Shown one piece after another: positions 1 to 64,000 of a DNA stretch of 64,000 bases. Position 1 is the stretch's first letter. Every line of letters begins with the position of its first letter. The stretch is from assembly GCF_000266945.1 (NCBI RefSeq), contig NC_018025.1, positions 5,274,001-5,338,000 of the forward strand. Direction: 5' to 3'. The stretch is from Desulfomonile tiedjei DSM 6799. Its GTDB lineage: Bacteria; Desulfobacterota; Desulfomonilia; Desulfomonilales; Desulfomonilaceae. The notes under the pieces were generated by a model that worked only from the letters and a program-made list of their open reading frames with translations, had not been told where the DNA came from and made no database searches. The position numbers were made by a program, and so were the translations under genes.

Positions 1-1010
1 TGCTGACCTTTTTCGGTAATCCAATAACTAAGAACAATCTTGACCATGTCAGAACCAAAATGGCGCCTGTTTTCAATGAATCGGCTTATGACGGTATCGC
101 CGTATTCCCTATTGATGCTTACTACAGTTGGGATCGTACAAATTTTATGTGGTTAACTCAGACAGGAATCAAGAAACAGATTTGGCCCTGGATTTTCTTT
201 AACAGAATAGCCGAGGACCCAAAGGCTTCAACCAGAAATAAACCATGGTTCCTGGGCATTAAGGGACTGGACCTCTATAATGAGACAGGTGCACTCCGGG
301 ATTTTTACGAAATTTTGCACCACTCTCTGGTTGTTTCAAGGAAGATGAATTCTCCAGGAATCGTAATCGATGCAGAGCTTTACAATAATCATGACAATCA
401 TAAAATAAGTCAAATAGCATCCAAGCAGGGCAAAACCGAGCCTGAAACAATTTCGGCTTTACGAAATATTGGTGCTAAAATGGCTGATATGATCCACGAG
501 AATCATCCGAACGCGATAATATGGTTTCTTTATGCTCCTTTGCATCAGGAAAAACCATGGAGTACAACGGAAATCGTGTTTGGCATTCTCGATCGGGCAA
601 AGGAGATGAATTATACATTCAAAGTCGTTGCCGGCGGAGGAGTAGATATCGGATACTGCGTTCGGGACCATGCCGATTTGGAATCCAAAATCAGCTCCCG
701 AGCACTTAAATTCGCGAGCTATTTAGAAGAATATTCCAACATTCTGAAATTGGGCGGAACTGTAGGGCCCTGGGAATCCCTCTCTTCAAAAAAGGGTTGG
801 ACAATCCGGGGTGAATGCGGTTCTTCCGTTTTGCAGAACGCAACCGATTTCGAGCCGATCTTCGAAACGCTTATGAGAAATTATCAATATGTGTGGGTCT
901 ACGGTGATTCGGGAAATAATTACAATCCCTTTGAGAAATCAACTCAGTTCAATGCCATTCTGACGAATGTCCGGCGGGACGTGCAAATCTCGAAAGGGCA
1001 ACAGCCATAG
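1..1010 (+). CDS. hypothetical protein, C-terminal part (5' end outside window)
   Basis: The reading frame is open from the first bases of the window to a TAG at 1008-1010. It has sense codons upstream of the first ATG (60), so this is the 3' part of a longer gene and the ATG at 60 is probably internal. The visible ~335 residues alternate hydrophobic strands and helices in a way that suggests a TIM-barrel-like fold (for example GIVIDAEL, VAGGGVDIGYC, YVWVYGDSG), rich in Trp and Tyr. I do not recognise a family. It precedes the polysaccharide genes on the same strand, so a carbohydrate-related role is possible, but this is inference from position only. Confidence 0.7.
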   Translation, partial: LTFFGNPITKNNLDHVRTKMAPVFNESAYDGIAVFPIDAYYSWDRTNFMWLTQTGIKKQIWPWIFFNRIAEDPKASTRNKPWFLGIKGLDLYNETGALRDFYEILHHSLVVSRKMNSPGIVIDAELYNNHDNHKISQIASKQGKTEPETISALRNIGAKMADMIHENHPNAIIWFLYAPLHQEKPWSTTEIVFGILDRAKEMNYTFKVVAGGGVDIGYCVRDHADLESKISSRALKFASYLEEYSNILKLGGTVGPWESLSSKKGWTIRGECGSSVLQNATDFEPIFETLMRNYQYVWVYGDSGNNYNPFEKSTQFNAILTNVRRDVQISKGQQP

Positions 1011-1090
1011 TGCCGATAACTTGTCTTCTCGTCTACATTTTGAACTATTTCCCACTGAAAGTAATTGCTCCATAGTTGCTGAAATTGATC

Positions 1091-1432
1091 ATACCAATGT
1101 GCTTTCATAAAGGGAATATTGTGAGAAACCTGTTATACCGATTCTCGAAAGTAATCACGGATTGTGAAGAGCAGTTCCCAGCAATTGGTAGCGCCGGCCT
1201 CCGTGCCGGCGAACAATTCACCAAACAAATCAATAAGTTCTCGCCGGCAGGGACGCCGGCGCTACTGATTCTTCTCATTGCAGGCATTGGATTCCGTCAA
1301 GATTTTCGATAACCGCTATATTTGCCGGTCCCGGCAAATCTCCTTCGCTACGAACGGCACTGCCTGACTTCGCTTCGGAGACGTGCCGGTCCCGGATTGT
1401 CAGATGTTCCTTCTTTGAACGCACATTGGTAT
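1091..1432. repeat. family B palindromic element, split by a nested family A element
   Basis: The outer ends read ATACCAATGTGCTTTCAT (from 1091) and, reversed, ATACCAATGTGCGTTCAA (to 1432), matching the intact family B copy at 8035-8190. The body is interrupted by a complete family A element at 1134-1320. Removing that element restores a B element of normal length and sequence. Confidence 0.8.
1134..1320 (-). repeat. family A MITE-like element, copy A1 (187 bp), nested in family B
   Basis: The ends are TATACCGATTCTCGAAAG and TATAGCGGTTATCGAAA (reverse complement of the right end), forming an imperfect terminal inverted repeat flanked by TA. Inside are two GC-rich hairpin modules of the CCGGC-CTCCGTG-CCGGC type. 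The sequence is nearly identical to the copies at 4802, 19045 and 24377. Length is exactly 187 bp. Confidence 0.85.
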
Positions 1433-1506
1433 CATACGTGAAATCGGCATGAATAGTATCCGCACAAAAGTTACGTACAGTCTTACAAATTGGAAATAGC
1501 ATTCGA

Positions 1507-3069
1507 ATGTCTCTTTTGACTACCAACATTCTCGCGAACTATGCCGGACGAGGCTGGGTATCTGCGGTAAGCCTCATAGTCATTCCTTTCTACGTTCGAT
1601 TCATGGGGATCGAATCGTATGGACTCATAGGTTTTATCACCACGCTGCAGCTCGGTGGGAGCCTTCTTCACGATGGCATTGCCACCGTCCTGAATCGTGA
1701 GCTTGCACGATTGTCTGGTCTCAACAACACTGCGCATCAATCGAAAACGGTTCTCCGAACCCTGGAGGTGATTTGCTGGGCATTGGCGATCATGATTGCA
1801 GTTGTATTCCTCTTTCTTGCACCTCTTTTGGCATCACATTGGCTCAAACTTCAAGAGCTGAGTACTAGAACCGTGGTGACATCCATCATAGCTATGAGCC
1901 TGGCTTTGGGATTAAGTCTTCCCTATACCATGTACATTGCCGGGTTAATGGGACTGCAGCGTCAAGCACTTGCAAATGTCATTGGAGCGATAACTACTAC
2001 CATACGTTTTGCTGGTTCTATAGCAGTGCTCTATTTCGTTTCTCCTTCTGTTGAAGCATATGCATTATGGCAAATTCCGGCTGCTCTTATCCAGACCTTC
2101 ACTGCGGCATTTTTTCTGTACCGTACCATGCCCAAAAGTCATGCGAAAGCCAGGTTCAGCAAGGCGGTGATGATGCTCAATTGGCGCTTCGGGGTGGGGT
2201 TCAGCACAGGCACGGCGCTCCTCTTGTTACTGCTCCAGGCCGACAAAATCGTTTTGAGCAAGCTCTTGCCGCTGGACCTGTTCGGGTACTATTCACTGGC
2301 TTGGACATTAGCAATCAGTGCAATAGGATTAGTGGCGGATCCGATTCGAGACGCGTCTTTTCCACAGCTTGCCCGGCATGTTCAGATCGCCGATAGCTCG
2401 GGTTTGGCAGAGCTGTATCATGGCTGCTGTCAGATCGCCGGCTCCGTCATCATACCGGTTACGGTCATTGTTTCGCTGTTTTCCCATGAAATTTTGCTCA
2501 CCTGGACGAGAGATCCGCTCATAGCGCAGAATACCGGACCGATTCTGCAATTACTCATTATCGGCATGGCTTTTCAGGGATTGAATTCGCTGCCGAAAAA
2601 CCTGCAATTGACGTATGGATGGACACGACTGATGACCGGAATGAATGCAATCGCATTAACCGTTTTTGTTCCGCTCGTGATTGTACTGACACATCTGCAC
2701 GGCCCCAGTGGCGCTGCAATCGCCTGGATAGCAGTTTGGGGTACATACTTGATGTTAGCCGTATGGTTTACCCATCGTCGAGTTCTTATTGGTGAACAGC
2801 GTAAATGGTACATTGATGACTTTGGCCGACCACTTCTTGGAACGCTGGTACTGGCCTCATTTTTCCGCTATCTCGTTCCCGGTCAGATGTCGACCGTTCC
2901 TACAGTGCTCTATATCGGGATCGCAACCAGCGTCTGCATCGGCTTTACGCTGATTTTCGGACCGCAGACAAGAGAATGGATACTGCAGCAATTGAGGAAA
3001 TCACTTTCCAAAAAAGAATTAGCTGTCGATTCCTGCGCTGTTTCGGTTTTGAAAAAGAAGCAACTTTAA
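1507..3069 (+). CDS. polysaccharide flippase, Wzx/MOP superfamily
   Basis: A 520-residue, very hydrophobic protein with about 12-14 predicted membrane segments spread over residues 10-480 and a short polar tail. Length and the N-terminal pattern (NILANYAGRGW then VIPFYVRFMG) fit the Wzx/RfbX branch of the MOP exporters, which flip lipid-linked oligosaccharide units across the inner membrane. The ATG at 1507 has only a weak upstream ribosome site. The next genes are a Wzy-type polymerase and glycosyltransferases, which supports a role in a Wzx/Wzy-dependent exopolysaccharide or capsule pathway. The substrate cannot be told from sequence. Confidence 0.88.
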   Translation: MSLLTTNILANYAGRGWVSAVSLIVIPFYVRFMGIESYGLIGFITTLQLGGSLLHDGIATVLNRELARLSGLNNTAHQSKTVLRTLEVICWALAIMIAVVFLFLAPLLASHWLKLQELSTRTVVTSIIAMSLALGLSLPYTMYIAGLMGLQRQALANVIGAITTTIRFAGSIAVLYFVSPSVEAYALWQIPAALIQTFTAAFFLYRTMPKSHAKARFSKAVMMLNWRFGVGFSTGTALLLLLLQADKIVLSKLLPLDLFGYYSLAWTLAISAIGLVADPIRDASFPQLARHVQIADSSGLAELYHGCCQIAGSVIIPVTVIVSLFSHEILLTWTRDPLIAQNTGPILQLLIIGMAFQGLNSLPKNLQLTYGWTRLMTGMNAIALTVFVPLVIVLTHLHGPSGAAIAWIAVWGTYLMLAVWFTHRRVLIGEQRKWYIDDFGRPLLGTLVLASFFRYLVPGQMSTVPTVLYIGIATSVCIGFTLIFGPQTREWILQQLRKSLSKKELAVDSCAVSVLKKKQL

Positions 3070-3111
3070 ACCAAAATCGAATCTTCGTCCGAGTCTTTAC
3101 AGCAGTTGACA

Positions 3112-3282
3112 CAATTTCTGACGTTTTGAACACCCCACCCCTTTATAAAGAACGGTAGGGCCCTGCGTCTCTGCCGGGGCGAACTGGTTGATTTGTTATG
3201 GAAAATGTGCCGGCACGGAGGCACGGCACCCACCGATTTTCGAGAAGCGCTTTTCGCAATCGGACAAAAATTCTGACATTCG
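3112..3282. repeat. family D-like palindromic repeat (divergent copy)
   Basis: Begins with ATTTCTGACGTTTTGAAC and ends with CAATCGGACAAAAATTCTGA. It contains the module GTGCCGGCACGGAGGC found in the other D copies. It fills most of the 234-bp gap between the flippase and polymerase genes and resembles the copy at 24236. Confidence 0.6.
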
Positions 3283-3303
3283 TTATAAGTCGGAGTCTAT
3301 GTT

Positions 3304-4656
3304 GTGAAATCAACAGAGTTTCATGAAAACGAACAAATAATAAAGAATTTACGGGAGGAAGGAAATCCGGGGCCCACGGACCTGAGTGCAGACAATGAAG
3401 CTCAGCAAAAAGAGCTTTCTGACGATCGGCTGGACTATCTGTTTTTTCTGTTACTGTTTGTCTCCATACCTTTTATACCATTCTTTCAAATTTCAGTAGC
3501 CGGTTTTGAGGTTACTCTTTCCGTTATCGTAATTCTTATGTACATGCTTTTCAAATCCATAGAATTATTGAAATACCATGACCGGACGATCATCCGATAT
3601 GAGATCACCTTTATGTTTCTTCTCCTTCTGGTCTGGAGTCAAATCAGCATTTTTTGGGCGGAGGACCCGCATTTAGCTTTTCGGATTGTCCTCAAATGTT
3701 CGTTCTTCTTCATATTCACCGTATTCTTAGTGAATTTCTTCTCTCTATCAATTCAGTCGATGCTAAAGAGATTATTCACGCTTCCATTTCTCATGGTAAT
3801 ACCCGTTCTTATTGGATTCGCGGAATACCGATCAGGAACGCATGCCTTTTACTCTTTTGTGTATGGCGATCACGTTTTTGGTGACAAAAATACAGTAGGA
3901 TTCATGTGTGCTACTGCTCTTCCTGCTTTGGTGGTGCTCATCGCTTCCCGAAAACTTATACTAAAGTTAATCTGCTTCACTGCTTTTGTTCCGTTGGGAT
4001 TGGCGACGTATCTGACCTATTCCCGCGGTGCTGTCATGGAGGGAATCCTCATAATTATGCTGTGCAGTTTCAGTTACCTTTTTCTCAGCCGAGGAATTAA
4101 AGGTATCCTGCATTTTGCAGTTTTAACTGTCTTGATTTTTTGTATCGGATTAGCGCTTTTTTCATCGGAAGGACTCAATGAATCCAAGCAAATGTGGGAA
4201 CAAAGGTTTCAGGAAGAGGACCCGCGTGCGACGTTTTTCGCAGCTGGATACGAGATCGTCTCATCGAATCCCTGGACCGGTGTAGGAATAGGAAACTTCG
4301 GAAATGCTTTTTTGCGAACAAACATTGCAGTTTCAGCAGAATCGAAGCTCTACTATCCGCATAACTCATTTCTTGCAATGTTGACGGAGTTGGGATTGCC
4401 GGGGCTAATACTGTTTGCAATTATTGCCGTATGGCCGCTTTCGCTCTTCATCAGATCGATCGGAAGAGTTGTCCGATCCGGTGATTCGGCTGTTATAGAA
4501 GGCTTTTCAATTGGGTTGGGGCTAAGTGTGCTTATAATTACTTCCATTCTGACCATAGATTTTATTTATTTTCCATACTATTGGATTATCTATAGTATTA
4601 GCTCATGTATTGGTTTGGTTATTAACGATGAATCGACTCTTACCTGCAGAATCTAA
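3304..4656 (+). CDS. O-antigen ligase / Wzy-type polymerase family membrane protein
   Basis: A 450-residue membrane protein. A polar N-terminal 45 residues is followed by about 11-12 membrane spans. The C-terminal half holds the Wzy_C signature region (NPWTGVGIGNFGNAF near residue 320, then YYPHNSFLAMLTELGLPG), typical of O-antigen polymerases and ligases with the large periplasmic loop. The start is GTG at 3304, preceded by a GGAG site at good spacing. It sits between the flippase and a glycosyltransferase, so it most likely polymerises the repeat unit of the polysaccharide. Whether it is a polymerase or a ligase cannot be decided from sequence alone. Confidence 0.87.
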   Translation: MKSTEFHENEQIIKNLREEGNPGPTDLSADNEAQQKELSDDRLDYLFFLLLFVSIPFIPFFQISVAGFEVTLSVIVILMYMLFKSIELLKYHDRTIIRYEITFMFLLLLVWSQISIFWAEDPHLAFRIVLKCSFFFIFTVFLVNFFSLSIQSMLKRLFTLPFLMVIPVLIGFAEYRSGTHAFYSFVYGDHVFGDKNTVGFMCATALPALVVLIASRKLILKLICFTAFVPLGLATYLTYSRGAVMEGILIIMLCSFSYLFLSRGIKGILHFAVLTVLIFCIGLALFSSEGLNESKQMWEQRFQEEDPRATFFAAGYEIVSSNPWTGVGIGNFGNAFLRTNIAVSAESKLYYPHNSFLAMLTELGLPGLILFAIIAVWPLSLFIRSIGRVVRSGDSAVIEGFSIGLGLSVLIITSILTIDFIYFPYYWIIYSISSCIGLVINDESTLTCRI

Positions 4657-4660
4657 ATAA

Positions 4661-4791
4661 TACCATTTCGCAATTATGCATATAAGATGGCGCAGGCTGA
4701 GGTGTTCTGAGCGGAGTGATTAGACGGCTTTGCGTCGTCCGGAGCGAAGGATACACTCCAACCTGCCGGATTATAAAAAGAAAAATCGGTA
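4661..4791 (+). repeat. family C palindromic element, copy C1
   Basis: Starts TACCATTTCGCAATTATGC four bases after the stop of the polymerase gene and ends ...AAAAATCGGTA. It contains the palindromic core GACGGCTTTGCGTCGTC. Other copies lie at 22343-22478 (same orientation) and 40261-40396 (inverted). Confidence 0.75.
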
Positions 4792-4801
4792 TAAGAATCC
4801 T

Positions 4802-4988
4802 TATAGCGGTTATCGAAAGTCTTGACGGAATCCAATGCCTGCAATGAGAAGAATCAGTAGCGCCGGCGTCCCTGCCGGCGAGAACTTATTGATTTGTTTG
4901 GTGAATTGTTCGCCGGCACGGAGGCCGGCGCTACCAATTGCTGGGAACTGCTCTTCACAATCCGTGATTACTTTCGAGAATCGGTATA
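4802..4988 (+). repeat. family A MITE-like element, copy A2 (187 bp)
   Basis: Intact reference copy: left end TATAGCGGTTATCGAAAGTC, right end ATTACTTTCGAGAATCGGTATA. It follows the family C element by ten bases. By eye it differs from copy A3 at one base. Confidence 0.88.
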
Positions 4989-5016
4989 AGCTCATCTAAA
5001 TAGGGGGATTTTCCGA

Positions 5017-6201
5017 ATGAAAGATCGGATAGGAATATACGCCCTTTGGGACCTCAACTGGGATGGTACTACATTAGCAGGTTTACATTGTCATATTCGA
5101 TATATTCGACATTTTTTGAATCATGTATCGAAATTGAAGCTATTCACTTCTATTAACGGCAACCGCAGTGACCAAGATGATTGCATAAGTCACCCTAATC
5201 TGGAAGTAATCCCGGTTCCATGGGGGTCTTTTACAGGGGCATGGACACATTTGCCAAAAGTTTTCAGCGTCTTTTCTGCCAACTTGGACAATATCGATGC
5301 ATTATATATACGGCTGTTCGACCCTTGTGCGTGGATGTTGGGTCCTCTCTGTAACAGGAGAAAAATAGGGACGGTTTTTCATATTGTAGGCGACCCGATT
5401 GCAGGCATTTACGAAAGGAGTGATTGGTCCGGTCCGGGCAAATTGTTCAGAAGAATACTATTCCTTCCGGAGGAACTCCTGACATGGAATGCAGTGCAAT
5501 CGCAGGTCCTGCTCTTTAGCGGGTCGGACCTGAAGCAACGATATGCAGTACGTGGAAGTCATGGAGAAGTAATCATTGATTCCGTCTTGGAGGAGTCAGA
5601 CTTTTCTTACCCGAAAGGAAACTCTCTCCACGGCTGCACGACAGTTCTGTTTGTGGGCTTTCTCAGGCCTCCAAAACGAGTCGAGTTCCTCATTGAAGCA
5701 GTCGGTATGCTGATCTCCGAGGATCGAAACATCAAATTGCGTATAGTCGGATCGGGTGAAGAGCGATATGTAACATACCTGAAATCCCTTGTCAGCGAGA
5801 GAAATCTGTCGAAATCGGTTGAATTTATCGGGTATCTTCCCATGGGAGACGGTCTGAACAAAGAATACCGGACGGCTGATATATTCGCTTTCCCATCCGC
5901 CACGGAAGGTGCAGCTCGTAGCCTGTTGGAGGCGGCTGCAAATTCGCTCCCAATAATTACTACGAATGTCGGTAGTGCCAGAGATTTATTTATAGACGGC
6001 GAGAGCGCCTTGATCGTTCCTCCTAACGATCCTGTTGAAATTGCTATCGCTCTCAGAAGGTTCATTGAAGATCCCGCGTTACGAAAGAAATGCATGGAAA
6101 ACGCACGCCGGTCTGCAGGTGGCCGAAGCGTAAGAACCCACGTTAAGGTAATTTTGGAATACTTGAACAGGGCTTCTGAGATTGCTCGGAGTAATGTATG
6201 A
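5017..6201 (+). CDS. glycosyltransferase family 4-like
   Basis: A 394-residue GT-B type glycosyltransferase. The C-terminal half (about residues 205-375) is a typical glycosyl transferases group 1 domain: VLFVGFLRPPKRVEFL, LRIVGSGEE, and the E-x7-E element in PSATEGAARSLLEAAA. The N-terminal half is a diverged acceptor domain. The ATG at 5017 has a modest upstream purine stretch. The stop overlaps the start of the downstream acyltransferase by four bases (ATGA), so the two are translationally coupled. Expected role: cytosolic transfer of a nucleotide-activated sugar to the growing lipid-linked repeat unit. Donor and linkage are unknown. Confidence 0.88.
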   Translation: MKDRIGIYALWDLNWDGTTLAGLHCHIRYIRHFLNHVSKLKLFTSINGNRSDQDDCISHPNLEVIPVPWGSFTGAWTHLPKVFSVFSANLDNIDALYIRLFDPCAWMLGPLCNRRKIGTVFHIVGDPIAGIYERSDWSGPGKLFRRILFLPEELLTWNAVQSQVLLFSGSDLKQRYAVRGSHGEVIIDSVLEESDFSYPKGNSLHGCTTVLFVGFLRPPKRVEFLIEAVGMLISEDRNIKLRIVGSGEERYVTYLKSLVSERNLSKSVEFIGYLPMGDGLNKEYRTADIFAFPSATEGAARSLLEAAANSLPIITTNVGSARDLFIDGESALIVPPNDPVEIAIALRRFIEDPALRKKCMENARRSAGGRSVRTHVKVILEYLNRASEIARSNV

Positions 6202-6746
6202 ACAAAATTCTTATTATGTATAGCTGGTTCGTTTTTGTCATGACTTTCTGGATGCCTGATATTCCTCACATTATGCGGTTCAGAGGCTGGCTGCTGGGCT
6301 TGGCAATGAATCGTAAAGGCAAGAATTTTCAAGTCTCAAATGCTGCAATAATACGAGGGTTAGAAAATCTTTCCGTTGGAAACGATGTATATTGCGCTTC
6401 CGGAGTGGTCATCTTAGCCGCAAGGGACATACGGATAGACGACGAAGTCATGGTAGCCTTTCACAGTGTCATTATAGACGGGAACCACCGTTCCCAGGCA
6501 GGGAGTTACCGTTTCGGCAGATCAATCAGAAAGCCTGTAAGGATCGGCAGAGGTACATGGATCGGAGCGAATTGTACTATCTGCCCGGGAGTATCAATCG
6601 GGTCGAACGTTGCCATTGCTGCGAATTCAGCAGTAGTAGAAGACTTACCGTCGGATGTGACTGCAGGGGGCGTTCCCGCGAGAGTGATCAAAGACAATTC
6701 TGAGTTTAATTTCTCTGATTATGAAGAAGTCATATATTCACGATAG
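6198..6746 (+). CDS. hexapeptide-repeat acyltransferase (WbbJ/maltose O-acetyltransferase-like)
   Basis: A 182-residue protein with a hydrophobic N-terminus (residues 1-35) and a C-terminal left-handed beta-helix. Hexapeptide turns are seen in VRIGRGTWIGANCTI, CPGVSIGSNVAIAANS and AGGVPARVI. His residues in AFHSVI and DGNHRSQ are candidates for the catalytic pair. Family members O-acetylate sugars of surface polysaccharides. It overlaps the preceding glycosyltransferase by four bases, so it probably decorates the same repeat unit. Confidence 0.85.
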   Translation: MNKILIMYSWFVFVMTFWMPDIPHIMRFRGWLLGLAMNRKGKNFQVSNAAIIRGLENLSVGNDVYCASGVVILAARDIRIDDEVMVAFHSVIIDGNHRSQAGSYRFGRSIRKPVRIGRGTWIGANCTICPGVSIGSNVAIAANSAVVEDLPSDVTAGGVPARVIKDNSEFNFSDYEEVIYSR

Positions 6747-6976
6747 TCCTAATGCCTCTCTCACATTTCATGATACATCGCCAATGCGTCTTCACGAAAA
6801 AAATGCATCTTGGGGATTTAACAATATATACGAATAGTATTCATAATTAATCAAGGTCCATTGATTCATAAGTCAATTGTTTGAAATGAGCATTTGGCCT
6901 CAGACCGAGTGTCGCACATCTCTTACCGATAATCCACCCGAATCGCCGGTGAGATCACATAAGAGAAGCAAAGATC

Positions 6977-8029
6977 ATGAATGAAAAACTTTCGATCATA
7001 GTACCTTGCAGAAATGAAGTAGAATATATAGACGCTTTCATGACCAGCATACTTTCCCAGGAAGTTCCCGAAGAAATTGATGAATTAGAAGTTCTCATCG
7101 TGGATGGCATGAGTGAGGATGGCACCACAGAAAAGATCCTGGAATTCATCCGTAAAGATTCAAGAATAGTATTGATCGAAAACCCATGCAAAACCACATC
7201 AAAGGGATTAAACCTGGCTCTTATGCAAGCAAGCGGAATTTACATTGTGAGAATGGACGTGCACACTGAGTATGCTCCAGACTACATCAAAATGTGTCTA
7301 AAAGAGCTACTCAGAACAGGCGCGGACAACGTGGGAGGTGCTGCCCGCGTCAAAGCAGAAGGCTATGTTCAAGCTGCAATCGGTTTGGCTTACAAATCAA
7401 AATTCAGCACCGGGGGAGCCAAATTTCACAATGAGCATCATGAAGGCTATGTCGATACGGTACCTTATGGATGCTGGCATAAGCATACATTAGCAAGAAT
7501 GGGATATTTCGATGAGGAATTGATACGTAATCAGGACGATGAGCTGAATCTGAGAATTATCAGAAATGGAGGGAAGATTTTCCAATCGAATTCGATTCGA
7601 TCCTGGTATTATCCCAGAAATTCAATAATAGCGTTGTTCAACCAGTACCAACAATACGGATACTGGAAAGTACGAATAATGCAGAAACATAGAACGTCGG
7701 CAGCAGGCCGGCATCTGGTTCCTGCAATATTCACTTTGGCTTTATTGGTAACTGCATTTTTAACTGTAATAGATTGTGCGTGTGCTCCCATCCTGATCGG
7801 TTTGACTGCCATATACCTGGGCTCATCGTTAATTGCGAGTATTTTGTCATGCAACGTTTTAGGCAAGATTAAATACTTGCCCATCATGCCGATCATCTTT
7901 GCTGCTTATCATTTCGGGTATGCCTTGGGATTTCTTATAGGCCTGGCTGATTTCGGCTTATTTTCAGGAAGGTCGGGACAGTATTTCACCGAGCTAACGC
8001 GAACGGTAAGGAAAACGTCCAGAAACTGA
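6977..8029 (+). CDS. glycosyltransferase family 2, ExoA-like
   Basis: A 350-residue GT-A enzyme. The N-terminus reads SIIVPCRNEVEYI, followed by DGMSEDGT, the metal-binding stretch RMDVHT, and the acceptor-side NQDDELNLRI. Three hydrophobic segments close the protein (about residues 245-345), as in the ExoA group of succinoglycan transferases. It shares this architecture with the gene at 12229. A 230-bp non-coding gap with no clear element precedes it. It probably adds a sugar of the repeat unit at the inner face of the cytoplasmic membrane. Confidence 0.88.
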   Translation: MNEKLSIIVPCRNEVEYIDAFMTSILSQEVPEEIDELEVLIVDGMSEDGTTEKILEFIRKDSRIVLIENPCKTTSKGLNLALMQASGIYIVRMDVHTEYAPDYIKMCLKELLRTGADNVGGAARVKAEGYVQAAIGLAYKSKFSTGGAKFHNEHHEGYVDTVPYGCWHKHTLARMGYFDEELIRNQDDELNLRIIRNGGKIFQSNSIRSWYYPRNSIIALFNQYQQYGYWKVRIMQKHRTSAAGRHLVPAIFTLALLVTAFLTVIDCACAPILIGLTAIYLGSSLIASILSCNVLGKIKYLPIMPIIFAAYHFGYALGFLIGLADFGLFSGRSGQYFTELTRTVRKTSRN

Positions 8030-8034
8030 TCGTA

Positions 8035-8190
8035 ATACCAATGTGCTTTCATAGAGGGAATATTGAGAGATCTGTTTTTGGCCGGTCCCGCCAAATCTCC
8101 TTCGCTACGAACGGCATGGCCTGACTTTGCTTCGGAGACATAGCGGGATCGGATTTGTCAGATGTTACTTCTTTGAACGCACATTGGTAT
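8035..8190. repeat. family B palindromic element, copy B1 (about 156 bp)
   Basis: Begins ATACCAATGTGCTTTCAT six bases after the glycosyltransferase stop and ends TTTGAACGCACATTGGTAT. The inner arms are CCTTCGCTACGAACGGC and CTTTGCTTCGGAGAC. This is the intact copy used to recognise the split one at 1091-1432. Confidence 0.8.
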
Positions 8191-8330
8191 TACGAGAATT
8201 GCAGTCATACTATTCCATAAATTCAAATCTACTACAAAATTCAAGAACATTTGGACCCGTATGAAGGTCGTATAAAGACAAATAGTAAATCGAAGTAGTA
8301 ATTGCGAACAATCTCAGTCGGAGATCTATC

Positions 8331-10502
8331 ATGGATGATTCTGGTAAAGATGCTCTTTTTTTACTGAATGTGATCAAAAAACATAAGCTCATGATTTTGT
8401 GTATAAGTTGCGGGCTTATCATAGTGACCGTTCTGTTCACTTTCTCCAGAGTCCCGTGGTTTAGATCGTACGCTATGCTTGAAGTGGATGTTAAGAAACC
8501 CGAGGCACCGAATTCCTTAACCGGAGAAGCAAATTCTGAAGCGATAATCAGTACGCACTTGGGCAAATTGAAATCAACAAGCGTAGCAGAGTTGTTGGTA
8601 ACAAAGATGAATCTGGATCAAGATCCGGAATTCATAAACTCACCCGGCCTCATAAGCCAAATTGTGTCGGGCCTGCGTAGTCTTATCTCCACGGAAGACT
8701 CTCCGAACTCGTCGCAGTTTGACGAGATAGAGAAGAAAAATAAGTTAATCAAGACTGTTTTGGACAGGGTTTCAGTTCGGCCGATTCATAAAAGTAACTT
8801 AATTATGGTCAGTTTTGACGCAAAAGATCCCTTTCAGGCGAAAACTTTTTTGGATCAATTCCTCCATTTATGCATCACTTATCAATCGGATCAGAGGAGG
8901 AAAGATTTGAAGGACACGTTAATCGGTCTCGAAAGGGAACTGCAAAAATCTGAGATGAAACTGTTCGACTCGGAATCCCAACTTGTTCAATTTGTGTCGA
9001 AAAGCGGCTTGGTTCCATCGAGTGACGGCGGATTCGGCCCCATTATGGATCAACTGAAAAGACAAATGGAGACAGTACTGAGAACCAGAGAATTGCGAGG
9101 CAAATACCAGGCTCTGGACGAGAAATCCTCCGGCAAGAATGACGAGTTACCTGGAGATCTCCCCAATAGCGAGTACGTGAAGAAAATGCAGGAGCAGTTG
9201 GCAACCCTTGAAGTAGAAGATCGCCGCATGGGTGCACTCTATAGTGAAGCCTTCCCCAAACGCATTACCCTACAAAAGCAAATTACCGAATTACGACATA
9301 AGATTGAGCAAGCCCAGAAAGAGGCTGTTTCGGCAGCATTGGACGCTATCAAGAAAGAAGAACTGATTTCAACAGAGTACCTTGATGGCATAAAATCGGA
9401 AGCAATGCGAGTCAATGCATTGAGTTCACAGAGTGCTCTTCTCATGCGAAAAGTAAATATGAACAGAGAAGTGCATTCAAACCTTTTGAAACAATATCTG
9501 GAAACACAAATTCGGGCAAACAGCAACCTGAATGACATTCACATAATAGATACCGGTTCTTTAAATACTGGGCCAATCTGGCCTCCTAAACTCCTTTTTC
9601 TCAGTGTTGGACTCTTTGCTTCAGTATTGATAGGCGTGCTCGCTGCATTTGTACGCGAATATACCGATGACTCGATTCAAACCACCAAGAGATTAGAAGC
9701 CCAGTTCGATCTTCGCGAATTAGGCAAAATACCCGATCTGAACTGTGTGCGCTTCAGATCGGAAAATGGCGCTTCGAGAGGAGCTTTTCTGGTACACTCG
9801 GAACCGCAATCGTTCCTGACGAATGCTTTCAGAAATATACAAACATCCATCTCGTTTGTTGTGGAAGATTCGGACATGAAGACGTGGGTGTTGTCGAGCG
9901 CAATACCTCAGGAAGGTAAAAGCTTCGTTTCTATGTCATTGGCATTTACCTATGCTTTAGACAAGTCAAAAAAAGTGTTACTCATCGATGCCGATCTGAG
10001 AGGACCATCGATTTCGAGAATGTTCAATGAAATAAACGACGATGGATTGTCGACTTTGCTTCAATCGCCTGATATGTCATTTGAGAATGTCGTTCACCAT
10101 CACAAGCCGTCAAATTTATTCTATATGTTAGCGGGACCGTTATCTGACGATCCCGTAAATCTTCTGAGGTCCGATAGACTCAAAGACGTATGCAACATTC
10201 TCAAAAAGGAATTCGATGTTGTCATTTTCGATTCGTCTCCCATATTGGCTTTTCCCGATACTCGGATTCTTTCGAGAGTTACGGACGGACTCATATTTCT
10301 CGCACGGCAAGGCCATGTTACAGAACATGAAGTAACCTCAGCTATAGAGATCATACGCTCTACGCAGAAATCGAGAATTTTAGGTGTCATTCTGAACGGA
10401 GTTTCAACATTCGATCGAGCATACAATTATTACCAAGCCTACTATTCCGGCAGAAATGGAAAGAACTGGCCTGCTCTTACGGAAAGGAGACGTCATGAAT
10501 GA
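8331..10502 (+). CDS. polysaccharide co-polymerase / tyrosine autokinase (Wzz-BY-kinase fusion)
   Basis: A 723-residue inner-membrane protein. A Wzz chain-length domain spans about residues 10-440, with one membrane segment near 20-40, a long periplasmic coiled-coil region, and a second membrane segment near 418-440. A cytosolic BY-kinase domain follows. Its Walker A is IPQEGKSFVS (GKS rather than GKST), Walker A' is VLLIDADLRGPS, and the C-terminal tail carries a tyrosine cluster (YNYYQAYY) for autophosphorylation. Such proteins control chain length and export of Wzy-dependent capsule. No Wza exporter is visible in this window. The last eight bases overlap the next gene. Confidence 0.92.
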   Translation: MDDSGKDALFLLNVIKKHKLMILCISCGLIIVTVLFTFSRVPWFRSYAMLEVDVKKPEAPNSLTGEANSEAIISTHLGKLKSTSVAELLVTKMNLDQDPEFINSPGLISQIVSGLRSLISTEDSPNSSQFDEIEKKNKLIKTVLDRVSVRPIHKSNLIMVSFDAKDPFQAKTFLDQFLHLCITYQSDQRRKDLKDTLIGLERELQKSEMKLFDSESQLVQFVSKSGLVPSSDGGFGPIMDQLKRQMETVLRTRELRGKYQALDEKSSGKNDELPGDLPNSEYVKKMQEQLATLEVEDRRMGALYSEAFPKRITLQKQITELRHKIEQAQKEAVSAALDAIKKEELISTEYLDGIKSEAMRVNALSSQSALLMRKVNMNREVHSNLLKQYLETQIRANSNLNDIHIIDTGSLNTGPIWPPKLLFLSVGLFASVLIGVLAAFVREYTDDSIQTTKRLEAQFDLRELGKIPDLNCVRFRSENGASRGAFLVHSEPQSFLTNAFRNIQTSISFVVEDSDMKTWVLSSAIPQEGKSFVSMSLAFTYALDKSKKVLLIDADLRGPSISRMFNEINDDGLSTLLQSPDMSFENVVHHHKPSNLFYMLAGPLSDDPVNLLRSDRLKDVCNILKKEFDVVIFDSSPILAFPDTRILSRVTDGLIFLARQGHVTEHEVTSAIEIIRSTQKSRILGVILNGVSTFDRAYNYYQAYYSGRNGKNWPALTERRRHE

Positions 10503-11946
10503 CATTCTTCTCAGAATGTACTATTGCCTGCCGTCCTGTGCAGTGAATGTTGCTGCGTCATTGTACGGATATTATCAGACAAGGATAAGATACGGCTCTT
10601 TATGGGAAAGAATGGTTCCGGTCATTGAACAGAGAGATGGCTGGACATTAGATCAGTGGAGAGAATATCAAAATGACAGATTGATGTTCTTCTTAAAACG
10701 TGCAGTGACCAGAGTACCGTATTACAGGCGTCTTCATGAATGCGGCCGTTTTCCTGTAGAAGATGTCAAATCAACTGACGATCTAAGTATCCTTCCTATT
10801 CTCGAAAAAGATGTAGTTCGTTTAAATCCTCGTGATTTTATCGCAGATGATTGCAATCCATCAAAACTGATTAGTGAACAGACAAGCGGTACAACGGGAA
10901 AACCTGTATTGACTTTTTGGACATCCGCCACTTACCAGGAATTATTTGCCATATTTGAATACAGGCTGCGTCGTTGGAATGGGGTGAAGTATGGCGATAA
11001 CTGGTGCATGATTGGCGGCCAACTGGTAGTCTCACAAAAACGAAAACGCCCGCCGTTTTGGATTTGGAACCATCCCTGTAGACAACTCTACATGTCGAAT
11101 TATCATCTTGCCCCCCAATTCCTCGATTATTACTTGGATGAGATCAAGGCAAGAAAAATTGTGTACATGCTTGGATTTTGCTCGTCAATGGATGTTCTTG
11201 CCATTCATGCTCTCGAGAGAAATAGGACAGATATTAAATTTGAATTTGCCATTGGAAATGCCGAACCATACCTGATTCATCAGCGGGACAGAATCGAGAA
11301 GGCTTTTCAATGTGAAACACGTGACTCATACGGGTGTTCCGAAGGTGTAACGCACGCATATGAATGCGCTTACGGCAATTTGCACCTTTCGCCCGACGTA
11401 GGCATAACGGAATTTATCGGTCAAAACGGTGAAGCAGTTCCTCCGGGTGAAGCGGGGGAGCTGGTATGTACAGGTTTGCTCAATCCGGATAACATTTTCA
11501 TTCGATATCGTGTCGGTGATTGGGCGATTGCCGGCGACCCCGGTTGGCAATGCCAATGCGGACGCTCGATGCCGATTATCAAGAAGGTGGAAGGCCGGAC
11601 TGCTGACATGATAATTACTCCGGACGGACGCAGGATAGGTCTCATTGACCCTGTGTTCAGGGGGAATTTGCGAATAAAGGAAGCCCAAATTAGACAGGTA
11701 AAAGCAGAGGAATTTGTCATCTGTTGTGTACCGTGTACGGGATTTGATGATTCCGACAAATCGGTCATCATGAATCGCTTCCGGGACCGGGTGGGCTGCG
11801 TAAAAGTACGCTTTGAACTAGTTGATAGGATTCCCAGAGGAAACAACGGAAAGTTTAAATTCGTGGTAAATGAATGTTATCAAACATTAACAAGATCGGA
11901 ACAACCGTCTGTGGAGAATTCCTCAAGGTCTGGAACGCTAATGTAA
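10495..11946 (+). CDS. phenylacetate-CoA ligase/CapK-like adenylate-forming enzyme
   Basis: An AMP-binding family protein. The ATG at 10495 is chosen because AAGGAG lies just upstream; the frame is open a further 13 codons upstream, but only inside the kinase gene. That gives about 483 residues. The phosphate-binding motif is SEQTSGTTGKPV (around residue 130) and YGCSEG is the A5-like motif, with RYRVGDWA further on. Homologues of the PaaK/CapK type occur in many capsule clusters with unproven roles, perhaps activating an acyl or amino-acyl substituent. A Cys-rich stretch (CQCGRSMPI) is also typical of PaaK-like proteins. The eight-base overlap with the BY-kinase indicates coupling. Confidence 0.85.
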   Translation: MNDILLRMYYCLPSCAVNVAASLYGYYQTRIRYGSLWERMVPVIEQRDGWTLDQWREYQNDRLMFFLKRAVTRVPYYRRLHECGRFPVEDVKSTDDLSILPILEKDVVRLNPRDFIADDCNPSKLISEQTSGTTGKPVLTFWTSATYQELFAIFEYRLRRWNGVKYGDNWCMIGGQLVVSQKRKRPPFWIWNHPCRQLYMSNYHLAPQFLDYYLDEIKARKIVYMLGFCSSMDVLAIHALERNRTDIKFEFAIGNAEPYLIHQRDRIEKAFQCETRDSYGCSEGVTHAYECAYGNLHLSPDVGITEFIGQNGEAVPPGEAGELVCTGLLNPDNIFIRYRVGDWAIAGDPGWQCQCGRSMPIIKKVEGRTADMIITPDGRRIGLIDPVFRGNLRIKEAQIRQVKAEEFVICCVPCTGFDDSDKSVIMNRFRDRVGCVKVRFELVDRIPRGNNGKFKFVVNECYQTLTRSEQPSVENSSRSGTLM

Positions 11947-12228
11947 TGCAAATGGAGAAGGAACTCCTTCCTCGAACACTGCGTATTATCCAGAGCATGA
12001 TTATTTTTGCCTCGGATCGTTTGGCATATCAGTTACATCGATTTTCCATATATCAGTAATCTTATCCTCGACCTCAACCATCAGGTACCAATTACAGAGC
12101 AGCACTTTCCACGAATTACGTAGGCACTTCGCGAAAATGCCCGCGACCGCAATCACCGTGAATTACTAAATTTCATACCCTCCGCATTTTATTGCGACAA
12201 ATCATAATGTCGGTTTTTGGAGTTCGAG

Positions 12229-13272
12229 ATGGACGAAACAAATAGCCATGAGATAATATTTTCAATAATTCTCGTGGTTCACAACGAACGTGAATGCCTG
12301 ATTAATTTGCTTCAGGATTTGACTTTACAGGATTTTCCTGCGGAACGGACGGAGATGATTCTCGTGGACAGTGCCTCCATTGATGGGACCGGCCAAGCAA
12401 TGCATGATTTTGCCGAAAATCATACTCGTAGGAGGATCACCATACTGCAGAACCCGGATAAAATCACGGCTCCCGGCTTGAATCTTGCCATCAGGGCGGC
12501 CACCGGGAAATTCGTGTTGCGACTGGACGCACATACCAGAATTCCCACCGATTTCTTGACGCGTAATTACGAAGCATTACAGAAAGGGGAGTCTGTGGTT
12601 GGAGGCCGCATCGTTTACATGCAGCCGAGTGGGATCTGGGAGCTGATTCTCTCCACTGCTGTTTCGTCACGTTTTGGCGCTGCTTGTGCTCCATTCAGAC
12701 AATTGCGGGCCGCAGGATACGTAGACACCCTTGCTTTTGCGGCCTATTCAAGACAAGTTTTTGCGAACGTAGGACTGTTTAACGAGACCCTGGTCCGTAA
12801 TGAAGACAATGAAATGCATTACCGCATCCGCAAGGCCGGCTTCAGATTTTACTACGATCCAACGATCATATCTCGCTATTTGTCACGTCGAACTCTTCGT
12901 GGACTGCTGAGACAGATGTACAACAACGGCCTTTGGATTTTCCCCACAATGGCAATTCAGCCAAGATGTTTTTCATTCAGACATTTCGTACCGTTGTTTT
13001 TCTTTCTTATCCTGTTATTTTGTGCTCTCACAGCTATAGTATTGACCGGTTGGCTTTTAGGCTTTGTGCTATTGGTGTACTTTCTCGCTGCTTTCATCTT
13101 CGCTGCACAGAAAACTTCCTGTTTCAGCGGATATCGGAAATTCGGTGTTCTTTTGATACCATTCTATTTTTTCCTCATTCATAGCGCATACGGTATTGGG
13201 ACGTCTGTTGGAATGTTCCGATTGATCGGAGAGTATTTTGGATTGGTTCTTAACCCATCCCAGCAATTCTGA
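12229..13272 (+). CDS. glycosyltransferase family 2, ExoA-like (second copy)
   Basis: About 347 residues from ATG 12229, which has GGAG at good spacing; a TTG 12 bases further upstream is less likely. GT-A motifs: SIILVVHNERECL, DSASIDGTG, RLDAHT (metal site) and NEDNEMHYRI. Hydrophobic C-terminal segments lie at about residues 245-335. The organisation matches the gene at 6977, and the two look like paralogues acting on the same polysaccharide. It is preceded by about 280 bp without a recognised gene after the CapK-like stop. Confidence 0.87.
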   Translation: MDETNSHEIIFSIILVVHNERECLINLLQDLTLQDFPAERTEMILVDSASIDGTGQAMHDFAENHTRRRITILQNPDKITAPGLNLAIRAATGKFVLRLDAHTRIPTDFLTRNYEALQKGESVVGGRIVYMQPSGIWELILSTAVSSRFGAACAPFRQLRAAGYVDTLAFAAYSRQVFANVGLFNETLVRNEDNEMHYRIRKAGFRFYYDPTIISRYLSRRTLRGLLRQMYNNGLWIFPTMAIQPRCFSFRHFVPLFFFLILLFCALTAIVLTGWLLGFVLLVYFLAAFIFAAQKTSCFSGYRKFGVLLIPFYFFLIHSAYGIGTSVGMFRLIGEYFGLVLNPSQQF

Positions 13273-13309
13273 AATTGAATCGTGAGCTTTTTGACGGTTT
13301 GATGAGTGC

Positions 13310-13372
13310 ATACCAATGTGCGTTCAAATTAGTCGAGCCTTCCAGATTATGAGAAAAAAAGCTAATCGGTAT
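13310..13372. repeat. short chimeric repeat (family B left end, family C-like right end)
   Basis: The 63-bp stretch opens with ATACCAATGTGCGTTCAAAT, the B terminus, and closes with a C-like end (CCAGATTATGAG...AATCGGTAT). It could be an internally deleted element. It lies directly upstream of the DUF218 gene and would be read as protein only if an implausible early start were chosen. Confidence 0.5.
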
Positions 13373-13408
13373 GAGAAATCTGACTGGAATTACAGACGGA
13401 GTATTTAT

Positions 13409-14191
13409 ATGGATTTTGTAGTCTTTGTCTTGAAGAAATTAGTAAGTGCAGTGGTTCAGCCCATCGGGATTTCTTCTGTTCTCGTGGTTGCCGGTGTCAT
13501 TGTCTGGAAGTTGAAGCACTGGAGTCGGGCCGGGGCGTTCCTCATCGTCGCTGGATCGGGATTGTTGTTGGTTCTTTCATTACCGATCACATCCTATTTG
13601 TTGTTATACGGTTTGGAAGCACAAGCCGGTTCGTATCAGGATCCTGATTTTCTCAAATCAAACGGCGTACAATACATTGTTGTATTGGGCGGTATCGGCA
13701 GCACTGATGAGCTGACTCCCGCAGATAAATCCGGGGATTCCATTTACCGGGTTTTGGAAGGAGTGCGTCTCTGGCACGGAGTTCCCGGAAGTCGGTTAGT
13801 TCTTTCCGGAATGGGAACCCCGGTTTCGAGTAACGATCCGGAATCAATGAAGTCTTTTCCTATGTATCTAGGGGTTGAGCCCGATGCTTTGACAGTCTAT
13901 GCAAATGCCAGGGACACCGAGGACGAAGCCGAATTCGTGTCCGCGTTTCTGGGTGACTCCACATTCGCCCTGGTGAGTTCTGCTTACCATATCCCTCGAG
14001 CTATGAAGCAATTTCGGAACAGAGGCCTCAATGCCATTGCCAGTCCTTGCGGATTCAAGGCCAAAACTCCACCCCAATTGTATAGAAGCTTTCTGCCCGA
14101 AGGCAGTGCTCTGTTGGGTTCGGAATTGGCAATACATGAGTATTTGGGGCAGCTTTGGATAGGCCTTAGAAGCCTGGTTTCACGAATATAG
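13409..14191 (+). CDS. DUF218 (YdcF/ElyC/SanA-like) envelope protein
   Basis: About 260 residues from ATG 13409, supported by GGAG seven bases upstream; the upstream extension of the frame lies in a repeat element. Two N-terminal membrane segments (about residues 10-30 and 38-60) precede a DUF218 domain: YIVVLGGIGSTD, then RVLEGVRLWH, LVLSGMGTP, and SSAYHIPRAMKQF near the C-terminus. ElyC/SanA-type proteins act in envelope and undecaprenyl-phosphate-dependent surface polymer metabolism. It ends the polysaccharide group and is likely part of the same locus. Confidence 0.85.
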   Translation: MDFVVFVLKKLVSAVVQPIGISSVLVVAGVIVWKLKHWSRAGAFLIVAGSGLLLVLSLPITSYLLLYGLEAQAGSYQDPDFLKSNGVQYIVVLGGIGSTDELTPADKSGDSIYRVLEGVRLWHGVPGSRLVLSGMGTPVSSNDPESMKSFPMYLGVEPDALTVYANARDTEDEAEFVSAFLGDSTFALVSSAYHIPRAMKQFRNRGLNAIASPCGFKAKTPPQLYRSFLPEGSALLGSELAIHEYLGQLWIGLRSLVSRI

Positions 14192-14199
14192 CGAGCCTA

Positions 14200-14366
14200 T
14201 AAAAATCTGACGTTTATCCCATGCTCCAATACAAGATACTAGTGGGGACCGGCGTCCCTGCCGGTCCATTCTATCGATATCATTGATTATATTGAAGATG
14301 TGCCGGCACGGAGGCACGGCACCCACCAATATTCCTAATCTTCAATCGGACACTAATTTTGGTAAT
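14200..14366. repeat. family D palindromic element, copy D1
   Basis: Runs from ATCTGACGTTTATCCCATG to CAATCGGACACTAATTTTGG. Internal modules are GGGGACCGGCGTCCCTGCC and GTGCCGGCACGGAGGCACGG. It closely matches the copies at 41795 and 60566. Confidence 0.75.
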
Positions 14367-14560
14367 TCTTGTGGCATGAACTGCACGGTTTTACTTCTTT
14401 GACTGCTATCGGCACGAGTCTGTCTGGAGGCACTCGGAAAGACGTTCTTGAGAGAGCCAAAAAGTCGGCCTTTTCTTTATGGCAATGATCGATCTGAGGA
14501 GGAAGCCGCAAGAAATTGTGGCTTCCTCGTTTCTTTTTTAGCCCATTGATGGGGCCGATT
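14357..14560 (-). pseudogene. possible remnant of a c-type cytochrome gene
   Basis: Read on the minus strand, a frame of about 65 codons without a start codon ends ...VKEVKPCSSCHKNYQN, with a clear heme-binding CSSCH and an upstream DHCHK. The stop codon and last residues come from the end of the adjoining family D element, as if the element truncated the gene. There is no upstream start, and a terminator hairpin falls inside the frame. This may be a decayed fragment or a coincidence. Confidence 0.22.
14499..14539 (+). terminator. rho-independent terminator candidate
   Basis: A perfect stem GAGGAAGCC/GGCTTCCTC with an 11-base loop is followed by TTTCTTTTTT on the plus strand. It lies between the convergent DUF218 gene and the Trp-rich protein gene. 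Confidence 0.7.
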
Positions 14561-14604
14561 CATTCCTCTGGATGCAAAACGGTATCAGATATGTGATATT
14601 GGTC

Positions 14605-15654
14605 TTATACATCAAGTACGTTTATGAAAACCGTCTGAGAAGTCGATTGAGCTCCCCCGGAACCTGCGCACCCCAGATCGTTTACCACGATAGAGAGTGT
14701 GTCGGAACCATGGTAGTTGAGACCCGGGGAGTAAGTAACATCATGCAGCACCGCATTAAGCTCGGTCCACGATCCGAGGAACACCATCTGCGCGTCTTGC
14801 GTTCCATCACCGGTGAGAAAATAAAGTCCGGTTGTACTGGCAAGGCTCAATGTGCCGTGACTCACGGAAAGAGTTATCTGAATCTCGTCAGTAATAGAAT
14901 CGACATCATAAACGTAAATAGCGGGAATATGCAGACTGGTATTTTCATTGACAGTCTGTGCTCCCGGGACCATTACTATGGGCGCTTCATTCACATAACT
15001 GCTCGTGTGTTGCTGAGTGTAGTGGAAGTTGTTACCCCAGATGTACTCACTGGAATGCCAATCGTTGTATACCATCACCCCATAGTCATCGACGAACCAG
15101 GTGAAGGCTAATTCCCATCCGTTTTCATTGACGTCATCATGCCAGTACCACTGGCCGTCTGTATGATCCTGATAGAAGTAATTGAGTTCATCGGCATAAT
15201 AGCTGCTGCCGGTAGAATCATTGTATGCCCACATCCATTGTGAGTTAACCTGGTCCGCGAACCAGGCGAATGCCGGTTCCCAGGTCTGATCGCTAATATC
15301 GTCCCACCAGAACCAGTTACCAGTAGAAGTTTCCTGTGCCCAGTATTGATGCAACCCGTGATACCAATAGGCGAATCCTCCGGAATTCTGCACCCACCAG
15401 CCAGTGTTCTGGTTCCAGAACCATCCGCTGGATTGGTCCCACCACCATCCGCTGCCGTTATCCTCCTGCCACCATCCATTGTCGACATACACCCAGCCGA
15501 GACTATCGACCGTACCCGTGTCAGTTCCGGCGTCCTGCACATCCTGCGCGTCAGCCACCGCTCCGTCAAGAACAATCCGATCTTCCAACTGCTCCAGGGT
15601 AATTGAGCGGCCGGATCCCCCAAATGACTTCCGTAATTCAGGCATAATTCTCAT
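14605..15654 (-). CDS. Trp-rich surface protein with LEQLEDRIVLDG N-terminal motif and cadherin-like C-terminus
   Basis: About 349 residues from ATG at 15654, chosen for the GGAGG site eight bases upstream. The start of the protein holds the motif LEQLEDRIVLDGAVAD, resembling LEPR-XLL-type N-terminal motifs of very large surface proteins. Residues about 50-215 are extremely rich in Trp, Tyr, Asp and Asn in repeated blocks (GWVYVDNGWW, GSGWWWDQSSGW, STGNWFWWDDI). The C-terminal ~120 residues (APIVMVPGAQTVNENTSL, then NYHGSDTLSIVVND) look like a bacterial cadherin/VCBS-like domain that ends without an obvious anchor. The 547-residue protein at 43749 shares the same N-terminal half. Function unknown; a cell-surface location is inferred. 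Confidence 0.8.
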   Translation of the reverse strand: MRIMPELRKSFGGSGRSITLEQLEDRIVLDGAVADAQDVQDAGTDTGTVDSLGWVYVDNGWWQEDNGSGWWWDQSSGWFWNQNTGWWVQNSGGFAYWYHGLHQYWAQETSTGNWFWWDDISDQTWEPAFAWFADQVNSQWMWAYNDSTGSSYYADELNYFYQDHTDGQWYWHDDVNENGWELAFTWFVDDYGVMVYNDWHSSEYIWGNNFHYTQQHTSSYVNEAPIVMVPGAQTVNENTSLHIPAIYVYDVDSITDEIQITLSVSHGTLSLASTTGLYFLTGDGTQDAQMVFLGSWTELNAVLHDVTYSPGLNYHGSDTLSIVVNDLGCAGSGGAQSTSQTVFINVLDV

Positions 15655-15744
15655 CAATTCTTCCTCCATTTTCAGCAATTACGAAAAGAGTCTTCCGAGG
15701 AGGTATGTTCACCTCCAGCTTCCCCCAACAGTGCCTTTGTTGTA

Positions 15745-15899
15745 ATACCAATGCGCTTTCACACGAGTAATATCGGAAAGCCGATCAGTTGCCGGCTCCG
15801 GCGGATCTCCTCCGCTACGGACGGCTCAGCCTGACTTCGCTTCGGAGATCCGCCGGAGCCGGCTTCAGCATTGTCACTTCTTTGATAGCGCATCGGTAT
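15745..15899. repeat. family B palindromic element, copy B2
   Basis: The left end is ATACCAATGCGCTTTCAC and the right end is TTTGATAGCGCATCGGTAT. The inner arms CCGGCTCCGGCGGATC and GATCCGCCGGAGCCGG form a long perfect stem. It sits upstream of the Trp-rich protein gene. Confidence 0.75.
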
Positions 15900-16912
15900 A
15901 AGTCAGATTATCTCTCATCCAATCCTCTCCTTACTAATTCCGACCACGGCTATTAGGGCACCCTATTTCTTCCCCCTGTCATTTGTGTTTATGGCATCGT
16001 GGTGCATGAGTACTCGTGAAGGTCTTCTGCACACAATTGTGTCGTTCAGAGATAACTTGCAACCAGCATAGATCTTTCTTGACAGACAATTGTTTGAGTT
16101 CGTGTAATGAGCAACGAACCTTTCTTATGTAAGGGGGGATTCTGAAAAGCGGACAAGTCATGTACTAAGAACATAGCAACTTACAAATATCGATTAATAA
16201 TCGGTAAAAATCCCCCCCAACACAATTTGAATGCATAATTTCGGAGAATGGACATGGTCATCCATCATCTTTAAAAGTCAGTATACGCAAAAAATGACTT
16301 TATGAAAAGAGGACAACACACTGGTCGATGAGTTTTCATTGAGGAACAAGCTTATTTGCTCGGGAACGATTACAGATATACGTCAATGGATGAATAGGCC
16401 ATTCTGGAGATGGATGTAGAATTGTCAGAAGCAATTTGTTTCCCGAATCCGTTAAATCTTACTCTTTTCTCTTGAAGAGGGTAGTTCACAATGCTTTTCA
16501 TCATCGTGATGAACCCTTTTTCCATTGGAACCATATGAAAACTGACGATAATGCGTCGACAGTGTGTATCATACAAGGATTGGTGTGAAAATCTTGACAT
16601 CTCAAGCAACGAAACCATCCTTATAGAAGAGCTCTGGATGAAATGTCATTGAACTAAGAGAGTATGGTTGTAGAGGGGGCAAGAAAGAGATTGTTTCAGA
16701 GAAATGAACCATTGACAAGGGTGAGATGTCATATTAGGATGTCTGACAGTAGGTCCGTGTGCGTCATACCCATTAGGGTTGACCTGTCGACCGTCCGAGG
16801 GGTAACGTAAGTCGTACTGGCTGATAGAAGCAAGAGCCTAGGTTCGCCCTAGCCTCGTACGCCGCCAACCTGAGCGATTCTTTGGAATCCACGGTCGAGA
16901 GCGCATGGACTT
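15900..16912. other. 1-kb region without a convincing gene
   Basis: The composition is AT-richer than the neighbours and all frames are short and lack ribosome sites. No tRNA, tandem repeat or CRISPR array was seen. A 64-codon minus-strand frame at 16773-16967 overlaps the next gene by 55 bases and is doubtful. The region may be decayed accessory DNA next to the IS701-like element. Confidence 0.5.
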
Positions 16913-17383
16913 TTACTTTTTCTTTCGCGTCGTATCCCAATATGGGTGATAAGTTTTCAAATGCCATCCGTTCGCCGCGTCACAGGCAATAACCACTCTA
17001 ATCACTTCAATACGATTTGACTGGGGGTCTCTGGGTCTCGGGATTCTTGCTTCCACCTCCCAGTTTCCCGTCGATGGGTTCTGGATCGGTTCATGAGGCA
17101 GTTTGACAAGCACTTCTCGCACACATGGAAGTAGACTGAGACGATAGGCTATATCCTCCTCAGAGTACTCCAATGGTAGATCTTCCGAATCCTCGCGTGG
17201 AAACCAATGGTCAAAGCATTTTTCGATGTACACTCTCTTCCGCTCTCCGAATAGATTAGTCAGAACGTAGATTTTTCCATGACATGTTCGTCTCCATTCG
17301 TCCAAGTACTTGTTGGCAATTTGAAACATAGTTCGACGACCTGTGATTCTGAGTGGTTTGATTTCGCATTTGTACCTCTTCAC
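16913..17383 (-). CDS. hypothetical protein
   Basis: A 156-residue soluble protein starting at GTG 17383, with a weak GAAGG site upstream. It is rich in charged residues and has well-formed alternating patterns (GKIYVLTNLFGERKRVYIEK, REVLVKLPHEP, EVIRVVIACDAANGWH). I do not recognise a family. It could be an accessory gene such as part of a toxin-antitoxin or phage-derived module, but no partner is clear. The start region is only about 180 bp from the IS701-like insertion, so its promoter may have been affected. Confidence 0.5.
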   Translation of the reverse strand: MKRYKCEIKPLRITGRRTMFQIANKYLDEWRRTCHGKIYVLTNLFGERKRVYIEKCFDHWFPREDSEDLPLEYSEEDIAYRLSLLPCVREVLVKLPHEPIQNPSTGNWEVEARIPRPRDPQSNRIEVIRVVIACDAANGWHLKTYHPYWDTTRKKK

Positions 17384-17561
17384 TTAACCAACCTTCGGGA
17401 ATCCTGACAGATCACAGATTGCGTAAACAACACCAATTGTAGAAAGATTGAAGATTACTGCAAAGACTCCAGTCCGACAGTATCATTTTGAGAAAAGAGA
17501 ACTGGAAAGAGGTACGCTGCAAGACAATAACTAACCGAAACCAAGGCAGTTTAATGACTAT

Positions 17562-19040
17562 CTATAGTTTCGCCCTTTTTGTATTCTGGACGGTTAGATG
17601 GTGAGATAATCCTTGAAAAAATAAGGCGTTCCGCACATACCCGGTTTTGTGAAAGATTCTGGGAAGGAGGAACGCCAGTTGAAGAGATCTATACCAGATC
17701 CGTTCGGGATTGACGAGATTCATTTCAGAGCGTGTTTCAGCGCACCGAGTTTCCGTATCTTCGTTGCGCTGGTGGTCGGTTGGGTGCTCACTATGGGCAA
17801 GCACACTATCAGCCAGGTGATTCTGACCATGAGACTCCATGAATCCAAGCACTTCGCCAGCATCTACCGATTCCTCGGCAAGGGACGATGGGAGACTGAC
17901 TTTGTCTCCTATTTCGTCTTCAGAATGTTGGTAGAAACGCTGATTGCAGAAGGGATCGAGATCCTTGTGGTGATTGACGACACCTTGAACAAGCACACTG
18001 GCAAGAAGATCTGTGGCGCGGGCTGGCAGCATGATGGTTCACTCCCAAAGCATACTAAGCAAAAGGGGTATGGAGTGTGCTTTGTCATCATAGGACTGGC
18101 GATTCGCCTTCCCGGCATCAGCGATCGCATGTTTTGTCTGCCATACGCTGCCCGCCTTTGGTGGCCGCCAAAGGCCAAGTTTAATCCCAAGAGCCTGCCC
18201 TACAAGACAAAACCCGAACTTGGATTGGATCTTATAAATCTGACTCATTCATGGCTCCAAGAGGGAGAAAGACTGAGAATTGTGTTCGACCTGGGATACT
18301 GCTGCGATACCATCCTCAAAGCACGACCCAAGAATGTGCACATTACAGGGAGGCTGAGAAAGGATGCAGCTTTGTTCGCTGTGCTGGAACCTGCTCCATT
18401 TACAGTGATGGGCAGACCTCGCAAGAGAGGCGCTCGACTGCCCTCCCTGGAAACGATGTTCCAGGACCCCAATCTGGGGTGGAATGAGATTAGGGTCTTC
18501 TGCTATGGAAAACAAACTAAGCTCCTGATACATCAGTTCACGGCGCTATGGTATCATAGCGCAGGGCAACAGCCTCTTTCGATCGTGTTGTGCCATGACC
18601 CGGCCGGCCACCATGCCAATATGGTGTTTTTCGATACGGACCCTCAGGCTGCACCACAGCAGATTATCGAGCGCTACGCTGCACGCTTTAGCATTGAGAT
18701 GACCAATCGAGAGACCAAGAACCTCCTGGGTGCGGCTGAACCTCAGTGTCGGAAAGAGACCTCGGTAACCCGTGCCCCTATGTTTGCTTACTGGGCCTAC
18801 TGCTTTGTAGTGCTTTGGTTCGTTGGGCAATTCGTCACTGCAAAGAACCTCGTTGCCGACCCGGCTCCCTGGTACTGCCGGAAAAAGTCGTTCACCTTTT
18901 CAGACATGCTGGCAGCAGCTCGAAGGAGTCATTTCTCGCTGAGAATTTATTCGAAAGCCAGCCGAATCAATAAGTTCGAAAAACTCAACGGCCCGCGCTC
19001 CACGCGCGGACTCGACCATGCAAGAATCGCGAAACTATAG
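17562..19040 (+). mobile_element. IS701-like insertion sequence, complete (about 1479 bp)
   Basis: The terminal inverted repeats are CTATAGTTTCGC at 17562-17573 and its complement at 19029-19040. Both sides are flanked by TGACTAT (17555-17561 and 19041-19047), a likely 7-bp target duplication; the exact boundary is uncertain by a few bases because the ends resemble the target. The right flank is the first bases of a family A element, so the IS landed at the tip of that repeat. Confidence 0.75.
17649..19040 (+). CDS. transposase, DDE superfamily (IS701-like)
   Basis: A 463-residue transposase that fills the insertion sequence. The start is GTG 17649, with a TTG ten codons on as an alternative. 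An N-terminal helical region (LRLHESKHF type) is followed by LVVIDDTLNKHTGKKI, where the first catalytic Asp is expected, then RLRIVFDLGYC and, near the C-terminus, ERYAARFSIEMTNRETKN with the likely catalytic Glu. The features match the DDE_5/IS701 group. The stop codon TAG lies inside the right inverted repeat. The reading frame is intact, so the element may be active. Confidence 0.82.
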   Translation: MKDSGKEERQLKRSIPDPFGIDEIHFRACFSAPSFRIFVALVVGWVLTMGKHTISQVILTMRLHESKHFASIYRFLGKGRWETDFVSYFVFRMLVETLIAEGIEILVVIDDTLNKHTGKKICGAGWQHDGSLPKHTKQKGYGVCFVIIGLAIRLPGISDRMFCLPYAARLWWPPKAKFNPKSLPYKTKPELGLDLINLTHSWLQEGERLRIVFDLGYCCDTILKARPKNVHITGRLRKDAALFAVLEPAPFTVMGRPRKRGARLPSLETMFQDPNLGWNEIRVFCYGKQTKLLIHQFTALWYHSAGQQPLSIVLCHDPAGHHANMVFFDTDPQAAPQQIIERYAARFSIEMTNRETKNLLGAAEPQCRKETSVTRAPMFAYWAYCFVVLWFVGQFVTAKNLVADPAPWYCRKKSFTFSDMLAAARRSHFSLRIYSKASRINKFEKLNGPRSTRGLDHARIAKL

Positions 19041-19044
19041 TGAC

Positions 19045-19231
19045 TATAGCGGTTATCGAAAGTCTTGACGGAATCCAATGCCTGCAATGAGAAGAATCAG
19101 TAGCGCCGGCGTCCCTGCCGGCGAGAACTTATTGATTTGTTTGGTGAATTGTTCGCCGACACGGAGGCCGGCGCTACCAATTGCTGGGAACTGCTCTTCA
19201 CAATCCGTGATTACTTTCGAGAATCGGTATA
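19045..19231 (+). repeat. family A MITE-like element, copy A3 (187 bp)
   Basis: Ends TATAGCGGTTATCGAAAGTC and AATCGGTATA. The interior is identical to copy A2 except for one base by eye. The left tip forms part of the target duplication of the adjacent IS701-like element. Confidence 0.85.
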
Positions 19232-19330
19232 GGAGTAGGGAAATGAGAAGGAGGAAGATGAACCGGATATTCAGGTCTCTTGTTATGGGCTTGTCAAGAG
19301 AACAATTCCATATAGTTTGTTTATTTCAGT

Positions 19331-19366
19331 CGGGAAACCTTCTTCTGCGCTAAGAAGGTTTCCTTT
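19331..19366. terminator. strong hairpin downstream of the phasin gene
   Basis: The stem GGAAACCTTCTT/AAGAAGGTTTCC has a 7-base loop, with TTT on the plus strand. It lies just past the 3' end of the minus-strand phasin gene and is probably a terminator or the core of a repeat related to family E. Confidence 0.5.
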
Positions 19367-19405
19367 GAGTTGGTCTCAGAATGATATTCCGGCAGGAAAC
19401 CGAGG

Positions 19406-19768
19406 CTATTCCGATTTTCGCAGGAGTTCTTCCATCTTTTCCATCTGGCTCTTGGCTATCTCATATTGCAGATTTTGCGCTTTCTTCAAGCCTTCCCATA
19501 GATCTCTGAACTGTTTCTCAAGGGCTTCATTGTAGAAGGGTGCCTGCTTCAAACCCCGAAAGAAAGTCTCTTCAGTCTGCTCCATGAACGTTTTCCACGT
19601 GGCCATATTGATGTCGTACGAAGTTCGTACAGTGCTGATCCAGGAACTCCATTTTCCCGCGAAGCCGGCTTCCGGGCTCTGCATGAGGGGTGATTTGGAA
19701 GCCATTTGCTTCCAAAAAGTCCAGCTTTTCTCCATCATCTGAGTAGTCTGATCGAACAGCTCTTTCAT
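19406..19768 (-). CDS. phasin-like PHA granule-associated protein
   Basis: About 120 residues from ATG 19768, preceded by GAGGAAGG; longer upstream frames lack a site. The protein is amphipathic and nearly all helical (KELFDQTTQMMEKSWTFWKQ, then ALEKQFRDLWEGLKKAQ and a closing heptad-like helix), as in phasins, which coat polyhydroxyalkanoate granules. It is divergent from phaE, 520 bp away, and the PHA synthase genes follow, which supports the call. The family assignment rests on helix pattern and context rather than on a diagnostic motif. Confidence 0.7.
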   Translation of the reverse strand: MKELFDQTTQMMEKSWTFWKQMASKSPLMQSPEAGFAGKWSSWISTVRTSYDINMATWKTFMEQTEETFFRGLKQAPFYNEALEKQFRDLWEGLKKAQNLQYEIAKSQMEKMEELLRKSE

Positions 19769-20291
19769 AATTTTGCCTTCCTCTCTGAGCATGAATAGCC
19801 CTGTGATGAGCAGGTGAACGCCAGGAGTGATCAGGTTCTTCAGGGTTCCATGTGTCACAGGGAACTAAATTATGGGTCGACAAATCAGTAATATTACGGC
19901 GATGTCGAATTTTAGTACGTCAAAAATCGATAACAATGAGATCTGATCAAGAATCGTAACTCTTTCAGACTAGGGTGAAAAAGAATCTTTGTCAAGATTC
20001 GCGTGTAAATCATTGGGGGTTTCTAAACCGGCCATTGTCCGTTTTTTTGCAGTTCGTGCATGATCTCATTGCACAGAGATTGTAGCAATACCGAGCGGCA
20101 GTGTTGGTTCGGATTTCCCGGTGCAGGCAAGAGTACTTCGGTTGACACCGAAGGGTTAAACGGCAAAGATAGTACAGTACGAATTATATCTGCTCGTAAT
20201 TAATCAAAACCCCGGACCAATGTGACCGCTGATCTGATACGACCGGGGATTTGCAGATCGGAGCTTGGCCCGATCAGGGGAGGTCAATTTG
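19769..20291. promoter_or_regulatory. divergent intergenic region of the PHA locus
   Basis: The 520-bp gap between the divergently transcribed phasin gene and phaE should carry both promoters. A TTGACA lies near 20140, but no convincing -10 box pairs with it. No repeat element or gene was seen. Confidence 0.35.
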
Positions 20292-21197
20292 ATGGAAAAA
20301 CAGCACGAAACCGTGGGTGCGAAGTCTCTTATGGAACTCTGGCTCAAGACTTCCACTGACTTCTGGACATCCATGACGGAATCCGATCCGAACGGTTCGC
20401 AACGGCAGCAGCCCGATACGGGGGAGTCGCAGGAAAAGGGTAGGGCCGAAGAAGCCCTGCAATCCACCATGAGAGCGGTCAAGGCCTTTGCCGCTTCCAT
20501 GGCTGAACCGGAGGCAGCCGAATCCTGGGCGAAAGGGATCAACACGCTGCCCGAGGTGTTTATCAAGATGACACAGCCGGTGGCAAACAGCTTTTTTCTT
20601 GCACAACAGGAATGGATGAAGAAAGCCGGCAGAGTCGGGCAGTGTGCTTCAGAACACAGGCTTAACGACATCTCGGGAACATCTTTCAGAGTACTCACAG
20701 AGGTGTACGAGAGAGAGTTCCGTCACTTTTTCCACATACCTCAGGTCGGACTTGCCCGCGGGTATCAAGAACACTTCAATGCTGCAGTTGACCGGTATAA
20801 TCTGTTTCAGACTTCGCTGACCGAATTCCTTTCGTTGCTGTACCTTCCTCTGGAACAATCCCTGAAAATGATGCAGGACAAACTTGCCGAAATGACTGAT
20901 TCAGGCAAGCTCCCGGACGATTCGAAAGAATACTACCGCATGTGGATAAAGATCCTGGAAAACCACTACGCGACGCTGTTCAAATCCCCCGAATACCTCG
21001 AGACCCTCCGAAAGACACTCGATTCGGTGAATGAATTCATTATTGCCCGTTCCCAGATCCTTCAAGACACTCTGAAAGTTCTCCCCGTGCCATCGCAGCA
21101 GGAAATGGATGAATTGTATAAAGAAATCTATCTATTGAAAAAGAAAATAAGAAATCTAGAGAAGCTAATTCCGGAATTATCGAATTCTCAAAAGTAA
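20292..21197 (+). CDS. phaE: class III poly(R)-hydroxyalkanoic acid synthase subunit PhaE
   Basis: About 301 residues from ATG 20292, which has GGGGAGG seven bases upstream. The protein is largely helical and without catalytic motifs, as expected for PhaE. Features include ELWLKTSTDFWTSM near the N-terminus, the segment SFRVLTEVYEREFRHFFHIPQVGL, and a C-terminal coiled coil (ELYKEIYLLKKKIRNLEKL). PhaE forms the heteromeric PHA synthase with PhaC and is needed for its activity. PhaC follows after 27 bp in the same operon. The N-terminal third is less conserved and Gln/Glu rich. Confidence 0.88.
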   Translation: MEKQHETVGAKSLMELWLKTSTDFWTSMTESDPNGSQRQQPDTGESQEKGRAEEALQSTMRAVKAFAASMAEPEAAESWAKGINTLPEVFIKMTQPVANSFFLAQQEWMKKAGRVGQCASEHRLNDISGTSFRVLTEVYEREFRHFFHIPQVGLARGYQEHFNAAVDRYNLFQTSLTEFLSLLYLPLEQSLKMMQDKLAEMTDSGKLPDDSKEYYRMWIKILENHYATLFKSPEYLETLRKTLDSVNEFIIARSQILQDTLKVLPVPSQQEMDELYKEIYLLKKKIRNLEKLIPELSNSQK

Positions 21198-21224
21198 AGA
21201 TCGGACAAGCTTAAGGAGGTTTTC

Positions 21225-22304
21225 ATGGGGCAGTCCAAGATACCTGTCGATCTCCTCATTTCTGCTCTGGCGGAAGATGTGGAAAAGGCTCAAGCTAAAG
21301 CCCAGCGAGCGGCTGATTTGTTCATGGGGTCCTTGGATACGACCATCGCGAGTACCCCGCACGAGATCGTTTATCAGGAAGACCGTGTGAAATTGAAGCA
21401 TTACCGCCCCACGGGCAAGAAATCGATGAAGACTCCGTTGCTCGTCGTCTATGCACTCATAAATCGAGAGACAATGCTGGATCTGCAGCCGGGCCGCAGT
21501 GTAGTGGAGGTCTTCCTTGATGCGGGAATCGACTTGTACATGATCGATTGGGGATATCCGACCCGCAAGGATCGTTATTTGACCATTGACGATCACGTCA
21601 ACGGGTACATGGATTCAATCGTCGATTTCATCCGGAAGAGACATAAGATCGATAAGATAAATCTCATGGGAATCTGCATGGGCGGCACCTTTTCCGTCAT
21701 CTATTCGGCATTGTTCCCGGAAAAAATAAAAAATCTTATCACCACGGTTACTCCAACGAATTTCGAGACCGAGCAAGGCCTGCTTCACGTCTGGACCAAG
21801 AACATGGATGTGGATCGAATGGTAGACTCATTCGGCAACATGCCTGGAGATTTGCTGAATTTCGGATTTCTGCTGCTGAATCCTGCGCGTTTGATGATCG
21901 ACAAGTACGTGGGGCTCATAGAGAATATCGACAGTAAGTCTTTCGTAGAGAACTTTATCCGTATGGAAAAATGGATTTTCGACAGCCCTGACGTTCCGGG
22001 TGAAACCTTTCGGCAGTTCATCAAAGACCTCTATCAGAAGAATCTCCTTATCCAGAGTCAACTCATGGTGGACGGGAGACGTGTGGATCTGCAAAACATC
22101 ACCATGCCCGTGCTGAATTTTTACGGATATTTCGATCACCTTGTTCCTCCTGAAGCATGCAATAAGCTGACGGCCATGGTGGGCAGTTCCGATATCGAGG
22201 ATGTTTGCCTCCATACGGGCCATATCGGTATTTACGTAAGTTCCAAAAGCCAGAAAGAATTTGCTCCCAAGATTGTCAGATGGTTGCAGAAACGCGATTT
22301 CTGA
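21225..22304 (+). CDS. phaC: class III poly(R)-hydroxyalkanoic acid synthase subunit PhaC
   Basis: A 359-residue alpha/beta hydrolase with a strong AAGGAGG site before ATG 21225. The lipase-like box is GICMGG, with Cys in place of Ser as the catalytic nucleophile. The Asp of the triad lies in YGYFDHLVPP and the His in HTGHIGIYV. The length fits the short class III PhaC rather than class I or II. It polymerises (R)-3-hydroxyacyl-CoA into storage granules in the cytoplasm. It is in an operon with phaE; the GAF and MaoC genes follow after repeat elements. Confidence 0.95.
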   Translation: MGQSKIPVDLLISALAEDVEKAQAKAQRAADLFMGSLDTTIASTPHEIVYQEDRVKLKHYRPTGKKSMKTPLLVVYALINRETMLDLQPGRSVVEVFLDAGIDLYMIDWGYPTRKDRYLTIDDHVNGYMDSIVDFIRKRHKIDKINLMGICMGGTFSVIYSALFPEKIKNLITTVTPTNFETEQGLLHVWTKNMDVDRMVDSFGNMPGDLLNFGFLLLNPARLMIDKYVGLIENIDSKSFVENFIRMEKWIFDSPDVPGETFRQFIKDLYQKNLLIQSQLMVDGRRVDLQNITMPVLNFYGYFDHLVPPEACNKLTAMVGSSDIEDVCLHTGHIGIYVSSKSQKEFAPKIVRWLQKRDF

Positions 22305-22342
22305 TCGATCCGAAACGTTGGAAGAGCCTTCAAAGGATACTG

Positions 22343-22478
22343 ATACCATTTCGCAATTATGTATATAAGATAGCGCAGGCTGAGATGTTCTGGGCGGAGT
22401 GATTAGACGGCTTTGCGTCGTCCGGAGCGAAGGATACCTCAAGCCTGCCAGATTATAAAAAGAAAAGCGAACAGGTAT
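22343..22478 (+). repeat. family C palindromic element, copy C2
   Basis: ATACCATTTCGCAATTATG at the left and GCGAACAGGTAT at the right, 136 bp. It lies between phaC and the GAF gene and could act as a terminator-like structure. Confidence 0.75.
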
Positions 22479-22540
22479 GATTATGAATTCTGCATGGTTG
22501 CCCATTGAGTACAATTGATCCTCGGGAATTGGAGATGCTC

Positions 22541-23575
22541 ATGACCAGGAAGAAAGATTATTTTCAAACGTTTTGTGAAGTGAGTAAAGCCTTCGGGACT
22601 ACACTCAGCAAGCAGGAACTCTTAAGCCTTATCTGCAAGAGCGCTGTTGAAACCATGGACGGCAAGGCTGCCTGCTTGTTCTTAGCTGACGACAAAAGAG
22701 AAGTATTTGTGCCGGTTGCGCAGCATGGACTTTCCCAAACCTATCTTCATGCGCATCCCATGAATGCCAGGAGCGTGGTGGCAGAAGTCCTACAAGGAAA
22801 GCATCTTTCCATCGAGGACGCTACAACGGATCCGCGACTCGAGAATCATGATATCAAAAAGGCCGAAGGCATAGCTTCCATTCTGGTGGTACCGGTTTTC
22901 GTGAGGAACCGCCCTATCGGCGTGCTTTCGCTCTACACTTCAGAACAAAGGGTTTTCTCGGAAGATGAAGTACACTTCCTTGCGGCATTGGCGGAACAGG
23001 GAGGTATGGCAATCCAGAATACAAAATTGCTGGAGCGTATCAGGCAAACATCGCTTTTGTTCAGCGAATTTGCGGCGAATTTGAACTCGAGCCTGGACAT
23101 CAAGAAAATTTTGCACATTATGACCGCGGACATCGCCGATGCATTCGGCATGAAGGGTGTTGCCGTCCGACTGCTGAATCAGGAAACCGGGACTCTGGAG
23201 CTGGTCGCAAGCTACGGGCTGAGTGAAGAGTTCTTAAATAAAGGCCCGGTTATCAATGAGACGTTACGCAGAGTCCTTGGAGGCGAAACGGTTATATCCG
23301 CGCTGGAAGATCGAAGAGTGTACAGAGCTGCCATGGAGCAGGAGGGAATTCTGTCGATTCTCTGTGTACCCATGCGGGTTGCTGACGAAGTTATCGGAGT
23401 CATGCAACTTTGCAGTGAAACGATCAACGGTTTTTCGGAAGACATGGTTCAGCTCGCGACTGCCCTTGGTCATCAAGGCGGACTTGCTATTCGGAACGCA
23501 TCTCTCTATTTCATGCTGCAACGAGACAAGATGGCGCTGGAACAGGAAATCTGGGGCCACAAATCATGGTTCTGA
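22541..23575 (+). CDS. GAF domain protein (two GAF domains)
   Basis: About 344 residues from ATG 22541, with GGAG six bases upstream; an upstream TTG in frame is less likely. There are two GAF domains, residues about 15-165 and 175-335 (for example SILVVPVFVRNRPIGVLSLY and SILCVPMRVADEVIGVMQL). No kinase, cyclase or DNA-binding domain follows, so the protein is a stand-alone sensor, probably binding a small ligand. The TGA stop is provided by the first bases of the following repeat element. Position within the PHA locus suggests, but does not show, a link to storage metabolism. Confidence 0.85.
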   Translation: MTRKKDYFQTFCEVSKAFGTTLSKQELLSLICKSAVETMDGKAACLFLADDKREVFVPVAQHGLSQTYLHAHPMNARSVVAEVLQGKHLSIEDATTDPRLENHDIKKAEGIASILVVPVFVRNRPIGVLSLYTSEQRVFSEDEVHFLAALAEQGGMAIQNTKLLERIRQTSLLFSEFAANLNSSLDIKKILHIMTADIADAFGMKGVAVRLLNQETGTLELVASYGLSEEFLNKGPVINETLRRVLGGETVISALEDRRVYRAAMEQEGILSILCVPMRVADEVIGVMQLCSETINGFSEDMVQLATALGHQGGLAIRNASLYFMLQRDKMALEQEIWGHKSWF

Positions 23576-23802
23576 TACCTATTCGCTTTCAAGCAGTCAA
23601 TCTGGGGAAACCCTTCTTGTAAGAAGTGTTTCCCCACACCCCTTCCCAAGAACTTTTAGCATTTGGCTCAAGTCATAGGTTTTCCGGTGAAAAACCTATG
23701 ACTTGAGCCAGTGTTAAAAGTTTTTGGGAGGAGTTTGAGGAAACTTTTTTGCAAAAAAGGTTCCTCAAGTATTACTTCTTCAAAAACGAATAGGTATCAG
23801 AA
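23570..23802. repeat. family E palindromic element (about 233 bp)
   Basis: The terminal repeat TTCTGATACCTATTCG is identical at both ends. The inside carries three nested hairpins: GGGGAAACCCTTCTT/AAGAAGTGTTTCCCC, CTCAAGTCATAGGTTTT/AAAACCTATGACTTGAG and GAGGAAACTTTTTTGC/GCAAAAAAGGTTCCTC. The left end supplies the stop codon of the GAF gene. Confidence 0.8.
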
Positions 23803-23822
23803 ATGGGTTCAGGAGGGAAAGC

Positions 23823-24242
23823 ATGACGGGAAAAACAATTTTCCAGGTAAAAGTGGGTGATACGGCAGAGTTGGCCAAAACCATATCAGAGGCTGACGTA
23901 TACCTCTATGCCGGAATAACCGGTGATTTCAACCCTGCTCATGTGAATGAGGAGTACGCTCGCAACACGTTCTTCAAGACGCGGATTGCCCACGGAATGT
24001 TGACTGCAGGCCTGATTTCAGCGGTTCTGGCGAACCGATTGCCCGGACCCGGCACCATATATCTGAAACAGGAATTGAGCTTCCTCGCACCGGTCATGAT
24101 TGGCGATACTATAACGGCCAGAGTGGAAGTTGTTGAAATATTAGAAGAAAAGAACAGAATCCGTTTCAAGACGACCTGTTCGAACCAGAATGGGAAAGTG
24201 GTGCTGGATGGTGAGGCTTTGATCAGTCCTCCAAAGTTCTGA
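23823..24242 (+). CDS. MaoC-like (R)-specific enoyl-CoA hydratase, PhaJ-like
   Basis: A 139-residue hot-dog fold protein with GGAGGG before ATG 23823. The hydratase 2 motif is GDFNPAHVNEEYA, with the catalytic Asp and His, followed by FKTRIAHGMLTAGLIS. Enzymes of this type convert trans-2-enoyl-CoA from beta-oxidation into (R)-3-hydroxyacyl-CoA, the substrate of PhaC. Placement next to phaEC agrees with a PhaJ role. The terminal stop TGA coincides with the end of a family D element. Confidence 0.85.
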   Translation: MTGKTIFQVKVGDTAELAKTISEADVYLYAGITGDFNPAHVNEEYARNTFFKTRIAHGMLTAGLISAVLANRLPGPGTIYLKQELSFLAPVMIGDTITARVEVVEILEEKNRIRFKTTCSNQNGKVVLDGEALISPPKF

Positions 24243-24578
24243 CCTTCTGAACACCCTGCCCTTTATGAGGAACGGTAGGGCCCGGCGTCTCTGTCGAGCC
24301 GAACTGGGCGATTTGTTATGAAAAATGTGCCGGCACGGGCACGGCGCCTACCAATACCCTACCCTCAATCGGACATTATACTGATTCTCGAAAGTAATCA
24401 CGGATTGTGAAGAGCAGTTCCCAGCAATTGGTAGCGCCGGCCTCCGTGCCAGCGAACAATTCACCAAACAAATCAATAAGTTCTCGCCGGCAGGGACGCC
24501 GGCGCTACTGATTCTTCTCATTGCAGGCATTGGATTCCGTCAAGACTTTCGATAACCGCTATAACTTTGGCAATTCCC
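24236..24578. repeat. family D-like element, split by a nested family A element
   Basis: The left part, from AGTTCTGACCTTCTGAAC to CAATCGGACAT, is continued by ACTTTGGCAATT after copy A4. Together they rebuild a D-type element. It lies directly at the end of the phaJ-like gene. Confidence 0.6.
24377..24563 (-). repeat. family A MITE-like element, copy A4 (187 bp), nested in family D
   Basis: TATACTGATTCTCGAAAGTA at the left and CGATAACCGCTATA at the right, inverted relative to copies A2 and A3. It differs from A2 at only a few bases. Confidence 0.83.
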
Positions 24579-24788
24579 ATAAACCGAATAGCTTGTCTTC
24601 AAAGCAAAAAATCTTTGACTCCAAGGTCCTCGGCCTGCTATGGTCTCCCACCATGCACTGTAGTTTTCATTAGACAGACTGAGGTTACCCCCGGCAGCAG
24701 GACTCTAACGCGAACCTTGCTTCCCTCCTCGGTCTGTTACTACCTTTTTTTCTTCTCTCGAACTTCTGAACCCTCCATCCTTTTATGG

Positions 24789-24961
24789 CAATTGTCAAAA
24801 TTAGTGTCCCATTGAGGATAGGAGTATTGGTGGGTGCCGGCCTCCGTGCCGGCACATCTTCAATATAATAAATGATATCAATAGAATGAACCGGCAGGGA
24901 CGCAGGTCCCCACTGATATGTTGAATTGGAGTGTGAGATAACGTCGGAATTTTTGGCAATC
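24789..24961 (-). repeat. family D palindromic element, copy D4 (inverted)
   Basis: From CAATTGTCAAAATTAGTG to CGGAATTTTTGGCAAT, with the module GTGCCGGCCTCCGTGCCGG. It ends four bases before the stop codon of the minus-strand ankyrin gene. The gap 24579-24788 upstream of it holds nothing recognisable. Confidence 0.7.
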
Positions 24962-24964
24962 AGT

Positions 24965-27691
24965 CTACAGTGATTCCGTTGAACCCAGTGCTCGAAGAAA
25001 CGCGGCAATTTCATGGTGCCCTGCGGTTGCAGCAAGGACCACCGCCGAATGTCCATGGTTATTGCGAGCAGCTATATTGGCTCCAGCGCGCACCAGAAGT
25101 CTCACCACCTCGAAATGGCCTCTGTAAGCAGCACGCATGAGCGCAGAGTTCTCGTCAGTACCTTGATTATCCGGCAATGCACCTTTTTTCAGCAGTAATT
25201 CCACTGTTTCCTTATATCCGGCTGCTGCTGCCTTCATCAAAGCTGTTTTTCCGGACTTGTTCCTGGCATTTGGAACTGCACCCCAGTTGAGAAGAAGCTC
25301 CGCAACTTCCACGCTCCCTTGCGAAGCGGCGACGATCAACCCCTGGTCAAGCATGCTCCGACTTGACTTTCCGGCACCCCGCTCCAGGAGTTTTCGAACC
25401 AGGTGCGGTCGGCCTGCTCTCACGGAGAGTGCGAAAATAGTGTCTCGTACTTTGCTGTTGAGGGCCAAATCAGCGCCCTGAGTTACCAGAGCTTCCAATT
25501 CTTGAGGATCTGCTTTCTTGAGCACAGAGAGGATTTGTTCCCAGTTGTCGTCAACAGATCCATCTGTCTGCAACAGAAAATCGGTTAACTCATAACCGGG
25601 ATGTCCTCCAGTCTGGCTGGTGGTAGGCTCTTGACCCATGGTGATGGTTTCCGCGCCACTGATCGCGAGGAGATTTGCAGTTGCGGTGTGTCCTTTGAGA
25701 GATGCCTTCGAGAGGGCATCATTCCCGTACATATTCTTCACATGAACATCCGCTCGTGCGGCCAGGAGTTGTTCAACGACATCCAGGTGGCCATTGGAAG
25801 CGGCTCTTATGAGTGCGGTATTGCCAAGATAATTTCTGGCATTGATATTAGCTCCCCGGGCCAGCATCAGTTTGACGACAGAAATGTGACCCATTGCAGC
25901 GGACTTGATCAAAGGGGTATCGCCGTAATCGTCTGTCGCGTTAACATCAGAACCGTAGTCCAGGAGGAGCTTCGCGACGCCGAAGTGATTCTTGAAAGCA
26001 GCAATTTCCAAAGCCGTGCTGCCTTCCCGATTCGTCGTATGCACGTCCGCGCCTGCATCGATAAGCAGTCTGACAAGCTTGAGATTCCCTTTGAACGCCG
26101 CTCTCATTAGGGCCGTGTTACCGTACCGGTTCTTCGCGTTTATGTCGGCTCCTCGCGAAAGCAATAATTCCGCCACAGTCAATTGTCCTCTCGAGGCTGC
26201 TTTCATCAGAGCGGTATCGCCGAATCGATCGGCGGAGTTGATCCGAGCCCCTTCCCCCAGAAGATAGACCACCCATTCCTCGTCCCCTTTCTCGGCCGCA
26301 ATTATAAGAGGTGTCTGTCCGAGAGGATCCGCGCCGTCTACAATGTCCAATGACTGAGTGGCTATGTGTTCGGCTGTTGGTGCACTGTCCGGATCGATTC
26401 TGGATGATGCACGAGAATCGATGAGAAGCTGGACAACCTCAGGATTGTAATCCGAGTAAGCCCAATCCAACGCGGTGTTTCCCTCCTGATCGTGCACAAA
26501 CGGATCTGCTCCCCAGTCCAGAAGGACGCGGACCAGCTCGAGAAATCCTGAAGAAGCCGCAAACATGAGACAAGTTCTGCCTTTCAGATCTCGCGTTTGC
26601 ACGTCTGCACCGGATGCCAGGAGGAGGCGCGCTGCGTCGGGATGCCCACCTATGCAGGCCTCCAGGAGCGCGCAATTGCCGTACTTGTTCCGCGGAGTCA
26701 GACTTGCTCCACGTTCCAAGAGAAGCTTCACCGCATCGAAACGTCCCGAGTAACTGGCGCGCATAAGCGCCGTATTTCCGAAGATTGTTTGATGATCTAT
26801 CCAAGCCCCTGCTTCAAGGAGTAATTCGAGAATAGGAACGAGCCCGACACGCGCTGCTTCCGTGAGCCCGGTATCCCCCGATTCGTTCTGAGAATTAACG
26901 TCTACTCCGGATTCTATGAGGAACCTGACAACTTCTGTCTGACCGGAAGAGACGGCTTTGATCAGAGGAGTACTCTTCTTCTTGTCGGATGCTTCGCTCT
27001 CAGCCTCGTTCTCTATGAGCACTTGAGCTACGGATACATGGCCTGAGGAGCACGCCAACATAAGGGGTGTCTCTTTTTCGCTAGTTCGCGGATCGACCGA
27101 TATCCCGTATTTAAGCAAAGTCTGCACGATATGCGACTGATCCCGACATGCCGCCCAGTGCAGTGCAGTGTAGCCGTACACATCTTCTTTAAGGGGATCA
27201 GCACCCGCATTCAGGAGTATTTCCGCAATATCTGCGTGTCCCCAAAACACGGCATGCATCAGCGGTGTTCGGCTTTGATGATCTGTTCTATCTAACGATG
27301 CGCCTCTGTCGATCAGCAGTCTCACAACCTGAGATCGCCCCCAGAGGCATGCTTCAATTAACCCGGTTTTTCCCGAAGAGTCCTGGAAATCTATGTCTGC
27401 ACCAAAAAACAGAACTTCTTCCACCAGGTCAGTCCGGCCCTGAGAAGCAGCAACCAACAGACTGGGACCAATATTCGGGTCCGCCGATACTGTATAATCG
27501 GAAGACTTGTTCGTGCCGGGAATCGGTAAGAGGTCTTTTGATGAAACCGCGCCGGCTTCGGGGGTACTACCTTCTTTCTCCCGAATCGATTTTGAAAAGG
27601 AAGTGGAATCCATGAATGAACTGCTTACGTCCAGCACCTTCCCCCCAGGAATTATCACGGCATCGAGTGTCTGAATCACTCTAACTGCCAA
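24965..27691 (-). CDS. giant ankyrin-repeat protein (about 23 repeats)
   Basis: Up to 908 residues. An N-terminal segment of about 70 residues without repeats is followed by 18 near-continuous 33-residue ankyrin repeats (consensus TALMRAA-GH--VV-LLL--GADVN), interrupted once by a longer insert near residue 430. A linker of about 90 residues follows, then five further repeats to the C-terminus. No signal peptide is clear. The start is uncertain: the longest frame begins at TTG 27691 and an ATG lies at 27613, neither with a good ribosome site. Ankyrin arrays bind proteins; the partner is unknown. The gene is one of four ankyrin genes in the window. Confidence 0.85.
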   Translation of the reverse strand: MAVRVIQTLDAVIIPGGKVLDVSSSFMDSTSFSKSIREKEGSTPEAGAVSSKDLLPIPGTNKSSDYTVSADPNIGPSLLVAASQGRTDLVEEVLFFGADIDFQDSSGKTGLIEACLWGRSQVVRLLIDRGASLDRTDHQSRTPLMHAVFWGHADIAEILLNAGADPLKEDVYGYTALHWAACRDQSHIVQTLLKYGISVDPRTSEKETPLMLACSSGHVSVAQVLIENEAESEASDKKKSTPLIKAVSSGQTEVVRFLIESGVDVNSQNESGDTGLTEAARVGLVPILELLLEAGAWIDHQTIFGNTALMRASYSGRFDAVKLLLERGASLTPRNKYGNCALLEACIGGHPDAARLLLASGADVQTRDLKGRTCLMFAASSGFLELVRVLLDWGADPFVHDQEGNTALDWAYSDYNPEVVQLLIDSRASSRIDPDSAPTAEHIATQSLDIVDGADPLGQTPLIIAAEKGDEEWVVYLLGEGARINSADRFGDTALMKAASRGQLTVAELLLSRGADINAKNRYGNTALMRAAFKGNLKLVRLLIDAGADVHTTNREGSTALEIAAFKNHFGVAKLLLDYGSDVNATDDYGDTPLIKSAAMGHISVVKLMLARGANINARNYLGNTALIRAASNGHLDVVEQLLAARADVHVKNMYGNDALSKASLKGHTATANLLAISGAETITMGQEPTTSQTGGHPGYELTDFLLQTDGSVDDNWEQILSVLKKADPQELEALVTQGADLALNSKVRDTIFALSVRAGRPHLVRKLLERGAGKSSRSMLDQGLIVAASQGSVEVAELLLNWGAVPNARNKSGKTALMKAAAAGYKETVELLLKKGALPDNQGTDENSALMRAAYRGHFEVVRLLVRAGANIAARNNHGHSAVVLAATAGHHEIAAFLRALGSTESL

Positions 27692-28037
27692 GCCGTGAGT
27701 GAATTATCACTCACCGGGCAAACGACAATGGGTGGAAAAGACGACAGAGAAAACCCCCGAATGCGTTCCCATCCTACCGCTTTGATCCGAGCGCCCGATT
27801 CCCGGTGTGGAGATCTATACGGAGATATATAACACCGTGCGCATCAATCGCACTGTTCTGAGATAAGCCTCCCTGACACCAATAGAGTAGCATTATAGTG
27901 ATGTGAAAAAAAGGTTATGTCAATAATAGAAAATATACATCATTTTGGGTAGCCAGAATACCCAATCAACAAAATCGGTCACTACCGGGTTTAGCAATTC
28001 TCTCGCATTCTTGCTGTCAGCTCACTATCATTCCCTG
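27692..28037. other. intergenic region upstream of the ankyrin gene
   Basis: This 346-bp gap between two minus-strand genes contains the short inverted pair GTGAGTGA-ATTATCACTCAC at 27696-27716 and an A-rich stretch near 27900-27930. No gene or repeat family member was seen; it probably carries the ankyrin gene promoter. Confidence 0.35.
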
Positions 28038-29426
28038 CTACGCCCATTTCTTAAGATATCCGATGAGACTCGATTTCTCATTCTTCAGGCCCAACTTTTT
28101 CCTGATGTTTTTTCGATGAACGATTACCGTCTCGTAAGTCAAATTGAGCCCTGCGGCAATTTCTCTGCTGTTCTTTCCAGCCCTGATCATGTGGCAAATC
28201 TGCAGTTCTCTTTTTGTGAGCTTATTTTCAAAGCTAAGGATCTTTGCTCCAAATGGCGACATAATGTGCCTGAGGTTAAAATCGAGTATGTCTATTAAAT
28301 GTTTGTGAGATGCAGATGTTTCAATTTTCTTTAACTCATCGAGAATCGGCAAAACAGCTAATCTTAAATTCTGTTGAATACGTTCCTGGATGTCGTTTTT
28401 GTACTCCTGATGTAGTTGCAGAACCTTCTTGACTGCACCATTCGTCTTCATGAGATGCTGTACGCTTTGTTGAACACTTTTTTGGGCAAGTTGCGTGTTG
28501 TGCATTGAATCTTTCGACGGTTCCTCTAAAGCGGTACTTGTCTCAGGCGATCTCGTATCTTGTTGGATGCATGCAGCGGTATCGTGCCGGGGGAGTATAT
28601 CCGAAACAGCCAGAGCAATTACAGTATTCGGCGATCCCCTTCGTTTGCCGAGAGAGGTCCGGATCCGGAGGAGCATTGAAATATCATCAGTTTTCTTGTA
28701 GGTAATCACACAATCATCCGGGCTGTCTGACGATAATGTCTTGTCCCAAAGGCCGACAGTGCAGAAGACCGATCTCAGTGCCTCGGAATCCAGTGAATTG
28801 TCCCCATTAAGATCCAGCGCGTGTGCGAATTCTGCGTTCATGCGAATACATGTTCCCATCAAATCCACAATCGCCAACCCGATAGAATGTTTGTCAAACA
28901 GTATCCGGTGTTCGTGAACGTGTTGAAGGGACAACTGTTCTTGTTGAAAACCCCATTCGGATATCAACTCCTCACCCGGGCAATCTCGGATGATTTTCCA
29001 TTCCGAAATTTGGGTAAGATTGCGATGTATAACAAGCAGTGCAATACATTGACCCTCGTTGTCGAGTATCGGGGAAGGATAAAAGGCTATGTCCAGGAGT
29101 TCACCGGGTTTCGTTAATCTTCTTGTTACCAGCCATTTGGGATTCCCATCACGCGCCGATAAAATGCCGGACAATAAACATTCCCGCTCGGAATCCGGCA
29201 CAAGTAGGTTCCCTTGGTCCTTGAGTTCTTCGAGGCTCCATCCGAACGTCTTGCTGAAATTCGTGCTTACCTGTTGAGGAGTTCCGCGGAGATCGTAAAT
29301 TACATAAGAGTCGGCTGAACATTTCTCAAGGAATCCTTGCCGGACTCTCGTTTCTGAATGAAGAATTTCGGATTCCCCCGAGCACGCGCTCCGGTTTCTT
29401 AAGTCGTGAAAAGAGAGCTCTTCCAT
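28038..29426 (-). CDS. PAS domain LuxR-type transcriptional regulator
   Basis: A 462-residue regulator. Residues about 25-135 form a PAS domain (DSYVIYDLRGTPQQVST, FGWSLEEL), and about 175-275 a second, weaker PAS-like region (GLAIVDLMGTCIRMNAEF). A helical linker leads to a LuxR/FixJ helix-turn-helix at residues about 400-462 (LTKRELQICHMIRAGKNSRE, then ETVIVHRKNIRKKLGL). No receiver or kinase domain is present, so the PAS domains probably sense the signal directly. It lies between two ankyrin genes and may control them, which is inference. Confidence 0.88.
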   Translation of the reverse strand: MEELSFHDLRNRSACSGESEILHSETRVRQGFLEKCSADSYVIYDLRGTPQQVSTNFSKTFGWSLEELKDQGNLLVPDSERECLLSGILSARDGNPKWLVTRRLTKPGELLDIAFYPSPILDNEGQCIALLVIHRNLTQISEWKIIRDCPGEELISEWGFQQEQLSLQHVHEHRILFDKHSIGLAIVDLMGTCIRMNAEFAHALDLNGDNSLDSEALRSVFCTVGLWDKTLSSDSPDDCVITYKKTDDISMLLRIRTSLGKRRGSPNTVIALAVSDILPRHDTAACIQQDTRSPETSTALEEPSKDSMHNTQLAQKSVQQSVQHLMKTNGAVKKVLQLHQEYKNDIQERIQQNLRLAVLPILDELKKIETSASHKHLIDILDFNLRHIMSPFGAKILSFENKLTKRELQICHMIRAGKNSREIAAGLNLTYETVIVHRKNIRKKLGLKNEKSSLIGYLKKWA

Positions 29427-29938
29427 ATAATTTGCGCCTCAAGTAAATAATAAATCAGTCTTTTTTTGTCAGGAACACCTGGGGCAATATCAGAAACGCA
29501 ACCCCCGAATCATCTTGTTAAATCTACACTAATAAACTGGACAACAGTGAGTAAGATCGGGAAGAATAGTGCACCCATCTTACCATTTAAAAAATGCATT
29601 ATCAATGATATTTTCCACACTCCATATGCAGTTTATGTCAGAACAAAAATATCCAATGTGATTCCTCTCTCGAATATCTTAACGAAACATGAGACGCACG
29701 ATTCGAATCTTATGAAAGAACCCGTTGAAATTAAAAGGTAACCTTTTATTTCTATAAAAAAAGGAATAAACATGGTATACTACGACAATAGACCACAAAA
29801 TGTGTGAATGAAATCATCGGATTGCACTTGCTTATTGATCTTTGAAGCGCTTAATTCACTGCGCTGCAGGGTCAAAAGTAAGGCTCCGAAGAGAACCGGT
29901 CGCAGAATTCTCCGACCGTGTAGTTCAGGCAAGCATTC
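29427..29938. other. AT-rich divergent intergenic region
   Basis: A 512-bp gap between the divergent PAS-LuxR and ankyrin genes. It is noticeably AT-rich, with TATACT near 29773 as a possible -10 box for the ankyrin gene. No gene with a plausible ribosome site and no repeat element was seen. Confidence 0.35.
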
Positions 29939-32373
29939 ATGGAGAATAGTTTCATCAAAGCGGCCCGAACCGGGGACTTGGTTCGAATTCATCAGTTGAT
30001 CCTACAAGGAGCGAATCCGGATGCCGATCTGGAAGGAATAAGACCTCTCGCGGCTGCTGCTCTCGCCGGTCACGTCGCCATCGTGGAACTGCTGTTATCA
30101 CAAGGAGCGCAGCTTAATCGCACGGACCAATTCGGGAATACGCCCTTGATGGAAGCCGCCCTCGCCGGCCACCGCGAGGTGGTTCAACTGCTTCTGAAAC
30201 GAGGCGCGGAAATAGAGGCGCGCAACATAGATGGTGAAACGGCATTGCTCAGAGCCTGCATGTGGGGGCACACGGATGTCGTGGAACTCTTGTGGCGTGT
30301 CGGTGCTCGCCTGAATACTCCGGACAAGGACGGAAACACTCCGCTCGCATGGCTATACGACAAGGTTATCCCGAACTGGTGGAATTGCTTCTGGAACTGG
30401 ATGCTCAGGTCCACCCGGGGAGTCCGGACAACAGGGCTGCGCTCGCTCTTGCGGCTTCCTCCGGGCATCAAGAGGTTACGGAAATTCTTCTCGATCGGGG
30501 AGTCGAAATAGATTCCCCTGATGCATTTGGGAATCTTCCTCTTGCTGCTGCTGTGCGCTCGAATGATACCGAGACGGTGCGCCTTCTGCTGGATCGCGGA
30601 GCGCAGGTGAATCGAAAGGAGCCGAGAAATGGCTGTTCGGCGCTTTTCTGGGCTGCTGATAACGGCAACGCTGGTATCGCAGAATTGCTCCTTTCCAGAG
30701 GGAGCGATCCGAATCTCCGAAACAGAAACGGCAGCACTGCTTTATTTTGGGCAGCATTCAAAAAGCATACTTCCTTGACTGAGATGCTGCTCAAACATGG
30801 CGCACAGGTGAATGCGGCCAATGCAGCCGGATTCACACCGCTCATTCTGGCAGCTCGGGCCGGCAGCACCGATACTGTCCACATGCTTCTCGAATACGGA
30901 GCTGACGTTCACGCCCGCGATAAATATCGAAAAACTGCCTTGATTTATGCATGCAGCGGCGGGGCTGTTCGTGCTGTGAACTTGCTTTTGGACAGAAGGG
31001 CTGAGATCGACGCGCAATCCAAATGCGGCAACACCGGTCTTTTCTGGGCCAGCTACCGCGGGCATACCAACATCGTCAAGCTACTGCTAGCGCGCGGGGC
31101 ACAGGTGAATGCAGTGAATCAAGCAGGTCACACGCCTATTTTTTGGGGTGTATGCAGTGGAAAGGAAGAAGTTGTGGGTCAACTCCTGAGATTCGGTGCT
31201 CGACTGGACATTCGCGACGTAAAATATAGCAGCACCGTTTTGTTCTGGGCCGCATACAATGGGCACGTTCAGGTCATCGATGCCCTTTTGAAGAAAGGTG
31301 CAGATATAAATGCCCGTGACAATTCGGGAAGCACGCCGTTGATCTGGGCGGTTCGTTCCGGCAAAACCCGGGCGGTCGAGTTGCTCTTGAAAAAGCGCGC
31401 GAATGTGAACGCACGAAGCACATCAGGAGCGAATCCGCTCTCGTGGGCATGCCACAACGGAGACCTTCCCATTGTTCGACTACTTCTCGATTCAGGAGCT
31501 TCAATTGAAGGCGGAAGAGGTCGTCACGGTAACACGCCGCTCATCCGGGCATGCTACAAAGGACATGTTCTCGTTGCTGAGCTGCTTATATTGCGTGGTG
31601 CCAACGTCAATGCGCCCAACGATCTGGGGAGAACTCCTCTTATGGCCGCAATTCTAGCGGATTCCGTTCCCCTGATGAAGATGCTTTTGGAACACGGGGC
31701 CGATACCGAATTGCGGAGCAAAGAGGGTTTTTCCGCGCTGGAATACGCTTTTCGAGGCAGATGGAGTGAATCGGCAAAGATACTGATCGAGGCTCGCATC
31801 AAGAGAGGAGCGGGCACAGGTTTCCTTAACGAAGTGCTCCATGCCGCCGCCAAACGTAATATGCCGGATCTGGCCGAAGCAGTGCTCGATCGAGGAGCCG
31901 ATGTGAACTCCAAGGATGCCAAGTACTGGAACACTCCTCTATTCTGGGCCGGTTACGGGGGACACAGCGCAGTGGTGCAACTTCTGCTAAGCCGCGGCGC
32001 CAATCCCGATGCACGGAACAAATTCGGGAACACTCCACTCTTCTGGGCTGCCAAAGCAGGAACTGCCGAGGTAATCTCACTGCTCATCTCCTCCGGAGCG
32101 GATGTGAATGCGTCCGACAAAGATGGCAAGACCCCTTTGATGATAGCCGCTGCTGCAGGAAGACTGGAAATAGTCAAACTGCTTTTAAAATCCGGAGCCT
32201 ACATTAACGCGAGGACCAAGTTCGGATGGACGGCGTTGATGGATGCGTATTTTGAGGGTCACCCGGAAGTTGTTGCTTATCTAAAGGGAGTCGGTGCACG
32301 CCTTACGGGTTTTCTCAAGACTCGATCCTGGCGGTCAGACTGGCAGGAAGCTCTCGAATCTCGATCTTTCTGA
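29939..32373 (+). pseudogene. giant ankyrin-repeat protein gene with a one-base frameshift
   Basis: Two overlapping frames encode one continuous ankyrin array. The first, from ATG 29939, gives about three and a half repeats and then breaks after DKDGNTPLAW. The second frame continues at once with AIRQGYPELVELLLELDA and about 20 more repeats to 32373. Restoring one G in GCATGG at 30347-30352 rejoins them into about 811 residues. Repeats follow the 33-residue consensus, many with TPLFWAA variants. Either the gene is recently inactivated or there is a sequencing error. The short first product could still be made. Confidence 0.8.
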
Positions 32374-32723
32374 TATCAGACTGAAACCGATAGTAGCGCC
32401 TTCTTAGGGGAGTGTGCCAAGATTACCAGTTGATCAGGTTGGGGCGATTGTCAGTTTGTCCACGCTTCAATGCTAGATAGCAGTAGGGACCGGCGACTCG
32501 AAACTGTCTCAAAAGTCCAGATCGTGCCACGTATTTTTCAACATCTTCCCGGCCTGATTGTAGGGGCGCCCCTCGTGGGTGCCCGGTAGTGACCGGCCTC
32601 CGTGCCGGTCATTGCAGGAGGGCAGGCACGAGACTGCCCCTACAAGGGTGATGAATCGTGGCACGATTCTTGGGTATTCGAAAATTTTGAGACAGTCTCC
32701 AGAAGCTGGAGGCCAGCACCCAC
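32374..32723. repeat. family D remnant disrupted by a family F palindromic element
   Basis: The family F element at about 32499-32698 has ends GAAACTGTCTCAAAA and GGAGACTGTCTCAAAA (reverse complement), and an inner match ATCGTGCCACG / CGTGGCACGAT. It interrupts a D-like stretch (AGCAGTAGGGACCGGCG before it, AGGCCAGCACCCACC after it). No gene lies in this interval. Confidence 0.6.
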
Positions 32724-33593
32724 CTATCTTACGCTCTGCCCGTGTTCTCCCGTGCTGCTCGAAATGAGTTGCTGAGGCTCCGGGAATCTCTTCACTGCTT
32801 TATTGTGCGCACTCGCAATCCTGAGGAAGTTCTTCAGGAGAATTCCTCCATCTGGCCGATTGCTGTAGAAGTGCTCCGGATGCCCCTGAATGCCGTACAC
32901 TGGTTTGCTCGGATGACGAATGATCTGATTCCTACTGACCTTTTCCGAAGCCAGGAGAACAAAACCCGGCGGCAACACCTTGACTTCATCGAAATGGCTC
33001 TCGAGCATCCGAATGGATCCCGCTACTCCTTCAAAAATCGGATCCTGAGATGTCACGGTGAGAGGGACCACTCCTCCCTGCCGATCACGGCTATAGGGCA
33101 TGCAGTCGTCGTCTACAGAGCGAACAGGCCCCACTTTGCCGCCGAAAGCAAGGGCGAGCGCCTGATGCCCTCCACAAATCCCGAGCATCGGAATATTCAT
33201 ATCCTCGGCAAAGACAGGTAAAGACCACAGGAAATTCTGGAGCGATACTCCGAGCTCGCCGGAATAGCGACACCACGGGGTTCCCTGGGGACTCAACACG
33301 ATAAACTCGGGCTGCATTTCCATTACGGTTTCCAGGGTTACTTTGGAGAAGTGAAGAATAACCCCATTTGGATTACCGCTCAACTGTTTGATCACAGAAA
33401 AGACATGCTTGCATCCGCGGGAACATCCGTCGGTTGACAGGCCGACCATGAGCCACGGACGACGGTTTTCGTTTTTGGACCGATCCTCGGCAGCAGACTC
33501 TCGGCACATCCAGAAAAGCGCAACAAGTGCAATACACAAGGGTAGGACAATCCTGACCATAGGCCTCAACGAAGATTTCATAAGGATACTCAC
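32724..33593 (-). CDS. class I glutamine amidotransferase-like protein with an export signal
   Basis: A 289-residue protein. Residues about 12-30 form a hydrophobic segment followed by MCRESAAED, typical of a signal peptide or anchor. The rest is a GATase class I domain with the nucleophile elbow GICGGHQ and the His-Glu pair in YGIQGHPEHF, like the amidotransferase of GMP synthase. Known GATases are cytosolic, so export is unusual; either the domain acts on a periplasmic substrate or the N-terminus is an anchor. The start is GTG 33593 or ATG 33581. The C-terminus runs to the edge of the D/F repeat region. Confidence 0.8.
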   Translation of the reverse strand: MSILMKSSLRPMVRIVLPLCIALVALFWMCRESAAEDRSKNENRRPWLMVGLSTDGCSRGCKHVFSVIKQLSGNPNGVILHFSKVTLETVMEMQPEFIVLSPQGTPWCRYSGELGVSLQNFLWSLPVFAEDMNIPMLGICGGHQALALAFGGKVGPVRSVDDDCMPYSRDRQGGVVPLTVTSQDPIFEGVAGSIRMLESHFDEVKVLPPGFVLLASEKVSRNQIIRHPSKPVYGIQGHPEHFYSNRPDGGILLKNFLRIASAHNKAVKRFPEPQQLISSSTGEHGQSVR

Positions 33594-33806
33594 GATTAAT
33601 GTTTAAGGGGCTGGCCTCTTATACACTATCGAGAGATCGGCAGGCAATTGAAAAATTGATGGCTGATAAATTGCGTTTACAGCGGTTATCGAAAGTCTTG
33701 ACGGAATCCAATGCCTGCAATGGGAAGAATCAGTAGCGCCGGCGTCTCTGCCGGCGATAACTGGTGGATTTATTGGGTGAATTGGTCACCGGCACGGAGG
33801 CCGGTG

Positions 33807-35320
33807 CAATGCTGTTGAATTAAGGAAAGGGTTCTTGATTTTTCACGTTTAACCTCCGAGAATTCAGAAGGAATTGTGTTGACATGCGGGTAGTTACGCG
33901 CGATAAATTCTTTCAAAACAAGCTGCTGAAAGGATTTTATTATGGCACGCATTATGCTTTGAAGAACCATGCCAACTTAGCGCGTACGCTGAAAAATTTC
34001 TTCACATTATTCCCGGACAAATCGACCCTTCCAAGAAACGCTCGCCTCAGGACTTTACTCGAAACAGAAAACTCGCCTTTGGAAAGCTTATCACCTTCAT
34101 CTTGTCCATTGCCGCCAGTGGAAAGGGTAAAGGAGTGGACATGAAATCCGGTGAATTCTTTCGACATGCCAGAATTCTTGGCCTTTGGCCTGACGCCGAG
34201 GCGATCCATCGAAGCGCGCTCACCAAGGCGCGCAAAAAGGTGGATTGGAGGATCTTTCGGCAAATACTCGATGATGCGGTTGGTCTGGCTTATGAGTGTT
34301 GGCCTAAGAGCCCGAAGGACGAGTGGCATGGTATGTCCACTCATGCGATAGATGGCTCCGACTATACGCTTCCAGCCGCCGATGAGCTCAGGGCCGAGTT
34401 TGATCCTGAGAGCGGACTTGGGCAAGCGGGCAAAGGACATTATCCTCAGTGTCTTGTATGCACGCTCTATGACGTCTTCAGACGTCTGCCCATCGCAAGA
34501 ACTGTGGTCCCGGTGAATTCTTCGGAGCGGGACCAAGCCAAACATCTCCTGCCCCTCGTGCCTGAGGGAAGTGTCTTGCTCCTGGATCGAGGTTACCCAG
34601 GATATGAATTTCTCAGCTACCTTTTGGACAAGTTCAAAGGCTATTTCGTGATACGTTGCCCCGCAACGTCCACCTTCGCCACAGTAAAGGAATTCATTCG
34701 GAGCGGGAAGAGCGAAGCCGAAATCGTGATTCCTCCGACATCGAACTATCTCAGCCAGGTGACGGCTGAACAACGAAAGGCCGCCAAGCCCATCAGAGTG
34801 AGAGTCATCAGACTGTCCAATCCTGACGGAACCCTCTCGGTTCTCCTGACGAATCTTTACGACAAGGTGGAGTTTCCGAGACAGGAGATCACTGACCTCT
34901 ATTTCAGGCGATGGGAAATCGAGAGCTATTTCCGGGATGAAAAGATTGGGCTCGAAATCGAAAAATTTCATGGCAAAACCTGCAACAGCGTCCTGCAAGA
35001 ACTCTTTGCAGCTGCGATCATGGCTGTGATCTCAAGAACTCTCATGGCCATTTCCACCCAGTTACTCGGTGGAGAGCTCGGAGAACCTCAGTTCAAGAAT
35101 GCGGTCATGACGCTCGCGTCTGAAGCCGCCGTGCTCGCCGCAGACGATCCTGAAAGAGCCATCGAAATCTTTCAGGATATTCTCAAAGAAATCTATCGTG
35201 TCAAATACTATCGACCAAACAGTCAGCGACCACCCCAACCAAGGGTGAACAAGCAAAGCAAAAACAAATGGCTTTACCGCAGGTACAAAAATGTCCCCGC
35301 AGCTTAAGTCAACAGCATTG
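33807..35320 (+). mobile_element. IS4-family insertion sequence (1514 bp)
   Basis: The inverted repeat CAATGCTGTTGA occurs at both termini. It is flanked by the direct repeat GGAGGCCGGTG (33796-33806 and 35321-35331), an 11-bp target duplication in the range known for IS4 elements. It is inserted in a GC-rich arm of a family A repeat. Confidence 0.92.
33942..35307 (+). CDS. IS4-family transposase, frameshifted near the start
   Basis: The main frame encodes a DDE transposase with DGSDYTLP (first Asp), LLLDRGYPGYEF (second Asp) and YFRRWEIESYFRDEK, which fits the IS4 Y-(2)-R-(3)-E-(6)-K signature exactly. It carries on upstream of the first usable in-frame start (TTG 34102) to about 33907 with transposase-like sequence and no start. 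A good AAGGA site and ATG at 33942 begin MARIML in another frame and meet TGA at 33960. A +1 shift at CTT-TGA (33957-33962) joins the two. This is either a programmed shift or a one-base insertion that inactivates the gene. Confidence 0.8.
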
Positions 35321-35638
35321 GGAGGCCGGTGCTACCAATTGCTGGGATCTGTTCTTCACAATCCGTGATTACTTTCGAGAATCGGTATAGGCTACTCAAT
35401 CGCAGGAGGTTCGTGGAATTTTCGTTGCAAGCGCAATTGTTAAGCTGCATCGTGAGACAATTATTTCTTACAGCGATGCTTCATCGCCCCTTCATCCCAT
35501 AGCTGAGACTCACTGGGACCACAAAAGAAAAGCCTTGACCGAACTTACTTATTACTGCTATTGCAATATCAAACTTCCTACCGTTAGGCACTTGAGTTAA
35601 ATCTTCTAACATTGCTTATTCTTATGTGGGAGTATGGC

Positions 35639-37402
35639 ATGAGAAAAAAAACTGTTCTTGTGGCACTCTTCTGCCTCTTGGCACTCGCTCAAAATCCAGC
35701 CTACACCTGGGAATTCAGTATGAAAGGGGAAAATGTTGTCCGTTACCGTTATTGGTCCAGGGCTGGAGATGAGGACATTTTTGGTCGCATGAATTCCGGC
35801 GTCAATTTGGGTGTTAATCATCTTGTTACACATCCATCGCCGAGTCGTGATAATCCTCCTACATCATTTCGCGGTGTTTTGGCCGGTGAAAATCGTTTCG
35901 GTTCGGATATGAACTATACCGATATGCGTGTTACTTTTATTCCAAAAGTAACAGTAAACCCAGCAATTACTCTGGAAGGCTCTTTGAATTTAACCTCGCT
36001 AGGACTGCACGAAGGGGGACGTCCTATCGGTAATTGGGGGTTGCCGGGAGAAGTGAATCAGTTGTATGTGCCCATAAGTAACAGGCCTGCAGCAATCGAT
36101 GTTCCCAATACCATGGTGACAGTGCAGTGGTGGAAAATACAGCTTCAGTTCCCAATTTTCACTCTCACACTCGGCTATAGGCCCAGCGCGCTTGGAATGG
36201 GACTGTGGAAAAATCCCTGTCAGAGATCTTCCTCGTCAATCAGTATGGTTGTACCATATGGGCCGCTTACAATTGGGATCACCCCATATCTCGGAAGATC
36301 GGCAACAAATTGGAATCAGTATCCCCGTGACTCAGGCACTGCTGCAACATATCGTAAAGATGATGACCGTAATTATTTCGGAGGAGTATATGGAGATATT
36401 GTATACAGAAATGGTCCCCTGGTAGTCGATTTAAGTTCTACGGCTTACCGGGACAATTCCTCCCAACTTGTCGACATGCGTAATGCTGCAACCGGCGTTC
36501 CAGCTACGCTGACTCCTGTGATCACACCGATACCGGATCGTCTGGTTTATGAGTTGACTCTCGCAGTAAAGTATTTCAACGGGCGCTTTTTCTTCAATGT
36601 CGAGGGCGACTATTACTCGCATTACAGATCGGGACTTGGGGCAACAGAATTGCGAGGTGGTACGCGCTATCAACTTCTCGATTCCGACGTTAAAGCTTGG
36701 ATTTATGGAATCGAAACGGGAATATTGGTCGGACCGGCAAAATTATCCTTCTCATATGCGAGGGCCACAGGAGACGATCCTAACACGAGGAATGACGATG
36801 AAGATGTTGCAAGAGGTTCGACAGGCCTTAATAATTGTGCCATGAGGTACTGGGCTTTTCTGATGTACCACATGTATGGAACAGGAACAAATTGGAATGC
36901 TTCTGGCGACGGTCAGCCCACGAATGTTCATCATGTGGGAGCGAGACTTGATTATGCAGTGGCTTCGAACCTCAATGCTTTCGTCACAAACTCATGGGCG
37001 TGGCGAGATCAGCCCAATGCGTTCATACTGGGCGGCAATTATTCGCACACCCTTGCACGTTTTACCAATGACACGATGGCTCAACAACAAGGGATTCCCG
37101 GTTTTGGAGCGCCTGTGCCCGGCCTGCAAGCCGTGCCCGATCATGCGCGAGATGTGGGTTGGGAAGTGGATTTCGGCTGGAACTGGAAGGTCCTGGAGAA
37201 TCTTACGTGGAACAGTGTTCTGGCCTTTTGGCAACCAGGAACATGGTGGTCGTACGCCTACCCGAATACTGCCGAGATCTACCGTAGAAACGGAGGTACA
37301 GTCCCGCAAGCACCATTGGATCAAGTGGGAGCAACTTCCGGTGTCGGTCGCAAAATCGATCCATTGATTGGATTCGAGAGCAGTCTAATTGTCGATTTTT
37401 GA
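35639..37402 (+). CDS. outer-membrane porin-like beta-barrel protein
   Basis: About 587 residues from ATG 35639 (GGGAG seven bases upstream). There is a signal peptide (KKTVLVALFCLLALAQ, cleavage near AYTW). The mature part is made of alternating strands rich in Gly, Tyr, Trp and Asn with tight turns, ends in Phe (SSLIVDF) and has no cytosolic features, all typical of a large beta-barrel porin. A specific substrate cannot be assigned. It is followed by an operon of a secreted protein and two cytochromes, and a transport or respiratory link is possible. Confidence 0.78.
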   Translation: MRKKTVLVALFCLLALAQNPAYTWEFSMKGENVVRYRYWSRAGDEDIFGRMNSGVNLGVNHLVTHPSPSRDNPPTSFRGVLAGENRFGSDMNYTDMRVTFIPKVTVNPAITLEGSLNLTSLGLHEGGRPIGNWGLPGEVNQLYVPISNRPAAIDVPNTMVTVQWWKIQLQFPIFTLTLGYRPSALGMGLWKNPCQRSSSSISMVVPYGPLTIGITPYLGRSATNWNQYPRDSGTAATYRKDDDRNYFGGVYGDIVYRNGPLVVDLSSTAYRDNSSQLVDMRNAATGVPATLTPVITPIPDRLVYELTLAVKYFNGRFFFNVEGDYYSHYRSGLGATELRGGTRYQLLDSDVKAWIYGIETGILVGPAKLSFSYARATGDDPNTRNDDEDVARGSTGLNNCAMRYWAFLMYHMYGTGTNWNASGDGQPTNVHHVGARLDYAVASNLNAFVTNSWAWRDQPNAFILGGNYSHTLARFTNDTMAQQQGIPGFGAPVPGLQAVPDHARDVGWEVDFGWNWKVLENLTWNSVLAFWQPGTWWSYAYPNTAEIYRRNGGTVPQAPLDQVGATSGVGRKIDPLIGFESSLIVDF

Positions 37403-37762
37403 TTCCCATTCATGAACCCGTCGGAACATTTTTCTTGACCCAATTAGTAAACTAGTATCTAATGGAATTCAGGAGACTTGTTGGCACGGCAATATCGCCC
37501 TTTCTTTGCCGATCTCCCACCTTGACGAAACATTTGTGAGTAGAAGAGTGTAAAACTCTTCTGAAGTCGTCAACGGGAGCCAATATGTGCTCCCCACAAT
37601 CCTAGTCCGTAAGGACTTTTTTTCTCTCATCACTGAAAAATCGTTCTGGATGCAATTCGCGGGAACCCCCATCTTCTCGTGGCATCCGGCACTCAGATCC
37701 GTCGAATAAGAAAAGTCGCTCTGTGGATGGCACGCCTCTCTCTCTACCCTATGGGATGGTGA
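37403..37762 (+). terminator. intergenic region with a terminator candidate
   Basis: AGTCC-GTAA-GGACT at 37604-37617 is followed by a run of T (to 37623). Just upstream, GGGAGC/GCTCCC (37575-37594) forms another stem. These probably end the porin transcript. The rest of the gap has no gene. Confidence 0.4.
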
Positions 37763-38353
37763 GTGAGAATGATCAAGCGGTCCCGTGCTTCGAACAATCC
37801 TTTGGGAAACCTGTCCTCTCATTGGGCCAAGTGTAGGGCTGTAATCTTGTTCTTATTTCTCGTGTTTTCATGGATCCCATCATCCGCTGCCCTTCCCGAA
37901 ATTCTCGGACTGCAAATGAACATGACGAGGTCTGCGGTGGAAGAAATTTTCAAAAAGAACAGCATTCCTGCTGCGGAGTTGGATCGGCAGAAGATTACTG
38001 CCGCTAGGCTGCCGGTTTCATTGGAAGGCATCCGTGAAGTGAAGCTTTCCTTTGATGGAGACAGCTTGAAGAAAATCGTCATTGTCTTTGAGATACCGCC
38101 GTATGAATCCACCGCCGACACGCTTGTCGCAAATTATCGAAGGGAAAAAGAAAGAGTGAAGAAACTATTCGGCACTCCAGCGGGGGATGTGGCCGAACTC
38201 AAGTCACCGACTCCTGAAGAACGTTACCAATGGCTTGCCCGGGGACGCGGCTATTGCCGAACGATCTGGAAGATTCCCGAAGCCACCATAACCCTGTGGC
38301 TTTACGCTGAAGATGATGGACTGGTTTTTCAAGAAATATACGAGAGTCAGTAA
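37763..38353 (+). CDS. secreted hypothetical protein
   Basis: A 196-residue protein. After a basic start (MIKRSRASNN), a hydrophobic segment ILFLFLVFSW at about residues 28-40 and the cleavage-like PSSAALP form a signal peptide. The mature part has repeated alternation of strands and helices (MTRSAVEEIFKKNSIPAAEL) with no recognised motif. The start is GTG 37763 or ATG 37769. It lies about 65 bp upstream of the octaheme cytochrome and could share its transcript. Function unknown. Confidence 0.65.
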   Translation: MRMIKRSRASNNPLGNLSSHWAKCRAVILFLFLVFSWIPSSAALPEILGLQMNMTRSAVEEIFKKNSIPAAELDRQKITAARLPVSLEGIREVKLSFDGDSLKKIVIVFEIPPYESTADTLVANYRREKERVKKLFGTPAGDVAELKSPTPEERYQWLARGRGYCRTIWKIPEATITLWLYAEDDGLVFQEIYESQ

Positions 38354-38418
38354 TCAAGCTCATGTCTTAGAGGTCAACTTTGCCCCGCAACTTCACGAGA
38401 CCAAAGAGGAGGATCGAA

Positions 38419-39624
38419 ATGGCACGCAGATGGATCTGGATTATGGCGATCTTGGCTGTATGCATTCTCGTCAGCACTGGTCTTGTTTCATGTGACAAAG
38501 GAAAGCCGCTCTCCCAAATGGGCCCGGCAAAATATGTGGGATCTGACAAGTGCGCTGAATGCCACAGCAGGATCGCTATCACCTTTCGTAACACACTACA
38601 TCAAAAGGTCATACAGGATACAAGAAAGAATCCAAGGGCCATTCAGGGCAATTTCGTACACCCCGATCCTTTAGTGGATTTCAAGCCTGATGACGTTGTC
38701 ATGACTCACGGGGTCCAGTGGAAGCAACGCTATGTAGATAAAGACTGGCGTACGCGTGTTGCTCAATGGAATTTCGAGACTGAGAAATGGTCCCCTTACA
38801 ATGCCGCTGGTTGGAAAGAAGCGGACTGGCGCAAAAAATGTGGCTATTGCCACGTGGTGGGATTTGACTATGACAAACTCACCTGGAGTGAACTGAGCGT
38901 CGGATGCGAAGCGTGTCACGGTCCTGCCAGCAACCATATTGACTCCAAGTTGGAAGACAAGATCAAGACCATAGTAAATCCTGCCACGCTGCCGTTCCGT
39001 GCAGCTTCAGACATTTGCGGCCAGTGTCATACGCGAGGCAAAAGTCCAGATAAGAAATGGGATTCTCCTGTAGGCTTCAGAGTGGGAGATTATCTGGGGC
39101 CGCAACATTTCACCGTCGCGGAAAAGTCAGATATGTCGGCCTGGTGGCCCAGCGGACATGTAAAACAGCACCGTCAACAGTACCCGGAATGGAAAGGAAG
39201 TCAACACGCCAAGGCAGGTATTGGTTGCAGCACATGTCACAGTGTTCATGAGGCAAGAACGAAGTTCGCAACAACCATGAATCCCAATAATTTGTGCCAG
39301 AGTTGCCACGGAAATGTAAGTACCGATTCCATCAGGGGACATGCTCCAATCGCAGGAGCACCTCAACATTCCGATTGTATCGGCTGCCACATGCCTCCAA
39401 CCGGAGCCAGTTCAACCCGTGGCGATGAAAGAAGCCACCAGTTTAGGACCATTCCGCCGAAAGTTACTGTGGAACTCGGAGCCGGAGATCCTGCCAAACA
39501 GCCCAATTCTTGTAATCATTGCCATTCGCACAAAAATCAGAAACCCGAACAACTTCAGAAGGCCTTGGATGACGGCAAAAAATTGTTGGAAAAGATCACG
39601 ATCACGAGTGTGACTCAACAATGA
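38419..39624 (+). CDS. octaheme c-type cytochrome lipoprotein
   Basis: About 401 residues from ATG 38419 (AGGAGG six bases upstream). A signal sequence ends with the lipobox LVSC (around residue 28), so the mature protein should be lipid-anchored. Eight CxxCH motifs bind heme c: CAECH, CGYCH, CEACH, CGQCH, CSTCH, CQSCH, CIGCH and CNHCH. The pattern recalls DmsE/MtrA-like and cytochrome c554-like multiheme proteins. It is followed after 13 bp by a NapC/NirT-like gene, so the pair probably moves electrons from the quinone pool to a periplasmic or outer-surface acceptor. Confidence 0.9.
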   Translation: MARRWIWIMAILAVCILVSTGLVSCDKGKPLSQMGPAKYVGSDKCAECHSRIAITFRNTLHQKVIQDTRKNPRAIQGNFVHPDPLVDFKPDDVVMTHGVQWKQRYVDKDWRTRVAQWNFETEKWSPYNAAGWKEADWRKKCGYCHVVGFDYDKLTWSELSVGCEACHGPASNHIDSKLEDKIKTIVNPATLPFRAASDICGQCHTRGKSPDKKWDSPVGFRVGDYLGPQHFTVAEKSDMSAWWPSGHVKQHRQQYPEWKGSQHAKAGIGCSTCHSVHEARTKFATTMNPNNLCQSCHGNVSTDSIRGHAPIAGAPQHSDCIGCHMPPTGASSTRGDERSHQFRTIPPKVTVELGAGDPAKQPNSCNHCHSHKNQKPEQLQKALDDGKKLLEKITITSVTQQ

Positions 39625-39637
39625 AAGAGGCTGTGAA

Positions 39638-40243
39638 ATGGCAATAGCGAAAACTCTCAGCATAATAATCATTGTTGGGATTCTGATCTTCATTGGGGCA
39701 GTCACTTTGGGCGGGATGGCGGTTTATTCCAAACAATCGAGCTTCTGTGCCAGTTGCAAGATCATGCAGACTCGCTATGTTGCTTGGGAGAGATCGACCC
39801 ATGCGCGTTCTGTCCACGCGAAAGCCGACTGCATAACTTGCCACTCCGAACCCGGCATTATTGGCGAATTCAAAGCACATCTAAACGGTGCCCGTTACGT
39901 TTTCGAACGCGTGACGGGCGCGCACAAGGGTGCAATTCTCGGTGCCAAAGTGTACACGAGATCCTGTCAGGAATGTCACAATGTACGCGAAATCAGAACC
40001 AAGAATGCAGGACATGAAGTGAATCATGTGGCACATTTGGGTCATAACGTGCAATGCGTCCAATGCCATCCGGACCTGGCCCACGGCACTCTTGTTGGAG
40101 ACCCGTCTATTCACCCTATGCGAACGTGTGTTGCATGCCATCGCCAGCAGCAATACCAAATGGCCAACTGCGTAGTATGTCATCCAAAGATTATGATCAC
40201 TAACCTGTTTCTTTCAGCAAAGCCTATGCGGAATCCTTTGTGA
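39638..40243 (+). CDS. NapC/NirT-like membrane-anchored multiheme cytochrome c
   Basis: A 201-residue protein with one N-terminal membrane anchor (IIIIVGILIFIGAV, residues 8-25). The first heme site is CASCK followed by IM, with Lys in place of His. Five regular motifs follow: CITCH, CQECH, CVQCH, CVACH and CVVCH. NapC/NrfH-type proteins take electrons from menaquinol and pass them to a periplasmic partner; the neighbour octaheme cytochrome is the likely partner. The CxxCK in the first site is unusual, as this family normally has CxxCH-x-M. Confidence 0.85.
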   Translation: MAIAKTLSIIIIVGILIFIGAVTLGGMAVYSKQSSFCASCKIMQTRYVAWERSTHARSVHAKADCITCHSEPGIIGEFKAHLNGARYVFERVTGAHKGAILGAKVYTRSCQECHNVREIRTKNAGHEVNHVAHLGHNVQCVQCHPDLAHGTLVGDPSIHPMRTCVACHRQQQYQMANCVVCHPKIMITNLFLSAKPMRNPL

Positions 40244-40260
40244 CGCCGGGAGGAGTTCTC

Positions 40261-40396
40261 ATACCGATTCGCTTTTGCTCTTATAATCTGGCAGGCTTGA
40301 GGTATCCTTCGCTCCGGACGACGCAAGGCCGTCCAATCACTCCGCTCAGAACACCTCAGCCTTCGCCATCTTATATGCACAATTGCGAAATGGTAT
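40261..40396 (-). repeat. family C palindromic element, copy C3 (inverted)
   Basis: ATACCGATTCGCTTTTGCTC at the left and ATTGCGAAATGGTAT at the right. It fills the gap between two convergent genes, and its last base is part of the stop codon of the minus-strand gene. Confidence 0.78.
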
Positions 40397-40977
40397 CAGT
40401 ACCATACATTCCATGCAGGAACACAGGCTGAATAATACACAACATTGTTTCCTGAAGGAGCACTTGCCGCTTGTGCCGGCTGGTTCCACGTAGAATTTTG
40501 CGTCCCCTGCTGCACTGGTTGATTCGAGGCTGCGGATCCCGCTGCGGCGGGAACTCCCCATTGAGTCCAGCATTGGGGTGCAGGGTTGTAACACACTGTA
40601 TTGGGATAGTAAAAACACATCGGTTGAGTCGCTACGGACCCAGTTTGCGGAGTCTGCATCGTTTGGCTCTGCACGGGAGGAACCGGCGGGTATCGTCCCG
40701 TATTATCGCTCCCCGCACCGGCAGATGTACCCCACGAATTGCCGTTTGCGCCGGGAAGATAACAAACCGTTCCCGGAACAGAGTACACAATCTGCGAGGT
40801 CGTCTGGGGCGCAGGCTGAGTGACAGCAACTCTCGTGCTAGGTGCAGGCTTTACCATTGAATGCCTTACTGGCGTAATATTCGTCTTTTTTCGGTTGGCT
40901 GCATGCACCGGCGAACTCCAGACAGTGGCGCTCACAATAGAGGCGACGAGGAGAAGAACTAAGTAACAGATTTTCAT
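40396..40977 (-). CDS. secreted Pro/Gln/Ser-rich hypothetical protein
   Basis: A 193-residue protein starting at ATG 40977 with AGGAG eight bases upstream. The signal peptide is KICYLVLLLVASIVSATVW with cleavage near VHAAN. The mature part is of low complexity (Pro, Gln, Thr, Ser, Asn) with scattered Cys and Tyr (GTVCYLPGANG, FYYPNTVCYNPAPQCW) and no recognised domain. It ends in Trp-Tyr. It probably lies in the periplasm or at the surface. The stop codon overlaps a family C repeat. Confidence 0.65.
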   Translation of the reverse strand: MKICYLVLLLVASIVSATVWSSPVHAANRKKTNITPVRHSMVKPAPSTRVAVTQPAPQTTSQIVYSVPGTVCYLPGANGNSWGTSAGAGSDNTGRYPPVPPVQSQTMQTPQTGSVATQPMCFYYPNTVCYNPAPQCWTQWGVPAAAGSAASNQPVQQGTQNSTWNQPAQAASAPSGNNVVYYSACVPAWNVWY

Positions 40978-41297
40978 AATTAAAACTCCTTCTGCTCATT
41001 CTGTATCAAACAACGACGCATCAGTGATTCGATCATAAAATCTGAGCATTATGTACATAAGATGCTCATGGATATATCAAGATTCCAAAGCCGTAAAGTG
41101 AGCGTATGAGCGTATTTTTTTGCACAATGTATGTTTGTCGTTCCGTATGTTGGACTTGCAGATTTCCTTCGATTGAGCAATAATTCGGGTCCTGTCAACA
41201 TTTGATTCGTCCGTAGTCTGAGTCCCTCGTTTTGTTAATGCAACCAAGTTTACTCTTTGCAAGGCTCTTGTTCCTACGGACTTCTTTGGGAGGCGCT
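40978..41297. other. intergenic region between two divergent secreted-protein genes
   Basis: This 320-bp gap separates the minus-strand secreted protein from the plus-strand one. Nothing with coding potential or repeat identity was seen; it must hold both promoters, but no clear -35/-10 pair stands out. Confidence 0.35.
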
Positions 41298-41720
41298 ATG
41301 TTACGTCTTTATCTGCAAAAAGTTCTGCCAGTCTATTGTATGGTGATTTTGCTGAATATGAGCGTTTCGGCTGAAGCTCGAGCTCCAATATATTGGGAAG
41401 TCATGCTCTGGCCGACTCCTCAGGAAATTACCGTCAAAGTAGTTCCACGAACTCGGGTCAGAGAAGTAACATTCCAAGTGGAATTTTTCGATGAATCAGG
41501 TAAGTCAATTGCTGTGCAGACATTGCCGTTCACGGATTCGGAGCAGGCCGAATTGGATTCAGGGAAGCAGTATTCGAAAAAGTTCTCTCATTCGGTGAGC
41601 AATGCGAAGGAAGTGAAAGGAAAACTTATGTTTGGAAAAGCCGCCCTGAGTTCTCCGAAAGCAGCAGCCGATTCTGCAGTGAACGAACTTGATAAAGGAA
41701 TACCACCCTTATCTGAATAG
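41298..41720 (+). CDS. secreted hypothetical protein
   Basis: About 140 residues from ATG 41298, with GGGAGG five bases upstream; the frame is open a further 22 codons but without a ribosome site. The signal peptide ends near VSAEARA. The mature part shows a beta-sandwich-like pattern (EITVKVVPRTRVREVTFQVE) and a Lys/Ser-rich C-terminus. No family recognised. Confidence 0.65.
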   Translation: MLRLYLQKVLPVYCMVILLNMSVSAEARAPIYWEVMLWPTPQEITVKVVPRTRVREVTFQVEFFDESGKSIAVQTLPFTDSEQAELDSGKQYSKKFSHSVSNAKEVKGKLMFGKAALSSPKAAADSAVNELDKGIPPLSE

Positions 41721-41742
41721 ATCCCCGTGGTGAATTCACAAA

Positions 41743-41777
41743 AATGGCCTCGCACCAGGACGAGGCCATTCTTGTAT
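41743..41777 (+). terminator. rho-independent terminator candidate
   Basis: A perfect stem AATGGCCTCG/CGAGGCCATT (41743-41752, 41761-41770) with an 8-base loop, followed by a T-rich stretch, directly downstream of the secreted protein gene. Confidence 0.6.
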
Positions 41778-41794
41778 CCATCTTTTATAGTCAG

Positions 41795-41965
41795 TGCCAA
41801 AAATTCTGTCGTTTATCCCTCGTGTGAATTACAGGATATTGGTAGGGACCGGCGTCCCTGCCGGTCCATTCTATCGATATCATTGATCATATTGAAGATG
41901 TGCCGGCACGGAGGCACGGCACCCACCAATATTCCTAATCTTCAATCGGTCACTAATTTTGGTAA
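41795..41965. repeat. family D palindromic element, copy D2
   Basis: From TGCCAAAAATTCTGTCGTTT to CACTAATTTTGGTAA, with the modules GGGACCGGCGTCCCTGCC and GTGCCGGCACGGAGGC. It lies between a terminator and the 3' end of the amt gene. Confidence 0.78.
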
Positions 41966-41996
41966 CTTATATGATAGATATAAGGTGTTGCTCTTT

Positions 41997-43208
41997 TCAG
42001 AAATTGTAACCGGCTTCACCATGAATCGCCGTGTCCAGGCCCTCCTCTTCTTGATCTCGAGGAACACGCATGTACAGGAATAAATTGAGCACGAACATCA
42101 GTATAAAAGTTGCCGAGAAGGCGTAGATCGATGTGCCTACCACCGCAATAATCTGTGTGGTGAACTGTCCCACGTTTCCGTAGACAAGTCCGTCCACGCC
42201 GCCGATTTCTTTTGCCGCAAAAATTCCGGTGGCAATGGCACCCCATGCGCCTCCCACAGCATGGATTCCAAAAACGTCCAAAGAATCGTCATATCCCAGG
42301 AATTTTTTGGAGTAGCAGGCGAAGAAACAGAGTGCTCCCGCGACCAGCCCCAGGACCAGAGCGGAGACCGGACCCACGTACCCGGCCGCGGGTGTGATGG
42401 CAACCAGCCCCCCAACAGCTCCGGAAGCCATACCGAGAGTTGTCGGCCTGCCTTGAACGATCCATTCCGAGCAAACCCACGACAGGACAGCAGCCGATGC
42501 AGCGATCTGGGTCACCAGAAAGGCCATCGCAGCACTTTCATTAGCTTTCAGCGCACTACCGGAGTTGAAGCCGTACCATCCTATCCACAGTAATCCGGCG
42601 CCGACCAGGGTGAGCGTCAGATTGTGCGGCATAATGGGTTTTTCTCCGTAGCCGTCACGTTTGCCCAAACTCAAGGCACATGCCAACCCGGCCATACCCG
42701 CGCTGATATGGACTACGGTCCCTCCCGCAAAATCGAGAGCACCCATATTGGAGAGCCAGCCATCGGGTCCCCACACCCAGTGCGCCAATGGACAGTAAAC
42801 GAAAGTTGACCATAACGCGATAAAGATGAGGAACGGGCCGAAGTTCATTCTTTCTGCAAAAGCACCGGTAATAAGTGCCGGAGTGATGACTGCGAATCCG
42901 CACTGGAATACTACGAACGTAGCCGCGGCAATGGTAGAGCCCGTCCACAATTCACCGGCTATATGATTCAACCCGAAGTACTTCGTTCCCCCGAGAAACC
43001 CATGAAATACATCCGGGCCGAATGCCAGGCTAAATCCCCAGAGCATCCATACTACGGATACCAATCCCATGACAATAAAGCTTTGCATAATGGTTGCGAG
43101 CACGTTTTTCGTTCTCGTCATGCCTCCATAGAACAATGCCACTGCAGGAGTCATCAAGAAAACCAGCGCAGCGGAAGCCAAAACCCAGGCATTATCTCCG
43201 GTATTCAT
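41997..43208 (-). CDS. amt: ammonium transporter (Amt family)
   Basis: A 403-residue protein with 11 predicted membrane segments and no signal peptide. The Amt signature is DFAGGTVVHISAGMAGL, with the pore His in VVHI and the second pore His in FGIHAVGGAWGAI. FYGGMTRTKN and GFNSGSALKANE are also typical. It moves ammonium across the inner membrane. The C-terminal tail (RVPRDQEEEGLDTAIHGEAG) fits the GlnK-responsive tail of Amt proteins. No glnK lies beside it in the window. GAGAGAGG precedes the ATG. Confidence 0.95.
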   Translation of the reverse strand: MNTGDNAWVLASAALVFLMTPAVALFYGGMTRTKNVLATIMQSFIVMGLVSVVWMLWGFSLAFGPDVFHGFLGGTKYFGLNHIAGELWTGSTIAAATFVVFQCGFAVITPALITGAFAERMNFGPFLIFIALWSTFVYCPLAHWVWGPDGWLSNMGALDFAGGTVVHISAGMAGLACALSLGKRDGYGEKPIMPHNLTLTLVGAGLLWIGWYGFNSGSALKANESAAMAFLVTQIAASAAVLSWVCSEWIVQGRPTTLGMASGAVGGLVAITPAAGYVGPVSALVLGLVAGALCFFACYSKKFLGYDDSLDVFGIHAVGGAWGAIATGIFAAKEIGGVDGLVYGNVGQFTTQIIAVVGTSIYAFSATFILMFVLNLFLYMRVPRDQEEEGLDTAIHGEAGYNF

Positions 43209-43748
43209 ATCGCTGTACCTCTCTCACCTGACATAAAATTGAACACGATTTCTACGAGCAAGAGATGTACCAGCAGAACCAGCCCCTGATGCGGCTTCGA
43301 TCAATCCCCACAATATTGAAGAATTGCACAAGATATAAGAACAGTCGAAGCTTCAGAAATGTATGTATTAAATGTAAAACGTACATACTTGTACTAGTCT
43401 TCCTTTATCTGAGTGACTCTTTACAAAAGGACCTTTATGCCTCAGCCATAAGGTGTAAGCACTGAAATGAGATAGCAGATTATAGTTTCTATTACTGAAA
43501 TATGAGTATTATGCAAAGAAGCCAACCATAGAATTTGGTTGACAAGTAAAAGCTGCTTTGGCAGGGTTTATTGTTGGGGATATTTATTTCTCTAGAGCTT
43601 TGTATTGGTTACTGAGGGGGACTCCGTCAGAATCCAAAGAAGGTAACTGGTGCCGACGATATCAAGGCTCAAGCACCTATAGTGCTCGCTTGGGGGATGG
43701 TGCGTTCTCTTTTCGCCTTGCCGAAATTGCATTTGAATGGAGGTTTAT
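43209..43748. other. AT-rich intergenic region between amt and the Trp-rich gene
   Basis: A 540-bp gap between divergent genes. A TTGACA occurs at 43539-43544 but has no good -10 partner. No gene, repeat element or RNA gene was recognised. Confidence 0.35.
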
Positions 43749-45392
43749 ATGTTTCAGGGACAATTCATGCTCGAACAGTTGGAAGAACGGATTGTCTTGG
43801 ACGGAGCAGTCGCAGACGTGCAGGATGTTCAAGACCAAACATCGGATGCGAATTCCGTAGATAGCCTCGGTTGGGTCTATGTTAATGACGGGTGGTGGTA
43901 CGAGGACACGGGTTCGGGCTGGTGGTTCAACGAGAATTCCGGTTGGTGGTGGAATGAGAATGATGGATGGTGGCTCAAATCAGAAAACGGGTTCGATTTC
44001 TGGTACCGCGGCGAGCACCAGTACTGGGCCAATGAGATTTCCACGGGGTTGTGGTTCTGGTGGGATGACATAGACGAACAGTACTGGGAACCTGCATTTA
44101 AGTGGTTCGCCGATCAAATCAATTCGGAGTGGACATGGGTCTATAACGACTGGAACGGAACTTTTTATCAAACGAATATTGAACATTATTATTATGAGGA
44201 CCATGCGACGGGTGATCGCTGGCAGTGGAATAGTCTAAGTTCCATCTGGAAACCTATACCGAGCCTCGTGGCTGACATCAACGCGGGTGATTATAATTCT
44301 TTTCCTGAGTACATGACCGTCTATAATGGTCAACTCTATTTTGCAGCCGATGGCGATTCTCATGGAGAGGAGTTGTGGAGATACGATTCAGCGACAAATA
44401 CGGTAAGCCTTGTGGCTGACCTCTACGCGGGATACATTGACTCCGATCCGCATGAGTTGACCGTGTACAATGGTGAACTCTATTTTGCTGCTGACAGGGG
44501 GCTTTACGAGACAGAGTTATGGAAATACAACTCAGTTTCAAATACTCTGACCTTCGTGGCTGATATTCACCCTAACTATGGGTCTAATCCACAGTTCTTA
44601 ACTGTGTACAATGGCGCACTCTATTTCGCTGCTACTGATGGCGTCCACGGGAACGAATTATGGAAATATGATTCAACTTCAAATACGGCAAGCCTGGTGG
44701 CTGACATACGGCCTAATTCGGACTCTGACCCCGCGCATCTTACTGTTTACAACGGCCAACTGTATTTCATTGCTAATGATGGCACTCACGGAGATTCTCT
44801 GTGGAGATATGATTCCGCATCGAATGTCACGACTCTCGTGACCGATCATCTCTGGAGGGGCGGTGGCCTGATCGTCTACCACAATCAACTTTATTTTTCC
44901 GCTTATGATGCAGGACCATACTGGAAATACGATCTCTGGCGATACGATTCAGTATCAGGATCAGTTCTTGCTGCTGGTCGCAACCCGTCCTTTCTATTTC
45001 CCTGTAATCTGACTGTGTGTAATGACCAACTCTATTTTCAAGCGACAGGCGCTCTAGGGGACGAGCTATGGAAATATGATTGGGTAACTCAGTCAGCAAG
45101 CCTGGTAGCTGACATTTATCCTGGAGACGGCCACTCAAACCCAGGTAGTTCGGATTATTGGCAAGGCATGGTGGAATATAGGGGGCAGTTGTATTTTCCC
45201 GCTGATGACGGGGCTCATGGAATCGAATTGTGGAAATACGATCCTCAATCAAATACAGCTACTCTTGTATACGACTTGCGCGAAGGCATGTACGGCTCGT
45301 ATCTCTTGCACCTCGTCGTATATGATGACGAACTTTATTTTTGTGCTTACGACGACATTCACGGCCGGGAGTTATGGAAATACCACGCCTAG
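43749..45392 (+). CDS. Trp-rich surface protein with LEQLEERIVLDG motif and eight ELW-type repeats
   Basis: About 547 residues from ATG 43749 (GGAGG six bases upstream). The start carries LEQLEERIVLDGAVAD, nearly identical to the protein at 14605, and the next 130 residues are the same Trp-rich domain (GSGWWFNENSGWWWNEND). Then follow eight repeats of about 45 residues with the core TVYNGQLYFAA...GNELWKYDS, which could form an eight-bladed beta-propeller-like fold. No membrane segment or anchor is visible. Likely a cell-surface or secreted protein; function unknown. Confidence 0.82.
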   Translation: MFQGQFMLEQLEERIVLDGAVADVQDVQDQTSDANSVDSLGWVYVNDGWWYEDTGSGWWFNENSGWWWNENDGWWLKSENGFDFWYRGEHQYWANEISTGLWFWWDDIDEQYWEPAFKWFADQINSEWTWVYNDWNGTFYQTNIEHYYYEDHATGDRWQWNSLSSIWKPIPSLVADINAGDYNSFPEYMTVYNGQLYFAADGDSHGEELWRYDSATNTVSLVADLYAGYIDSDPHELTVYNGELYFAADRGLYETELWKYNSVSNTLTFVADIHPNYGSNPQFLTVYNGALYFAATDGVHGNELWKYDSTSNTASLVADIRPNSDSDPAHLTVYNGQLYFIANDGTHGDSLWRYDSASNVTTLVTDHLWRGGGLIVYHNQLYFSAYDAGPYWKYDLWRYDSVSGSVLAAGRNPSFLFPCNLTVCNDQLYFQATGALGDELWKYDWVTQSASLVADIYPGDGHSNPGSSDYWQGMVEYRGQLYFPADDGAHGIELWKYDPQSNTATLVYDLREGMYGSYLLHLVVYDDELYFCAYDDIHGRELWKYHA

Positions 45393-45410
45393 ATCTAAAC
45401 GGGGCAAAGG

Positions 45411-45449
45411 CGGATTCGGATTAGCTCATTGTCCGAATCCGTTTCTGTT
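45411..45449 (+). terminator. rho-independent terminator candidate
   Basis: A perfect stem CGGATTCGGA/TCCGAATCCG (45411-45420, 45432-45441) followed by TTTCTGTTC, 19 bases after the stop of the Trp-rich gene. Confidence 0.65.
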
Positions 45450-45619
45450 CAAGATCATGAAATATCGGCCCCACAGAGGTAATCTTTACTGTGGATGTGG
45501 AGTCCAAAAATCGTGTTACACATACAGGTTGTCACCTCAGTGGTTTGAGATTTTCAGTCTCATCATGCGAAAGCAGACATTGGCATTCACTTGTCTCATG
45601 GACGCTTTGTAGTTGAAAT

Positions 45620-46525
45620 TTACCCTGGCTGACTGTTTTTCAAGACATGCTCGATTCCACTCCAAAAATTACCGGCTGCAGAGCAGGACAGGCGATAGAA
45701 GGGGATAGTTTTGGCCAAGCCAATTGCAGCGTTCAAGAGTTCATTGCGTACTTCAGCGATGCGGGATTGAGATCCTGAGAATCCCTGCAACGAGACGTAT
45801 GCTGCAGACTGGGCGAGGGCGACCGCTCCCCGGGACCGATCCAGAGGAACAATCTCGTCCGCATCTCCCTGGACAAGAACCGCGACAGCGCAGAGCGGGA
45901 CGGAGCGGCTGATATCCCAGCTTTTATCGAGATTTCGGAGCACGAGATCGCTCCAGGTGGGCAACGGATGAGCCTCAAAGCCAGCCGCGGATACCGGCAG
46001 AATGAGTGCCTGATCGTCAGAATATACAGTCCACGAGCCGGGCAGCCGGGTACAGCAAGTGGTCTTGCCTGCTCCGCTGCTTCCCATGAGGAGCACTCCT
46101 TTTCCTTTCCATGCTACGAACGCTGCATGCACCGGCATGCCACCGATCCTGCGAAGCACATAGTACACCGTCGAAAGAGCCTGATTCATCGACAGAAGGA
46201 TCTCTGTTCGGTCAGAAGACGGATCGATTTCACACCACAGTTCGCTGGCTCTCGGATGAAACCAGAGCTGCACGCGCCCGAATCGATCGGTTCCCCAACC
46301 TTTCTTTGGAAGACGATCGCTGTCGATCGCTGAGCAACTCGATACAACTTTTTGCCAGCACTGAAAAAAAGAACTCTGGACAAAATGGATACGATACTGG
46401 AAATACGGGTGATTCTCCTCATGCAGCATCATAATCCGGCTGAATTCTTGGAGCCAGCGGGACATTTCCGGAGCTGCCGACAGCCCAATTGCCAAATTGC
46501 CGGGAAAAGTAAGCGAATACGTCAT
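45620..46525 (-). CDS. HPr kinase-like ATPase (ScmC-like)
   Basis: About 301 residues from ATG 46525. The Walker A motif GSSGAGKTTCC lies near residue 150, followed by YSDDQALILP, the typical HPr kinase/phosphorylase-like second motif. The N-terminal ~130 residues are divergent. Its general shape fits the HprK-related proteins found in peptide-modification cassettes (such as SynChlorMet ScmC or PqqD-associated kinases). No radical SAM enzyme or precursor peptide is seen next to it, so it is an orphan here. The exact target is unknown. Confidence 0.7.
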   Translation of the reverse strand: MTYSLTFPGNLAIGLSAAPEMSRWLQEFSRIMMLHEENHPYFQYRIHFVQSSFFQCWQKVVSSCSAIDSDRLPKKGWGTDRFGRVQLWFHPRASELWCEIDPSSDRTEILLSMNQALSTVYYVLRRIGGMPVHAAFVAWKGKGVLLMGSSGAGKTTCCTRLPGSWTVYSDDQALILPVSAAGFEAHPLPTWSDLVLRNLDKSWDISRSVPLCAVAVLVQGDADEIVPLDRSRGAVALAQSAAYVSLQGFSGSQSRIAEVRNELLNAAIGLAKTIPFYRLSCSAAGNFWSGIEHVLKNSQPG

Positions 46526-46571
46526 TGGCAAGGCGCTTTAAGAACAGGATGGGGAAGAGGGGCAAGGAACA

Positions 46572-46752
46572 TATAGTGTTTCTCAAAAGCTTTGAAGCAA
46601 TCCGATACCAGCACTGAAGAGTATCAGTAGCGCCCGGCGTCGCTGCCGGGCAAAACTAGTTGATTTGTTTGCATATTGTCCACCGGCACGGAGGCCGGTG
46701 GCTACCAAATTCGAGGAATCGCTCTTCGCGATTACTTTTGAGAATCAGTATA
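46572..46752 (-). repeat. family A MITE-like element, divergent copy A6 (181 bp)
   Basis: Begins TATAGTGTTTCTCAAAAGC and ends GAGAATCAGTATA. It contains AGCGCCCGGCGTCGCTGCC and ACCGGCACGGAGGCCGGTGG. It has clearly more changes than the 187-bp copies. Confidence 0.7.
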
Positions 46753-46794
46753 AGCGCCAACTTTGTCCAATTCTTTGTCCCAAAGGGACTAAAG

Positions 46795-46900
46795 AAAATA
46801 GCCCGGTAATTCATTGCCGGGAATTTGTATATCAGTCGTCCCTCCAGGACTCTAAAATCACTAAGTTTTTCCTTAACCGGCGATGAATCGCCGGCCTATT
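46795..46900. repeat. short palindromes downstream of glgB
   Basis: CCCGGTAATTCATTGCCGGG and CCGGCGATGAATCGCCGG form two hairpins in the gap between glgB and the family A copy. They could act as transcription terminators for the minus-strand glgB. Confidence 0.4.
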
Positions 46901-46984
46901 TCCAGTTGTTCCTTCAGAACAACGACTCTAAGTTAGCACCTGGAGGGCAGGGAAACACCTTGCTGGAAGGTTCTCCCATTCCGG

Positions 46985-49210
46985 TCAACCCTTCCTGAGA
47001 ATAAGGCATCCGTATGGGGGCAGTGTGAGTTCCAGGAATTGGCCGTACCCGTGCTGTCGGCCTGAAATGGTACCAATTCTGCCGGAATTGCCTATGTTGG
47101 TGCCTCCGTAAAATTCCGAATCGGAGTTGATTACTTCAACATAATCTCCCGGTTCGGGCACTCCCACTCGATATCCGTTTCGTTGGACGGGAGTGAAATT
47201 CAAGGCAATTACCAGAAAACCTTCAGGTCCTCTCCGGATGTACGCCAACACGCTGCTCATGTAATCGTTGCAGTCTATCCAGGAGAAGCCCTCGTGTTTG
47301 GCATCCCATTTCCACAGGGAACTGTCTTCCAAATACAATTTTCCGAGATCCGAAAGAAAACGCGAAATCCCTTCATGAACGCTATATTGCAACAGATGTC
47401 TTTCCAGGGAAGATTCGTGATCCCATTCATTCCACGTGCCAAATTCTGCACCCGCCATGAGCAGTTTCTTTCCGGTATGCGTGAACATGTACCCGTACAA
47501 GAGACGAAGATTCGCGAATTTCTGGAGATCGTCACCGGGCATTTTTCTCAAAAGGGACCCTTTGCCGTATACCACCTCATCATGGGACAACGGAAGAATG
47601 AAGTTTTCACTGTAAGCGTACATCATCGAAAACGTGAGATCGTTATGATGAAAGCTCCTGTGGATAGGATCTTTTGAAAAATACTTCAAAGTATCGTGCA
47701 TCCAGCCCATGTCCCACTTGAAACCGAATCCCAGTCCACCGAGGTACGTAGGAGTCGTCACTCCAGTCCATGCGGTGGATTCTTCGGCTACCGTAAAGCA
47801 ACCGGGAAATCGACCGTACACTGTCTCGTTAAATTCTTTAATAAATTCAATAGCCTCAAGATTTTCATTGCCGCCGTACTTGTTTGGAATCCATTCCCCT
47901 TCGTTCTTGCTGTAATCCAGGTAAAGCATGGATGCAACCGCATCCACTCGTAATCCGTCTATGTGGTACTTGTCCAGCCAGAACAGTGCATTCCCCAGGA
48001 GGAAATTGCGCACCTCGTTTCTTCCGTAATTAAAGATCAGCGTTCCCCAATCCCGGTGTTCGCCTTGCCGAGGGTCCGCGTGTTCGTACAGCGCGGTCCC
48101 GTCGAAAAAACGCAAGCTGAAATCATCCCTGGGGAAATGGGCTGGAACCCAATCCAGAATAACGCCTATTCCGTGCTGGTGAAGAAAATCTACGAAGAAT
48201 TTAAAATCGTCCGGAGTGCCGAATCGACTCGTGGGAGCAAAGTATCCGGTCACTTGATAGCCCCAGGAAGCATCGAAGGGGTGTTCCATAATCGGCATCA
48301 GTTCGACGTGAGTAAACCCGTACGTTTTCATGTGCTCTACAAGAAGCGGCGCGATCTCTTTGTACGTGCCCCATCGGTTGTTTTCCTCATGGAATCGGAG
48401 CCACGATCCGAGATGTACTTCGTAGATATTCATGGGAGAATTGATCAAGTCTTTGGCTTTTCGTTCTTCCATCCACGCGTCGTCGGACCAGGAATATGCA
48501 TTCATGTCCCAAGTGACGCTCGCCGTCCCGGGCCGTAGTTCCATGTAGAACGCATACGGATCGGTTTTGGTTCGTAAATGGCCTTCCGCGGTCTTGATCT
48601 CGAATTTATACAGCTCGTCAGCATCCAGGTTAGGAATAAACAATTCCCACACACCGGAAACACCCATACTTCTCATGGGGTACAGCCGGCCGTCCCAAAA
48701 ATTGAAATTACCAATCACACTCACGCGTTTTGCATTTGGGGCCCAGACTGCAAACGACACCCCCTTGACTCCATCGACCTCTCGAAGATGAGCCCCCAAT
48801 TTTTCATACAAATGTAAGTGCCTGCCTTCGGCAAAGTAATAGAGATCCTGCTCCCCCAGAGTGGGCATGAAGCGATATGGGGTATCGGATTCCCATATTG
48901 TGCCGTCAGAAAAGTGAAAAGCGACCCGATAGGTGAGGGGAGGCTTCAGTTCGGGTAAGAAACACCAAAATATTCCGAGAGCTTCTGAATTGTGCATTGC
49001 AACGCGGCGATCTTCAAAAACAATTTCCGCGGAGGTAGCATCCGGATGGAAGGCCCTGAAAATAGTGCCATCCTCGTTACCAATGTTGGCCGGATGTGCC
49101 CCCAAAACACTATGAGGGTCGGAGTGTTCGGTGTTGATAATTCGATCGATATCATTTGAAACGATACCGAAGAGCAATTCCTTGGAATATTTTTGCTTTT
49201 GATCTGACAT
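46985..49210 (-). CDS. glgB: 1,4-alpha-glucan branching enzyme
   Basis: About 741 residues from ATG 49210 (GAGG seven bases upstream). The N-terminal CBM48-like region is followed by the GH13 catalytic barrel. Conserved elements are [36 protein letters not shown] (nucleophile Asp), VAEESTAW (general acid Glu) and [12 protein letters not shown]. The small beta domain ends in [18 protein letters not shown] and PYGCLILR. It forms alpha-1,6 branches in glycogen in the cytosol. No other glg gene lies in the window; the gene stands alone. Confidence 0.96.
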
Positions 49211-49403
49211 GAGAATCCTCGGCAACGCTGTCACTATACGTATTGCGTGATACTGGCAGATTACCGGGCGGGCCGTCAATAGTCCGACCCCCGAGAGTCT
49301 CCCCAAAAGTCACAGAGATTTTCCGCGATTATCTCGTCGAACGAGAATGCATCCCCCGGAGGGTAAGGGGTCTTTCCAGAGCAGACCCCGGGAAACAGAA
49401 TTC

Positions 49404-50138
49404 TTACGATTCTAACCGATTGGAAGTCGGGATATTTTCCGGTTTCACGTACAATATTCGATGACAATTCGGGCATGCGATCATCTCTTCCTGCTTCAGC
49501 AATCGAATATGCAACTGCGGTGGTATCGCTATATGACACCCTGAACATGACCCGTTCTGCAGCTCGGCAACGGCATACCCTTTGGCTCTCTTTACGATCT
49601 GATATTTCTTGAACAGATCAGGGTCGAGAGATACCACCAGGGTTTCCTTTTCCGCTTTTAGTTGCTCTAAGACTTGATTGGCTTCTTCTGTGGAGGCTTC
49701 CGATTCTGCCTTTTTTTCGACAAGTACCTGTTCTGCTTCCTGGTATTCCTTTTCTTTTCTGTCAGAGATCTTCTTGAGAGTCTCAATCTCTGTCATAAAT
49801 CCGAGAATCGCATCTTCGATCTCGCCTGCGACTTTTTTTCCGAGTTTCACTTCTCTCGAAAGGGCATTGTATTCCTTTTGATTTTTGATGCTGAGAAGCC
49901 GACGTTCGGATTTCTTGATCTTTTCCTGCTCTGTGGCAAGATCCTGTTCTTTACGACGAAGATCCTTCTGCAGAGTCTCGTTTCGTTCCGCGGCGTCCGA
50001 CATTTCTCTTCTGAGTACCACCAGGTTTCTGGCGATTTCCTGTATCTGCAACGGCAGGCGGGCCAGGTTTTGCTCATGGCGATCGATCTGGCCATCGATT
50101 TCCTGAAGCCGTTCAAGAAGCAGAAGTTGTTCTTTCAA
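49404..50138 (-). CDS. coiled-coil zinc ribbon protein (DUF164/CdsZ-like)
   Basis: About 244 residues from TTG 50138, chosen because AGGAGG lies eight bases upstream; a longer frame exists but has no ribosome site. Residues about 5-180 form a long coiled coil (LLERLQEIDGQIDRHEQNLA, KEKEYQEAEQVLVEKKAE). The C-terminus holds a zinc ribbon: CSGCHIAIPPQ and CPNCHRILY. Family members bind nucleic acid or act as chaperones; the role is not settled. The start overlaps the end of the Nif3 gene by 26 bases. Confidence 0.85.
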   Translation of the reverse strand: MKEQLLLLERLQEIDGQIDRHEQNLARLPLQIQEIARNLVVLRREMSDAAERNETLQKDLRRKEQDLATEQEKIKKSERRLLSIKNQKEYNALSREVKLGKKVAGEIEDAILGFMTEIETLKKISDRKEKEYQEAEQVLVEKKAESEASTEEANQVLEQLKAEKETLVVSLDPDLFKKYQIVKRAKGYAVAELQNGSCSGCHIAIPPQLHIRLLKQEEMIACPNCHRILYVKPENIPTSNRLES

Positions 50139-50946
50139 GGTGAAAACCTCCTGGGGTTGTATATGTTTGAAATGGGTCGGCTTCCATCGGACAAGCCACA
50201 CATCGGACCGCAAGACCCATTTGCGTAAATTCCCGATCGAATGCGGATCGCATAATGCTGACCGCATCCTTTTCCAAACCGAAATGCCCTGCATCAATGA
50301 CGGGTAAGTCCAATTCCAGAGCTTCTCTTGCCGCATGGTACCGGACATCTCCCGTGATCATGAGATCGGCTTTCCAAGCAAGCGCATCTTTGAGGTAACC
50401 CATGCCGCTGCCGGAGACGCAGAAAACCGTCTTCACAAGCCTGTCTTCCCTTGCTATTATCCGCAGAGAACGAACATTCAGCTTCTCAGCCAATCGATCG
50501 GCCACCTGTGAAATTCTGAGGGAGCCCGATAAAATACCCAGCCGCGCAGCTCGAGCAGGAACAGGAATTCTTACTGTCTCCAGACCGAGCACCTCTGCCA
50601 ACCAGTCGTTCAACCCGCCTTCAGCGCAATCCAGGTTGGTGTGCAGACTCAGTATTCCTACATTACTTCTCGCTGCATGTAATAGGGTACGGCCTACCAG
50701 GGATTCCGGGGTGATTCTACGGATCGGCTCCAGGATTGCAGGGTGGTGAGTGATGAGAAGCCCGCAGGCATTTTCCGCGGCAAAGGCAATGGTTTCAGGA
50801 AGAGGATCGAGACTGAATGCGATGCCATCTACAGTTTGGGAAGGATCTCCTATCTGTATGCCGCAGTTATCCCAGTTCTCGCACTCGGAAAAGGGGAACA
50901 GCCTATCCGCAATCTCAACGATCTCTGCTAACGTAACATGTTTCAC
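50113..50946 (-). CDS. Nif3-like dinuclear metal center protein
   Basis: About 278 residues from GTG 50946 with a GGAG further upstream. Typical Nif3/NGG1p-interacting elements: WDNCGIQIGDPSQTVDGI, LLITHHPAI (metal His), LHTNLD and GSGMGYLKDAL, with GDVRYHAAREAL and IDAGHFGLEK completing the metal site. Members form hexamers binding two metal ions; in several bacteria they are GTP cyclohydrolase-like or of unknown role. The gene overlaps the zinc ribbon gene that follows it on the minus strand. Confidence 0.9.
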   Translation of the reverse strand: MKHVTLAEIVEIADRLFPFSECENWDNCGIQIGDPSQTVDGIAFSLDPLPETIAFAAENACGLLITHHPAILEPIRRITPESLVGRTLLHAARSNVGILSLHTNLDCAEGGLNDWLAEVLGLETVRIPVPARAARLGILSGSLRISQVADRLAEKLNVRSLRIIAREDRLVKTVFCVSGSGMGYLKDALAWKADLMITGDVRYHAAREALELDLPVIDAGHFGLEKDAVSIMRSAFDREFTQMGLAVRCVACPMEADPFQTYTTPGGFHLERTTSAS

Positions 50947-51020
50947 CCGATCTTCACTCCGGCCGTGCCTATCCCCGCTGTGCCGGCTCTCAGGCCCTTT
51001 TCGGTCTGTTCGAAACAATT

Positions 51021-51046
51021 ACGGGGAGCCTCGTGAAGCTCCCCGT
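51021..51046 (-). terminator. hairpin downstream of the tRNA
   Basis: A perfect stem ACGGGGAGC/GCTCCCCGT with an 8-base loop, located just past the 3' end of the minus-strand tRNA. It may end tRNA transcription, although the T-run is weak. Confidence 0.5.
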
Positions 51047-51105
51047 GAAGAACGTGCATCGTGGTATGTGTTACAAGGGGGGGTTGCATGGCCTTACTCA
51101 CAGAA

Positions 51106-51181
51106 TGGTGGGCCCACCTGGATTCGAACCAGGGACCAACCGGTTATGAGCCGGGAGCTCTACCAGCTGAGCTATGGGCCC
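51106..51181 (-). tRNA. tRNA-Met (anticodon CAT)
   Basis: A 76-nt cloverleaf on the minus strand. The acceptor 5' GGGCCCA pairs with 3' TGGGCCC. The D arm is AGCTC-AGCTGGTAG-AGCT, the anticodon arm CCGG-CTCATAA-CCGG with anticodon CAT, and the T arm has TTCGAAT. CCA is encoded at the 3' end. CAT could also be a tRNA-Ile2 that gets lysidine, but the body fits elongator Met. Confidence 0.93.
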
Positions 51182-51314
51182 CCTCTTTTCGCCGACAGCA
51201 TGAGTATCACGCATGTACCGGACTTATTTCCGGAAGATACACTGCGGCTTCCAATAACTTTTCATCCTAATGCGATTACAAAAATCTGTCAAGAGGAGGC
51301 AAGAAATATACGGT

Positions 51315-51905
51315 TTATTGACCCCACCATCTCCTGTACATCTGCTGATAATTCTGCCAATAATTATTCACGCTTCTCGCATAGGGATCCTGATCTCTCA
51401 TGGCTTCCGAATAAGGAATCGCAGTGTCCTTGCCTTCCACTTCCTGAACTTCGGCCAATGATACCTGGACCTTGTCTATGAACGACTGACGTTTCTTCGC
51501 CAAGGCCTTCATCTCTTTTTCCTTCAATTGGCCGGATTGTACGCATTCCTGAAACTGTCCGAACACTCGTTCTTCCGAAGCCGCAAGATCTCGGCATTCT
51601 CTTCGCTTGGTATTGAGTAATTCATCTTTCTGCTGAAGCGCCTCAAATACCTGTCTGGCTATGGATTTGTTCTCTCCTTTGTCCACAAGCGGCCTTTGGA
51701 TGATCTTCTCCACATGCGTCTGCTGGAGCCCCTGAAATTCCTGGAGCCTGATTTTCAGCTCCTGGAGCATGCTTTCCCACTCAGTCTTTATGGCTGAGCA
51801 GTCGGAGACGCCGGCTGACCATCCCGGCACTACGTACGAGAAACAAAGGAGAAACAGCATGAACCCGCAAAATAGGTATCGAGACCCTAATCGTCTACTG
51901 ACCAA
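51315..51905 (-). CDS. secreted coiled-coil hypothetical protein
   Basis: 196 residues from TTG 51905, backed by AAAGGAGAG at good spacing. A signal peptide (LFCGFMLFLLCFSYVV, cleavage near WSAG) is followed by a mostly helical mature part with heptads (KTEWESMLQELKIRLQEFQG, KKRQSFIDKVQVSLAEVQEV) and three or four Cys. The C-terminus is YQQMYRRWWGQ. No family recognised; a periplasmic or envelope structural role is plausible. Confidence 0.7.
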   Translation of the reverse strand: MVSRRLGSRYLFCGFMLFLLCFSYVVPGWSAGVSDCSAIKTEWESMLQELKIRLQEFQGLQQTHVEKIIQRPLVDKGENKSIARQVFEALQQKDELLNTKRRECRDLAASEERVFGQFQECVQSGQLKEKEMKALAKKRQSFIDKVQVSLAEVQEVEGKDTAIPYSEAMRDQDPYARSVNNYWQNYQQMYRRWWGQ

Positions 51906-52009
51906 TTTTCTCTCCTTTCAGCAACAGAAGCGTACCAGCTTTCTTATTATAAACCAATTAATAAGATTACTCCATTAAATATTCTGGATCAAACACTAAT
52001 CCAGCTAGA

Positions 52010-52321
52010 TCAGCTATGTCGAGAGGCAACCTCATCCATTATGGCGGAAATCTTCTCCGCCAGAAGATAATTAATGCCGCCTTTCTCAAAGGAATCCCTG
52101 ACGAGCTCGATAAACTCGTCGAAAACCCCCGGCTTTTCCAGAATCAACCGGGCATTTCGAGCCTCTTCTTCGGAATAACCTTCGCTGTTCCGGGCCATTT
52201 CCTCGAAAGTCTCTCGATATTCTCGTTTGCCTCCCCAGAAGACGATCACGTTATCCAGGTACTCATTCATCTCTCGAATATAAGCAATCAGCTCCTCACG
52301 GCTCATTGTATCCAAGTCCAT
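52010..52321 (-). CDS. hypothetical protein
   Basis: About 103 residues, highly charged and helical. ATG 52321 is preferred over 52333 because GGAGG lies five bases upstream. The sequence has acidic heptads (YIREMNEYLDNVIVFWGGKR, YSEEEARNARLILEKPG) and no known motif. The gene at 52371 precedes it by about 50 bp on the same strand, so the two form a small operon. Function unknown. Confidence 0.65.
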   Translation of the reverse strand: MDLDTMSREELIAYIREMNEYLDNVIVFWGGKREYRETFEEMARNSEGYSEEEARNARLILEKPGVFDEFIELVRDSFEKGGINYLLAEKISAIMDEVASRHS

Positions 52322-52370
52322 TTCAGCCTCCATGAATGTTCCCGAATTATCCTCCGCAAATCGTCTACGG

Positions 52371-52676
52371 TCAAAAAGCCAGAGGAAGCTTCTTGATTTC
52401 CCGCATGTCCTCGCTTTCCAGGTTCCGTGACATAGTTTGTTCCCACCTGAAAAACTTTTTCGAAAGATGTTCCACGCGAGACAGTACGTCTTCCAGTTCC
52501 GCGATCAACTCACGGTTTTTGTCACGCTGTGCTCGCTTCAACTGGTCCTGCAAGTGCTGAATCAGTTTCCGCGCCTGCTCGGGCGTCTCAAGGAAAAGCA
52601 CAGGGTCATAGTTGCTCCCGCGTTTCTCCCTGGGATTCCACCTGATCCGTATATCATTCAAGTGCTCTCGTAGCAT
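52371..52676 (-). CDS. hypothetical coiled-coil protein
   Basis: About 101 residues from ATG 52676. A basic helical protein with repeated heptads (QARKLIQHLQDQLKRAQRDK, ELIAELEDVLSRVEHLSKKF), upstream of the gene at 52010. No family recognised; the pair may form a complex. Confidence 0.6.
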   Translation of the reverse strand: MLREHLNDIRIRWNPREKRGSNYDPVLFLETPEQARKLIQHLQDQLKRAQRDKNRELIAELEDVLSRVEHLSKKFFRWEQTMSRNLESEDMREIKKLPLAF

Positions 52677-52721
52677 TGTGAAAACTATCCAATCAAGAAT
52701 AACCCAACTCGCTCGCATCAA

Positions 52722-53081
52722 GAGGGGTTTGCCTCGTGAGAGGCGGGATCCAATCCAAACCGGAAATTTCTCCCCAAATCAAAGGAGTACTTGTAGGCCA
52801 CTATACAAGAGTAAGAGCCGAAATTCAATGGTGAGAAGTCGTTCTCCGGCCGATACCTTAAAACTTATAATAATCATGAGAGCACAGCTAGGTCGTGTGA
52901 GAATAACATTCGTTATCTACTTGATTTACAATAACTTATTAGATCTACAACAAAGATATTTCCAAAAATCAAGAAATTAAAGCAAACAAGCTCAAAATTA
53001 CTTTCTGATTATGATTGACTAGATTGATTTAATTATGTTATTATTGCAGCACAGTCAGCCCCAGGAGGTTCAAGGCTAACA
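52722..53081. other. intergenic region upstream of the outer-membrane protein gene
   Basis: A 360-bp gap between divergent genes, AT-rich near 52900-53030. No gene, repeat or RNA was recognised. It should carry the promoter of the gene at 53082. Confidence 0.35.
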
Positions 53082-54083
53082 ATGAATAGGTTGCGTAAAC
53101 TGACTCTATCCTTCGGGATCGTATCTTTATGTATTTTGCTCCTTGCCAACGTCGCAAGTTGTTGGCAGGCTCCTCCCATGACCCCTATGGGACCACCCAT
53201 GGGACCCCCTATGGGGCCTCCAATGATGGGACCGCCTATGGGACCGGGAGGTGTCAATGCGAGCAGTTGTGCTCCTCCGTGTCCACCCCCTGCCTGCGGT
53301 CCGCCGCTCTCGTGTGCTCCTCCGGCCTGCGGCCCTCAGGAATGCCAATTCACTTGGGAATTGGGGTCTCGTCTCATCTATTTCGATAATGCATTCAAGG
53401 TGAAGTTCTCTGACACCAGGCAAGATATTGATTTTGTCAGGGATCTGAATTTTTCACCCAGTTTTCTTACTGGAGAAGTGTATGCAGCGCTCAGAGTTGC
53501 ACCGAGATTCGCTCTGACGTACACGTTTATGATTCCTCGCACGGACGGTGGCTGGGGGGTCTTACCTTCAACCTTGAATTTCAATGGAACTACAATCCTT
53601 GCCGGTTCAACGACTAATTGGAAGGTTACCCCTTACATCATCAGGCAAGAGGCAGAGTACTATTGTTTCACGGGATGCAATTACCGAGTTGGGCCGATTT
53701 TGGCGGGTGAAGTAGTCATAAGCGATACTAAAGTGGATTATTTGGATCCGCAGGGACTCGCGCATCATAGAAAAAGCACCGAGGTTGTCGGCTGGCCGTC
53801 CGTTGGCGGTATTGGAGAATTCTCTCCGGCAAATGGGGCTTTTCTGAGATTCAAAGGGCTCTACAACTTCATTCCCAGCAAGCTTAGCGGATTTACGCTT
53901 GAAGGCGATATTCGCTTCTTCCCGGATCTCGGATCTTCATGCGACGGGGCTCCGCCAAGCCAGTTCCGTCCGTACCTTGGTGTGGGGTATCGGTACACGA
54001 ACATCTGGGCCAACATAAGTGATAACGAAGATGTTACACACTCTCTCTACGGACCCTTTGGAGAGTTCGGCGTAATCTTCTAG
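53082..54083 (+). CDS. outer-membrane beta-barrel protein with Met-Gly-Pro-Pro repeats
   Basis: A 333-residue protein. The signal peptide (LRKLTLSFGIVSLCILLLAN) may include a lipobox-like VASC. Next comes a low-complexity stretch of MGPPMGPP repeats (residues about 33-58), then a Cys/Pro-rich segment (SCAPPCPPPACGPPLSC). The remaining ~240 residues form a beta-barrel pattern with aromatic strands (FTWELGSRLIYFDNAF, YLGVGYRYTNIW) and a terminal Phe. A surface or porin-like role is inferred; the proline-rich linker may span peptidoglycan or act extracellularly. Confidence 0.78.
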   Translation: MNRLRKLTLSFGIVSLCILLLANVASCWQAPPMTPMGPPMGPPMGPPMMGPPMGPGGVNASSCAPPCPPPACGPPLSCAPPACGPQECQFTWELGSRLIYFDNAFKVKFSDTRQDIDFVRDLNFSPSFLTGEVYAALRVAPRFALTYTFMIPRTDGGWGVLPSTLNFNGTTILAGSTTNWKVTPYIIRQEAEYYCFTGCNYRVGPILAGEVVISDTKVDYLDPQGLAHHRKSTEVVGWPSVGGIGEFSPANGAFLRFKGLYNFIPSKLSGFTLEGDIRFFPDLGSSCDGAPPSQFRPYLGVGYRYTNIWANISDNEDVTHSLYGPFGEFGVIF

Positions 54084-54140
54084 TCCAACCAACCCACCTT
54101 ACGCGAACCACAGGACCTCCGGAACCTCTCCGGGGTGGCA

Positions 54141-54170
54141 GGCCCGCTCTCTTTACGAGGGAGCGGGTCC
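54141..54170 (+). terminator. hairpin downstream of the outer-membrane protein gene
   Basis: GGCCCGCTC pairs with GAGCGGGTC (one G-U) around a short loop. No long T run follows, so it is a moderate terminator candidate. Confidence 0.4.
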
Positions 54171-54313
54171 AATTGGCTCGCTATCATCGCATCGCTCGTG
54201 GAAAACAGAGGTTACTTCTATATCCAGGCTTTTTCTTCGGTTCCATTCGTGATAATTTACGATCGGATAGCGGGATTATCGTTTGGAAGAACGAGTAAAT
54301 ACTGGATCGGCTG

Positions 54314-54868
54314 ATGATCATTCCTAATGAAGACGCCTGTTTCAGGCTTCTGGAAAAATACGGAACTCCTCATCATATAGTCCTCCACTCCGAAAAGGTG
54401 TGGCAGGTGGCCAGAATACTGGCTGAAGCCTTGCTCCGCAGAAATCATGCTCTCGAACTGGATCTTCTCAAAGCATCCTGTCTGTTGCACGACATCGGTA
54501 AATATCCTTGCATAGTCGACGGCTCGAAATTTCACGATATTCGAGGCGAGGAAATTCTGATTTCAGAAGGCTACCCTGCAGTGGCCCGCATCGTCGTGCA
54601 GCACGTGATTTTAAGAACGGAGATTCCTCCGATAGCTGAAGAGCACGTGCTTTTTTATGCTGATAAAAGAGTCGTACACGATGAGGTCGTGACTTTAGAG
54701 AACCGCTTTCAATACCTGCAGGATACGTACGGAAAAACAGCGAAAGCCGTTGAGCGCCTCATGATCATGAAGCAAAACACGGTTCAACTTGAATCCGAAA
54801 TCTTTAATCTTCTGGATTTTGCTCCTCAAGACATTCCGCAGTTGCTTGAGGAATACTCTCGGAAATAG
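54314..54868 (+). CDS. HD domain protein
   Basis: A 184-residue HD-superfamily phosphohydrolase. The motif pattern is HSEKVWQVA (first His), LLHDIGKYP (His-Asp), VQHVI and YADKRV (metal-binding Asp). The layout is close to predicted HD hydrolases acting on nucleotides or cyclic nucleotides, and no second domain is present. ATG 54314 follows GGATCGG. Neighbours do not indicate the substrate. Confidence 0.85.
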   Translation: MIIPNEDACFRLLEKYGTPHHIVLHSEKVWQVARILAEALLRRNHALELDLLKASCLLHDIGKYPCIVDGSKFHDIRGEEILISEGYPAVARIVVQHVILRTEIPPIAEEHVLFYADKRVVHDEVVTLENRFQYLQDTYGKTAKAVERLMIMKQNTVQLESEIFNLLDFAPQDIPQLLEEYSRK

Positions 54869-55165
54869 ATTATCATCGCGCAAACTGGCAATAGCTTTGT
54901 TGAGCTTGTTTCCTCAGACAATGGTTGTATTTCTGTCGCTTGTCTGCTATAATGCTTTCGTAAATCTGTTTTTTATTAGTTATTTCAGCTTGTTAAGCTG
55001 TGTTTGGCCATTTTGGTTGAATTCAAATTCGGACCGAACAGCAAGTGGTCCGGGTTGATGCCGATTCGCAATCAAAGAAGCAGTATTTTTAATTCTTGCC
55101 GATTTGCCTGCGTATTGGTATGACGTGCGGATTCCGCCGTAATGAAGATTTGGTTTGGAGTTACA

Positions 55166-56401
55166 ATGTTTTCGGGTATGTGGAAACGTGTTTCTTTTCT
55201 GGTTGGCTTAGTTCTCGTCTTCTCAACCCCAGGATTCACACGGGATTTATCTTCTCCCCTTTCCGTTCACGCTCGCATTTCCGATTATGCAGTAGAAGAA
55301 TCCGGATCCGACAGCAGGCAATCCGAACCCAGCCTGAAATGGTTGGAAGAGCTGTTGACACGAGTGCCTGAATACGAGACGCCTGAAAACGTCCGGAGTG
55401 AAGCTGGTACGGCCGTAGATGCTGGTACGGTTACGGATGCCGATAAGGTCGTGGACGCGGATATCATTGAACCCGCCGAGGTAATGCAAACGGAGATCGC
55501 CGCACCACCCGGTCAATTGCGGCTCAATCGAATTCCGCCGCTCTACACGTCGCCCGTAATCGAAGGCGAGGGAGAGTGGATCTCGGAAGACATGCCTCAT
55601 TCACCAGACGGTCAGCCTCTTGTGTACAAGACGGTGTACCGGCCGAGTCTGGAATTTCCCAATGCGATCGCGTACATGGCCGTTTTCAATATGGATCGCT
55701 TGAAAACGCGCTTGTTTATAGGACAGACAGAGCCGGGAATCTATCAGATTTCACACAACCCGGATCGAGAAAGCCTCAATAAAATCGTGGCGATAACCAA
55801 TGCCATGTGGATGCAGCAACACGCTCGGGGTGCAGGAGCGATCTTCAGAGGCCAGGTTGTGTATCCGATGGTTCCGGGTATGGCCACGCTGGTGGTGTAC
55901 AACGATGATTCCGTGGACATCCTGGAATGGACCGATGAGATTCCGTTGTCTCTCATCAAGGATGCGCGGCAGCTCCGTCATCTTATGGTAAAGGACGGCA
56001 AAGTCGTTGAGGAGGTTGTCAAACACGGGAAAATAGAGGACGCGGAAATCGGGCTCGGAGGGTTCCTCATTGACAATCAGGGCCGCAGCACCATGGGAAA
56101 CAAATTTTGGTTTCTTGCAAACAGGACGGCATTCGGCATCCGTGAAGATGGAAATCTCGTTTTTGCCATGGGCCACCATATAAGCACAAAGGATCTGGCC
56201 AAAGCGCTTGTCCTCGCCGGATGTAAACGGGCAATTCACGGGGATGCGAACATCCACAATATCGTCTGTAACTTTTATTTCAGGAATGAGGGCGACAAAA
56301 TTGTGCGACGGGACCGGCTTTCCCCTGAGCAGCTCCAGTACACCATGAAGCGTTACGACCAGGGTTATGCCAAAGATTTTTTTGCCTTTTATGAAAAATA
56401 G
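55166..56401 (+). CDS. secreted phosphodiester glycosidase-like (NAGPA/DUF2233-like) protein
   Basis: About 411 residues from ATG 55166 with GGAG five bases upstream; an ATG eight codons earlier is possible. The signal peptide (VSFLVGLVLVFSTPG) is followed by a low-complexity Val/Asp/Ala stretch to about residue 115. The C-terminal ~270 residues recall the NAGPA family: AYMAVFNMDRLKTRLF, GGFLIDNQGRS, RTAFGIREDGNLVFA and LVLAGCKRAIHGDANIHN. The usual LDGG active-site element appears as HGDAN, so activity is uncertain. Assignment is moderate. Confidence 0.6.
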   Translation: MFSGMWKRVSFLVGLVLVFSTPGFTRDLSSPLSVHARISDYAVEESGSDSRQSEPSLKWLEELLTRVPEYETPENVRSEAGTAVDAGTVTDADKVVDADIIEPAEVMQTEIAAPPGQLRLNRIPPLYTSPVIEGEGEWISEDMPHSPDGQPLVYKTVYRPSLEFPNAIAYMAVFNMDRLKTRLFIGQTEPGIYQISHNPDRESLNKIVAITNAMWMQQHARGAGAIFRGQVVYPMVPGMATLVVYNDDSVDILEWTDEIPLSLIKDARQLRHLMVKDGKVVEEVVKHGKIEDAEIGLGGFLIDNQGRSTMGNKFWFLANRTAFGIREDGNLVFAMGHHISTKDLAKALVLAGCKRAIHGDANIHNIVCNFYFRNEGDKIVRRDRLSPEQLQYTMKRYDQGYAKDFFAFYEK

Positions 56402-56422
56402 CTAAAGAGCTGGGAGAGAAAA

Positions 56423-56457
56423 GGGAGGTGCTGGTCTGGTGAGCATCTCCCTTTTTC
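56423..56457 (+). terminator. rho-independent terminator
   Basis: GGGAGGTGCT pairs with AGCATCTCCC (with a G-U) around a 9-base loop and is followed by TTTTT. It is 21 bases past the stop of the NAGPA-like gene. Confidence 0.75.
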
Positions 56458-56493
56458 GTTCTATGATTTGCCCTGAGTCACTCTGAAACTCAA

Positions 56494-57333
56494 TCAATGA
56501 CCCTGAATTACTGGATTTGTCCGGATTCCACCACGCAATTTGAGGCAGGCCTTCTTAGCGAGAGCACGCCACGTTTTGCCGTTGACGCCCCAATCATGAT
56601 TCTCGTAGTAAAGTTTCCCTTGATGAGGAGGAACATTGAAATCGTAGCCAGGTGCGAACCGGAAACGCTCCAATTGCAGAGGAAACACTTTGAGAAAACT
56701 CTTTTGTGAAACAAACGATTCAACCATGCGCCGTTTTTTCTCAAGTTCCGCAGGGCTCAGCGTTTTGACCAATTCTTGAAAGCCTGGTACAGGCAAAAAC
56801 TCAAGAAAAGAAGCATGACCGGAGTGATTGTTGTAGGATGGGAATTCGATCAGAGTGGGACCATACCCATCGTTGTGCTTCAGCATACGCAGTGCCATGT
56901 GAATTCCGAATGCAGTGGAATCGTGATCGGGATGGCCCCCTTCGTATGAATGCGAAAGCACGAGATCGGGTCTGACTGTCTCAACAATATCCAACACTTT
57001 TCTGGTGATTTCGCTCAGATTGAAAGCCGCTTCTTGATCTACATAGCCGAGACACGAGCAATCAAGAGACTCTCCTCTCGCCAAGCGCAACGCCTGAAAC
57101 AGTTCCATTCTTCTGGCATTCGCATAACCGCTGCGGCTGCAATAGCCCGCATGGAAAGCATCTTTCATGTCTCGCGGGGCGCCATCGGTAACATGCACAA
57201 TGGAAAGTCGCCGAAATGTGGGCATGAGACTACCCGCACCTACTGTTTCGTCATCCGGGTGGGCGGCGACTATAAGTGCGGTCATATTCGATAGTGTTTT
57301 TGGATTCAACAAATCTTTCAGATGCTTTATCAA
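56494..57333 (-). CDS. PIG-L family deacetylase
   Basis: A 279-residue protein with the LmbE/PIG-L signature AAHPDDETVGAGS (metal-binding His and Asp-Asp) and the second metal site YEGGHPDHDSTAFG. These enzymes remove N-acetyl groups from sugars or related substrates in a zinc-dependent way. VHVTDGAPRD is typical. The start could be ATG 57333 or a Met 16 codons later (the latter begins TALIVAAHPDD directly). It stands alone between an exported protein and the RRM gene. Confidence 0.9.
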   Translation of the reverse strand: MIKHLKDLLNPKTLSNMTALIVAAHPDDETVGAGSLMPTFRRLSIVHVTDGAPRDMKDAFHAGYCSRSGYANARRMELFQALRLARGESLDCSCLGYVDQEAAFNLSEITRKVLDIVETVRPDLVLSHSYEGGHPDHDSTAFGIHMALRMLKHNDGYGPTLIEFPSYNNHSGHASFLEFLPVPGFQELVKTLSPAELEKKRRMVESFVSQKSFLKVFPLQLERFRFAPGYDFNVPPHQGKLYYENHDWGVNGKTWRALAKKACLKLRGGIRTNPVIQGH

Positions 57334-57370
57334 TCCTTAGGGTCCTCATGGTTACTTCGATCTTAACGCT

Positions 57371-57470
57371 CGTCATTGCGAGCGAAGCGAAGCAATCGCC
57401 TTAGATTAAGCGCCTGATCCCAGGCGATTGTCCCCCGAAACGCGGGATCGCTTCTCTCCTCGCAATGGCA
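57371..57470. repeat. CGTCATTGCGAG-type palindromic repeat
   Basis: CGTCATTGCGAGCGAAGCGA at the left and TCTCCTCGCAATGGCA at the right, enclosing GGCGATTG/CAATCGCC-type arms. Repeats of this form occur in many bacterial genomes. It is distinct from families A-F. Confidence 0.75.
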
Positions 57471-57591
57471 ATATTTGGTGGAACTGCTGAATGGACAATC
57501 GCGATACTCTTTCCGAACACATGCTCAAACCTGTGCGCGTGCCCGATGCGTGGCAGTCACGGCGACGCCTTGAATACATAAATCCTGGATC

Positions 57592-57722
57592 GATATTCTG
57601 AGACACTTTCTCTCTACCAGTCCATTCTACTGATGCAATTACTATTTTTGAAGATGTGCCGGCACGGAGGCCAGCAGCTACCAATACCTCTTCTTCAAAT
57701 CGGACACTAATTTCGGCAATTA
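57592..57722. repeat. family D partial copy D8
   Basis: Includes TTTTTGAAGATGTGCCGGCA, then CCAGCAGCTACCAATACC and the end CACTAATTTCGGCAATTA. The left half is diverged or deleted. Confidence 0.55.
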
Positions 57723-57763
57723 CTCTACCTGCATAAACAGTTACCTGTACGAGACAAATTTTC

Positions 57764-57793
57764 TTGACACCTGAATACGACCCATCATAACAT
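57764..57793 (+). promoter_or_regulatory. candidate sigma-70 type promoter for the RRM gene
   Basis: TTGACA at 57764-57769 and TAACAT at 57788-57793 with an 18-bp spacer. This implies a leader of about 190 nt before the RRM coding region, as seen with cold-shock genes in other bacteria. Confidence 0.4.
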
Positions 57794-57987
57794 TCAAGCC
57801 TCTACCTTGCTTTTCTTCCCGGCTGATTAGGTTTGCGGGCACAAAAGCAAGTTATTCAAGAGTTCAGGGTACCACCGCTCGTGCCTCAGTTGCTCGTGTT
57901 TTTCTTTCCGTTTCTTCCCCAGGGACAATCAGTTGTTTCGCTTTCGTACCACTTGTTACCGGCAAGGGTATTACTACCAAAGGAGTG

Positions 57988-58323
57988 ATGAAAGTGGCTT
58001 CTATCAACATCTATGTAGGCAACTTGTCCTTTCAGACCAGTGAGGACCAACTCAAAGAATTGTTCGAATCATTTGGCCAGGTTGAATCTGCGACTATCAT
58101 TTCTGATAAAACGACGGGCCGTCCCAGGGGTTTTGGATTTGTGAAAATGCCGGAACGCGAAGAAGGTCTCAAAGCAATTCAGGAATTGGATGCCAGAGAT
58201 TTTATGGGACGAAATTTGAAGGTAAACGAGGCTCGCCCCAAGACAGATCGGCCGGGCGGCGGCGGTGGAGGAGGAGGAAGACAAGGATTCGGAGGAGCGG
58301 GAAGAAATCAGCGCTGGCGCTGA
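57988..58323 (+). CDS. RRM RNA-binding protein with Gly-rich tail
   Basis: About 111 residues. A single RNA recognition motif covers residues about 5-85, with RNP2 IYVGNL and RNP1 RGFGFVKM, followed by a Gly/Arg-rich tail (RPGGGGGGGGRQGFGG). Such small RRM-Gly proteins bind single-stranded RNA and are often cold-induced. The start may be GTG 57985, ATG 57988 or GTG 57994; AGGAG at 57981-57985 is best spaced for the last. A long leader fits cold-shock control (inference). Confidence 0.9.
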   Translation: MKVASINIYVGNLSFQTSEDQLKELFESFGQVESATIISDKTTGRPRGFGFVKMPEREEGLKAIQELDARDFMGRNLKVNEARPKTDRPGGGGGGGGRQGFGGAGRNQRWR

Positions 58324-58742
58324 GCCTTTCCTGCATATTCAGTCACTTCAAAGAGATGGCAATCCATGGGCGGGGAATGTATACCGCCCGTGGTATGACT
58401 AAGCATGCCCTTTGGAACCAGCCCGGGATGACTGTTGGGGATGTTGCTGTCCCACCATTGTCCACATCGTTTAAATTCCCTCCAAGTAATTACCTGGAAA
58501 AAAACGTATGATAATCCTCATGACTGGTGCCGAGATGTTTTTACATTCTGTAAAAAAGGCCGACATACTCATTTCAGTAATGCATTTTTCGTCGAACTAT
58601 GAAAACCTTTCATACTTCTGTATGTAATCGCGTGCTATAGAAGTGAGATCTGGCACAATGCTTGCGTATGCTTTGTCTTTGGCCGGATTCCGGGTTTACT
58701 TCTGTTCAAAATTCGGAATCACCAGAATTTCTGGAGTTAGAA
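58324..58742. other. intergenic region after the RRM gene
   Basis: Holds the stem GGGCGG/CCGCCC at 58368-58389, a possible terminator without a T run. The rest of the 419-bp gap shows no gene or repeat. Confidence 0.4.
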
Positions 58743-59822
58743 ATGCTTGATGAAATCGAAGATTTCGTGCGCGCCGCCGGGGCGGGAAATTCGGAAGCAG
58801 TAGAACGATACCTCTCTCGAGGCATGGATGTGAACGTGCAAACCGATTATGGGGTCACGGCGCTTATCGAAGCATGTCGTCACGGTCACGCAAAGCTCAT
58901 CAAAATGCTACTGGAAAAAGGAGCGGACGTTCGACTTGCCGATAAGAAATTGAGGAACCCTCTACTCGTGATTTCTTCTCTCGGCTATGAGGACGTAGCA
59001 GAACAGTTGATCGAAGCGGGTATCGATATCGAATCTCGGACAATCGAGGGGGAGACGTCTCTTATTATCGCTTCCCGTATGGGGCAGATCGGTATTGTAG
59101 ATGTGCTCTTATCTGCGGGAGCCGACGTTAATGCTCGAGACCATGCGGGGAGAACTGCTCTGATCAGGGCATCCGAGACCGGGCGTGCTGAAGTGGTGAA
59201 GCGGCTTCTCGAATCCGGAGCTGATCCTGAATCCCGCTGCGATGAAGGGTACACTCCGCTCATCTGGGCATGTCGAGAGAACCACAAGTACACTCTGAAA
59301 CAACTCATAGAAAAGGGAGCTGACGTAAACGCACGAAGCAAGGCCGGCTGGACCGGATTGCTCTGGGTATGCTCCATGGGGTATGAGTCGGCAGCAAGAA
59401 TACTCCTGGAAAACGGAGCCGATCATGGGGCAAGAGATCCATACGGAGCCACCCCTCTTATGAAGGCCAGCAGACGTGAACATTTCGATCTCGTTGAGTT
59501 ACTGCTCGACTATGGCGCAGACGTGAACGCCCGGGACGAATTCGGATGGACCCCTTTAATGAGGGCCTGTCGAAAAGGCTCGAGGAGAATAGTGGAATTG
59601 CTTCTGGCCAAGGGAGCCGATATGGATGCCGTCGATCTCTATGGTGCTACGGCGTTGATCATAGCCGCTTCAGAGAGAGATGTGAGCACCGTGGAGTTGC
59701 TCTTGAAAAAAGGAGCGAATGTGCATGCAAAGGACAAGAACGGCTGGACGGCTCTCATGTGGGCGTCATCCACCGGACACACGGAACTGATGGAGATTCT
59801 TGCCTCGTACGGCGCGAAATAA
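58743..59822 (+). CDS. ankyrin-repeat protein
   Basis: About 359 residues from ATG 58743, which has GGAG six bases upstream; the frame is open upstream but lacks a site. About ten continuous ankyrin repeats (consensus GWTPLMRA-RKG---IVELLLAKGADM) run from residue 5 to the end, with no other domain. Alternating DPYGATPLM, DEFGWTPLM and KNGWTALMW units point to a two-repeat (66-residue) duplication unit. Downstream, after 46 bp, is a shorter ankyrin gene of the same kind. Protein-binding scaffold; partner unknown. Confidence 0.88.
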   Translation: MLDEIEDFVRAAGAGNSEAVERYLSRGMDVNVQTDYGVTALIEACRHGHAKLIKMLLEKGADVRLADKKLRNPLLVISSLGYEDVAEQLIEAGIDIESRTIEGETSLIIASRMGQIGIVDVLLSAGADVNARDHAGRTALIRASETGRAEVVKRLLESGADPESRCDEGYTPLIWACRENHKYTLKQLIEKGADVNARSKAGWTGLLWVCSMGYESAARILLENGADHGARDPYGATPLMKASRREHFDLVELLLDYGADVNARDEFGWTPLMRACRKGSRRIVELLLAKGADMDAVDLYGATALIIAASERDVSTVELLLKKGANVHAKDKNGWTALMWASSTGHTELMEILASYGAK

Positions 59823-59868
59823 TTCTGAGAAATCTGCATTTCACTGACCTGAATGTCGGAGGAAAGTC

Positions 59869-60459
59869 ATGAATAGCAAGCTTCTCGATGCAGCAGCTTC
59901 TGGGGAATTATCGGAGATTCAGTTACTTTTGGATGCAGGTGCGGACCCTGACAGCAAAGATGCATTCGGATGGTCTGCGCTTATGTGGGCGGCCTCAATG
60001 GGCTTTCCCGATGCGGTCAAACTACTGTTGGATCATGGCGCCAACCCGGATGCACGGGATCAGTATGCAGCGACGGCTCTCATGAAAGCATGCAGGAGAG
60101 GATTCGGTCACGTAGCAAAACACCTGTTGGAATCGGGTGCACAGGTTAATGCGAAAGATGAATTCGGTTGGACGGCGCTCATGCGCGCGTCACGTAGAGG
60201 ATATGTGGATTTGGTGCAACTGCTCCTGGCTCATTCAGCCGATATGGAGGCTGGCGACCAGTACGGAGCTACGGCTTTGATCGTAGCAGCGGCTGAAGGC
60301 CATACAAACGTAGTCAAGGAACTGCTCGACAACGGAGCAGATCCGGAAGCCCGAGATAGAAATGGCTGGACAGCGCTGATGTGGGCATCGTCGATGAGGC
60401 ATGTGGCCGTGGTAGATCTGCTCAAATCCGCACACATAAATCGAAGGAATGAAAATTAA
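59869..60459 (+). CDS. short ankyrin-repeat protein
   Basis: A 196-residue protein of about six ankyrin repeats. ATG 59869 has GGAGG seven bases upstream. The repeat types (DAFGWSALMWAAS, DQYAATALMKAC, DEFGWTALMRAS, DQYGATALIVAA) match the C-terminal half of the preceding gene, so it likely arose by tandem duplication and shortening. Both genes are probably co-transcribed. Confidence 0.88.
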   Translation: MNSKLLDAAASGELSEIQLLLDAGADPDSKDAFGWSALMWAASMGFPDAVKLLLDHGANPDARDQYAATALMKACRRGFGHVAKHLLESGAQVNAKDEFGWTALMRASRRGYVDLVQLLLAHSADMEAGDQYGATALIVAAAEGHTNVVKELLDNGADPEARDRNGWTALMWASSMRHVAVVDLLKSAHINRRNEN

Positions 60460-60565
60460 TATGGATTTTTTCGTTCTCGCGACTGACGAGAACCCACAGC
60501 ATTCTTTGTCGGACTTCTTACCGAAGTAATCCACATTCTGATAGTCTTTTTCGCGGTTATAAGCG

Positions 60566-60738
60566 ATTACCAAAAATTCTGACGTTTATCCCATGCTCCA
60601 ATACAAGATACTAGTGGGGACCGGCGTCCCTGCCGGTTCATTCTATCGATATCATTGATCATATTGAAGATGTGCCGGCACGGAGGCACGGCACCCACCA
60701 ATATTCCTATTTTCAATCGGACACTAATTTTGGCAATT
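60566..60738. repeat. family D palindromic element, copy D3
   Basis: From ATTACCAAAAATTCTGACG to CACTAATTTTGGCAATTG, with GTGGGGACCGGCGTCCCTGC and GTGCCGGCACGGAGGCACGG. It is highly similar to copy D1. Confidence 0.8.
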
Positions 60739-60935
60739 GCTCTCACGCAAATGCAGTTCCGCGGAGGCATTTTCGGCTTCCTTGACAATTTCAGCTCCCG
60801 GTGGAACAGTAGATCTTAAGGAGGCTTCACTATCACAGAGAGCTGGACTGTCATAAATTACTGTGGATGCTGCATATCGAGGCTCTTGTTCGAGCAAACC
60901 CGTAAGCAAAACCAGACAATCAAGGGGGTGTTGTC

Positions 60936-61304
60936 ATGAAAAAACTGGCTATCGTCTTGACGATCATTGGAGTCACTGCGGCCTTTGCAACGCTTGCCAC
61001 CGGTTTTGGATGGGCGCCGTACACGTACTGGGGTAGCGGCTGGGGTAGCGGCTCCAGCAGCTCGGGGCTGTATTATGGGAGTTCGGGAGGATATTACGGC
61101 AGTTCCGGCGGTTATCTCAGCAGCACAAGGATGTCCTATTGGCCAAGCAGCTCCAGTGGATATTCAGGCTACATGCCGAGCTCCACAACAGGGGTTTACG
61201 TGGTTCCCGTAGGTTATTGCGGCAGTTCTTTCTATCCGAGCAGCGGATCGTATTATTGGCCTTCGAGTTCTCGTAGACGCTTGATGAGACGCACTTATTG
61301 GTAA
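60936..61304 (+). CDS. secreted Gly/Ser/Tyr-rich small protein
   Basis: A 122-residue protein with AAGGGGGTG before ATG 60936. The signal peptide is KKLAIVLTIIGVTAAFATL. The mature chain is low complexity, rich in Ser, Gly, Tyr and Trp (GSGWGSGSSSSGLYYGSSGG, YMPSSTTGVYVV) with one Cys and a basic C-terminus (SRRRLMRRTYW). This is the composition of some surface or adhesive proteins. No family recognised. Confidence 0.68.
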   Translation: MKKLAIVLTIIGVTAAFATLATGFGWAPYTYWGSGWGSGSSSSGLYYGSSGGYYGSSGGYLSSTRMSYWPSSSSGYSGYMPSSTTGVYVVPVGYCGSSFYPSSGSYYWPSSSRRRLMRRTYW

Positions 61305-61381
61305 AAAAGGCACTTGTGAAAATTGGGTGAATAAATCGGAAATTTCCTTTTTACTCGTCCTTTCAGCTAAATGAACTCGAT

Positions 61382-61413
61382 GGCGGTCTTGAATTCTTGC
61401 CGCCTTTTTCTTT
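61382..61413 (+). terminator. rho-independent terminator candidate
   Basis: GGCGG pairs with CCGCC around an A/T-rich loop and is followed by TTTTTCTTTG. It lies about 80 bases past the stop of the secreted Gly/Ser-rich gene. Confidence 0.6.
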
Positions 61414-61430
61414 GTACTCGCTTCGGAATT

Positions 61431-61596
61431 ATGACGATGTGCTTTCATGGAGGGAATATTGAGAGATCTGTTTTTGGCCGGTCCCGTCAAATCTCCTCCG
61501 CTACAAACGGCACGGCCTGACTTCGCGTCGGAGACATGCCGGGACCGGATTTGCTCCCGCCGGTAGCGGGATTACTTCTTTGAACGCACATCGGTA
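61431..61596. repeat. family B palindromic element, copy B3
   Basis: The left end ATGACGATGTGCTTTCATGG is changed from ATACC; the right end is TTTGAACGCACATCGGTAT. The arms CCGGTCCCGTC and GCCGGGACCGG pair. It sits between convergent genes, close to the stop codon of the YIP1 gene. Confidence 0.7.
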
Positions 61597-61600
61597 TTAG

Positions 61601-62350
61601 TCATGAGCTCATGGATACAAGAAATCCGGCACTCAGGATCGCGATCGACACCAGGCCGCAGCACAGTCCTAATGGCAACAGTAGTGCTGCTATGGCTCTG
61701 CCGTTCGAGATCCCATGTACCTCTCTCAAACCCACCACAGTTATATACAGTTTCCAGATCAATGAAATTATGCCACCAATTACCGGAATGATTCCAAATA
61801 ATTCTGGTCCAGATGTGTAACAAACGATACGAAATGTTGCCTCGAAATCCCTCTGAGCCCCGCCTACCAAAAAGAGTGAGGCGTGAAGTATCACTCCCCA
61901 AAGGAATAATCCCAAGAAGACGAATAACGGTATGAGCAAAGCAAAGAGAATCGGAGTCTTTGACGAGAATTCAAAAAGTCCCTGACCGCCTACTGCTGTC
62001 GACCACAGGTATGCCGCCATGCTCCCCACGGTTTCAACGATAATTCCAAAAAGCAACGGCAGGAGAACCCCACCGCGTACGGGCATTTTTGAGAAAAACT
62101 GGGCCGGAGAAAACATACTTGCTTTAATCGTCTGGACCAATGCAGTCCCGAACCCGAGATTCTCCTGGTCTTCCCAGGGACAGTAGCCGCTTTGCTCCTG
62201 CTCGAAATCGCTTTCGAAGCGAATGTCCGGTTCATCCGGGCTGTCATCATATCCTGTGTAGGAAGAGTCGCCGAGCGCTCTTCCACAGAACGGACAGAAA
62301 CGTTGCTCCGGATCCTGCCCAATTTCTCTCCTGCAATGCGGGCACTCCAC
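61601..62350 (-). CDS. YIP1 family membrane protein with zinc ribbon
   Basis: 249 residues from GTG 62350, with AAAGGAG seven bases upstream. An N-terminal zinc ribbon (CPHCRREIGQD...RFCPFCGRAL) and an acidic linker are followed by five hydrophobic segments from residue about 95 (VLLPLLFGIIVETVGSM, ILFALLIPLFVFLGLFLW, and others), which match the YIP1/YIPF domain. Members may act in membrane organisation or secretion; the specific role is unknown. Confidence 0.82.
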   Translation of the reverse strand: MECPHCRREIGQDPEQRFCPFCGRALGDSSYTGYDDSPDEPDIRFESDFEQEQSGYCPWEDQENLGFGTALVQTIKASMFSPAQFFSKMPVRGGVLLPLLFGIIVETVGSMAAYLWSTAVGGQGLFEFSSKTPILFALLIPLFVFLGLFLWGVILHASLFLVGGAQRDFEATFRIVCYTSGPELFGIIPVIGGIISLIWKLYITVVGLREVHGISNGRAIAALLLPLGLCCGLVSIAILSAGFLVSMSS

Positions 62351-62403
62351 AATCGACTCCTTTCATAAGAGACCCGGGGAAGCGTTCCTATCAATTTGCA
62401 TTA

Positions 62404-62452
62404 AAATCCCCCCATTCCCCCCTTTAATAAAGGGGGGGTAGAGGGGATTTTT
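62404..62452. repeat. long G/C-run hairpin repeat
   Basis: AAAATCCCCCC...CCCCTTT pairs with AAAGGGGG...GGGGATTTTT between two minus-strand genes. Repeats of this shape are widespread in bacterial intergenic DNA. It is not one of families A-F. Confidence 0.7.
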
Positions 62453-62518
62453 GTCTAACTTTGAAAGCAAATTGATATCACAGGTCCTCCAAGGTTCCAT
62501 TCTCTGAGGCACATTACA

Positions 62519-63559
62519 TTAAATCAGGTGCTCGGATAGCCATTCCTCGGAAGGCAATCCCGAGGCTTGTATAATTTCGGTTTCGCACTGCGGCCGTTGT
62601 AGAGTGAACATATCACCACGACGGATTGGTTTCGCGTACCGCCTGATCACTCGGCAGACCAGTTCCTTTTCTCCCTCGTCCGGATTGCCCAGCACCAGTA
62701 CTGCCGGACCTGGGAAAACGAAAGGCATTATGAAGTTCCTGCTCTGTGCCAATTCTTGCAGTTGATTATTCTCTTCTTCACTTCTTCCCACAACGATTTT
62801 CAGACCGGGGCGTACGCGGAAATGTCGCCCGATCCGCAGGGCTGCCAATTCCTCACAGGAAACGTGCTCTGAAGATGTGAGGAGATCTTTCAATCTTCGT
62901 GAGAAATTCCGGTCCGTGAGAAGACAACCTCCTGCGGGAGAAGAAAACCCTCTGAGATTGAGGTCGGCAGCCAGATCCAGTTGCATCTTTCTCCCGCGTC
63001 CCGCAACGCCCAGCAGCAGGTCGCGATCGAGGATTCCGGCTTCCTCAGGCCCGGTCGGAGGTAGTACTTTCGCGGAAAGCGGTCTAAGGACTATCCCTCT
63101 GCAGTCAGCCTGTTTTTCGATAAGCCGCAGGGTATGGCGGCGCTGCGACATGGGGCGTTGTCCAACCACTTCGCCGGTAACGAGAAACGATGCTCCGATG
63201 GATTTCATATATTCCCGGGCTTTTACAAGCGTGTAGATGCGGCAGTCGATACAAGGATTGAGATTCTTGCCGTACCCGTATCGGGGATTCCTCAGGAGTT
63301 GAATGAAATCTTCTCCCCGTTGGATAAACTTCACTGGGACGTCAAGTTGCTCGGCAGTCACGCGGACCGAAGAATCCTTCGCCTCCGGATCGTCAATTGA
63401 AAAAAAAGAAGTAAAATGGATCGCTGTGACATCGATTCCCTGCTGTTTGACCAAATGTATGGCCAATGCTGAATCCAATCCTCCGGAGATCAGCGCAACT
63501 GCTTTCTTATTGAAGACGGTCCCGGTTGCTGGTTCAGAAAACGTCAGCCGAAAAGACAT
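62519..63559 (-). CDS. ThiI-like PP-loop ATPase (tRNA thiouridylation-like)
   Basis: 346 residues from ATG 63559 (AAGGAG ten bases upstream). The PP-loop motif is ALISGGLDSALA near residue 22. Also seen are NPCIDCRIYTLVKAREYM, a Cys pair with a role in sulfur handling in related enzymes, and LVTGEVVGQRPMSQRRHTL. The C-terminal region is unlike ThiI proper (no THUMP or rhodanese domain). It most likely adenylates tRNA or a related substrate for thiolation; exact target unknown. The AMMECR1 gene overlaps its start by 26 bases. Confidence 0.78.
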   Translation of the reverse strand: MSFRLTFSEPATGTVFNKKAVALISGGLDSALAIHLVKQQGIDVTAIHFTSFFSIDDPEAKDSSVRVTAEQLDVPVKFIQRGEDFIQLLRNPRYGYGKNLNPCIDCRIYTLVKAREYMKSIGASFLVTGEVVGQRPMSQRRHTLRLIEKQADCRGIVLRPLSAKVLPPTGPEEAGILDRDLLLGVAGRGRKMQLDLAADLNLRGFSSPAGGCLLTDRNFSRRLKDLLTSSEHVSCEELAALRIGRHFRVRPGLKIVVGRSEEENNQLQELAQSRNFIMPFVFPGPAVLVLGNPDEGEKELVCRVIRRYAKPIRRGDMFTLQRPQCETEIIQASGLPSEEWLSEHLI

Positions 63560-64000
63560 AAATTTTGGTCTCCTTGTCTTGCCACGCGCTTCTTGATAAG
63601 CCCGCCTTCTTGCACGTTTCCTCCAAGAAAGTGATGGTATCCCAATTCCTGTCGGCGGCTACCTGGGGAAGCAACAGTCCGGAATAATTACCTTTGCGTA
63701 TCATGAGGCCGTGAATGCCAATCTGAATATCTGCCGTATCTTCAATTTCCACGAATGGAGTCAATACGGATATTTCCAGTTCCAAGTGCGGCAATTCCTC
63801 TGTTTGCACAGGCGTGAAACGAGGATCGCGAAAGGCTGCCGCTTCAGCCATTTCTTCCACTGTCCGGTGGAGAGCATCGTCAGCAGTGAGACACCCGATG
63901 CAGCCTCTCAGCATTCCTCTCTTGTGAATGCTCACAAAGGCTCCGAACTTCTCTGCAAGTCTCGGAAAAGCCGGAACGATGCGCGGCACAGGTTTCCCGG
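63534..64000 (-). CDS. AMMECR1 domain protein (partial, 5' end outside window)
   Basis: The frame stays open to the window edge, so the start is missing; a GTG at 63989 is probably internal. The 155 visible residues carry the AMMECR1 core: GAFVSIHKRGMLRGCIGCL, with the conserved GCIG, then AAAFRDPRFTPV and LELEISVLTPF, ending KIYVFSADVF. In many bacteria AMMECR1 occurs with a MEMO-like protein and a radical SAM enzyme (AmmeMemoRadiSam); those partners would be outside the window. Function unknown. Confidence 0.88.
   Translation of the reverse strand, partial: GKPVPRIVPAFPRLAEKFGAFVSIHKRGMLRGCIGCLTADDALHRTVEEMAEAAAFRDPRFTPVQTEELPHLELEISVLTPFVEIEDTADIQIGIHGLMIRKGNYSGLLLPQVAADRNWDTITFLEETCKKAGLSRSAWQDKETKIYVFSADVF

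Follow-up and report, generated by a model that had tools for sequence, protein, structure and literature searches.

A CXXCK heme-attachment motif at the presumed quinol heme of a NapC/NrfH-like cytochrome of Desulfomonile tiedjei

The window analyzed here is a stretch of 64,000 nucleotides from the genome of Desulfomonile tiedjei DSM 6799 (two contigs, 6,500,104 bases in the larger and 6,527,027 in total). On its forward strand, at 39638–40243, lies an open reading frame of 201 residues encoding a NapC/NrfH-like, membrane-anchored hexaheme cytochrome that carries CXXCK at heme 1. An earlier note, made from the sequence alone, had called the product NapC/NirT-like with a first heme motif reading CASCK followed by IM, and the Pfam NapC/NirT profile (PF03264) agrees, at 44.7 bits against a cut-off of 24.1; this is the one PF03264 match in the genome. 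The C-terminal part also passes the Pfam cytochrome c7 cut-off (25.5 versus 24.8). The NCBIfam models for NrfH, TorC and napC_nirT all match below their cut-offs, the latter two weakly and the NrfH model (TIGR03153) at 52.5 bits against 134.2. By sequence, the best solved relative is NrfH of Desulfovibrio vulgaris (2j7a, E 1.2e-6).

The protein has a single N-terminal transmembrane anchor and, after it, six CXXC(H/K) motifs, where a member of the family should have four or more. The anchor, at about residues 4–30 (39647–39727), is a hydrophobic stretch that AlphaFold2 predicts as a helix over residues 2–32, with pLDDT of about 80 over residues 1–20 only. The heme-1 site, CASCKIM, occupies residues 37–43 (39746–39766), with Lys41 encoded by AAG at 39758–39760 and Met43 at 39764–39766. 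The other five sites are standard CxxCH motifs, as the note had stated: CITCH (heme 2, residues 65–69, 39830–39844), CQECH (heme 3, residues 110–114, 39965–39979), CVQCH (heme 4, residues 140–144, 40055–40069), CVACH (heme 5, residues 164–168, 40127–40141) and CVVCH (heme 6, residues 178–182, 40169–40183). At a mean pLDDT of 46.7, the AlphaFold2 model of the whole protein gives no usable positions for Lys41, Met43 or His81.

Thirteen bases upstream, on the same strand, lies the gene of a partner, an octaheme c-type cytochrome (38380–39624; ATG 38419 is the more likely start), which has eight CXXCH motifs and passes the cut-offs of PF13435 and PF14522. A cysteine encoded at 38491–38493, invariant in 10 aligned members, ends its hydrophobic N-terminus, and the partner is thus probably a lipoprotein; its AlphaFold2 model (pLDDT 34.7) was too poor for use. 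A scan of the genome collection gave 12 related loci, with L066 and L067, which are other multiheme proteins, left out. In all 12 loci, the window included (seven with CXXCK and five with CXXCH at heme 1), the octaheme gene precedes the NapC-like gene; in one of them (L060) it is cut by the contig start, and seven motifs are visible. The heme-6 motif is found in all seven CXXCK proteins and in none of the five CXXCH members of this gene-pair subfamily. Farther upstream, 37763–38353 (forward strand) encodes a small predicted exported protein, for which searches of Pfam and NCBIfam at E 0.1 gave no match; a homologue lies upstream in four of 11 related loci, all CXXCK. A 596-residue exported, barrel-like frame still farther upstream, at 35612–37402, was a candidate component of a porin-cytochrome conduit. 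We rejected it, as blastp at E 1e-4 found no match to it in the 11 related loci, which differ in length; it has no Pfam or NCBIfam match over cut-off. Rfam gave nothing at gathering scores across 38000–41500.

The window also holds several repeats. A copy of a repeat of ~143 bases (40259–40401) begins 16 bases past the stop of the CXXCK gene, with further copies at 22338–22480 and 4660–4784 (88–94% identical). Another, of ~165 bases (84–96% identical), occurs at 14201–14367, 41800–41965, 60573–60738 and 24788–24961, and again 2.2 Mb away, near the CcsA locus discussed below (L069, 14237–14413). A dispersed element of ~188 bases occurs in both orientations at 1133–1320, 4802–4989, 19045–19231 and 24376–24564 (98–99% identical), each of these four copies lying between frames of at least 150 residues, with partial copies at 33677–33807, 35321–35393 and 46572–46755; it looks like a mobile or REP-like repeat family. 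Finally, 14605–15678 (reverse strand) and 43737–45392 (forward strand) encode proteins of 357 and 551 residues with a common N-terminal region. It starts with LEQLE(E/D)RIVLDGA, includes a stretch rich in Trp and is 68% identical as DNA across 375 bases; the Pfam matches of the proteins are only marginal.

To place the lysine within its family, we compared sequences from a protein search of the phylum (395 genomes, matches in 146), a profile search of the window's family (18 genomes, matches in five) and the genome-collection scan. The alignment has 185 rows and 184 distinct sequences: the window protein, 183 loci of the family and the NrfH stretch. The loci are part of the matches listed that cover heme 1 in the protein search of the phylum and in one further search, together with those of the scan; the further search contributed 20 of its 45 matches without a locus, and locus L030, filtered out at first, was restored. 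L030 is one of a group (L008–L025, L027, L028, L030 and L031) with frames of about 710–790 residues in the fetched stretch and 16 CXXC(H/K) motifs, which begin with a NapC-like heme-1 region, mostly CxxCHNM, and represent a giant relative present in many genomes of the phylum.

The CXXCH that marks heme 1 in the NapC/NirT family is replaced by CASCK in the window protein. Position 41 is His in 178 of the 185 rows and Lys in seven, all of one clade, and row counts for Lys41, as for His81 below, are not numbers of independent evolutionary events. Because the survey was restricted to two phyla and to sequences found by their similarity to the window protein, CXXCK NapC-like proteins may exist elsewhere. 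With duplicates merged, CXXCK(I/V)M occurs in seven distinct proteins (the window's, L003/L056, L004, L057, L060, L005/L058 and L006/L059), L060 having the variant CKVM, and Lys is present in each of the five matching genomes among the 18 searched in the window's family. Five of the seven genomes are titled as metagenome-assembled. A sequencing or assembly error at this one codon, which would make the lysine an artifact, found no support: seven genomes have the Lys in common, and codon 41 is AAG in five of the genes and AAA in two, so that the residue has been kept through synonymous change. We regard that explanation as refuted. The alignment of close homologues that the earlier note proposed has thus returned the same Lys in seven distinct genomes, and of the two things that the note thought would undo its proposal, homologues with CXXCH do exist, but a sign of sequence error does not.

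A tree in which columns 41 and 81 were masked unites the CXXCK proteins in a single clade (support 95/98). Column 41 needs one change on this tree, and column 81 needs three over 33 rows, one of them in an unrelated Gln row. The free tree groups the Nitrospirota pair (L061, L062) weakly with the CXXCH set L063, L064 and L007 (76/79), but placing the pair with the Lys clade instead survives the AU test (p-AU 0.346). The octaheme partners, which in Nitrospirota are 55% identical to the window's and in the other CXXCH pairs 36–37%, lean towards Nitrospirota as nearest kin of the Lys clade. On these trees Lys41 has a single origin, and His81 probably has one or two.

A lysine at heme 1 had suggested to the earlier note an unusual heme near the membrane or a lost heme. 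Across the seven genes, residues 33–56 (the heme-1 stretch) have a pN/pS of 0.049 and 90% pairwise identity, versus 0.254 and 66% over the full length, and the stretch has the lowest pN/pS of six regions compared. With synonymous sites close to saturated, the ratio serves as a relative measure only. Cys37, Cys40, Lys41 and Met43 are invariant in all seven proteins. Since the heme-1 stretch is the best-conserved part and keeps both cysteines and Met43, loss of heme 1 seems unlikely, and the unusual heme is the better reading of the two.

Retention of a heme leaves the question of how it would be attached. Attachment through CXXCK is, according to one review, very rare and accompanied by dedicated synthases (PMC10663686, in part); another likewise holds that it needs a dedicated synthase (PMC7096707, in part). 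Among system II organisms, NrfI of Wolinella is the only confirmed case according to the sections of a 2025 review that we drew on (PMC12285233). A system I precedent points the other way: in Shewanella, CXXCK appears to be handled by the general CcmF, with no dedicated lyase (PMC6976685, in part).

A search of the window's genome for an NrfE/CcmF-like dedicated lyase, as the earlier note had recommended, came back without one. Two PF01578 proteins are encoded, in frames of 281 and 289 residues, and no further one of CcmF size was found. One adjoins ResB and forms a system II synthase pair. The other gene (L068, 4543–5409) lies between a siroheme-type gene and hemA/hemC, in a tetrapyrrole cluster, with no ResB beside it; we take it to be probably hemX. 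Its product nevertheless passes the NCBIfam cut-off for a system II synthase subunit (218.5 versus 187.6 bits), and it could, in principle, be a cryptic CXXCK-specific synthase that attaches heme 1. We consider this quite improbable, because the tetrapyrrole neighborhood and the missing ResB fit HemX, and because G102 and G330, family members in which the Lys protein is missing, likewise carry two PF01578 genes and one ResB each. ResB is single in eight of nine genomes tested (two hit pieces, one frame); it was not found in the ninth, G143, a carrier of the Lys protein whose genome is 82% complete. In G058, another carrier, PF01578 hits four times; two of these hits fall in frames (664 and 265 residues) resembling system I, so this genome may encode several synthases. 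Neither ResB, in the nine genomes, nor PF01578, in a set without carriers G404 and G395, revealed a lyase gene confined to carriers. A candidate CcsA signature of carriers came down to one column (238, Ala versus Thr/Gly; four carriers versus three others) and was not convincing.

If the general synthase skipped CXXCK, heme 1 would not be covalently attached, and the product would be a five-heme protein or one holding its quinol-site heme non-covalently. The single ResB/CcsA pair, the dedicated synthases that CXXCK has elsewhere and engineered CXXCK sites that were left unhemylated even by NrfI (PMC12285233, in the sections drawn on) all speak for this. Yet a Cys pair and Met43 invariant in seven of seven proteins, within the most conserved stretch, are hard to reconcile with it, and the Shewanella CcmF, an ordinary one, appears to handle both motifs; we judge it unlikely.

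What binds the heme-1 iron can be approached through NrfH. There, the menaquinol-side heme is described as pentacoordinated, with the Met of CXXCHxM as ligand and an Asp on the distal side (PMC8840924, in part). CASCKIM of the window aligns with CTSCHIM of NrfH, and because the NrfH ligand is the Met rather than the motif His, and the Met is kept, Met43 is favored here and, by this analogy, most likely binds the iron. Two points temper the analogy. First, the Met43 column has Met in 107 of the 185 rows and Ile in 71 (CHEI, CHTI, CHNI), and because Ile is unable to ligate iron, Met cannot be the heme-1 ligand in every member of the family; rows of the Ile type include L079, L080, L082, L145 and similar ones. 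Second, the 2025 review describes the NrfH hemes as six-coordinate and those of CymA as low-spin (PMC12285233, in part), unlike the five-coordinate Met heme above.

Alternatively, Lys41 could itself be the proximal ligand, as in NrfA, where the CXXCK heme is Lys-ligated (PMC8840924, in part), and a five-coordinate heme would then oxidize quinol or reduce a small substrate near the membrane. That the Lys is invariant in seven of seven proteins with both AAG and AAA codons suggests that it is selected, not merely tolerated. But the NrfH precedent and the invariant Met43 supply another ligand, the CXXCK protein has no PF02335 match, and the extra NrfE/NrfI-type synthase that accompanies NrfA-type CXXCK cytochromes was not found in the window's genome; on this evidence, Lys ligation is possible, though doubtful. 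Nor was an NrfA found there, with which an NrfH would be encoded: two PF02335 hits, of 21.4 and 21.2 bits, are below threshold. The PF02335 cut-off is passed in only one of the six other carriers, G386 (26.4 bits, 62 model positions, a frame of 811 residues), by a match that does not resemble NrfA; both Nitrospirota genomes have NrfA-like proteins (430 and 357 bits). The analogy that the earlier note drew to the Lys-ligated heme of NrfA and its dedicated lyase is therefore not supported by sequence, given the Met ligand of NrfH and given that neither an NrfA in the window's genome nor, in the genomes searched, a carrier-specific lyase was found.

A second departure lies at the presumed quinol site. 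We take CymA Lys91 to fall in the alignment column of NrfH Lys82. Lys91 is essential for quinone interaction, according to the title of a paper cited in PMC12285233, and NrfH Lys82 and Asp89 are residues checked as conserved in an archaeal NrfH (PMC4683180, in part). The window protein has His81 (39878–39880) in place of this quinol-site Lys and Tyr87 (39896–39898) in the column of Asp89, on the distal side of heme 1. Column 81 is Lys in 166 of the 185 rows, His in nine and another residue or a gap in 10, with poor alignment in some weak rows (e.g. L084, L193, L224); it is gap-free in the gene-pair subfamily, and against many of the other members the alignment has a gap of one residue that falls between columns 81 and 87. 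The nine His rows comprise all seven CXXCK proteins plus L061 and L062 of Nitrospirota, whereas L063–L065 keep Lys, so that Lys41 occurs with His81 in seven of seven CXXCK rows and His41 with His81 in two of 178 CXXCH rows. Tyr at the Asp89 column (12 of 185 rows) is found in all 12 subfamily members, CXXCK and CXXCH alike, and it therefore does not go with Lys41.

This pattern could reflect a functional Lys/His exchange around the quinol-oxidizing heme. The quinol-site Lys would first have become His81, as also in the two Nitrospirota proteins that keep CXXCH, and the heme-motif His would then have become Lys41; Lys41 would have taken on a quinol-binding or proton role and His81 a ligand or proton-accepting role, with one general system II synthase hemylating CXXCK. 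In that case, this CXXCK would break the rule of a dedicated synthase. However, position 79 is Lys in five of the seven CXXCK proteins and in both Nitrospirota proteins (the remaining two CXXCK proteins have Gln and Arg), and a shifted Lys could thus serve the quinol in most of them. We regard the exchange as tentative and rather unlikely.

With moderate confidence, we favor instead a working menaquinol dehydrogenase of the NapC/NrfH kind, with a covalently bound heme 1, Met43 as its ligand, Lys41 tuning the quinol pocket and maturation by the general CcsBA. A transmembrane helix would be followed by six c-type hemes on the periplasmic face; menaquinol electrons would enter at heme 1 and pass to the octaheme lipoprotein encoded upstream. 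Heme 1 would be attached through both cysteines of CXXCK, probably by the general CcsB(ResB)/CcsA synthase. Ligation by Met43, as in NrfH, would leave the motif His free to change, and Lys41 would tune the pocket rather than create an NrfA-like catalytic heme. Besides the two points on Met ligation raised above, two considerations weigh against this explanation. The reviews require a dedicated synthase for CXXCK, and none was found. Further, His81 and Tyr87 replace quinol-site residues of NrfH, and the NrfH mechanism may for that reason not carry over.

The protein thus belongs to a known family and probably does an ordinary job, passing electrons from quinol to a periplasmic cytochrome, and the clade-wide, selected change of the heme-attachment motif at the presumed quinol heme is real. 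In the parts of the literature on CXXCK heme attachment that we covered, the described cases are nitrite reductases, and we found no description of CXXCK in a NapC/NrfH-type protein. Here, the motif sits in another family, at the presumed quinol-oxidizing heme, and the organism uses system II and shows a single synthase pair. It offers a natural test of what CcsBA truly requires in its substrate and, given Met ligation in NrfH, of whether the heme-1 motif His of NapC/NrfH proteins is needed. The loci also define a two-gene electron-transfer module, a hexaheme or pentaheme quinol dehydrogenase with an octaheme cytochrome, in genomes titled Desulfomonile, Desulfarculaceae, Desulfobacteraceae and Nitrospirota, among others.

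Several known systems provide comparisons. NrfA and the window protein have the CXXCK attachment motif in common, but NrfA belongs to another protein family, and the window protein has a Met two residues after the Lys. The quinol dehydrogenases CymA, TorC and NapC are of the same family and presumed role, and their heme-1 motif is CXXCH; for CymA, this is given in PMC12285233 (in part). NrfH of D. vulgaris (2j7a, 2vr0) is likewise of the NapC/NirT family with an N-terminal anchor; query residues 19–134 align to it, and the heme-1 sites are in register (FC-x-x-C-H/K-I-M). The window protein differs in having Lys for the heme-1 motif His, His at the Lys82 column and Tyr for Asp89, and in having six heme motifs and an octaheme partner, where NrfH has four motifs and NrfA. 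Finally, the five more distantly related CXXCH gene pairs (L061 and L062 of Nitrospirota, L063, L064 and L065/L007) have the gene order of the window, an octaheme partner 36–55% identical to its own and the same Tyr at the Asp89 column, but they keep CXXCH at heme 1 and have five heme motifs.
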